Shown here: in pieces, positions 1-34,023 of the stretch | How positions within the stretch are numbered: the first letter of the stretch is position 1 | Layout of the letters: the number at the start of each line of letters is the position of its first letter | Assembly: GCA_903869365.1 (NCBI GenBank) | Contig: CAIPYV010000012.1 | Span: 1-34,023, forward strand | Source: an uncultured Chlorobiaceae bacterium | GTDB taxonomy: Bacteria > Bacteroidota > Chlorobiia > Chlorobiales > Chlorobiaceae | Direction: 5' to 3' | DNA: 34,023 nt | Notes under the pieces: model-generated | The model's database searches: none | The model's input: the letters and a program-made list of their open reading frames with translations, nothing else | Told to the model about the DNA's origin: nothing | Program-made: the position numbers and the translations under genes

Positions 1-1785
1 GATATCCCCGTTCATCTCCTTGATGATTCCATAGCTTATCGAAAGACCAAGTCCAGTGCCTTTTCCCGACTCTTTGGTGGTATAGAAAGGATGCATGATG
101 TATTCAATATTTTTTTCACTGATCCCTATCCCGGTATCCTCTACGCTTACGGTAACGGAACCGTTGTCATGAAATGATCGTATGATGATTTTCATTTCAA
201 AAGGCGACTGACTGATCTGTTTACGCTCTTCAATGGCATCGATGGAGTTCCTGATCAGGTTGAGAATAACCTGCTCAAACTTGTAAATATTGCCGGTAAC
301 GGTAAACCGCTCTTCCTCATGCTTGAATTCAAGAATGATTGAGCGATGTTTACACTGCTCCGAAACCATAAGGAGTGCATTATTGATGCTTTTATTGATA
401 TTGACAACCGAGGAGATGTAGTTGTTGTCGGTGCTTGAAAACGAGCGGATGTTGTCGATAATGGTCTGAACCCTGATGATGTTCTCAAATATTTTGTCAG
501 ACGTTGTTTTTATCTCTTGTTTGCAGCTCCAGTCATTTTTTGAGGCATTCATCAGCATTTTATCAACGACAAGCCCGATGTTATTGATTGGCTGATAGAT
601 CTCATGCGCAATGCCCGAAGCCATTTCACCAAGGCTGATAAGGCGTTTGGCATGGAAAAGCTCGTTTTCGATGATTTTCCGCTGTGAAATATCTCTGATG
701 ATCATCATGTAGGACGATGGCGCACCGTTATAGTCCTGAATCAATGCTGCGCTTATCTCGGCAGAATACACGGAATTGTTTTTCTTTTTCAGCAGGATCT
801 CTCTGTTCTGGATCAACCCTTCACGGAGAGTTACATCGAATATCTCATCGATAATTTTATAGTTCTCTGAATAGACAATCCTTGAAAACGGCTGTCCGAT
901 GACTTCAGTCTTTTTGTTCGCTCCGAATATCTCGAGACCGATATCCGAAACGCTGCTGATAATGCCCTCAAGATCAGTCGTTATGATACTGTCAGGCGAG
1001 GCGGCTATAAGGGTCTGGTATTGCTTGTCCAGTTCAATTCTGGCCTGCTCGGCCAACGTATGTTTATTATCAATGGCAACAAATACGGCAAGTGATTTTA
1101 TGGAGTCATCCTCACTATACACAGGATATGCTGAAATCTGGTAGATACTCTCTTTTCCTTTATTCTTTCCAGCCTCTTTTTCCAGAAACCTGTCTTTAAA
1201 ATGAATTGTGCCTCCGGTACTGAAAACGACATCAAATTTCGCTTTTCGGTCATCCTGAAGTTCAGGGCGAAAAAGTTTATGAAAATCCCGACCTTTCAGT
1301 GCATAGGATTCTCTTGCATAGTGATCCCCAAAAGCTTTATTTGCTGCAAGTATTTTTCCATCTCTGCCTATTACGCATAACGGCTGCTTGCAGAAATACA
1401 ACAGAGTGGAAAGGTTGCTGGTTTTAATAAGATGGTCGCTGATGACAAAATTTTTTGTTATTTCTATAGTGGCCCCCATGTACCGCTTCACCTGGCCATC
1501 ATCATTTCTTACAGGAAATCCCTGCGTCATCAGCTTACGATTTGCGCCCTTGGAATCGGCAATACGGCATTCAAAGGCAAAGGGTTCTTTTTTGGCAAGA
1601 GCCATCTGAATTATCTGCTCAATCCTTATCCTGTCGCCCGGCATAACTGATTGCAACCATAGATCATAGGTCGGTTTTCCTGAATACCAGTCGACTCCGA
1701 AAAACTTCCTTATTTCATCGGTCCATATCATCTCCCCGTTTTCCAAATCCCACTCCCAGATACCTTTAGGAATAGCTTTCAACAT
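1..1785 (-). CDS. PAS-domain sensor histidine kinase (partial, C-terminus beyond window)
   Basis: Reading the minus strand from the ATG at 1785 gives about 595 open codons that continue off the left edge. I translated it by hand. Three PAS-like segments (roughly residues 1-125, 130-250 and 265-385) precede a HisKA domain whose H-box reads GIAHEIYQPINN, with the phospho-acceptor His at about residue 394. The ATP-binding domain follows, with an N-box (NLIRNSIDAIEE), a G1 box (VEDTGIGIS) and F/G2 boxes (FYTTKESGKGTGLGLS). No transmembrane segment is visible, so this is probably a cytoplasmic sensor. A GGAGAG sequence lies just upstream of the ATG. The final glycine-rich part or a fused receiver domain could lie outside the window. 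The signal is unknown, and no response regulator gene is adjacent on the visible side. Confidence 0.9.
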   Translation of the reverse strand, partial: MLKAIPKGIWEWDLENGEMIWTDEIRKFFGVDWYSGKPTYDLWLQSVMPGDRIRIEQIIQMALAKKEPFAFECRIADSKGANRKLMTQGFPVRNDDGQVKRYMGATIEITKNFVISDHLIKTSNLSTLLYFCKQPLCVIGRDGKILAANKAFGDHYARESYALKGRDFHKLFRPELQDDRKAKFDVVFSTGGTIHFKDRFLEKEAGKNKGKESIYQISAYPVYSEDDSIKSLAVFVAIDNKHTLAEQARIELDKQYQTLIAASPDSIITTDLEGIISSVSDIGLEIFGANKKTEVIGQPFSRIVYSENYKIIDEIFDVTLREGLIQNREILLKKKNNSVYSAEISAALIQDYNGAPSSYMMIIRDISQRKIIENELFHAKRLISLGEMASGIAHEIYQPINNIGLVVDKMLMNASKNDWSCKQEIKTTSDKIFENIIRVQTIIDNIRSFSSTDNNYISSVVNINKSINNALLMVSEQCKHRSIILEFKHEEERFTVTGNIYKFEQVILNLIRNSIDAIEERKQISQSPFEMKIIIRSFHDNGSVTVSVEDTGIGISEKNIEYIMHPFYTTKESGKGTGLGLSISYGIIKEMNGDI

Positions 1786-2020
1786 TATCTCTCCGGTTAC
1801 AAACAACTACAAATCCGAATACAGCTCATTCAACAAAAAAAATGATATCAGTAATTTTAAAAAGCATTAGCAGCAAATTACATTCCATAAAAACTATTGA
1901 ACACAGAGGTTTTTGTACTAACTATCTCATTAAAAATATGATACCTGTTAAATATTTTGAATTGCCTGTTGTTACAAGCATCTTTACGATCTCTTTTTTG
2001 TTTTTAAAACCGACATAAAC

Positions 2021-2053
2021 GCACACCTGTTCGGTTTAAGAACAGGTGTGTGC
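2021..2053 (-). terminator. Hairpin downstream of the carotene desaturase gene
   Basis: An 11-bp perfect inverted repeat (2022-2032 with 2040-2050, stem CACACCTGTTC) with a 7-nt loop lies 26 bp past the stop codon of the minus-strand desaturase gene. A T-rich stretch follows on the minus strand but is interrupted, so this is a plausible rather than ideal intrinsic terminator. Confidence 0.5.
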
Positions 2054-2078
2054 GGAAAGACAGTGCTGCGTGCTAAGT

Positions 2079-3458
2079 TTATTTCGTGGCCTGCTTCACT
2101 ATGCCGTCAACTGCGAGATTTGCACTCATCACAGCTCCTCCCATGGAGTCGTAATAGAGTTGCTGTGAAAATCCACCAGCGAGAAAGAGATTAGGGACAG
2201 GGGTGATCTGTGTTGGCCGGTACTGCTCCATGAAAGGAGTCGGCGCATAGACCGAGTGAGGAATTTTCACCAGTGTTGCTTTCAGAACCTGTGCCCCGTG
2301 TGAGGCTTCGGGATAGCAGTTTCTTACGCTGAGATCAACCTGACGGATAATCTCTTCCTTCGAAAGGCCTATAAGGTTTTTCGCAGGTGCCACACAAAAT
2401 TCGAAACGGGTCTTGCCGTTGAATTGCTTACCCCTGAGGGTACGGTAATCTGGGGTGGTTCGTGCAAGATTTGCATAGACTGGAATTACTCCGTCAGGAG
2501 AGAAGAGTACATTGTCATCTGTGGCAATTTCCCGATCGTACCATATCTGAACGGAAATCACTGGAACAGCATCAAGATTATCAAGTCCGCCGAAAAAACG
2601 GTCATATTTTTTAAGGGCGTCAGGCAGCACTTTTTTTAGGTTATGGATCGGTAACGCGGAAAGGTAGTAGTCAGCTGTCAGGATTTCACCGTTGCGGAGC
2701 TGTATGCCTTTTATTTCACCACCGTCATAGAGGAGTTCGTCAACAGCTGTTCTGTTTTTGAAAATCGCTCCTTTCGATGCCGAGTAGTCCAGAAGCGGCT
2801 GATGAATATACTCCTGGGGTGCGCCTTTCAGAAATCCCATTCGGGAAGATGCGGGAAGCCGGTAAAAGGTCTCGGTAACATCAAGGATAATCTTGGCGGA
2901 TATCTCTTCAGGGGGAATAAACTTGAGAGCCAGAGCCATCGGACGAAACATCTTATCCATGAGGCGCTTACCGAATTTTTTTTGTTCCGCCCATTCAGCA
3001 AAAGTCAGATGGTCCTGTGTCGGCGGATACTTATCCTTTTTCAGTGCCAGTGGAATCAGCGATTTTGAAAAAGCCGCCATTTCGCCTAATGAAAAATAGC
3101 CGTTTTTCACAATGGCCGGCAGCAGATGAAGCGGACTTGGCAGATCCCAGGTGTTGAAGGTAAAGCGCTTTCCGCCATTAAGAGTATAGGTCAGTTGATG
3201 CTCCTTCCACAAAACGGCATGATCGGTCTTGATCTCTTTCATAAGATCATAGAGCACGGTATATGCCCCGAAAAAGCAGTGGGTGCCGGATTCAATCCAG
3301 TCACCCTCCTCATCTTTCCATGAAGAGACCTTCCCGCCGAAAATCTCTCTTTTTTCAAGCACCTTAACTTGAAACCCTTTATCGATCAACCGCTTAGCCG
3401 CAGTCAAACCGGCAAGGCCCCCGCCAAGAATCAAGACTGACTTTTTTTCTGAACTCAT
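2079..3458 (-). CDS. crtP: Plant-type carotene desaturase (CrtP/CrtQ family)
   Basis: This is an FAD-dependent desaturase of the plant/cyanobacterial PDS-ZDS family, which adds double bonds to phytoene or zeta-carotene in carotenoid synthesis. The N-terminal dinucleotide-binding motif is [13 protein letters not shown], followed by [14 protein letters not shown]. The C-terminal FAD motif is [12 protein letters not shown], then [11 protein letters not shown]. Segments such as [11 protein letters not shown] and [12 protein letters not shown] look closer to phytoene desaturase (CrtP) than to zeta-carotene desaturase (CrtQ), but I cannot separate the two without an alignment. I chose the ATG at 3458 (459 aa). 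A longer frame to 3542 would overlap recR and add a non-homologous leader. The gene lies 25 bp after recR on the same strand and may be co-transcribed with it. In green sulfur bacteria this enzyme feeds synthesis of chlorobactene or isorenieratene. Confidence 0.85.
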
Positions 3459-3483
3459 TTTTGTGGAAATTAAAACGACATTG

Positions 3484-4098
3484 CTAAACAGCGGAACGTC
3501 CTTCCATAGCCCGTGAAAGGGTTGCTTCGTCGATAAACTCAAGCTCTGCTCCTACAGGTATTCCCCTTGCTATTTTTGTTACAAAGATACCGAGAGGCTT
3601 GAGAAGTTTGCTGAGATAGAGAGCTGTGGTTTCGCCTTCAATGGTCGGATTCAGAGCAAGGACAACCTCTTTGACTTCAGAGGGTTCCCTCGCGGAAATT
3701 CTGACAAGCAGTTCGCTTACCTTGATATCATCGGGCCCTATGCCATCAAGCGGCGAAATAACGCCATGAAGAACATGATACAGTCCTTTATAGTAACCGG
3801 TTTTTTCAAAGGCGAGCATATCAACAGGGGATTCCACGACGCAGATTACCGACCGGTCTCGAGCCCTGCTGGTGCACACTGAACAGGGATCAATACCTCG
3901 ATCGGTAACATTCTGGCAGACAGAACAGCGGATTACCTTATCTTTTACGTCAAGCAGGGCTTCAGCTAATTTTGCAGCCTCATCTCTCGGTTCATGCAGG
4001 ATATGCATGGTAAGACGCTGGGCTGTTTTGCGCCCGATACCGGGAAGTTTGGCAAATTCATCAATAAGAGCTTCAATAGAGAGTGACGTATAATGCAT
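3484..4098 (-). CDS. recR: Recombination mediator RecR
   Basis: The 204-aa length is normal for RecR, which works with RecO and RecF to load RecA on gapped DNA. An N-terminal helix-hairpin-helix ([12 protein letters not shown]) is followed by a four-cysteine zinc site (C58, C61, C72, C75). A Toprim domain begins at [15 protein letters not shown], and the family motif [15 protein letters not shown] lies near the C-terminus. The start lies 5 bp after the ybaB stop codon. The ybaB-recR pairing is common in bacteria and supports both calls. Confidence 0.97.
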
Positions 4099-4103
4099 GG
4101 ACT

Positions 4104-4439
4104 CTATTGACCGAGGTTCATATTTTTAAGAATATCGGCTGGATTTATCATCCCTCCGGTCACTTTGGCAATCTCTTCCTGTGCAAGACGGGCTGCCTCG
4201 TCAAGCGCGTTGTTCACTGCGGCCAGCACAAGATCTTGAACCATTTCCGGGTCATCCATAATATCAGGATCAATAGCGAGAGTGAGCACTTTCTGCTTGC
4301 CGCTGACACTGACCTTGACCATTCCGCCTCCTGCTTCTCCATAGGCTACTATCTTTTCAAGCTGCTTCTGCACATCCTGCATCTTTTCGCCAGCCTGCTG
4401 GATCTGCTTCATCATATCACCTAAATTGGGCATTGCCAT
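4104..4439 (-). CDS. YbaB/EbfC family nucleoid-associated protein
   Basis: A small (111 aa) protein with the typical N-terminal [18 protein letters not shown] helix and the family pattern [22 protein letters not shown]. Family members form dimers that bind DNA and associate with the nucleoid. A GAGGAGAG Shine-Dalgarno lies about 9 nt upstream of the ATG at 4439, and a second ATG two codons later is possible. It sits directly before recR, as in many genomes. No symbol is assigned because both ybaB and ebfC are used. Confidence 0.93.
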
Positions 4440-4513
4440 AACTTCGCTCTCCTCTGCGTTAATAAAATTGTTATTGCGATTTTGTCATCCTTGTCCATGC
4501 AAAGAGCGAGAAA

Positions 4514-5497
4514 TCAATTCTTTCTGCGCAGAGCCAGATAAATTTTTTCAAGAATATCTCCAGTCGTCAGCTTGTATTTTTCAAGAAGATCATCAGCTTT
4601 GCCGGATTCGCCAAACTGATCCTCCACACAGACCATCTCGATAGGCACAGGAATATTACGGGCACAAACATTGGCAACAGCATCACCAAGACCGTTATAA
4701 ATCTGGTGCTCTTCGGCAGTGACAATAGCGCCGGTATCGTTTGCTGCGCAGACAATGGCCAGTGTATCTACAGGTTTGATGGTGTGCATGTTGATCACTC
4801 TGACACCAACGCCTTCCTTTTCGAGAATACGGGCGGCTTCAAGGGCTTTCCATACCATGATACCGCAAGCGATGACGGTGACATCCCTGCCGGGATGCAG
4901 TTCTATTGACTTGCCGATTTCAAATCCGTCCTCATCAAGGGAAAAATCCGGAATGTTCGGTCTTCCAAAGCGCAGATAGACGGGACCCTGATGCTCTATA
5001 ACAGCTTTTGTTGCTCGGACAGTTTCGCTGTAATCACAGGGAACGACTACCGTCATTCTTGGCAAACCGCGCATCAGGCCGATATCTTCAAGAATCTGGT
5101 GGGTCGCGCCATCCTCACCAAGCGTAAGACCGGCATGAGAGGCACATATCTTGACATTGAGATTCGAATAACAGACTGACTGGCGGATCTGGTCATAAAC
5201 CCTGCCGGTTGCAAAGACCGCAAAACTTGCAGCAACAGGTATTTTACCGGTCGTAGCAAGACCGGCTGCCATGGAAATCATGTTGGCCTCAGCTATCCCT
5301 GTCTGTATAAAACGGTCGGGATAAGCATCGCGGAACAAATTCAAATTTAACGATCCTGTCAGATCGGCGCATAACGCTACAACAGAGCTGTTTTCCCGTC
5401 CGATTTCCAGCAAAGCGTCACCAAATCCGGTTCGAGTAGCCTTGTTTCCCCGCGAAACGTATTGCGCCGCCGCGGCCCCGATGATATTTTCTTCCAT
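4514..5497 (-). CDS. Transketolase C-terminal subunit (split type)
   Basis: The 327-aa protein holds the pyrimidine-binding and C-terminal domains of transketolase (residues about 20-190 and 200-320). Characteristic stretches are [38 protein letters not shown] and [13 protein letters not shown]. Split transketolases need an N-terminal, thiamine-diphosphate phosphate-binding subunit from a second gene, usually adjacent. Here the upstream neighbour is the divergent ksgA, so no N-terminal half is seen. Related enzymes (DXS, E1-beta dehydrogenases) share the fold, but the overall pattern fits split transketolase of the pentose phosphate or Calvin-type carbon shuffle. A GGAAG sequence just before the ATG may serve as ribosome site. 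Confidence 0.88.
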
Positions 5498-5572
5498 TAC
5501 TTCCAGAATAACTTAAATTATTAAAGCTGCTTCCGACAGGCTGTGCTCCTGAAATAATCCCATACCTCTCTG

Positions 5573-6358
5573 ATGAGAAAAGTTGAATATAAGGATACTG
5601 AAATAGCGGTGAAAAAAAAATTAGGTCAAAACTTTCTGACCGACCGCAATATCACTAAAAAAATAGCCGCAGCTTCAGGTGCAGGTCCTGATGACAACAT
5701 TCTGGAAATCGGTCCCGGGTTCGGATCTTTGACAAGGGAGATCATTGACATCTGTCCTGTTTTCACCGTCGTTGAAAAGGATCGAAAACTTGCTGCATTC
5801 ATTCAGAACGAATACCCGCGGCTGAACCTTATTGCGGGCGATTTCCTTACCGTTGACCTTAAGCCGCTTGCTCAAGACAAGCCATTACGAGTTCTCGGCA
5901 ATATCCCCTACTCCATTACAACTCCCATCCTGTTCAAACTTCTTGACCACCGGCACTCTCTTGTTTCGGCAACACTGATGATGCAGCACGAAGTTGCCAT
6001 GAGAATTGTTGCGAAACCGAGTACAAAAGAGTATGGAATCCTAGCCGTACAGATGCAGGCATCCTTTCATGTCGACTACCTCTTCAAGGTCGGACGCAAG
6101 GTTTTTAAACCACAGCCGGGAGTAGACAGTGCCGTTATACGCTTGACACCAAAACAAGAGGATAAGATGGATGACCAAAAAGCATTCAGCCGATTTGTCC
6201 GTACAGCCTTTCATCAACGCCGCAAAACCCTGCTGAACAATTTAAAAGAGAGCTATTCTCTTGATTTGGTTGACAGCAACACCCTTACTCTCCGTGCCGA
6301 AGCACTTTCGATCGATGATTTTTTCAAGCTTTTTCAACAACTCAATCCTCTTCCATAA
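5573..6358 (+). CDS. rsmA: 16S rRNA (adenine-N6,N6)-dimethyltransferase RsmA/KsgA
   Basis: The 261-aa protein methylates two adjacent adenines in the 3' terminal hairpin of 16S rRNA, using S-adenosylmethionine. Visible motifs are GQNFL (18-22), the SAM-binding loop EIGPGFGSL (45-53), the acidic VEKD of motif II, and the catalytic motif NIPYS (110-114). The C-terminal RTAFHQRRKTLLNNL is typical. It is divergently oriented from the transketolase gene, with only 75 bp between them that must hold both promoters. No clear ribosome binding site is seen. Confidence 0.97.
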   Translation: MRKVEYKDTEIAVKKKLGQNFLTDRNITKKIAAASGAGPDDNILEIGPGFGSLTREIIDICPVFTVVEKDRKLAAFIQNEYPRLNLIAGDFLTVDLKPLAQDKPLRVLGNIPYSITTPILFKLLDHRHSLVSATLMMQHEVAMRIVAKPSTKEYGILAVQMQASFHVDYLFKVGRKVFKPQPGVDSAVIRLTPKQEDKMDDQKAFSRFVRTAFHQRRKTLLNNLKESYSLDLVDSNTLTLRAEALSIDDFFKLFQQLNPLP

Positions 6359-6677
6359 AAAATACCGTCAAAATAATTGATACCCTCCATCCCTCTTTTC
6401 AGGGTCATGCTCTCTGTTGCGCTGGCATACATGCCCCTCTTCAGGAATTCAACAATGCGGCATTTCAGTTTCACCGGACGTCATAGAACAAGGTTTTGTT
6501 ATTCCTGCAACAAATGTTCATTGTTCAAATGTATATTTTTTGTTAACATTAGGTTTAAAATTAAAAAAGCCATCGCCGTTCATGATCTTCTTATACCTTA
6601 CCGCAAGTTGTCGCACTCTAACTAATCCACCCTCCCTTATTTTTTATTAATTCATTATTTACCAGGGGGTCACTCGT
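6359..6677 (+). other. Intergenic region, 319 bp, upstream of the propionate operon
   Basis: I see no convincing gene here. The frames that stay open have unnatural composition for this genome and no ribosome site. The stretch holds a possible promoter and an imperfect palindrome, and ends in a strong Shine-Dalgarno (AGGGGG, 6663-6668) for the next gene. Confidence 0.6.
6521..6549 (+). promoter_or_regulatory. Candidate sigma-70-like promoter of the propionate operon
   Basis: TTGTTC (6521-6526) and TAACAT (6544-6549) are separated by 17 bp, about 130 bp before the propionyl-CoA synthetase start. The imperfect palindrome AACAAATGTTCATTGTT (6509-6525) overlaps the -35 element and could be an operator. 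The match to consensus is only partial. Confidence 0.3.
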
Positions 6678-8606
6678 ATGCCGCAATCCTTCAATACCGT
6701 TTATCAAAACTCAATTCAGGATCCTGAAGCTTTCTGGGCAGAAGCCGCCGAAAAGCTTCACTGGTACAAGAAATGGAACAAGGTTCTCGATACAAGCAAC
6801 CCCCCTTTTTACCGATGGTTTGCTGGTGGAATGACCAACACGTGCTACAATGCCCTTGACCGCCATGTTGACGAAGGTCGCGGCAATCAGTTAGCAGTGA
6901 TTTACGACAGCCCTGTAACAGGTACCAAGCAGCGCTATACCTACCGTGAGTTTCGTGACATTGTAGCTCTGTTTGCAGGTGCACTGCAGTCCAGGGGAGT
7001 TCGCAAGGGAGACAGGGTTATCATCTATATGCCCATGATCCCTGAAGCTGTTGTAGCCATGCTTGCCTGTGCAAGAATCGGAGCAATCCATTCTGTGGTG
7101 TTCGGGGGTTTTGCTTCTCATGAACTTGCCATACGTATTGATGACTGTAAGCCGAAAGTCATTATTTCTGCATCATGCGGTATTGAACACAGCAAAATTA
7201 TCGATTACAAGCGGCTTCTTGATTTCGCTATCGAACTGGCACACTTCAAGCCTGAAATCTGTATCATCAAACAACGTGACCAGCTCAAGGCTGAGCTCAA
7301 TGAAGAGCGGGACCTTACCTGGAACCAGTCTCTTCTTGGCGCTGAACCTGCACTATGTGTCCCCGTTGAATCTTCCGATCCTCTCTATATTCTCTACACT
7401 TCAGGAACAACCGGCCAGCCTAAAGGTATTGTCCGTGATCACGGCGGTCACATGGTGGCATTGCAATGGTCGATGAAAAACATTTATAATGTCGAGCCTG
7501 GAGAGGTTTTCTGGGCGGCAAGTGATGTCGGCTGGGTTGTCGGCCACTCCTATATTGTCTACGCTCCCCTTCTTCAGGGTTGCACTACGCTTATTTTTGA
7601 AGGTAAACCGGTGGGTACGCCCGATCCGGGAACTTTCTGGAGAATCATCAGCGAATACAACGTATCAGTTCTCTTTACGGCACCAACAGCATTCAGGGCC
7701 ATCAAAAAGGAAGATCCGAACGGCACCTATCTTAAACACTACGAATTCTCAAATTTCCGTACACTCTTTCTTGCCGGAGAACGGGCTGACCCAGATACTG
7801 TGAAGTGGGCTGAAGAGAAACTGAAGGTACCGGTTATCGATCATTGGTGGCAGACAGAGACTGGATGGGCAATTGCTGCGAACTGCCAGGGTATTGAACC
7901 TGGTCCGGTCAAGTATGGTTCAGCATCAAGGGCGGTTCCGGGCTATAATGTCCAGGTCATCAATTCAGATATGCATGAGCTGCCGGCTGGGCAGATGGGA
8001 GATATTGTTGTTAAACTGCCTCTCCCTCCAGGCTGTATGCTTACTCTGTGGAAAGCAGACAATCGGTTTGTTGAAAGCTATATGAAGGAGTTCCCCGGAT
8101 ACTACCAGACCAGTGATGCTGGCTTCATCGACGAGGATGGGTACATTAATATCATGTCGCGAACTGATGATATTATTAATGTTGCCGGCCACAGACTTTC
8201 GACTGGTGGCATTGAAGGTGCCCTTTGCGAACATCCGGATGTTGCTGAAAGCGCAGTTATCGGCGTCCATGATGACTTGAAGGGTCAGGTACCGCTGGGC
8301 TTCCTTGTGCTGAAAAATGATGTTGAAACTCCTCACAACCTTATCATCAAGCATGTTATCGAGTACGTCCGTGAAAATATCGGGCCTGTTGCGTCGTTCA
8401 AGAGCGCTGTTATTGTCAATCGTCTTCCAAAAACCCGGTCAGGAAAGATTCTTCGCGGCACCATGCGAAAAATTGCCAATGGGGAAGAGTATACTATGCC
8501 GGCGACCATAGATGACCCAATGATTCTCGAAGAGATCGCAGTAGTACTGCAAACAATCGGTTATGCACAGGAAAAACCAAAATCAGCCACGGCAGCAAGC
8601 AAATGA
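6678..8606 (+). CDS. prpE: Propionyl-CoA synthetase (propionate-CoA ligase, AMP-forming)
   Basis: A 642-aa acyl-adenylate-forming enzyme of the acetyl/propionyl-CoA synthetase family. The P-loop YTSGTTGQPKG lies near residue 240, DHWWQTETGWAI forms the AMP/acyl site, SRTDDIINVAGHRL is the hinge region, and KTRSGKILRGTMR contains the catalytic lysine near residue 590. WAASDVGWVVGHSYIVYAPLL is typical of the PrpE/ACSS3 branch. The first gene of a six-gene operon for methylmalonyl-CoA metabolism, which supports propionate over acetate as substrate. A strong AGGGGG ribosome site lies 8 nt before the ATG. The stop overlaps the next start (ATGA), which suggests translational coupling. Confidence 0.92.
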   Translation: MPQSFNTVYQNSIQDPEAFWAEAAEKLHWYKKWNKVLDTSNPPFYRWFAGGMTNTCYNALDRHVDEGRGNQLAVIYDSPVTGTKQRYTYREFRDIVALFAGALQSRGVRKGDRVIIYMPMIPEAVVAMLACARIGAIHSVVFGGFASHELAIRIDDCKPKVIISASCGIEHSKIIDYKRLLDFAIELAHFKPEICIIKQRDQLKAELNEERDLTWNQSLLGAEPALCVPVESSDPLYILYTSGTTGQPKGIVRDHGGHMVALQWSMKNIYNVEPGEVFWAASDVGWVVGHSYIVYAPLLQGCTTLIFEGKPVGTPDPGTFWRIISEYNVSVLFTAPTAFRAIKKEDPNGTYLKHYEFSNFRTLFLAGERADPDTVKWAEEKLKVPVIDHWWQTETGWAIAANCQGIEPGPVKYGSASRAVPGYNVQVINSDMHELPAGQMGDIVVKLPLPPGCMLTLWKADNRFVESYMKEFPGYYQTSDAGFIDEDGYINIMSRTDDIINVAGHRLSTGGIEGALCEHPDVAESAVIGVHDDLKGQVPLGFLVLKNDVETPHNLIIKHVIEYVRENIGPVASFKSAVIVNRLPKTRSGKILRGTMRKIANGEEYTMPATIDDPMILEEIAVVLQTIGYAQEKPKSATAASK

Positions 8607-9010
8607 TCAAAAAAATTGACCACATCGCTATTGCCGTTCAGAACCTTGAAACTGCACTCGATACGTTCCGGAACGTTATCGGGTGCGGGCCTGAGGCAAT
8701 CAGGATCGAAGAGGTTGCTTCAGAAAATGTCAGAGTGGCATTTATTACAATTGGTGAATCAAAAATCGAACTTCTTGAGCCCTTGAGTGATGAAAGCCCG
8801 ATTGCAAAATTTCTTGCAAAAAACGGGGATGGAATGCATCATATAGCGCTTGAAACGGACGATATCGACAAAGAAACAGAACGCCTTGCGACTTTCAACA
8901 TTAAACCACTCGGCTTGCCAAAAGAGGGGGCAGGCGGAAAAAAAATCATGTTTCTTCATCCAAAAGAGACAAACAGGGTACTTATTGAGTTTGCTCAGAA
9001 AAAGCATTAA
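8603..9010 (+). CDS. mce: Methylmalonyl-CoA epimerase
   Basis: A 135-aa vicinal-oxygen-chelate fold enzyme that interconverts the (S)- and (R)-methylmalonyl-CoA made by carboxylation and used by the mutase. The two repeated half-modules are visible: KIDHIAIAVQNLE at the start and GMHHIALETDDID in the middle. Metal-ligand candidates are the His of IDHIA, the His of GMHHIA and the Glu of VLIEFAQ at the end. Length is normal. It overlaps the preceding gene by 4 bp and precedes the carboxyltransferase gene by 28 bp. Its placement between ligase, carboxylase and mutase genes makes the assignment secure. Confidence 0.95.
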   Translation: MIKKIDHIAIAVQNLETALDTFRNVIGCGPEAIRIEEVASENVRVAFITIGESKIELLEPLSDESPIAKFLAKNGDGMHHIALETDDIDKETERLATFNIKPLGLPKEGAGGKKIMFLHPKETNRVLIEFAQKKH

Positions 9011-9038
9011 CCAAACGAGACAAAGCAGCTTGTAACCA

Positions 9039-10841
9039 GTGAAACATTTTTATCTGCCTTTTGAAAAAAGAGAGGGCTTCAGTTACTCCCACGAGAGTAT
9101 TGAACAGCTTTCCGAATACGAAAAGTATCAGCTCTCCTACCACCCGGAACGACCCAAGCACCTTGACTATCTGACTGTATTTGAAAATGCGGAAGAGTGC
9201 CTGCAGAATGACCTGCATGGCAGCTGCATCATCCAGACGCACAGGGCTGTCCTGCGTAATGGGAAAAATATGTGGCCTGTCATGCTCATTGGCCAGCAAT
9301 CAGGACCGACATCTGATTTCGCACTTATGCGAAAGCTGATGAGAAGTCCGGATGAGATCAAGAAATGGAATCAGGGCATGCCGACACCGGCAGCATTTGA
9401 AAAAGCAAATAATGCCATTGAACTGGCCGAACTGGAAAATCGGATTATCATCACGGTCATTGATACTGCCGGCGCTGATCCTACCGAAGAATCAGAGGCA
9501 GGTGGCATTGCGTGGAAAATCGGGCGATGTATGCAGTTACTCGCCGAAGCAACCGTTCCAACCCTGTCGGTTATTATCAACCGTGGATGCAGCGGCGGTG
9601 CTATTGCCCTTACAGGATGCGATGCGGTTCTGGCGATGGAATTTTCCACCTACATGGTCATTTCGCCTGAAGCCTGTTCATCCATCTTATTCCGCACAAG
9701 AGAAAAAGCAGGTTTTGCCGCTGAAATTTCACAGATAACAGCGAAAGAGGCTTTAAAAAACGGCATCATTGATGAAATCATCCGAGAACCTGAAGGTCCG
9801 GCACATCGCTTTCGGAAGTCTGCCCTTCAATCGTTTAAAAAATCAATGGCCAAGTGGCTCGACAAACTGAGCAAAATACCTTCAAATAAAGTCTTTGCGA
9901 GAAGAATGGAGCGGTGGGAAAAAATCGGACAATGGAATACCATTACCGAAGAGGAGATCGTCGAGTTTGAAAAGCCTGTTTCCTTCTTCATCCCCAAACC
10001 AAAAAGACTTCTCTTTGTAGCCAGGCATAAAAATTGCTATAACCTGATGGGCAAGAAAATGCTTGACCCTATTCTCTACACAAAACTGCTTGCCGACAAT
10101 TTTGTGTGCGAAACGTGTGGACACCGATATGTCAGGCTTACGGCACATGACTACATCGATCTCATTCTTGATCCCGGCTCATTCCAGGAACATGCCGATA
10201 CCCGCTACATTGTCGACAGGGATATTCTCAAGTTCCCGGACTACAGGAAAAAGCTTAATGAGGCACAACAAAAAACCGGTGCTGCCGCATCGTTTATAAC
10301 CGGTGATGCTACAATTGAGGGAGAACCGGTTGTTTTTTGCGTAACCAATTTCAATTTCCTTGGTGGTTCGTTCTGTATGACCACTGCAGAAAAAATCTGG
10401 CGGGCCAGCAAAACCGCAATTAAGCGAGGAGTGCCACTGGTTGTTCAGGCTACGGGAGGTGGAGCCAGAATGCATGAAGGATGTTCGTCGATGGTAGGTT
10501 TACCGAAGCTGCACGTTGCCATTTCAAGCGTTGAAAGAGCAGGACTTCCGGTCATCACCATCATTACCGACCCAACTCTCGGGGGCGTAGCAATCGGTAT
10601 TGCTTCGAGGGGGCTCAAACTCTTTGAACACAATGCCGGTAATATCGGTTTTTCCGGTAAACGGGTCATTGAGCAGTATACAGGGATACCGACAACAAGA
10701 GACTTCCAGACAACATGGTGGCTGCAGCAGAAAGGATTTGTTGAAAGGACTGCATTGCCTTCAAAACTTAAATATAAAATTACTGAAATTCTCGCAGAGT
10801 ACAGAATAGAGCACGCCCAGCTTGAAGAACAGGAAGCATAG
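9039..10841 (+). CDS. Fused acyl-CoA carboxylase carboxyltransferase, AccA-like then AccD-like order
   Basis: A 600-aa protein starting at GTG. Residues about 30-290 resemble AccA (VIDTAGADPTEESEAGG, INRGCSGGAIALTGCD). Residues about 330-590 resemble AccD (VCETCGHRYVRLTAHDYIDL, ATGGGARMHEG, ITDPTLGGV, NIGFSGKRVIEQ). The usual fused carboxyltransferases place the AccD-like half first, so this order is reversed. The AccD zinc ribbon is damaged: C333, C357 and C360 remain, and the fourth cysteine position appears to be Leu336. Context (propionyl-CoA synthetase, epimerase, mutase) suggests carboxylation of propionyl-CoA to methylmalonyl-CoA, or the reverse. The biotin carboxylase and carrier must come from elsewhere. 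Acetyl-CoA as substrate cannot be excluded. Confidence 0.88.
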   Translation: MKHFYLPFEKREGFSYSHESIEQLSEYEKYQLSYHPERPKHLDYLTVFENAEECLQNDLHGSCIIQTHRAVLRNGKNMWPVMLIGQQSGPTSDFALMRKLMRSPDEIKKWNQGMPTPAAFEKANNAIELAELENRIIITVIDTAGADPTEESEAGGIAWKIGRCMQLLAEATVPTLSVIINRGCSGGAIALTGCDAVLAMEFSTYMVISPEACSSILFRTREKAGFAAEISQITAKEALKNGIIDEIIREPEGPAHRFRKSALQSFKKSMAKWLDKLSKIPSNKVFARRMERWEKIGQWNTITEEEIVEFEKPVSFFIPKPKRLLFVARHKNCYNLMGKKMLDPILYTKLLADNFVCETCGHRYVRLTAHDYIDLILDPGSFQEHADTRYIVDRDILKFPDYRKKLNEAQQKTGAAASFITGDATIEGEPVVFCVTNFNFLGGSFCMTTAEKIWRASKTAIKRGVPLVVQATGGGARMHEGCSSMVGLPKLHVAISSVERAGLPVITIITDPTLGGVAIGIASRGLKLFEHNAGNIGFSGKRVIEQYTGIPTTRDFQTTWWLQQKGFVERTALPSKLKYKITEILAEYRIEHAQLEEQEA

Positions 10842-10881
10842 AATGCCCTTTTTGTATGCATGAACAATTCTAAACGAAGTT

Positions 10882-12657
10882 ATGACACACTCCCGGCCTG
10901 ATTCTCTCTTCCATGAGTTCCCGGCGACAAGCCGGGAGGACTGGAAAAAAAAGGCTATCGCCGAGCTCAAGGAAACCCCTTTTGACAGTATCATCTGGCA
11001 TACGCCGGATGGTTTTGACCTTGAGCCATGGTGCAGCCATGAAGAAAATAAACGATATCTTGACATACCGCTCTCCAAGCCATCCAACAGCTGGAATAAC
11101 TGCCGGCAGATAACTGTTCGTGACGCTGAAACTGCAAACAAAGAAGCGTTACAAAGCTTTGAACTGGATGCTGCGGCAATTGAGTTTCTGATAACCGCCC
11201 CGTCGCTCTGCTCTCCGGAAAATCTCAACAAACTCTTTACTGGAATCAAGCCCTCTGCTGTAGCTGTATACTTTTCCGGTAACCTCCCCCCTGCTCCTGA
11301 ACTTCTTAACACCCTCCTTACCATTCCAGGGTTTGCCGAAAATTCGGGCGGGTTGCTTGTCGAAGTTGTAACAGCTTCAAAGGGGCAGGATGCTGAGCTT
11401 TTCGCTTGCGGAACATTGCTGCCGGAGTTCAGGCTTCTCTGTGTCGATACCATCCCCTACCACGAAAAAGGCTCAACCGCTGTTCAGGAAATTGCACTGG
11501 CACTTGCAGGAGTCAGCGACAGTCTCGATCGTTATCTTGAAGCAGGGGTTCCGGCTGACACTATTGCATCAGCCATCAACATCATCCTGCCGGTTTGTTC
11601 AAGCCATTTTACCGAACTTGCAAAACCAAGAGCCCTGCGCTACCTGCTTGGGCATATCCTGAAAGCATACGGGGCTTCAGGGCCTTCACTTCCTGCACTT
11701 TTTGCCAGAACCTCTGAAAGAAACCGTTCTCTCCTCGATCCCTACACCAATGTCCTTCGACTGACAACTGAAGCGGTTTCAGCTGTGCTCGGCGGTTACG
11801 ATACGCTCCAGATCGGGGCGTTTGATATAGGACTTTCAGTCAACCCTGCTATTGCAGAGCGGATTACCGCTAACATTCATCTCATTCTCAAGGAAGAGGC
11901 ATCTCTCGACAGGGTTATCGATCCGGCGCAGGGCTCACACTATATTGAAACCCTGACAAGAAACCTTGCAGAATCTGCATGGACAATCTTTAAGACGATT
12001 GAAGCTGTGGGTGGTCTTGCTCAAGCGTCAAAGAGTGGCTTTATCCAGACCATGATATCGGATGTTGAAACAAAACGTCGCAAAACCCTCGACAACCGGA
12101 AAAAGACGCTTATTGGCGTCAACCGGTATCCATGGCCTCTTGTTCCAGAGCAATTGGAGAAGATTGACGCACTCGAACTTGCCGTGGCAAACACAGCGGA
12201 AGGTAATGAAACGGCAGGGTATGAGCTTTTGCGTCTTAAAACGCTCTCGTTCAGCAAAAAGTCAGGCCGTACACCATCAATCTTTATCTGGATGCTTGGC
12301 GATCCATCGGTAAGCTTCCGGCAGGCTGCTTTTGCTGAAGACTTTTTCAATTGCGGAGGATTTGAGATTGCTGGAAAAGCTGCTCTTCCTTCTGAAGAGA
12401 GTTCATACAGCTCCGCGCTGCAAAGTAATCCGGACATTATTGTCCTATGTGTTGCAGAAAAAGATCCTGTTCCAACAGCCACAAACCTTGCGTCCAAGCT
12501 CCGCACTCTTCAACCCGGTATTATCACGGTGATGGCTGGAAAACCGCCAAAAGAACACCAGCAGCTTCTCAATGCAGGCATTGACAGCTTTGTTTATACA
12601 GGCGTCAACGTCCTTGACATGCTGAAATCCTATCAACATAAAACCGGAGTGAAATGA
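10882..12657 (+). CDS. mutA: Methylmalonyl-CoA mutase small (non-catalytic) subunit
   Basis: The 591-aa protein resembles the alternate subunit of the heterodimeric mutase. The TIM-barrel half is recognisable ([38 protein letters not shown]). The C-terminal Rossmann-like half lacks the cobalamin motif DxHxxG: the equivalent place near residue 474 reads GDPSVSFRQ, so this subunit should not bind B12. It is shorter than the catalytic subunit, as expected. The gene ends in an ATGA overlap with the large-subunit gene, consistent with coupled 1:1 synthesis. The start at 10882 follows 40 bp after the carboxyltransferase gene. Confidence 0.94.
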
Positions 12658-14798
12658 GACCGGACTTTTCAGAGATTGATATTTTTTCTTCCAATGCGGC
12701 AACCACTCCGGAGAGCTGCGACGCTCAACCGCAAGCCTGGACATCGGCAGAAAGTATCGGAATCAAATCCAGATACAACGAAAGTGACCTCGAACAGGCT
12801 GGGCACCTGAACTTTGCCCCCGGCTTTGCCCCTTACATCGGAGGGCCCTACACCACCATGTATACAACAAGGCCCTGGACAATACGACAGTATGCGGGAT
12901 TTTCAACTGCCGAGGAATCAAACCGCTTTTACCGCCAGAATCTTGCCGCCGGCCAGAAAGGGCTCTCTGTCGCATTTGATCTTCCTACTCACCGTGGTTA
13001 CGATTCGGATCATGAGCGTGTGATTGGCGACGTCGGGAAAGCGGGTGTAGCTATAGATTCGATCGAAGACATGAAAATTCTTTTCGATCAGATTCCGCTC
13101 GGCGACATTTCTGTATCGATGACCATGAACGGAGCGGTTCTGCCAATCATGGCGTTTTATATCGTGGCAGCTGAGGAACAAGGTGTGGCGCCTGAAAAGC
13201 TGAGCGGGACCATCCAGAATGATATTCTCAAGGAGTTCATGGTGCGCAATACCTATATCTACCCACCTGAACCCTCGATGAAAATTATCGCCGATATTTT
13301 CAGCTATACAAGCAGCCACATGCCGAAGTTCAATTCAATCAGCATATCCGGCTATCACATGCAGGAAGCCGGCGCAACGGCCGATCTTGAGCTTGCATTC
13401 ACTCTGGCCGACGGACTTGAATATATTCGTACAGGTCTTAAAACCGGGCTCGACATTGATGCGTTTGCCCCCCGTCTTTCCTTTTTCTGGGCAACTGGCA
13501 TGAACTATTTCATGGAAATTGCAAAATTGAGAGCGGCAAGGATGCTCTGGGCGAAAATCGTCAAACAGTTCAATCCGAAAAATCCGAAATCCCTGATGCT
13601 CCGTTCCCACTGCCAGACTTCCGGCTGGAGCCTGACAGAGCAGGATCCCTTCAACAACATTACACGCACCTGTCTTGAGGCCCTGGCGGCAACACTCGGC
13701 CACACACAGTCTCTGCACACCAATGCACTCGACGAGGCCATTGCGCTCCCTTCTCCATTTTCGGCAAGAATAGCCCGCAACACCCAGCTTTATCTGCAGG
13801 AAGAGAGTGATATCACCAAGAGCATTGATCCATGGGCAGGCTCCTGTTATGTTGAATACCTTACTGGAGAACTTGCTGCAAAAGCATGGAAGATCATAAG
13901 CGAGATTGAAGCTGCAGGAGGGATGGTCAAAGCTATTGAACAGGGACTGCCAAAACTTCAGATTGAAGAGGCCGCAACCCGCAAGCAGGCCCGTATTGAC
14001 AGTGGTAAAGAGATTATTGTTGGTGTGAACGGCTACAAAACCACCAGTAAAACTGATATCGAACTGCTTGAAGTGGACAACACTCTGGTTCTTGAACAGC
14101 AGCTCCGGCGGCTTGCAACAATCAAGGCGGAACGGAACAGTGAAGAGACAGCTCTCGCGCTTCGGGCAATTGAAGAATGTGCGGCTTCAGGTGAGGGCAA
14201 TCTGCTTGAACTGGCCGTGGATGCAGCAAGAAAAAGAGCTACTTTGGGAGAAATATCATCAGCCTGTGAGAAGACCTTCGGACGATATCGCGCCATCACC
14301 AGGCTTAACACAAGTGTCTATATGTCACAGATGCATGATAACATACTCTTTAAAGAGGCTCAGCAGCTTGCCGATTCTTTTGCTACGCTTGAAGGGCGCC
14401 GTCCAAGAATCATGGTCTCCAAAGTTGGACAGGACGGTCACGACCGAGGCGCAAAAGTTATTGCGGCAGGATTCGCCGATATCGGGTTTGATGTCGATAT
14501 AAGCCCTCTTTTCCAGACACCTGAAGAGGTTGTTCAGCAAGCGCTCGACAACGATGTGCACCTGATCGGGATATCAAGTCTTGCCGCCGGGCACAAAACC
14601 CTTATTCCCAAAATCATTGAGGAGCTGAAAGAAAAACACAGGGAGGATATTCTTGTTATTGCCGGTGGAATTATTCCGGAACGAGATCACGCTTTCCTTT
14701 ATGAAAAAGGAGTTGCTGGTATTTTTGGTCCTGGTACCGTTATCGCTGAAGCTGCCTCGAGCATTCTCAAACAGCTTCTTGCACGCTTTGATCAATGA
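12654..14798 (+). CDS. mutB: Methylmalonyl-CoA mutase large (catalytic, B12-binding) subunit
   Basis: The 714-aa protein carries out the B12-dependent isomerisation of (R)-methylmalonyl-CoA and succinyl-CoA. Substrate residues are visible: Y80 in [11 protein letters not shown]186 and Q188 in GTIQND, R198 in EFMVRNTY, and H235 in SGYHMQEAG. Tyr and Arg at 80 and 198 mark a methylmalonyl-CoA mutase; isobutyryl-CoA mutases have Phe and Gln there. The C-terminal cobalamin domain has [11 protein letters not shown] near residue 595, with the axial histidine, followed by [10 protein letters not shown] and IAGGIIP. It overlaps both neighbours by 4 bp (ATGA at each end). Confidence 0.98.
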
Positions 14799-15817
14799 GC
14801 ATCAATCAGATTCATATCCGTCTGAAGCCTTATTACGACCCGGACGTTGATACTGTCGTCAACGGTATTATGAATGGCGACCGCCATATGCTGAGTCGCG
14901 CGATTACCTTGATTGAATCGCAAAAACCCGAGCATGAGAAGAAAGCGCATGAGATTCTTGACCGCTGCCTTGCAAAAAAAACTTCATCGTTACGTATCGG
15001 CATAACCGGCTCACCAGGATCTGGTAAAAGCACTTTTATCGAAGCATTGGGAGAATTGATCATCAGCCAGGGACTTACCCTGGCTGTGCTGGCTATTGAC
15101 CCAAGCAGCCATCAGTCAAAAGGAAGCATTCTCGGCGACAAGGCACGCATGGAGAAACTGTCGTCCAGAAAGGAAGCCTATATCCGTCCAACCGCCTCTT
15201 CCGGCTATCTGGGCGGCACTTCACCGAAAACCCATGAAGCCATTGTACTCTGCGAAGCTGCTGGGTATGACGTCATTATGGTTGAAACCGTGGGCGTCGG
15301 CCAATCGGAAGTGCTTGTGGACACCATGGTCGACTTTATTCTGCTGCTGATGCTGCCGGGCTCCGGCGATGAACTTCAAGGCATCAAACGCGGTATCATG
15401 GAAATAGCCGATGCTGTGGCAATTACAAAAACGGATGGCGATCAATCAGGCATTGCCGCTATTTCAAGAGCAGAATTTGAAGCAGCGCTCAGGATGCTGC
15501 CCGTCAAACATCCCGTATGGCAGCGGGAGGTTTTTCTGACCTCAGCCCTCACCGGCAAGGGCATCGAGGAGGTCTGGCAGAATATTTCTGATTTTTTCAC
15601 GGCAATGCGCAAAGGAAATATCCTTGACACAAGAAGACGTGAGCAACTCAAAAGCCTGCTCTACACCGTCCTTGAAGAGATGCTGAAAAAAGAGTTTTTC
15701 TCACACCCCGACGTCGTTGCCTCCAAAGAGAGGATCGAACAAGAGGTGCTTTCTACAGAACTCAGCCCCTTCAGCGGCGCAAAATCCTTGATAGATAGCT
15801 TTATTCGTCGCCGATAA
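14795..15817 (+). CDS. meaB: MeaB/ArgK-type GTPase, methylmalonyl-CoA mutase chaperone
   Basis: The 340-aa G3E-family GTPase protects and reloads the adenosylcobalamin of methylmalonyl-CoA mutase. The P-loop is GSPGSGKS (72-79), the switch region is [10 protein letters not shown] (163-172), and the base-specificity motif is TKTD (211-214), with Thr in place of the usual Asn. [16 protein letters not shown] is typical of the family. The start overlaps the mutB stop by 4 bp, so it is the last gene of the operon. The final 17 bp overlap the convergent UspA gene, leaving no room for a separate terminator. Confidence 0.96.
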
Positions 15818-16259
15818 ACTCCTTTTCTTCCGATTTTACAATCAGTACAGGACAATTCGCCTTGCGGACAACAGTTTCAGCAACGCTGCCCATAATCAGG
15901 CGGCTCAGTCCTTTTTTGCCATGTGATCCCATGATAACAAGATTGACATTGAACATCTCAATGTTTTCAAGGATTGAGTCGGCTGGATTTCCTATCACTA
16001 CACCGTACTCCGCTTTGAGACCGGCACCATGAAAATCTTTAAGAATAACCTCAAGATCCTCTTTAGCGGCTTTTTCGAGATCGGCTTCAAAAGGTACATA
16101 ATTCAGTGATACATCGACCGCCATTGGCCGAGGCTCAACCACATTCAGCAGATAGACTGATGCCCCCATATTACCGGCAAATTCCATAGCATAGCGTATC
16201 GCCTTTTTGGAAGCATCTGAAAAATCGACTGGACAAAGAATAGTATGAATCTTGAACAT
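15801..16259 (-). CDS. Universal stress protein, UspA family, ATP-binding type
   Basis: The 152-aa single-domain protein starts with IHTILCPVDFSDASKKAI, the usual Usp opening with an Asp in the nucleotide pocket. Near the C-terminus, GSHGKKGLSRLIMGS matches the ATP-binding pattern G-x2-G-x9-G-S, so this is the nucleotide-binding subclass. It lies 12 bp after the SPFH gene on the same strand, probably as one transcript. The tail overlaps meaB convergently by 17 bp. A stress or energy-sensing role is general for the family; nothing more specific is visible. Confidence 0.93.
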   Translation of the reverse strand: MFKIHTILCPVDFSDASKKAIRYAMEFAGNMGASVYLLNVVEPRPMAVDVSLNYVPFEADLEKAAKEDLEVILKDFHGAGLKAEYGVVIGNPADSILENIEMFNVNLVIMGSHGKKGLSRLIMGSVAETVVRKANCPVLIVKSEEKEFIGDE

Positions 16260-16271
16260 GAATGAAAAAGT

Positions 16272-17042
16272 TTAGGTTGTCTGAGAAGGTACCGGTGACT
16301 TGATTTCAAAGAATGGCCGGAAAAGATCCATTGGTATGGGGAAAACAGTTGTAGAGTTATTCTCCGCGGCGATATCCTTCAATGTCTGCAGATAGCGAAG
16401 CTGCAGGGCCGCGGGAGTACCTGAAATAATAGCTGCGGCATCTGCAAGCCTCTGAGCGGCCTGAAACTCCCCTTCCGCGTTAATGATTGCCGAACGACGC
16501 TCCCGCTCTGCCTCGGCCTGTTTAGCCATTGCCCGACGCATACCTTCGGGCAGGTCAATCTCCTTCACTTCAACCTTGCTCACCTTGACACCCCATGGCG
16601 AGGTGTCCTTATCAAGAATAGACTGGATCCGGTCATTGATTTCATCGCGTTCAGCAAGCAGATTATCAAGCTCCCCCTGCCCGCACACGCTGCGAAGTGT
16701 CGTCTGTGCCAGCTGGGATGTGGCAAAATGAAAATCTGCAACATCAACAATAGCCTTGATAGCATCAAGAACACGAAAATAGACAACCGCACTTACCTTT
16801 ACCGATACGTTATCACGGGTTATAATATCCTGAGGAGGAACATCAAGGGTTACTGTACGAAGATCAACCTTCACCATTTTATCAATGCCTGGAATAAGAA
16901 TAATAAGGCCAGGCCCTTTCGCTCCAATAATCCGGCCCAGACGGAAAACCACTCCCCTCTCATATTCCCTGAGAATTTTAACCGACGAAGCCAGAAAAGC
17001 AGCCAACAGCACCAGAACTGTCATCAGATTGAATGTCATCAT
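16272..17042 (-). CDS. SPFH/stomatin-like (slipin) membrane protein
   Basis: An N-terminal membrane segment (about residues 3-20) is followed by an SPFH domain ([69 protein letters not shown]) and a helical tail that should form the oligomerising coiled coil. I start at the ATG at 17042 (256 aa) because AGGG lies 5 nt upstream; a GTG two codons earlier is also open. Stomatin-like proteins often pair with a NfeD-type protease or membrane protein. None is adjacent here; the partner in the transcript is a UspA protein. A role in membrane microdomains is inferred from the family. Confidence 0.92.
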
Positions 17043-17158
17043 AACCACCCTATTTTTTGGTGAGCGGAATCAAGAGTATGATATAATATACTGCTCATTT
17101 ATATTTATATCGATCTTTCACCTCATCGTAACGTTCAACAAACCAATCAACATCGTTC

Positions 17159-17419
17159 ATGGATACCTCAAACAATCAAAATCAGGCATTGGCAGAACAA
17201 TTTGTTGAATGCTGGGCTATCGGAAAGCCTCTCCTTGAAGCAACCGGAAAACCAAGCGGCTACTATCGTCTCACCAATTATCTTCGTGAATACATCACTG
17301 TACATAACGCGCTGCCTAAAGGAATTCACACCATGCCCGAAGGTCGGGATCGCTTCAATAACATCGAGCCATCATTCCCCGTTGACTTCGACACATATAG
17401 TGGTATTACAAAGAGGTAG
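17159..17419 (+). CDS. Small hypothetical protein
   Basis: An 86-aa open frame divergent from the SPFH gene. I do not recognise the family. It is hydrophilic, without signal peptide or membrane segment; the C-terminal part is rich in aromatic and acidic residues (FPVDFDTYSGITKR). Codon choice looks natural, and a competing frame at 17202-17471 looks less so. No clear ribosome site is visible, so the call is moderate. An inverted repeat lies shortly after the stop. Confidence 0.45.
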   Translation: MDTSNNQNQALAEQFVECWAIGKPLLEATGKPSGYYRLTNYLREYITVHNALPKGIHTMPEGRDRFNNIEPSFPVDFDTYSGITKR

Positions 17420-17430
17420 GTTGGTCAGGT

Positions 17431-17470
17431 TATCGAAAAAATCCGGTGGCATTCCCGAGGTTTTTCGATA
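17431..17470. repeat. 10-bp perfect inverted repeat between convergent genes
   Basis: TATCGAAAAA (17431-17440) and TTTTTCGATA (17461-17470) are exact reverse complements around a 20-nt loop that itself contains CCGG/CCCG pairs. It sits between the ends of two convergent genes, so a bidirectional terminator is the simplest reading. The weak A/T stem makes that uncertain. Confidence 0.5.
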
Positions 17471-17510
17471 AGAGCTGCCGGCTGAAAAGAGTTATTCCTT
17501 AAGTGACGTA

Positions 17511-17999
17511 TTATTTAAAATAATAACGGATTCCAAGAGCACCATTCCAATTGACATTAATTGTAGGCTTCACATCAAGCACAGGTGTTATTTCACCAAA
17601 AATATCAACAGGTACTTCAGAGAGTAGATAAGTAACCCCAAAAGGAGCCCGAACACCGAAGTGTGATTCATTATTGATGTTTTTAATCCGCCCGCCGATA
17701 CCACAGTACCATGGAAGCCGACCTTTTGCGTCCGATGAATTACCGATTAAAGACGCACCATGAATCAGATAGTCAGCATGAATCTGAAAAGGGCTGTTAT
17801 CGGCAAGCGACCAGGCAAAAGCTGCATCAAAAGCATTGTTTTTATCAATCCAATACTTCACACTCACTCCGCTTGGTTCGCCGACAATGGCTCCGACGCC
17901 CAAACCATCTTGAGCATAGAGATCAGTGACGAACAATGATGCTACAGCAAGAACAGTTATGAACCTGCGATAATTCTTTTTGAACATAGAGTAATCCAT
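17511..17999 (-). CDS. Secreted or outer-membrane small protein, probable beta-barrel
   Basis: The protein is up to 162 aa. A second in-frame ATG (17987) gives a classical signal peptide: basic start (MFKKNYRRF), hydrophobic core (ITVLAVASLFV), and a likely cleavage after LYA-Q. The mature part is glycine- and aromatic-rich with alternating strands (GVGAIVGEPSGVSVKYWI, NGALGIRYYFK) and ends in Phe-Lys after a hydrophobic strand, as small outer-membrane barrels do. No specific family is recognised. The gene is divergent from the cupredoxin-like gene at 18246, and the shared upstream region holds the TTAAG repeat array. Confidence 0.75.
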   Translation of the reverse strand: MDYSMFKKNYRRFITVLAVASLFVTDLYAQDGLGVGAIVGEPSGVSVKYWIDKNNAFDAAFAWSLADNSPFQIHADYLIHGASLIGNSSDAKGRLPWYCGIGGRIKNINNESHFGVRAPFGVTYLLSEVPVDIFGEITPVLDVKPTINVNWNGALGIRYYFK

Positions 18000-18118
18000 T
18001 TGTTACCGGTTGTTAAAAATGACAGAGAGATCCAACTCTGAAAAAAATAACAAAAGTTCATCCTCAATAACAACACCATTTCCCTGTTTAAATTGTGTTT
18101 CAACATTTCGGTAATTTT

Positions 18119-18156
18119 TTAAGCACAATTTAAGCTCGTGTTAAGATTGCTTTAAG
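18119..18156 (+). promoter_or_regulatory. Four TTAAG direct repeats at exact 11-bp spacing (possible PhoB/OmpR-type operator)
   Basis: TTAAG occurs at 18119, 18130, 18141 and 18152, each starting exactly 11 bp after the last, with unrelated 6-bp spacers. Arrays of short direct repeats with one-helical-turn spacing are the usual binding sites of PhoB/PhoP/OmpR-family response regulators. It lies about 90 bp before the start at 18246, in a divergent promoter region. A possible -10 element (GATAAT, 18184-18189) follows. Confidence 0.5.
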
Positions 18157-18245
18157 AAAGTATTGCTTACCCTTATTGTTATGGATAATGAGTTGTCTGA
18201 TTTGCTGGGCCATACTTTTACAACAGTAACCATAAGGGGCTGAAC

Positions 18246-18848
18246 ATGATTAAAGCAACAAGCACGTTTCTCAAGACCGCCTTTTTAATATCAAGCTTCG
18301 GGTTTATCACTTCGAATGCTTTCTGCGGCGGAACAATCACCGGTACAATAGATACAAACATGCCGAAGTACAAAGGTGATGCAGTCGTCTACCTGTTAGG
18401 CGTTAAAGGCCCAACGGTGCGCGAACATAAAACTATTGAGCAGCAAAGCCTTACTTTTGTACCTAAAGTTACAACTATTCCGGTTGGTTCAACCATTGTA
18501 TTCACAAACAACGATAAACTCAACTCAAGCATCACATCATTCAGCCCTACAAAAAAATTCAACGTTGATAAATTGGATTCGGGCATTTCAAAGAAGTTTA
18601 CCTTTGATAAATCCGGTGTTGTTCAACTGCTCAGCAAACCTCACGCTGAAATGACAGGTTGGGTCATCGTTACAAAAAATCAATATGCCGCAGTGACTGA
18701 GCATGACGGTAAATTCACTATTCCCAATGTTCCAGCAGGTACTTATGAAATCACTGCGTGGAGCGAAAAACTCAAACCACAGGGCAAAACAACGGTCATT
18801 GTCGCTGAAGGTAAAACAGCTCCCGTTGTCCTTAAAATGACGATATAA
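18246..18848 (+). CDS. Exported cupredoxin-like protein with lost copper ligands
   Basis: A signal peptide (about residues 1-26) precedes a cupredoxin-like domain (about 28-145) and a C-terminal carboxypeptidase-regulatory-like beta-sandwich (TEHDGKFTIPNVPAGTYEITAWSE, 151-174). The domain order resembles plastocyanin-like proteins often annotated as methylamine utilisation proteins. The expected copper histidine after the Asn-Asp motif is replaced by Ser94/Ser95 (NNDKLNSS). In the C-x2-H-x2-M ligand loop the cysteine is Ser130, while His133 and Met136 remain. Type 1 copper binding is therefore unlikely, and the protein may be structural or bind another ligand. The gene is followed by a strong hairpin and is probably monocistronic. 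Confidence 0.75.
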   Translation: MIKATSTFLKTAFLISSFGFITSNAFCGGTITGTIDTNMPKYKGDAVVYLLGVKGPTVREHKTIEQQSLTFVPKVTTIPVGSTIVFTNNDKLNSSITSFSPTKKFNVDKLDSGISKKFTFDKSGVVQLLSKPHAEMTGWVIVTKNQYAAVTEHDGKFTIPNVPAGTYEITAWSEKLKPQGKTTVIVAEGKTAPVVLKMTI

Positions 18849-18867
18849 GCAGTGTAACGTATCAAAG

Positions 18868-18896
18868 AGCCCCCCGGAGTTTCATCGAGGGGGGCT
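18868..18896 (+). terminator. Intrinsic terminator-like hairpin after the cupredoxin-like gene
   Basis: AGCCCCCC (18868-18875) pairs perfectly with GGGGGGCT (18889-18896) around a 13-nt loop, 20 bp past the stop codon. The following T-tract is short, so termination efficiency is uncertain, but the GC-rich stem is strong. Confidence 0.65.
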
Positions 18897-18971
18897 TCAA
18901 GATGAAGAAATTTAATGAAAGGTTGATATATTTGGGAGTGCATTGATTCACTGACGATAAGCGAACCTGTC

Positions 18972-19697
18972 ATGATGAGTAAGAACCCCGCGATTCACAG
19001 CAACACTATTTATTTCTCTTCACCTGTTAATGCTCTGGTTGAAGGAATTTATATCCAGAAAATACTTTTTTCCGACATCAAAAAGCATGGTGATTTCGGG
19101 TTGGGCACCTTTGATAATCTGGATGGTGAGATGGTCATGCTTGATGGTGACATTTATCAGATCACTTCCAACGGGGTTGCAACTCGAGTAAGCGATAACA
19201 CATTAACACCCTTTACCTGCGTTACCTTTTATAAGCCCATGAGCCACGATCAGCTTCAAGGAGAGTGTTCTTATCAGGCTTTTCTGGAATGGCTTTACAA
19301 TCTGCTTCCGTCGCCCAACATTTTTTATGCGATCCGGATTGAAGGCTTTTTTTCTCACATAAAAGTCCGTTCTGTTCCGCGTCAGGAGAATTATCGCCCG
19401 TTGGCAGAGATTGCAAAGGAGCAGCCCGTTTTTACTTATTCAGCAATAGCGGGAACTCTGGTTGGATTTCATACCCCCGCATTTATGGGATCGGTAAGCG
19501 TTCCCGGTATGCATCTTCATTTTCTTTCTGCAGATAGAACGCTTGGTGGTCATCTCCTGGAATGCTGCCCCTGTGGCATCAAGGCGGGTATACAGTTTAT
19601 CACCACCCTTGAATTAGGATTGCCCATGAGTTTTGACTATCTGACCTGTGATTTTCAACGCGATGTTGAGCAGGATTTAAAGAGTGCGGAGCGGTAA
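18972..19697 (+). CDS. budA: Alpha-acetolactate decarboxylase
   Basis: The 241-aa protein converts 2-acetolactate to acetoin and CO2. Family motifs are clear: HGDFGLGTFDNLDGEMV (residues 39-55), the zinc ligands His181 and His183 in PGMHLHF and His194 in GGHLLE, and VRSVPRQ with the substrate-binding arginine at 133. The length is usual for bacterial enzymes, and no signal peptide is visible. No acetolactate synthase or butanediol dehydrogenase gene is nearby, so the role may be to dispose of excess acetolactate from branched-chain amino acid synthesis. It is convergent with the RsbW-like gene, only 6 bp away. Confidence 0.92.
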   Translation: MMSKNPAIHSNTIYFSSPVNALVEGIYIQKILFSDIKKHGDFGLGTFDNLDGEMVMLDGDIYQITSNGVATRVSDNTLTPFTCVTFYKPMSHDQLQGECSYQAFLEWLYNLLPSPNIFYAIRIEGFFSHIKVRSVPRQENYRPLAEIAKEQPVFTYSAIAGTLVGFHTPAFMGSVSVPGMHLHFLSADRTLGGHLLECCPCGIKAGIQFITTLELGLPMSFDYLTCDFQRDVEQDLKSAER

Positions 19698-19703
19698 GAA
19701 TCT

Positions 19704-20120
19704 TTATGATAAGCAGTTAACTACAAGCCTCAATATATTTTTCTCATCCTCCCGCCGGTAACTGACACTGTCGGTAAATCTGCGAATAAAATAACCACCC
19801 AACCCTCCGATTTCTCGATCCGCAATGTCCAGAGAGATGTCCGGATCGGGAAGCAAGAGTATATTAAACGGAATGCCTTTATCCGATATCTCCACCACCA
19901 GCGAGTCGTCAACCTTGTCACAAGAAACCTCAATCAACCCTTTGTGATCGGGATATGCATAGTTACAGACATTGACGAAAGCCTCTTCAATCGCAAGAAG
20001 AAGTCCAAACTTTTTTTTTGGATCAAGACCGGAATAATCAGCACACTCTTGAAGGAATTCAGTGATTTCCGGCAACTTCTCGACATTGGCTGCAACTATT
20101 TTATTGAATTTCTCGGACAT
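19704..20120 (-). CDS. RsbW/SpoIIAB-like anti-sigma-type serine kinase
   Basis: A 138-aa stand-alone GHKL ATPase domain. The N-box is AIEEAFVNVCNYAYP with the Mg-binding asparagine present, G1 is ISDKGIPFN and G2 is IGGLGGYFIRRF. Such kinases phosphorylate a STAS partner and bind a sigma factor or other target when the partner is phosphorylated. Its ATG directly follows the stop codon of the STAS gene (TAAATG), which is strong evidence that the two form a kinase-substrate pair. It is the last gene of the transporter operon. No sigma factor gene is adjacent. Confidence 0.92.
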   Translation of the reverse strand: MSEKFNKIVAANVEKLPEITEFLQECADYSGLDPKKKFGLLLAIEEAFVNVCNYAYPDHKGLIEVSCDKVDDSLVVEISDKGIPFNILLLPDPDISLDIADREIGGLGGYFIRRFTDSVSYRREDEKNILRLVVNCLS

Positions 20121-20459
20121 TTAACAACCTGAAGCACTCAATGCACTTGCCAAAGAGTCATGCATGGGAAAAAGAGTACCAAAACCTGAAATATCGAACA
20201 CCTCTTTGACGCCTCCCTTGATATTGGCAAGAAGTATTTTTCCACTTACTCCCTTTACCTTTTTTGCGGTAGCCAGAAGAACGCGCAACCCGGCACTGCT
20301 TATATAGTCGACTTGTTCAAAATCAACAATAAAGAACGTTTCCCCTGCGGTAATCAGTTCGCTGAACTTCTTTTCATATTCCGGGGCAGTTACAGCATCC
20401 ATCCGTCCGGTAATGGTCACTATCAAAGCTGTCGCTTCCTTTTTGGTCTGAATAGTCAT
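20121..20459 (-). CDS. STAS-domain anti-sigma factor antagonist (RsbV/SpoIIAA-like)
   Basis: A 112-aa STAS protein from the ATG at 20459; a TTG three codons earlier is also open. The phosphorylation motif DYISSAGLRVLL is intact, and the second serine (Ser55) corresponds to the phospho-site of SpoIIAA. The opening strand ATALIVTITGRMDAVTAPEYE is typical. In partner switching, the unphosphorylated form captures the RsbW-like kinase encoded next, and the PP2C phosphatase encoded upstream in the operon (26985-28925) would regenerate it. It lies about 10 bp after the ABC ATPase gene. Confidence 0.93.
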   Translation of the reverse strand: MTIQTKKEATALIVTITGRMDAVTAPEYEKKFSELITAGETFFIVDFEQVDYISSAGLRVLLATAKKVKGVSGKILLANIKGGVKEVFDISGFGTLFPMHDSLASALSASGC

Positions 20460-20469
20460 TTCGGTCAAT

Positions 20470-21561
20470 TTATTTTTTTTTCAAAATCAGAGTTACTCTG
20501 TTTTTATTGTTCACGCGCTGATAATCAATACTCTCCGTCACGCTCTGGATGAGAGTCAACCCCAACTCATCGGGCAACAGGCTTTTGTCAAGCATGTTTA
20601 TGGCCTCACCTGTACTTTCAAAGACAACTTCAAGACTTTCTTTCTTTTCTGAATAGGCAAGATTGATATCAAGGAGTACCGTGGAAAGCAATGGATTGTA
20701 GATCTGAAGCATCTCTTCAACAAGCAGCAGAAGATTCTGCCGGGTTTTCACAGGGAGAATCTGTTTATCACAAAATGTTTCTATTTCGGCATTCATGGCA
20801 TACAAATCATAATCAGGAGATGCGATATGATAGCTGAAACTTCTTATCCTGTTGATAAATGTCCTTGTTTTTTCCTTCTGCGGATTATCAAAAATCTGCT
20901 CCGGCGTACCGACTTCATAGATAACTCCATCATCCATATAGAGCACCCGATTTGATACGTCTCTTGCGAAATCCATTTCATGGGTGACAATCGCCATGGT
21001 CATACCAGCTTTTGCCAGACGTCGGATAACGGACAAAACCTCACTGACCATCGTGGGGTCAAGCGCGGAAGTGGGTTCATCAAAAAGAATAATCTTTGGA
21101 TCCATAGCCATGCAGCGTGCAATGGCAACCCTTTGCTTCTGACCACCGGAAAGTTCATCAGGATAGCTTTCGGCCTTCTCGGCAAGTCCTACCAGTTTAA
21201 GAAGATCCATAGCTTTGCGATCAGCATCAACTTTACTCATTCCCAGGAGTTTGATCGGACCGATAGTCAGATTATCCATCACAGAGAGATGAAAAAAAAG
21301 ATTGAACGACTGAAAAACCATATTCATCTTCTGCCGAACTTTCGGCACATCAGACTTTGGATCCAATATATCAACCCCATCAATACGGATTGAACCGCCG
21401 CTTGGCCGGTCAAGCAGATTGATACAGCGCAAAAAAGTGCTTTTACCGGTACCTGAAGGTCCGATAATTGAAATCACCTCTCCTGTCTTTATTTCAACAG
21501 TGACATCTTTAAGCACTTCAAGATCACCAAACTTCTTGGAAAGATGTTCAATCTTTATCAT
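20470..21561 (-). CDS. Polar amino acid ABC importer ATPase with C-terminal degenerate anti-sigma (GHKL) domain
   Basis: Residues 1-240 form a GlnQ/HisP-type ATPase: Walker A GPSGTGKS (34-41), Q-loop Gln84, signature LSGGQKQR (138-145), Walker B ILFDEP (158-163) and H-loop His194. Such proteins normally end near residue 245. This one continues to 363 with a segment resembling an RsbW-like domain: [13 protein letters not shown] at the N-box and [17 protein letters not shown] at G2, ending RVTLILKKK. The N-box asparagine position is Ile287, and G1 reads ESTGEAIN with no aspartate, so ATP hydrolysis by this domain is unlikely. It may act as a docking domain for the STAS protein encoded next. The start overlaps the permease stop (ATGA). 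Confidence 0.88.
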
Positions 21562-23072
21562 GCGTTAATTATCTTTTTTCTTTTGAGTTTAGGGTTCGCC
21601 AACCGTTCTGCATACTCCATACCCAGCATCAGGAACCATGAAATAAGAAAATATAAAACAGCTACCATAATCAAGGGGAAGAACGCATCAAACGTCCGAC
21701 TGCGGATAATGTCACTGGCCTTTGTCAAATCCTGTACAGCAATGTAACCAACAATGGAGGTCATTTTTACCAGCGATATAAACTCTCCCTTATAAACAGG
21801 CAGAATCCGCTGAACGGTTTGTGGCAGCACAATAAAAAGAAAGGTATTCACCTTGGTAAAACCCATTGCAATCCCTGCTTCAGTCTGCCCTTTATCGATA
21901 CTCTCAATACCCGACCGGAATATTTCAGAAACATAAGCGGCAAAATTCATACCGAAAGCAATAACCGAAACAAAAACAGGATCAATATTTACCGAAGCAA
22001 AAACGACATAGAATATCAACATTAAAAACACAAGTACTGGTGTCCCTCGTAAAATTGAGATATAGGTTTGCGCAAGCATACGAAGTATTGCATTGCTCGA
22101 CATTCGCATAAAACAGACGATCGCACCAAGGAAGGTGCCGAACAACGTAGAGAGCACCGAGATTACAACGGTAGTTTTAAAGCCTTCCAGAATAAGTAAA
22201 TAACGATTTTCCTGCACAATATTGCTCTGAAAGCTGTTGGCCACACTCTCAAAAAAGGATACGGATTTCCCCTTCTGCCTGGTCTTCGACACAACGTTGC
22301 TTACGGCAATATTTTTTTTAAGCGCAAACATATTTGCTGCCTGTTCGTAGTAGGGATCAGAAAAAGCAATCTTTTTTTTGCGCTCTTCGGTAATGGACAT
22401 GACCGCTGCGCACATGTCGATCTTTTTACTTTGCAGGGCAGCAATCTGGTTTGAAAATTCAAGATCCCTGTAGATGATCTTTCTACCGGAATAGAGTGCA
22501 AACCTTTCGAGAAGCTCAATATTGAATCCGACCATCCGGTTATCTATAACGACATTGAAAGGGAGGCCATTATCACTCACGATGCCGACAACAAGCGACT
22601 TGCCGTCAGCTGATTGCTGAAGTTTCGGCATCTTTACGGCATGACCAGTCATCCAGTAGCGAATCATGGAATCATATTGACCGTTACTGCGCAGTTGCTT
22701 CAGGAAGCTGTTGAACTCATGACGCAGCTCGTTATTATCCCGATGAAACCCCATGCCGATTGGTGTTGAAAACAGAGCATCTCCAATGATGGCCAGATCG
22801 TCATGCAGACGGAGCAGCTCCATAAGCTCATCGTAGCTATAGATGGCAGCGTCAACCTTTCCGGACTTGACTCCCAGTACCAGATCAGAGGGTGATTTAT
22901 ACTGCAGGATGGAGGCGTGAGGGTAGGTGCTGCTGGCATACCTGTCGTGGACAGATCCAAGCAACACACCGATCCGCTTGTCTCTCAGATCATCAAGCGA
23001 TGTCAATGGTTTGCTGACAAAACCCGAACAGAGCAGACACACTGCTACAATAAAAATAAGCCGGTATTTCAT
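21558..23072 (-). CDS. ABC permease fused to one permuted solute-binding unit (short paralogue)
   Basis: I start at ATG 23072 (504 aa); a GTG four codons earlier overlaps the preceding stop codon. In the longer numbering: signal/anchor (about 5-22), lobe 2 of a type II binding protein first ([12 protein letters not shown] to [11 protein letters not shown], 36-145), then lobe 1 ([13 protein letters not shown] to FSDPYY, 164-256), then a HisM/GlnP-type permease domain (about 290-495) with the EAA loop [22 protein letters not shown]. Normal binding proteins run lobe 1 then lobe 2. The whole protein is a close paralogue of the C-terminal half of the 1015-residue upstream protein. The two permeases could form a heterodimer driven by the downstream ATPase. 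Confidence 0.9.
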
Positions 23073-23083
23073 AAGGATATTCA

Positions 23084-26000
23084 CTATTGCTTTCTCTTCT
23101 TTCTTTTGTATTTAGGGTCCGTTACCCGTTCAACATATTCAATTGACTGCATGAGAACCCATGAAATCATAAAATAGAGAACTGCCACCATAATAAGGGG
23201 AAAAAAAGCATCAAAGGTACGGCTCCGAATGATGTCACTGGCCTTGGTCAAATCCTGTACAGCGATATAGCCAACAATTGAGGTCATTTTCACCAGCGAA
23301 ATAAATTCTCCCTTATAGACAGGTAAAATTCTCTGAATGGTTTGCGGCAGGATAATGAAAAGAAAGGTGTTGACTTTTGAAAATCCCATAGCAATACCTG
23401 CTTCGGTCTGTCCTTTATCGATACTTTCTATGCCTGAACGGAATATTTCTGCAACATAAGCTGCAAAGTTCATCCCGAAAGCAATTACGGCAACAAAGAC
23501 CGGATCAATATTTATCGAAGCAAAAACAACATAGAATATCAACATTAATAAAACCAGTACCGGCGTGCCGCGCACCACAGCAATATAGATGGATGCCGCC
23601 ATTTTGAATAGTCGATGCGATGAGATGCGCATCGAACAGACGAGCGCGCCAAGGGCTGTACCGAAAAGAGTGGAGAGCGCTGAGATGATAACCGTAATCC
23701 TGAGTCCGTCCAGAATCAGTTGCCAGCGGTTTTCCTGAATGATGTTGCTTTGAAAGCTGTTGACAAGGCTTGTATAGAAGGAGGGTGAGGATGTATTATT
23801 ATTTTCTGTATTCCTGCTTCCAGGTTTTACAATATTCTTCTTCAGCGCAAACACGCTTGCTCGCAAGTCATAATATTGGTCAGAAAAAGCAATCTGCTTT
23901 TTTCTTTCTTCAGTAATCATCAACGTACTTGAAATCATATCAATTTTGTTGGATGATACAGCAGCAATAAGACTTCCAAACTCCATATCGCTGAGTTTGA
24001 GCTCTTTTCCAAGATATGCGGCAAACCTTTCTGAGAGTTCAATATCAAAACCGATCAGCCTGTTATCTTTAAGTATGGCAAAAGGAAGTCCTTTATCGCT
24101 TACGATGCCAACCGTCAGGACGCCGTTTGTTTTTGAATTCTGTATCGACGGCATGGCGGTATCGCCCTTGGTTATCCATCGACTGACCATATCGTCATAG
24201 ATTCCGTTCTTTTTTATCTCTTTTATAAACTGGTTACATTGTTCACGCAACCTCTCGTTCTGCTTGTTAAACCCAATACCTACCGGAACGGAAAACAAAG
24301 GGGGATCAAGTATGCCCAGATCGTCAGTTGTACGAAATATGTCGAGAAGAGTCTCATAGGTATAAATGGCCGCATCAACTTTTCCGGTTTTAACGGCCAG
24401 AATGATATCAGATGGGTTTTTGTACTGCAGAATTGTTGCTTCTGGATAGGTTCTGATGGCATAAGCATCATGAACAGAACCAAGCAGCACTCCGATCCGC
24501 TTCTCTTTCAGATCAGCCAACGATGAAATTTCCATTCTCTTTGCACTGGAAGAGCTGGATGAAGAAAATCGTCTGACCAATGCGGAAATATCATTTTCAA
24601 TATAGGGTTCTGAGAAATTCACCAGTTTTTTGCGTTCATCTGTCACATTGAAATTTGAAAGAGCAAAATCAATTTTTTCGGATTGCAGCGCAGGAATAAG
24701 CGCTTCAAAATTCATATCAATGATCTGAATTTTTTTCCCAAGACGCGCACCAATCAACTGACTGAGTTCAACATCCAGCCCTGTGTACCTGCCGTTTGAC
24801 TGAAATGAAAATGGCTCAATAATGGCACATGTCCCCATTTTCAGTACGCCATTGTCATGAACCGTGGGCGTTATGGGCAGGGAAGGTGTCGTATCATATT
24901 TTGTATCGACCCATTTATTCCTCAAACGTTGAAGAGTGCCCTCTTTCTTCAGATCCCGCAAGACGCTGTTTATTTGGGAAAGCAGTAGCGTATTGTTTTT
25001 TTTAATGGCTGCGGCCACTTCCAGTCTGGCAACCGGTTCATCAAGAATTACCAACTCAGGATTTTTGTCGACAATGTTCAAGAGAACGCTTTTATCGTAA
25101 ATAAAAGCGTCGGTTTTACCGTTCTTGACTGCAAGCGCGACATCAGCCGAAGAGGACATAACCTGAAAACTTGCATGAGGAAAGTTTTTCCGGGCAGCCA
25201 TGTCGCCTGCCGAGCCGGACAGGAGACCTATTCTTTTGCCGTCAATCTCTTTTATTGTTGAAATTGCTGCATGCTTACCGTCAACTCCTTTAACAGGGGA
25301 AAGTGCCGTTGTTGCAACTTCCTGGTTCTTGACGAGCATGACCTGCGCATTGAGATAGTATGAGTCCGAAAAATCAACCGATTTTTTACGTTCTTCTGTA
25401 GCCGTCATTCCTGAAATTATCAGGTCCACTTTGCCTGATTTCAATGCAGGTATGAGTGCCATAAATTTCATATTAGAGAATTTAACCGGGCGTTTAAGTC
25501 TGGCTCCGATGATGCGGGCCAACTCTCCGTCAAATCCTGTCACTCTGCCGTTTTTGTCAACAAAGTTAATCGGCTCACGTGTGGCGGTAACCCCTATTCT
25601 TAACTCTTTGCCCTGCACAGGGAGGGCAATCTGTCGTTCATCATAGGGTACCATATCCTTCTTGAACCATCGCCTGTTCATATCAGCAAGCGTACCATCG
25701 GCTTTCAGTTCACTGATAATGCTGTTCACCGATGCCAACAGCTTATCATCTTCTTTTTTGACAGCAATGGAAGTATTCTCGTTCTGGAGGGCTTCAGCCA
25801 GACAGATAAATTCCGGATTTTTCTTTGCGACCTGCAGAGCTGTAACTGATGACGTGACAAGAGCATCCAGTTGCCCTGACTTCATGGCGGCAACTGCATC
25901 CATAATGTCATCAAAGCTTTGAATTCTGGCATCAGGAAACTTCGCCCTGGCAATGGATTCTCCTGTTGTCCCTGTTGCCACCCCGATCTTTGCATATCTG

Positions 26001-26131
26001 GCATCAGCAAAGCTCGTTATGACCTGTCTGTTTTTACCGCATGCAATAAAAACAGAGGCAACGATAAGGGATGAAAACAGGAAGAGTACGCCCTTTTTCA
26101 TCTTCCGCACCATAAAAGTCTGTTTATTCAT
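23084..26131 (-). CDS. ABC permease fused to three permuted solute-binding units
   Basis: A 1015-aa protein with a lipoprotein-like leader (hydrophobic stretch ending VFIAC, Cys about 31). Six half-domains alternate in the order lobe 2 (about 40-155), lobe 1 (176-268), lobe 2 (292-408), lobe 1 (428-520), lobe 2 (537-653), lobe 1 (670-766), followed by the permease domain (about 785-1000) with [21 protein letters not shown]. Each lobe 1 has TEERKK or TDERKK and FSxxYY-type motifs; each lobe 2 ends near a conserved Trp (RRWF, NKWV, SRWI). A run of seven serines (523-529) links units two and three. Homology points to polar amino acids, but the real substrate is unknown. The start overlaps the upstream gene by 8 bp. 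Confidence 0.9.
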   Translation of the reverse strand: MNKQTFMVRKMKKGVLFLFSSLIVASVFIACGKNRQVITSFADARYAKIGVATGTTGESIARAKFPDARIQSFDDIMDAVAAMKSGQLDALVTSSVTALQVAKKNPEFICLAEALQNENTSIAVKKEDDKLLASVNSIISELKADGTLADMNRRWFKKDMVPYDERQIALPVQGKELRIGVTATREPINFVDKNGRVTGFDGELARIIGARLKRPVKFSNMKFMALIPALKSGKVDLIISGMTATEERKKSVDFSDSYYLNAQVMLVKNQEVATTALSPVKGVDGKHAAISTIKEIDGKRIGLLSGSAGDMAARKNFPHASFQVMSSSADVALAVKNGKTDAFIYDKSVLLNIVDKNPELVILDEPVARLEVAAAIKKNNTLLLSQINSVLRDLKKEGTLQRLRNKWVDTKYDTTPSLPITPTVHDNGVLKMGTCAIIEPFSFQSNGRYTGLDVELSQLIGARLGKKIQIIDMNFEALIPALQSEKIDFALSNFNVTDERKKLVNFSEPYIENDISALVRRFSSSSSSSAKRMEISSLADLKEKRIGVLLGSVHDAYAIRTYPEATILQYKNPSDIILAVKTGKVDAAIYTYETLLDIFRTTDDLGILDPPLFSVPVGIGFNKQNERLREQCNQFIKEIKKNGIYDDMVSRWITKGDTAMPSIQNSKTNGVLTVGIVSDKGLPFAILKDNRLIGFDIELSERFAAYLGKELKLSDMEFGSLIAAVSSNKIDMISSTLMITEERKKQIAFSDQYYDLRASVFALKKNIVKPGSRNTENNNTSSPSFYTSLVNSFQSNIIQENRWQLILDGLRITVIISALSTLFGTALGALVCSMRISSHRLFKMAASIYIAVVRGTPVLVLLMLIFYVVFASINIDPVFVAVIAFGMNFAAYVAEIFRSGIESIDKGQTEAGIAMGFSKVNTFLFIILPQTIQRILPVYKGEFISLVKMTSIVGYIAVQDLTKASDIIRSRTFDAFFPLIMVAVLYFMISWVLMQSIEYVERVTDPKYKRKKRKQ

Positions 26132-26906
26132 TGATCACTGCCGCTATGCCGCCGATGTAATATGGGTCAGAAAAGAGAACTTTTTTTGCACGTTCATCAG
26201 TGATGGTTATGCAGGCTGCAATCATATCAACTTTGCCGGAAATCAGAGCGGGAATCATTGCGCCAAAGTCCATATTGACTATTTCAAGTTTCCTGTCAAG
26301 CTTTCTGGCAACATAACGGGCAAGTTCTATATCAAATCCAACGATACCGCCGGAGGCATCGACAAACGAAAACGGCTCTGTAACACTGGATGTTCCCAAC
26401 CGCAAAACCCCTTTTGTTCCGCCTGATGCTATAACAGGCATTGGTGCAGGGTTTCCAGTTTTTGGAAACCAGCGGCGCATCATGTCATCATAAACTCCAT
26501 TTTTTTTAAGATCGCCTACAACAAGATCAATATTCTTTTTCAGCTCCTGATTTTCAGGCTGAACCGCAAATCCGTAATTGTCAATGGTTATCATCTCTGA
26601 AAGAACTACAAGACCACTGTTTTTTGCCGCAATATTCTTCAGAATCGGTTCATCATAAGCAGCAGCATCCGCTTTTCCGTATTTAACCGCCATTGCAGCA
26701 TCCATGACGCTGTTGAAGTATTTGAACCTGACATTGGGTAATTTTGAAAGGACAAGCTTGTCGGCAACAGTTCCGGTAGGAATTGCAATCTCTTTGCCAT
26801 CAAGCTGCTGAAGCTTTGTCAGTTTTTCTCTTTTGCTGCATCCGGAAAGCATAAAGAACGATGAAAAAACGACGACCATTAGAATCCTGAAAACTTTACC
26901 TGGCAT
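26124..26906 (-). CDS. Solute-binding lipoprotein with swapped lobe order
   Basis: A 260-aa lipoprotein with lipobox LSGC (Cys23). The mature part starts with what is normally the second lobe of a family 3 solute-binding protein (LDGKEIAIPTGTVADK, residues 35-50, to GVYDDMMRRWF, about 147). It then continues with the normal first lobe (VLRLGTSSVTEPFSFVD, VGFDIELARYVARKL, TITDERAKKVLFSDPYY). It ends right after that lobe, so the order is a circular permutation of the usual fold. It is not fused to a permease, and may be a diffusible or anchored extra receptor for the importer. A 78-bp gap separates it from the phosphatase gene upstream, so a second promoter is possible. Confidence 0.88.
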   Translation of the reverse strand: MPGKVFRILMVVVFSSFFMLSGCSKREKLTKLQQLDGKEIAIPTGTVADKLVLSKLPNVRFKYFNSVMDAAMAVKYGKADAAAYDEPILKNIAAKNSGLVVLSEMITIDNYGFAVQPENQELKKNIDLVVGDLKKNGVYDDMMRRWFPKTGNPAPMPVIASGGTKGVLRLGTSSVTEPFSFVDASGGIVGFDIELARYVARKLDRKLEIVNMDFGAMIPALISGKVDMIAACITITDERAKKVLFSDPYYIGGIAAVINE

Positions 26907-26984
26907 AACAATTCACGTTACAGGTTATATGAGACTTCTTTAGAACAATAAAGCAAAACGAGCTGCACCCTTTAACGCACCGCA

Positions 26985-28925
26985 TCATGCATCTGCAGCA
27001 ACACCACGATATTTCACAGCTACCATGGTAATATCATCAGATTGTGGAGCACCATTGGCATAGTGTGTCACTTCAGCTCGAATACAATGAATCATGGCAG
27101 CAATTTCTTCTCCAGAGACGTTTTTCACTGCCTGCAGCAGTCTGGACTCTCCGTAAAGCTCCTCTTCAGGATTTTTAGCCTCGGTCACTCCATCTGTATA
27201 GAGAAACAGAGTCTCACCCGGCTGCAAGGTGATGCGCTCGGTTTCATAAACTGAATCAAGGATGGGTCCGAGTACAAAACCACTTTTCAGTGAAAGATAG
27301 CGTATTCCCCCTGAATCCAGGATCACTGGAGGATTGTGGCCTGCATTGGCAAAACGCACCTCTCCGCTTCTGGTGTCAAGAATGGCGCAGAATACGGTAG
27401 CAAACATACAGCTCTCATTATCAGCGGCCAGAATGTTATTGACACAGGAAAGGATCTGGTCAGGCTCTCCCAGACGCTGTCCTTCTGACTTCAACAGGGT
27501 CTTTGCCACCATCATATAAAGAGCGGCCGGTACCCCCTTGTCAGCCACATCTGCAATAAGGAAACAGAGATTGTTGGCATCAATAAAAAAGAAGTCGTAA
27601 AAGTCGCCTCCGACCTCTTTTGCAGGATCCATCGAGGCAAAAATATCGAATTCGGGACGATCCGGAAATGCGGGAAAGAGGCGAGGCAACAGACTGGCCT
27701 GAATATCAGTAGCCACTTTTAGCTCGCTCTGGATGCGCTCCTTGGCTGCGGTTGTCTCGGTCAGATTTCTGATATACTCCTTCAAGGAGCTAATCATCGC
27801 CTGAAAGGAGGTGGTGAGAACCCCGACTTCATCATGAAAACGCACCAAGGGAAGTTCTACGTCAAAATTCCCGGAAGCCATCACCTTTGTTGCTTCTGCG
27901 AGCGATCGAAGTGGTTTTGTGATTGAAGTGGCAATGAAAAAGACCGCAATGGTCAAAAGCAGAATTCCGGCCATTCCCATGGCAACCATGGTCAAGCTCA
28001 GCTGTCGTACATTTTCGAGCAGCTCCGCTTCAGGAAAAACAACGGCCAGAGTCCATCCTGTCGAACGTATCGGAGCATAATACATCCAGCTTTTAACACC
28101 TACCAGACTCGTGTAAAGAATAAAGCCAGACTCTCCCCTGACCATCTTTTTGCCGATTTCTCGAAGGGAAGAGTCATGCCGCGACTCTGCAATACTGAAA
28201 AAGGTCTCATTCATGACAGCATGCTTCAGCGGATGAGCAAGCACCATCCCGTTGCGGGAAAGAAGTGCGGCATAACCGGTCTTGAGAATTTTGACGGAAG
28301 AGATGAGTGAGGTCAGTGAGTCGAGAGGAATGTCTACCCCCACAATCCCCTTGAGATGCCTTGTCCCTCCGATCTCCTCATAAAAAGGTACTGAACAGGT
28401 TGCCATCGGAATATTGCCACCACCCTCATCGAAATAGGGTTCACTCCATTCCGTTTTACCCAGCTCGCGAGGAATCTGATACCAGTCCCAGTAAAGGTAT
28501 GGTACATACTGGTACGATTTTTCCAGGCGGATGAAGGTGATTTTTTCTCTTTCCCTGCAGTAATAGGGAGCATAGAGGCGATGTGCGCGACTGAATGCGT
28601 AAGGTTCAAAAGCTACGCCCGAACCAGATATCCCGGGATTCTCCGCGACGGTCGACCTGATCAGGGAAAGAAGCTCCTTTTCGGTATATCGGCCTGTCTC
28701 AATTGATCGGGCCACGCCTTCCGTCACTTTTGTAACAGACATCAGCTTGCTCTCCACCCGATTGACCAATGACATGGCAAGGTTACGGGCATTACTCTCC
28801 AGCTCATGTTCCAGAATGAGACGTGACTGGTAATAGTTATACCCGAGCGTCACGGCAAAAATAAGCACGCTGCAGAGCGAGATCACAAGAATAAGCTTAA
28901 AAACTATGCTTTTATTGCCCAGCAT
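26985..28925 (-). CDS. Membrane RsbU-like PP2C phosphatase with periplasmic Cache sensor and HAMP
   Basis: The 646-aa protein has membrane segment 1 (about 9-29), a large periplasmic dCache-type sensor (about 35-300, with YWDWYQIPRE, GKTEWSEPYFDEGGG and GIVGVDIPLDSL), membrane segment 2 (about 309-334), HAMP (about 335-390), a short coiled linker, and a SpoIIE/PP2C domain (about 425-640). Metal-binding aspartates are visible in VGGDFYDF, IADVADKG, YTDGVTEA and SDDITMV. The expected job is to dephosphorylate the STAS protein when an extracellular ligand binds. The ATG at 28925 is chosen because a perfect AGGAGG lies 4 nt upstream; a longer frame to 28949 exists. The gene overlaps the upstream binding-protein gene by 14 bp. 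Confidence 0.95.
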   Translation of the reverse strand: MLGNKSIVFKLILVISLCSVLIFAVTLGYNYYQSRLILEHELESNARNLAMSLVNRVESKLMSVTKVTEGVARSIETGRYTEKELLSLIRSTVAENPGISGSGVAFEPYAFSRAHRLYAPYYCREREKITFIRLEKSYQYVPYLYWDWYQIPRELGKTEWSEPYFDEGGGNIPMATCSVPFYEEIGGTRHLKGIVGVDIPLDSLTSLISSVKILKTGYAALLSRNGMVLAHPLKHAVMNETFFSIAESRHDSSLREIGKKMVRGESGFILYTSLVGVKSWMYYAPIRSTGWTLAVVFPEAELLENVRQLSLTMVAMGMAGILLLTIAVFFIATSITKPLRSLAEATKVMASGNFDVELPLVRFHDEVGVLTTSFQAMISSLKEYIRNLTETTAAKERIQSELKVATDIQASLLPRLFPAFPDRPEFDIFASMDPAKEVGGDFYDFFFIDANNLCFLIADVADKGVPAALYMMVAKTLLKSEGQRLGEPDQILSCVNNILAADNESCMFATVFCAILDTRSGEVRFANAGHNPPVILDSGGIRYLSLKSGFVLGPILDSVYETERITLQPGETLFLYTDGVTEAKNPEEELYGESRLLQAVKNVSGEEIAAMIHCIRAEVTHYANGAPQSDDITMVAVKYRGVAADA

Positions 28926-29943
28926 TATTCCTCCTGGTAAATGTGGCATAGTCGGGAAAACGTTTAATCAGACCTTCACGCTGCATTGCACCTCCAACTG
29001 CTTCATAATCGAGCCTGTTGAGAGTGCCAAATGATCCCTTGCCGCTGACCGGCTCAACAAGATCCCGCATGCGGTCAAGCATCCATTTCTGGTGAATTCT
29101 ATTGGCAGGTACCTGAGCCTGGTGCATATACTTGATGACGATATCAAGCGCTTCATCAGGATGAGCAAAAGCGTACTGCCACCCCTCCAGTGAAGCCTTG
29201 ACAAAAGCATTTACCAGAGCAGGATCCTTGTTTATGGTTTGTTCCAGAGTATAAAGTCCATCTTCCGGAAATTTCATGCCCTGCTCACTGAGAAAAACGG
29301 CATTCAGCTGATCAGGATCCACTCCGGCGTTGAGAATGACATGATACTCGTTGTACCACATGGCTGAGGTGACATCAATGCCTCCACGCAGAAAAAGATT
29401 TACGGTATGGGAGAGAGGAATTTCCCTGACCTTGATACCGCGTTGTGCAAATAAGGTGCGAGGCGGGATAGAAAGCTCTTCTCCCCACAACCCGACCTTC
29501 TTTCCTTTCATATCCTCAAGTGTTCTTATGCCGCTGGATTTTCTGGAAATCAGCATCATGGAGGAACGCTGGATAATTTGCGACACATTCACAAGTTTTG
29601 TACCAGCAAAACGATGATGAAGGGCCGTGGTGAGCCAGAGAACAGCAAAATCAGCCTGGCCGTTTTTCAATGACTGTGCGGGAGAGTGACCTGCGCCACC
29701 TTTGAGAATGGTCAAGTCAATACCATGGCGGGCATAAATACCTTTATCGAGAGCCACATAGTATCCCGCAAACTGTGACTGAGGACTCCAGAGGGGAATA
29801 AGTGATGCTTTTTTGAGAGAAGTTCCGGCCAAGACGGGTCGGGTATACCAAGAATTTATCAACAACATCACAAGAATTCCCAAAAAAGCTGCTAATGATT
29901 GCCGTTGTCTTGAGCTCTTGCGCATCATCGTCATCATGAGCAT
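28912..29943 (-). CDS. NMT1/ThiY-like periplasmic binding protein
   Basis: A 343-aa protein with a signal or anchor segment (about 16-33), then an NMT1/THI5-like type II binding fold: LWSPQSQFAGYYVALDKGIY, GGAGHSPAQSLKNGQADFAV, MKGKKVGLWG and MWYNEYHVILNAGV. Relatives bind pyrimidine precursors, taurine-like or nitrate-like compounds. No matching permease is present, and the gene is translationally coupled to the RsbU-like phosphatase, so it may feed a sensor instead of a classical importer. AGGAG at 29953-29957 lies 9 nt before the ATG at 29943 and supports this start. It is the first gene of the roughly 10-kb operon. Confidence 0.9.
   Translation of the reverse strand: MLMMTMMRKSSRQRQSLAAFLGILVMLLINSWYTRPVLAGTSLKKASLIPLWSPQSQFAGYYVALDKGIYARHGIDLTILKGGAGHSPAQSLKNGQADFAVLWLTTALHHRFAGTKLVNVSQIIQRSSMMLISRKSSGIRTLEDMKGKKVGLWGEELSIPPRTLFAQRGIKVREIPLSHTVNLFLRGGIDVTSAMWYNEYHVILNAGVDPDQLNAVFLSEQGMKFPEDGLYTLEQTINKDPALVNAFVKASLEGWQYAFAHPDEALDIVIKYMHQAQVPANRIHQKWMLDRMRDLVEPVSGKGSFGTLNRLDYEAVGGAMQREGLIKRFPDYATFTRRNNAGQ
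28930..28935 (-). promoter_or_regulatory. Perfect Shine-Dalgarno deciding the phosphatase start
   Basis: AGGAGG on the minus strand, 4 nt before the ATG at 28925 and inside the end of the upstream coding frame. Strong ribosome sites are rare in this window, so this one supports coupled translation of binding protein and phosphatase. Confidence 0.8.
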
Positions 29944-30213
29944 CTCAGTTCACTCCTTTATGGACAGGCCCGGTGGATGGCATTCATGCACTCAAAGTCC
30001 CGGCCAATCTTTCATTGCTGGTGCAGAGTCCGATTCTCTCAATATATTTGAAGGAAGTGCCGGAAAAAAATAATTCCTGTTTCTTTTGCAACGTCCGATA
30101 TCGGCACAGTGTTTTCATCTGTCCCGTTTTTATACTCTACAGGAAAAAAAATCGCCAGCTGTGAACGGAGAGACAGCTTACAACAGAGAGCCGACGTAGC
30201 GTTTGCGCAACCC
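29944..30213. other. Intergenic region, 270 bp
   Basis: It holds the HU-gene terminator (30144-30178) and must contain the promoter of the transporter/partner-switch operon. I see no convincing promoter match and no gene; the open plus-strand frames here look like chance. Confidence 0.6.
30144..30178 (-). terminator. Intrinsic terminator of the HU-like gene
   Basis: On the minus strand, AGCTGT (30178-30173) and ACAGCT (30162-30157) form a stem with a 10-nt loop, followed by GGCGA and a run of eight T (30151-30144). It lies 36 bp past the HU stop codon and separates that gene from the downstream operon. Confidence 0.75.
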
Positions 30214-30522
30214 CTATTCAGTGCTGGCTTTCAGGCTGTCGGTCACGGCATGCTTGAACTCCTTCGAGATCTTGAATGCCGGCACTTTTTTAGCATCTAC
30301 CGCCACTTTTTCTCCTGTTCTCGGATTTCGTGCATCTCGAAAATTCTTGTGCCGGATATTGAACGAACCGAAACCCCTTATTTCTATTCTTTTTCCTGCT
30401 TTCAGAGAATCAATGATACTTTCAAAAAAGGCATCAACCACAGATTCTGTTTCATACTTCGTCAAGCCCGTTTTTCCAGAAATGGAATTGACAAGATCAG
30501 CTTTTGTTGTTGTAGTTCCCAT
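30214..30522 (-). CDS. HU/IHF family DNA-binding protein
   Basis: A 102-aa protein with the HU fold: TKADLVNSISGKTGLTKYE at the N-terminus, GKRIEIRGFGSFNIRHK at the turn, and the DNA-binding arm with ARNPRTGEKVAVDAKKVPAF. The arm proline in RNPRTG is present. It is slightly longer than standard HU (about 90 aa) because of a short C-terminal tail. HU and IHF subunits cannot be separated with confidence from this view. It has its own terminator and is probably monocistronic. No obvious ribosome site precedes the ATG. Confidence 0.94.
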   Translation of the reverse strand: MGTTTTKADLVNSISGKTGLTKYETESVVDAFFESIIDSLKAGKRIEIRGFGSFNIRHKNFRDARNPRTGEKVAVDAKKVPAFKISKEFKHAVTDSLKASTE

Positions 30523-30615
30523 GGTGATAGTGAGTTAAGCGTTATGATGCACGAAGTGGAGAATATCTTAACGTTTTAAATCAATAACCGTTCCCGTGAA
30601 AGTGATTGAGCAACT

Positions 30616-31671
30616 CTACTTCGCCAACAGAGGATAATCCATATAGCCTGCTACACCGCCGGAAAAGAACGTATCTGGCTGAGGTTCGTTGAGCGCTGCA
30701 TTCAGAAGAAAGCGCTCTGGAAGATCAGGATTGGCAATAAATAAAACACCAAAAGATACGGCATCCGCTTCCCCGCAGGCAAGCAGCTGTTCAGCTTCCT
30801 CTCTTGTGAGACCTTCGTTGGCTATATAAACACCACCAAACGCTTTTTTGAGTTCAGGTCCCAGCCGATCTTCTCCAAGATGTTCGCGGACAAAGATGAA
30901 CGCAATCTTGCGCTTGCCAAGTTCGCGCGCGATAAAGCCGAAGGTTGCCGCCGGATTGGAATCCCCCATCGATTGTGTATCACCGCGCGGTGCCAGATGC
31001 ATGCCGACACGACCAGCTCCCCACACTGAGATCACGGCATCGGTCACTTCGAGCATCAGACGGCTGCGATTTTCGATGGAACCGCCATATTGATCGTTGC
31101 GTTTATTCGTACTGTCCTGTAAAAACTGGTCGAGCAGATAGCCGTTGGCGCCATGGATTTCAACAGCATCGAAACCTGCTTCCATTGCGTTCTCAGCACC
31201 CTTGCGAAAGGCCTCGACAATACCAGGAATCTCCTCAAGCTCAAGAGCCCGAGGAAGCGGGTAGGGTACCGACTTATCCAACAGCCGGACATGACCTTCC
31301 GCCGCAATGGCACTTGGGGCTACGGGCTGGGCTCCATCGAGATACCAGGGGTGAGAGATGCGCCCGACATGCCATAACTGCAGGAGTATTCTCCCCCCAG
31401 CTTGGTGCACCGCATTGGTAACAAGCTTCCACCCTTCGATCTGCTCGCGGGACCAGATACCCGGAGTATCGGGGTAGCCTACTCCCATTGGCGTAACCGA
31501 AGAAGCTTCCGCCAAGATAAGTCCTGCCGAGGCGCGCTGGACGTAATACTCGGCCATCAGCTGATTGGGTATGCGTCCCTCGCTTGCCCTGCAGCGCGTC
31601 AATGGAGCCATCAGGATGCGATTAGGCAGAACGAGGTCACCGACTTTCAATGGACTGAACAGATATGACAT
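30616..31671 (-). CDS. Old Yellow Enzyme family flavin oxidoreductase (NemA-like)
   Basis: A 351-aa FMN-dependent ene-reductase with the usual features: LFSPLKVGDLVLPNRILMAPLTR at the start, the substrate-binding pair His/Asn in EIHGANGYLLDQFLQD, NDQYGGSIENRSR, and VSFGVLFIANPDLPERF near the C-terminus. It resembles N-ethylmaleimide and xenobiotic reductases, which reduce activated alkenes with NAD(P)H. AAAGGGA lies about 10 nt upstream of the ATG. Base and codon use look more GC-rich than its neighbours, and the gene stands beside an insertion sequence and gene debris, so acquisition by transfer is plausible but unproven. Confidence 0.95.
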   Translation of the reverse strand: MSYLFSPLKVGDLVLPNRILMAPLTRCRASEGRIPNQLMAEYYVQRASAGLILAEASSVTPMGVGYPDTPGIWSREQIEGWKLVTNAVHQAGGRILLQLWHVGRISHPWYLDGAQPVAPSAIAAEGHVRLLDKSVPYPLPRALELEEIPGIVEAFRKGAENAMEAGFDAVEIHGANGYLLDQFLQDSTNKRNDQYGGSIENRSRLMLEVTDAVISVWGAGRVGMHLAPRGDTQSMGDSNPAATFGFIARELGKRKIAFIFVREHLGEDRLGPELKKAFGGVYIANEGLTREEAEQLLACGEADAVSFGVLFIANPDLPERFLLNAALNEPQPDTFFSGGVAGYMDYPLLAK

Positions 31672-31911
31672 ATATTATTTCCCTTTAGAACAACACGTTA
31701 ATTTTATAAAATACAGTAATTCGTTCAGTTTTTCAAGAGCCCAACCCTGTCCAGCGCCATGAAAAGGTGTTTTCACAAAAACATACCTTGCTTCACCAAC
31801 CCCGGTTTTTATGGATTACAGAAATGATACAAATGGGTTCGTTTTGTAAAATTGATTTCACCGAACAATAAAAGCCGTCACAACATCAGTGGCTATGAAA
31901 ATAAGACAAAA

Positions 31912-32056
31912 TTAATCCATGATCTTCACAATGCAACTGTCATACCATTCATCCGGAGATATCTTATTCAATATCATTGTATTCAATATCACGCTCAAAC
32001 TGCTCAGCGATATAGCCAAGATAACTCTGGCGATAATCAAAATGTCCGCCACTCAT
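31912..32056 (-). pseudogene. Fragment of a small MSGGHFDY-type conserved hypothetical gene
   Basis: From the ATG at 32056 the minus strand encodes MSGGHFDYRQSYLGYIAEQF and ten more residues, then a stop at 31964. A good Shine-Dalgarno (AGGAG, 32065-32069) lies 8 nt upstream. The opening matches a widespread small hypothetical family starting MSGGHF[DN]Y. Just before the stop, GATATTGAATA is repeated 15 bp apart, and the +1 frame continues as NKISPDEWYDS to a stop at 31912. This suggests a duplication or frameshift that broke the gene. I recall the family from memory, so a search is needed. Confidence 0.5.
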
Positions 32057-32103
32057 CAGTTTATCTCCTGATTAATTTACGACTATTGATGTCCATCTGT
32101 AGT

Positions 32104-32199
32104 TTACTCTCCCATCCTTGTTATTGCCTGATCATACCATAAGAGCAGTTTTGGATATTCTTCGAGAACGTTATTTGGGATTTTATCCGCGCCTGACAT
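32104..32199 (-). CDS. Possible 31-aa small ORF or gene remnant
   Basis: An ATG-started frame encoding MSGADKIPNNVLEEYPKLLL and eleven more residues on the minus strand, 47 bp upstream of the MSGGHF fragment. The composition is protein-like with a helical look. No ribosome site is clear and I recognise no family. It may be the tail of a broken gene. Confidence 0.25.
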   Translation of the reverse strand: MSGADKIPNNVLEEYPKLLLWYDQAITRMGE

Positions 32200-32287
32200 G
32201 AAAGGCTATCATTCAATCACATAGCAAAGCTTACCTGCTACCCTGACTTCATACATGAAAACCTGCAAACCCAATAAAGACGGGGGT

Positions 32288-34023
32288 GTGCCTTTAAAAC
32301 AAGGCACTACAATGCAGTAATTCCAAAGAGCATTATTACATCAAAAACGGTGTCGCACTGAGTTTTTTACCCATGACCTGATAGATTTTCTGTGCATGCA
32401 AAGTGGGTTTTGACGGGATACCATACCGGTTTCCATTAGTCTTGTGGATGAGGATACTCTGCTGCACATGCACCAGTTCATTTCGGATGATTTCCGGCGA
32501 CAGTGGTTGGTATTGCAAATTTACCCGGTATGATAAATGACGGATGCAGACCAGCGCCATAAAACAGAGGGCAACATGCGCCTGAATTCGTCTTGGCGTC
32601 CAATGATAGATCGGACGGACTCGTAGATCATGTTTGGTTAACCGGAATGATTCTTCGATCTGCCACAATCCATGGTATTGCTCAAAGGCTTCTTTTGCTG
32701 GCATTTTTTGAACATTGGTGATGACTCCATGCAGCCCATCCCACTTTTCGGCGTACCTGATTTTTTCTTCATCAATCTTCACCGATTGCTGATTCTCTAT
32801 CTTCAGATATTTCCGATAGGAATTGTTACTGAGAAACGATTCAGGATTTTTCGATTTATTAATTTTCTTCTGCATTTTGACCAGCGCTTTTTGGCGGTCA
32901 TGCGCATCTTTTTTTGCCCGTTTTTCCGTGTAGTTAACCAACAGTCGCCGTTCTCCCGGCAATGCTATCTCTTTGAACAGCATCTTATCTCCCTGCTGAT
33001 AACTTGCTTTATCCAGAATCTGCTTCTTGATGCTTTCTGGCTGACTCTTCAAGCGGGCGGCAACGATGTACTGCTTTTTACTTTGCTCTAGCAGATCAAG
33101 GTTATCCTTCGAGAGTAATCCGCTATCGGCGACAAACACCACACGGTCAACCTCAGCCATGCTTTCCAGATGCGCTATGGCATCCTTGAGTGTATGGCCT
33201 TCCCAAGTTGCTCCGTTATAGAGCCGGTATCCAAGCGGAAGTCCTTGCCTGGTCACCATCATGGCCAATAACACTTGGGTAGACTCAAAATACAGGGTCG
33301 TGCAGTCATAAAAAACAACATCAATTTTCTCGGCGAACAATCCCCTCGCCGCATCCCATGCCTTCTTTTGGATCAATTCCAGACTTTGTTCATCGATATA
33401 ATCCAACGTCCGGTACACTGCACTCAAATCAAGTTTAACGCCGAAGTCACGTTCCAGATCGATGACGCTTTTGCGTTTGCTTGCTGGATTGGCAATTCTG
33501 GCCATCACCAGATGTTTGATCGTTTTGGCTGTCTTTACCTGTCGTAAGGGATCACCAACCACCCGGTCAAAACCAAGTTCATCAAATAACTGGCCATAAA
33601 TCTCATGGATGCCGACCACCACACGGTTTTCTTCCCGAAGCTGTTTCAGGTCAACCCGCAACGGCTTATCTGGCGACAAGTCGGCCTTTTTTCGTCCCTC
33701 GATAGTCATTCGAGCCAATTCATCAGGACGGAAGAGTGCCGGAGCTGATTGTTCCTCAAGGCCTGCCTTGATAAACTCGGCTAACTCTTTCATTTTCACC
33801 AGTTCTTCGTCATTCATGGCAATACCGACATGACGGACAATACGCTGAGTGACCTTATCGCCTATGCGTTCACTGGCAACAATCTGTACGGATTGCCTCG
33901 GTGAAAACGGAGTTGATTTGACACGCACGAACATGGAGCATTCTGATAAAATGAGAAATACTTTACCAGAAAAATACAAAATAAAAACGAAAAATCAAAT
34001 AATATATTTCATTAGGCACTACA
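32288..34023 (-). mobile_element. IS1634-type insertion sequence, right end at or beyond window edge
   Basis: A transposase gene fills most of this span. Near the left end, GTGCCTT (32288-32294) and AAGGCAC (32301-32307) form a small hairpin. The right edge ends in AGGCACTACA, whose reverse complement shares GTGCCT with the left side, so short imperfect terminal inverted repeats are possible. The exact ends are not fixed because the window stops there. No target duplication can be judged. Confidence 0.5.
32336..33934 (-). CDS. IS1634/IS4-group DDE transposase, with probable short internal deletion
   Basis: I start at the second in-frame ATG (33934, MFVRVKSTPFSPRQSVQIV), as is usual for this group; an upstream ATG at 33979 adds an unrelated leader. 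This gives 532 aa. The DDE residues are visible as VVFYDCTTLYFES (Asp about 210), VVFVADSGLLS (Asp about 270) and YHGLWQIEESFRLTKHDLRVRP (Glu). Between YFES and VLLAMMV, relatives that I recall carry about 15-20 extra residues with a GxSKD-like motif. Here the two segments are nearly joined (YFESTQVLLAMM), so this copy may be internally deleted and inactive. There is no other frameshift. Confidence 0.88.
   Translation of the reverse strand: MFVRVKSTPFSPRQSVQIVASERIGDKVTQRIVRHVGIAMNDEELVKMKELAEFIKAGLEEQSAPALFRPDELARMTIEGRKKADLSPDKPLRVDLKQLREENRVVVGIHEIYGQLFDELGFDRVVGDPLRQVKTAKTIKHLVMARIANPASKRKSVIDLERDFGVKLDLSAVYRTLDYIDEQSLELIQKKAWDAARGLFAEKIDVVFYDCTTLYFESTQVLLAMMVTRQGLPLGYRLYNGATWEGHTLKDAIAHLESMAEVDRVVFVADSGLLSKDNLDLLEQSKKQYIVAARLKSQPESIKKQILDKASYQQGDKMLFKEIALPGERRLLVNYTEKRAKKDAHDRQKALVKMQKKINKSKNPESFLSNNSYRKYLKIENQQSVKIDEEKIRYAEKWDGLHGVITNVQKMPAKEAFEQYHGLWQIEESFRLTKHDLRVRPIYHWTPRRIQAHVALCFMALVCIRHLSYRVNLQYQPLSPEIIRNELVHVQQSILIHKTNGNRYGIPSKPTLHAQKIYQVMGKKLSATPFLM

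Follow-up and report, generated by a model that had tools for sequence, protein, structure and literature searches.

An amino-acid ABC importer and a partner switch share an operon in a green sulfur bacterium and may be joined through a dead RsbW-like domain on the importer ATPase

The window analysed here is the whole stretch of 34,023 nucleotides from an uncultured Chlorobiaceae bacterium (contig CAIPYV010000012.1). Its minus strand carries a green sulfur bacterium operon of eight open reading frames (ORFs), in which the parts of an importer and of a partner switch are all intact. From the 5' end of the operon, with the last domain of the ATPase listed separately, these are:

28912..29943, minus strand: NMT1/SsuA-type periplasmic binding protein (Pfam PF09084, E 2e-41), with no permease of its own
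26985..28925, minus strand: dCache-HAMP-SpoIIE/PP2C phosphatase, 646 aa from ATG 28925 (longest ORF from 28949; PF07228, E 2.4e-51; PF22673/PF02743 Cache; HAMP)
26124..26906, minus strand: lipoprotein binding protein, 260 aa, a putative circularly permuted SBP_bac_3 (lobe 2, then lobe 1; alignment to PDB 6svf, AF2 model)
23084..26131, minus strand: permease with three fused permuted SBP units, order (NC)x3-TM
21558..23084, minus strand: permease with one fused permuted SBP unit, order NC-TM
20470..21561, minus strand: GlnQ-like ABC ATPase, 363 aa (PF00005, E 6.9e-35; NF007027 GlnQ profile over residues 1-239)
20473..20850, minus strand: RsbW/SpoIIAB-fold pseudokinase domain at the C-terminus of the ATPase, a proposed STAS docking site (AF2, Foldseek, hhalign)
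20121..20459, minus strand: STAS protein, 112 aa from ATG 20459 (TTG 20468 possible; TIGR00377, 85.5 bits, cut-off 53.45)
19704..20120, minus strand: RsbW-like serine kinase with N, G1 and G2 boxes intact (PF13581, HATPase_c_2, E 4.2e-26)

An earlier note on this DNA had described eight same-strand genes encoding a complete importer and all three partner-switch roles. All eight ORFs are present at their coordinates, and Pfam/NCBIfam assignments find every part intact: NMT1; dCache-HAMP-SpoIIE(PP2C); SBP_bac_3; two genes combining SBP_bac_3 repeats with BPD_transp_1; the GlnQ-like ATPase; STAS; and HATPase_c_2. The genes are tightly packed. As read from the sequence, the SBP and permease genes overlap by 8 bp, the two permease genes by 1 bp, and the permease and ATPase genes by 4 bp. 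The ATPase gene is followed after 10 bp by the likelier STAS start, ATG 20459 (1 bp if the start is TTG 20468), and the STAS and kinase genes abut (0 bp). The sole larger gap, 78 bp, precedes the SBP gene. The spacing given earlier thus needs only a small correction, at the NMT1/phosphatase junction, where the overlap is 14 bp with a phosphatase start at ATG 28925, which is preceded by AGGAGG, or 38 bp with the longest ORF. Promoter and terminator scans of the operon gave scores no better than those of shuffled sequence.

The switch proteins resemble those of the RsbU-RsbV-RsbW and SpoIIE-SpoIIAA-SpoIIAB systems, which combine a PP2C phosphatase, a STAS antagonist with a phosphorylatable Ser, and a GHKL serine kinase. 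The phosphatase contains the metal-binding Asp motifs of such PP2C enzymes (GGDF, ADVADKG, DGVTEA and DDITMV in the translation). The phosphorylatable Ser of the STAS protein (Ser55), assigned by motif, lies within YISSAGLR at the position of SpoIIAA S58, and ISSAGLR is present in most members of the STAS family. The Asn, Asp, GG and last Gly of RsbW-type kinases are kept in 31/31 kinases of the set. Unlike the RsbU and SpoIIE systems, however, this one includes no sigma factor, and its additional RsbW-fold domain is catalytically dead and forms part of an ABC ATPase. No sigma factor that could serve as the final target is found near the operon. The genome encodes one primary and three ECF sigma factors; since none is of the SigB/F/G type, an output of that kind was rejected.

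The C-terminal 126 residues of the ATPase (the C-domain) adopt an RsbW/SpoIIAB-like fold (AF2 pLDDT 91.9). When the C-domain is searched against the PDB with Foldseek, the top 18 matches are all anti-sigma kinases, the best of them solved with antagonist or sigma partners, and hhalign aligns the domain with the linked kinases at E 2e-12. The Pfam GHKL match (E 0.0015) falls below the cut-off; profile and structure confirm a divergent GHKL domain. The operon therefore does encode two GHKL domains, as the earlier phrase "either GHKL domain" had implied. The second one is not an active kinase, a possibility that was rejected: neither the N-box Asn nor the G1 Asp is kept in any of 79 ATPase C-domains (0/79), and the ATP lid is deleted in 79/79, leaving 3-5 residues against 14. 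Having lost its ATP site, the C-domain looks like an output or docking site.

Docking of the STAS protein is unlikely to be its only function. Nineteen Chlorobiales ATPases retain the C-domain in genomes without an orthologous STAS, and in the STAS-less Chlorobiales pairs tested it is under purifying selection (omega 0.10-0.30), which argues that it is not solely a STAS receptor. When relaxed selection after loss of the switch was examined, the omegas of the groups overlapped. Where the genome has a STAS orthologue, 35 of 40 ATPases carry an intact DELGLxxI motif in the C-domain; where it has none, 4 of 22 do. The difference comes mostly from one clade and offers at most 4 usable phylogenetically independent pairs. 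Two loci (L115 and L162) keep the motif where a STAS match is absent, and the duplicate copies L054/L056 have a broken motif where the switch is present. The selection seen in switch-less lineages fits a C-domain that is a structural or dimerisation module only, with the switch sharing the operon because of a common signal and acting on another target. This reading is unlikely, since it leaves unexplained both why DELGLxxI is mostly lost in the large STAS-less clade and why STAS, kinase and PP2C genes are repeatedly linked to the ATPase in several phyla.

That linkage is extensive. Among 79 distinct relatives of the ATPase, 27 are encoded no more than 90 bp from a STAS gene; these span Chlorobiota, Beta- and Gammaproteobacteria, Desulfuromonadia and Ignavibacteria (at least 5 classes), and 20/79 loci combine STAS with both the NMT1 binding protein and the Cache-PP2C phosphatase. 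In a genus sample, STAS, kinase and PP2C orthologues co-occur with the ATPase in the same genomes, mostly at the ATPase locus. Several genomes that lack an adjacent switch encode the orthologous STAS (46-63% identity) elsewhere, with the kinase and/or NMT1-PP2C. A phosphatase search across the phylum gave no further cases. The neighbourhood comparison proposed earlier thus finds conserved linkage beyond Chlorobiales, and confinement to a single genome was rejected. Because orthologous linkage recurs in several phyla, the gene set lies far above chance, and no output gene other than the importer recurs in the linked loci. The family is also found in cultured isolates (Methylobacter, Nitrosomonas, Rhodocyclus and Trichlorobacter).

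Conserved linkage across phyla, the fused RsbW-like domain and co-occurrence in trans together give good support to a functional connection of the importer with the partner switch. Since the ATPase ends in a dead kinase fold and the pairing recurs in several phyla, the switch probably acts on the importer itself, activating it or shutting it down, and not on a gene. On balance we favour a dedicated partner switch that would control the importer post-translationally through the dead domain on its ATPase. In such a scheme, a periplasmic ligand would be bound by the NMT1 protein, the proposed ligand sensor, which would signal to the Cache-HAMP-PP2C phosphatase. The STAS protein would lose its phosphate through the phosphatase and regain it through the RsbW-like kinase; unphosphorylated STAS would dock on the pseudokinase domain and alter import activity. 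Gating may go either way, activating or inhibiting import.

The earlier note had also linked importer and switch but had solute capture or transport state set the phosphorylation of the STAS protein, a direction that nothing specific supports. With such reverse flow, the transporter would be the sensor: the C-domain would read the transport state and either sequester and release STAS or hetero-dimerise with the kinase, and the output would lie elsewhere. RsbW-type kinases, whose fold the C-domain shares, do form dimers, and the genome contains other candidate outputs, including a second partner switch beside exopolysaccharide genes (C114). However, the NMT1 and Cache-PP2C genes, which overlap and come with no NMT1 permease, would already provide a dedicated input within the operon, making transport state a less likely one. 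Given also that the importer alone recurs as output in the linked loci and that SigB/F/G-type factors are missing, reverse flow is rather unlikely, although transport may feed back on the switch.

Dimerisation of RsbW-type proteins would equally allow the fused domain only to recruit the kinase, while STAS binds the nucleotide-binding domain itself. The STAS protein MlaB binds its ABC ATPase, MlaF, directly (PMC7367683). The fold search, however, gives the C-domain the fold of kinases that bind STAS antagonists in solved complexes, and an MlaB-like arrangement is thus improbable here. Like MlaFB, the favoured system, with docking on the pseudokinase domain, pairs a STAS protein with an ABC ATPase (adjacent within 90 bp in the 27/79 loci). 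MlaB, in contrast, binds a nucleotide-binding domain and is not known to work with a kinase or a phosphatase, whereas this operon encodes both, along with an ATPase that bears an RsbW-like domain; MCE and MlaE-type permeases are absent, and BPD_transp_1 amino-acid permeases are present instead.

The outputs of known partner switches are sigma factors or enzymes, diguanylate cyclase among them. SiaABCD of Pseudomonas aeruginosa likewise combines a membrane PP2C sensor and a kinase with a STAS-type protein and acts on an enzyme, not on a sigma factor; SiaC activates SiaD by binding (PMC8457831). The SiaABCD output is a diguanylate cyclase; the likely output here is the ATPase of an importer, equipped with a candidate docking domain. 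Literature searches, most subscription journals aside, turned up no account of an amino-acid importer under the control of a partner switch. It is conceivable, at somewhat short of even confidence, that partner-switch phosphorylation gates amino-acid importers of a widespread class, with STAS acting on the ATPase pseudokinase and a separate sensor reading a different solute, so that one nutrient controls the uptake of another without transcription. EIIAGlc controls MalK post-translationally, and gating by a partner switch, if true, would be a counterpart built from other parts. For MlaB, the mechanism of STAS regulation of ABC transporters, and any part of phosphorylation in it, was left open. 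With kinase, phosphatase, STAS and ABC ATPase in one operon, a candidate docking domain and cultured isolates, that question becomes directly testable.

A further curiosity, independent of the switch, lies in the permuted binding proteins. Judged from its domains, the importer is of the polar amino-acid ABC type, combining, as in GlnPQ-type importers, SBP_bac_3 with BPD_transp_1 (HEQRo_perm_3TM) and a GlnQ-like ATPase. It shares with them tandem SBP_bac_3 units fused to the permease; it differs in that its SBP units are circularly permuted and its ATPase has an extra domain. The canonical SBP topology (lobe 1, lobe 2, lobe 1) is absent and the unit order swapped: residues 33-148 of the lipoprotein align to residues 114-228 of PDB 6svf, and residues 164-258 to 8-102. 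Its AF2 model (pLDDT 91, pTM 0.81) gives weak whole-length Foldseek matches (HisG, TM-score about 0.4) and half-length matches to TmArgBP domain 1. Half-length matches are expected for a permutation; Foldseek alone leaves the topology undecided. On the alignments, this importer family has SBP_bac_3 binding domains in circularly permuted form, a feature previously unreported. Among transporter binding proteins, TpMglB-2 (Tp0684; PMC4990184) is known to be naturally circularly permuted, but that is a type I sugar binder, and the amino-acid SBP_bac_3 family here was permuted independently.

The operon runs on the minus strand from 29943 to 19704. All eight same-strand open reading frames described in the earlier note are present where it placed them, and family matches bear out their domains; the tight spacing also holds, except that the NMT1 and phosphatase genes overlap by 14 bp (or 38 bp). 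Two flanking genes were named by reading the sequence, not by family search:

HU/IHF-type gene; the operon starts 270 bp downstream of it
Acetolactate-decarboxylase-type gene; convergent, 6 bp from the operon end

The key part of the operon is the importer ATPase. Its residues 1-239 match GlnQ, and its C-terminal stretch matches HATPase_c_2 weakly (Pfam E 0.0015, below the cut-off). The predicted structure of the last 126 residues (the C-domain) has a pLDDT of 91.9 with 18 homologues as input, and the best 18 of its PDB fold matches are all partner-switch anti-sigma kinases (UsfX, SpoIIAB and RsbW; E 1e-5 to 1e-3); SiaB with SiaC ranks 22-23. When a profile of the separate kinases is used as the query, 76 of the 79 C-domains match it at E values under 1e-3, no nucleotide-binding domain does, and hhalign aligns the two families at E 2e-12. 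The N-box Asn, G1 Asp and G2-box glycines are kept in 31/31 separate kinases, whereas all 79 C-domains lack both the N-box Asn and the G1 Asp; their ATP lid has shrunk to 3-5 residues versus 14 in the kinases. Together, the kinase-like profile and fold, the lost Asn and Asp, and the shortened lid mark the C-domain, by sequence and predicted structure, as an RsbW-fold pseudokinase domain. Its most conserved part contains the first helix and the approach to it (D15, E22, F26 and C27 are invariant in the alignment). In SpoIIAB, some partner-contacting residues sit on this same side, which is no more than a hint.

That the switch is linked with an importer, as the earlier note proposed, is well supported: the STAS gene lies within 90 bp of the ATPase gene in 27 of 79 distinct ATPases. 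STAS, PP2C and NMT1 are all within range in 20/79, joined by the kinase in 16/79; Methylobacter and Nitrosomonas encode the kinase convergently, on the opposite strand. Within 41 genomes of the genus, those with an orthologue of the window kinase (>45% identity) also carry the ATPase together with orthologues of STAS and PP2C. These genes mostly form a single cluster, but in G006 and G034 they are spread over more than one contig. On the ATPase tree the linked/unlinked state requires at least 15 changes. Two loci have operon copies lacking the kinase (L051, and L052 with STAS reduced to a 31-residue remnant), and each genome has a second copy with STAS and kinase (L054, L056). At L099 a lipoprotein of BMP-type look, judged by sequence, separates ATPase and STAS (1215-2267 relative to the ATPase). 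At L160 and L161 the ATPase is separated from the kinase and a permuted binding protein by two genes, one resembling a short membrane sensor, the other a protein similar to Na/phosphate cotransporters. PP2C is fused to an RsbW-like kinase domain at L144 (1191-3614 relative to the ATPase; STAS nearby) and L182 (10279-12057; STAS adjacent).

Genomes without an adjacent switch are of two kinds. Some, including Geobacter/Trichlorobacter (L113, L121, L122), L117 and L131, have a STAS orthologue (46-63% identity) elsewhere, accompanied by a kinase (L171-L173), by kinase, NMT1 and PP2C (L174), or by NMT1-PP2C (L177). The others have none: 19 Chlorobiales ATPases belong to plain SBP-permease-ATPase importers in genomes without a STAS above ~33% identity. 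In the pairs tested, purifying selection still acts on the C-domain of these STAS-less ATPases, and the DELGLxxI segment (a G2-box remnant) is broken in most. It is intact in 35/40 ATPases with a STAS orthologue versus 4/22 without (Fisher p 8e-8, uncorrected for ancestry, with too few phylogenetically independent pairs), where the 45% orthologue cut-off and the dropping of most 36-44% cases were both set after seeing the data. Loci L038, L039 and L042-L050 are plain importers with the C-domain and no switch genes, and many share another genomic site, where the same genes follow downstream.

Many members of the genus have full-length ATPase relatives, and in the genus sample used for the switch genes the C-domain is present in 22/41 genomes. 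A scan of 84,980 species with the C-domain gave 111 places, 80 of them kept, in Chlorobiota, Ignavibacteriota, Bacteroidota, Thermodesulfobacteriota, Myxococcota, Pseudomonadota, Nitrospirota, Planctomycetota, Verrucomicrobiota and Bacillota, although some carriers are possibly mixed metagenome bins: L137 groups with Methylobacter despite its Desulfobacteraceae bin, L119 is nested in Chlorobium despite its Geobacter bin, and the closely similar copies L154 and L158 are assigned to different phyla. Isolates with the C-domain ATPase are Methylobacter marinus A45, M. tundripaludum, Methylovulum miyakonense, Nitrosomonas communis, Rhodocyclus purpureus and Trichlorobacter thiogenes.

Because the NMT1 protein lacks a dedicated permease and is encoded by a gene that overlaps the one for the Cache-PP2C phosphatase, it would be the natural sensor for the switch. 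On the output side, the sigma factors of the window's genome (one RpoD-like and three ECF, classed from length and sequence) include none of SigB/F type, and such an output is therefore absent. The importer is the sole recurring candidate output seen in the linked loci. The sensor phosphatase would dephosphorylate STAS, which would then bind the ATPase pseudokinase domain and gate transport, and the kinase would reset STAS; we regard this direction and mechanism, which we infer, as just on the probable side. The system would operate as a partner switch, but not as a sigma-factor one. STAS binding to an ABC ATPase, proposed here, is seen in MlaFB, where the role of phosphorylation was left open (PMC7367683), and action on a target through binding would resemble that of SiaC on SiaD (PMC8457831). 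The same genome has a second partner switch (L170, G000:C114:36001-55000) with two STAS proteins, a kinase and two PAS/receiver-PP2C proteins, adjoining exopolysaccharide glycosyltransferases and a sigma-54 activator.

The binding proteins appear, from sequence matches, to be circularly permuted, with lobe 2 before lobe 1:

26124-26906, minus strand, permuted SBP_bac_3 unit(s)
23084-26131, minus strand, permuted SBP_bac_3 unit(s)
21558-23084, minus strand, permuted SBP_bac_3 unit(s)

Against 6svf, a solved periplasmic amino-acid-binding protein, residues 33-148 of the 260-aa lipoprotein correspond to the second part (114-228) and 164-258 to the first (8-102); its AF2 model is of high confidence (pLDDT 91, pTM 0.81), and a fold search does not confirm the permuted topology. 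A literature search found no circular permutation reported for the SBP_bac_3-type family; a natural one is known in TpMglB-2, which differs in being a sugar binder (PMC4990184). Nearly all SBP-bearing proteins of the family loci have one to four permuted (NC) units, with or without a permease part, which the units precede; the single protein that starts with the canonical arrangement is part of an adjacent transporter (L116). Since the permuted protein is the only adjacent SBP within the plain-importer loci, the permuted chain is likely a working unit.
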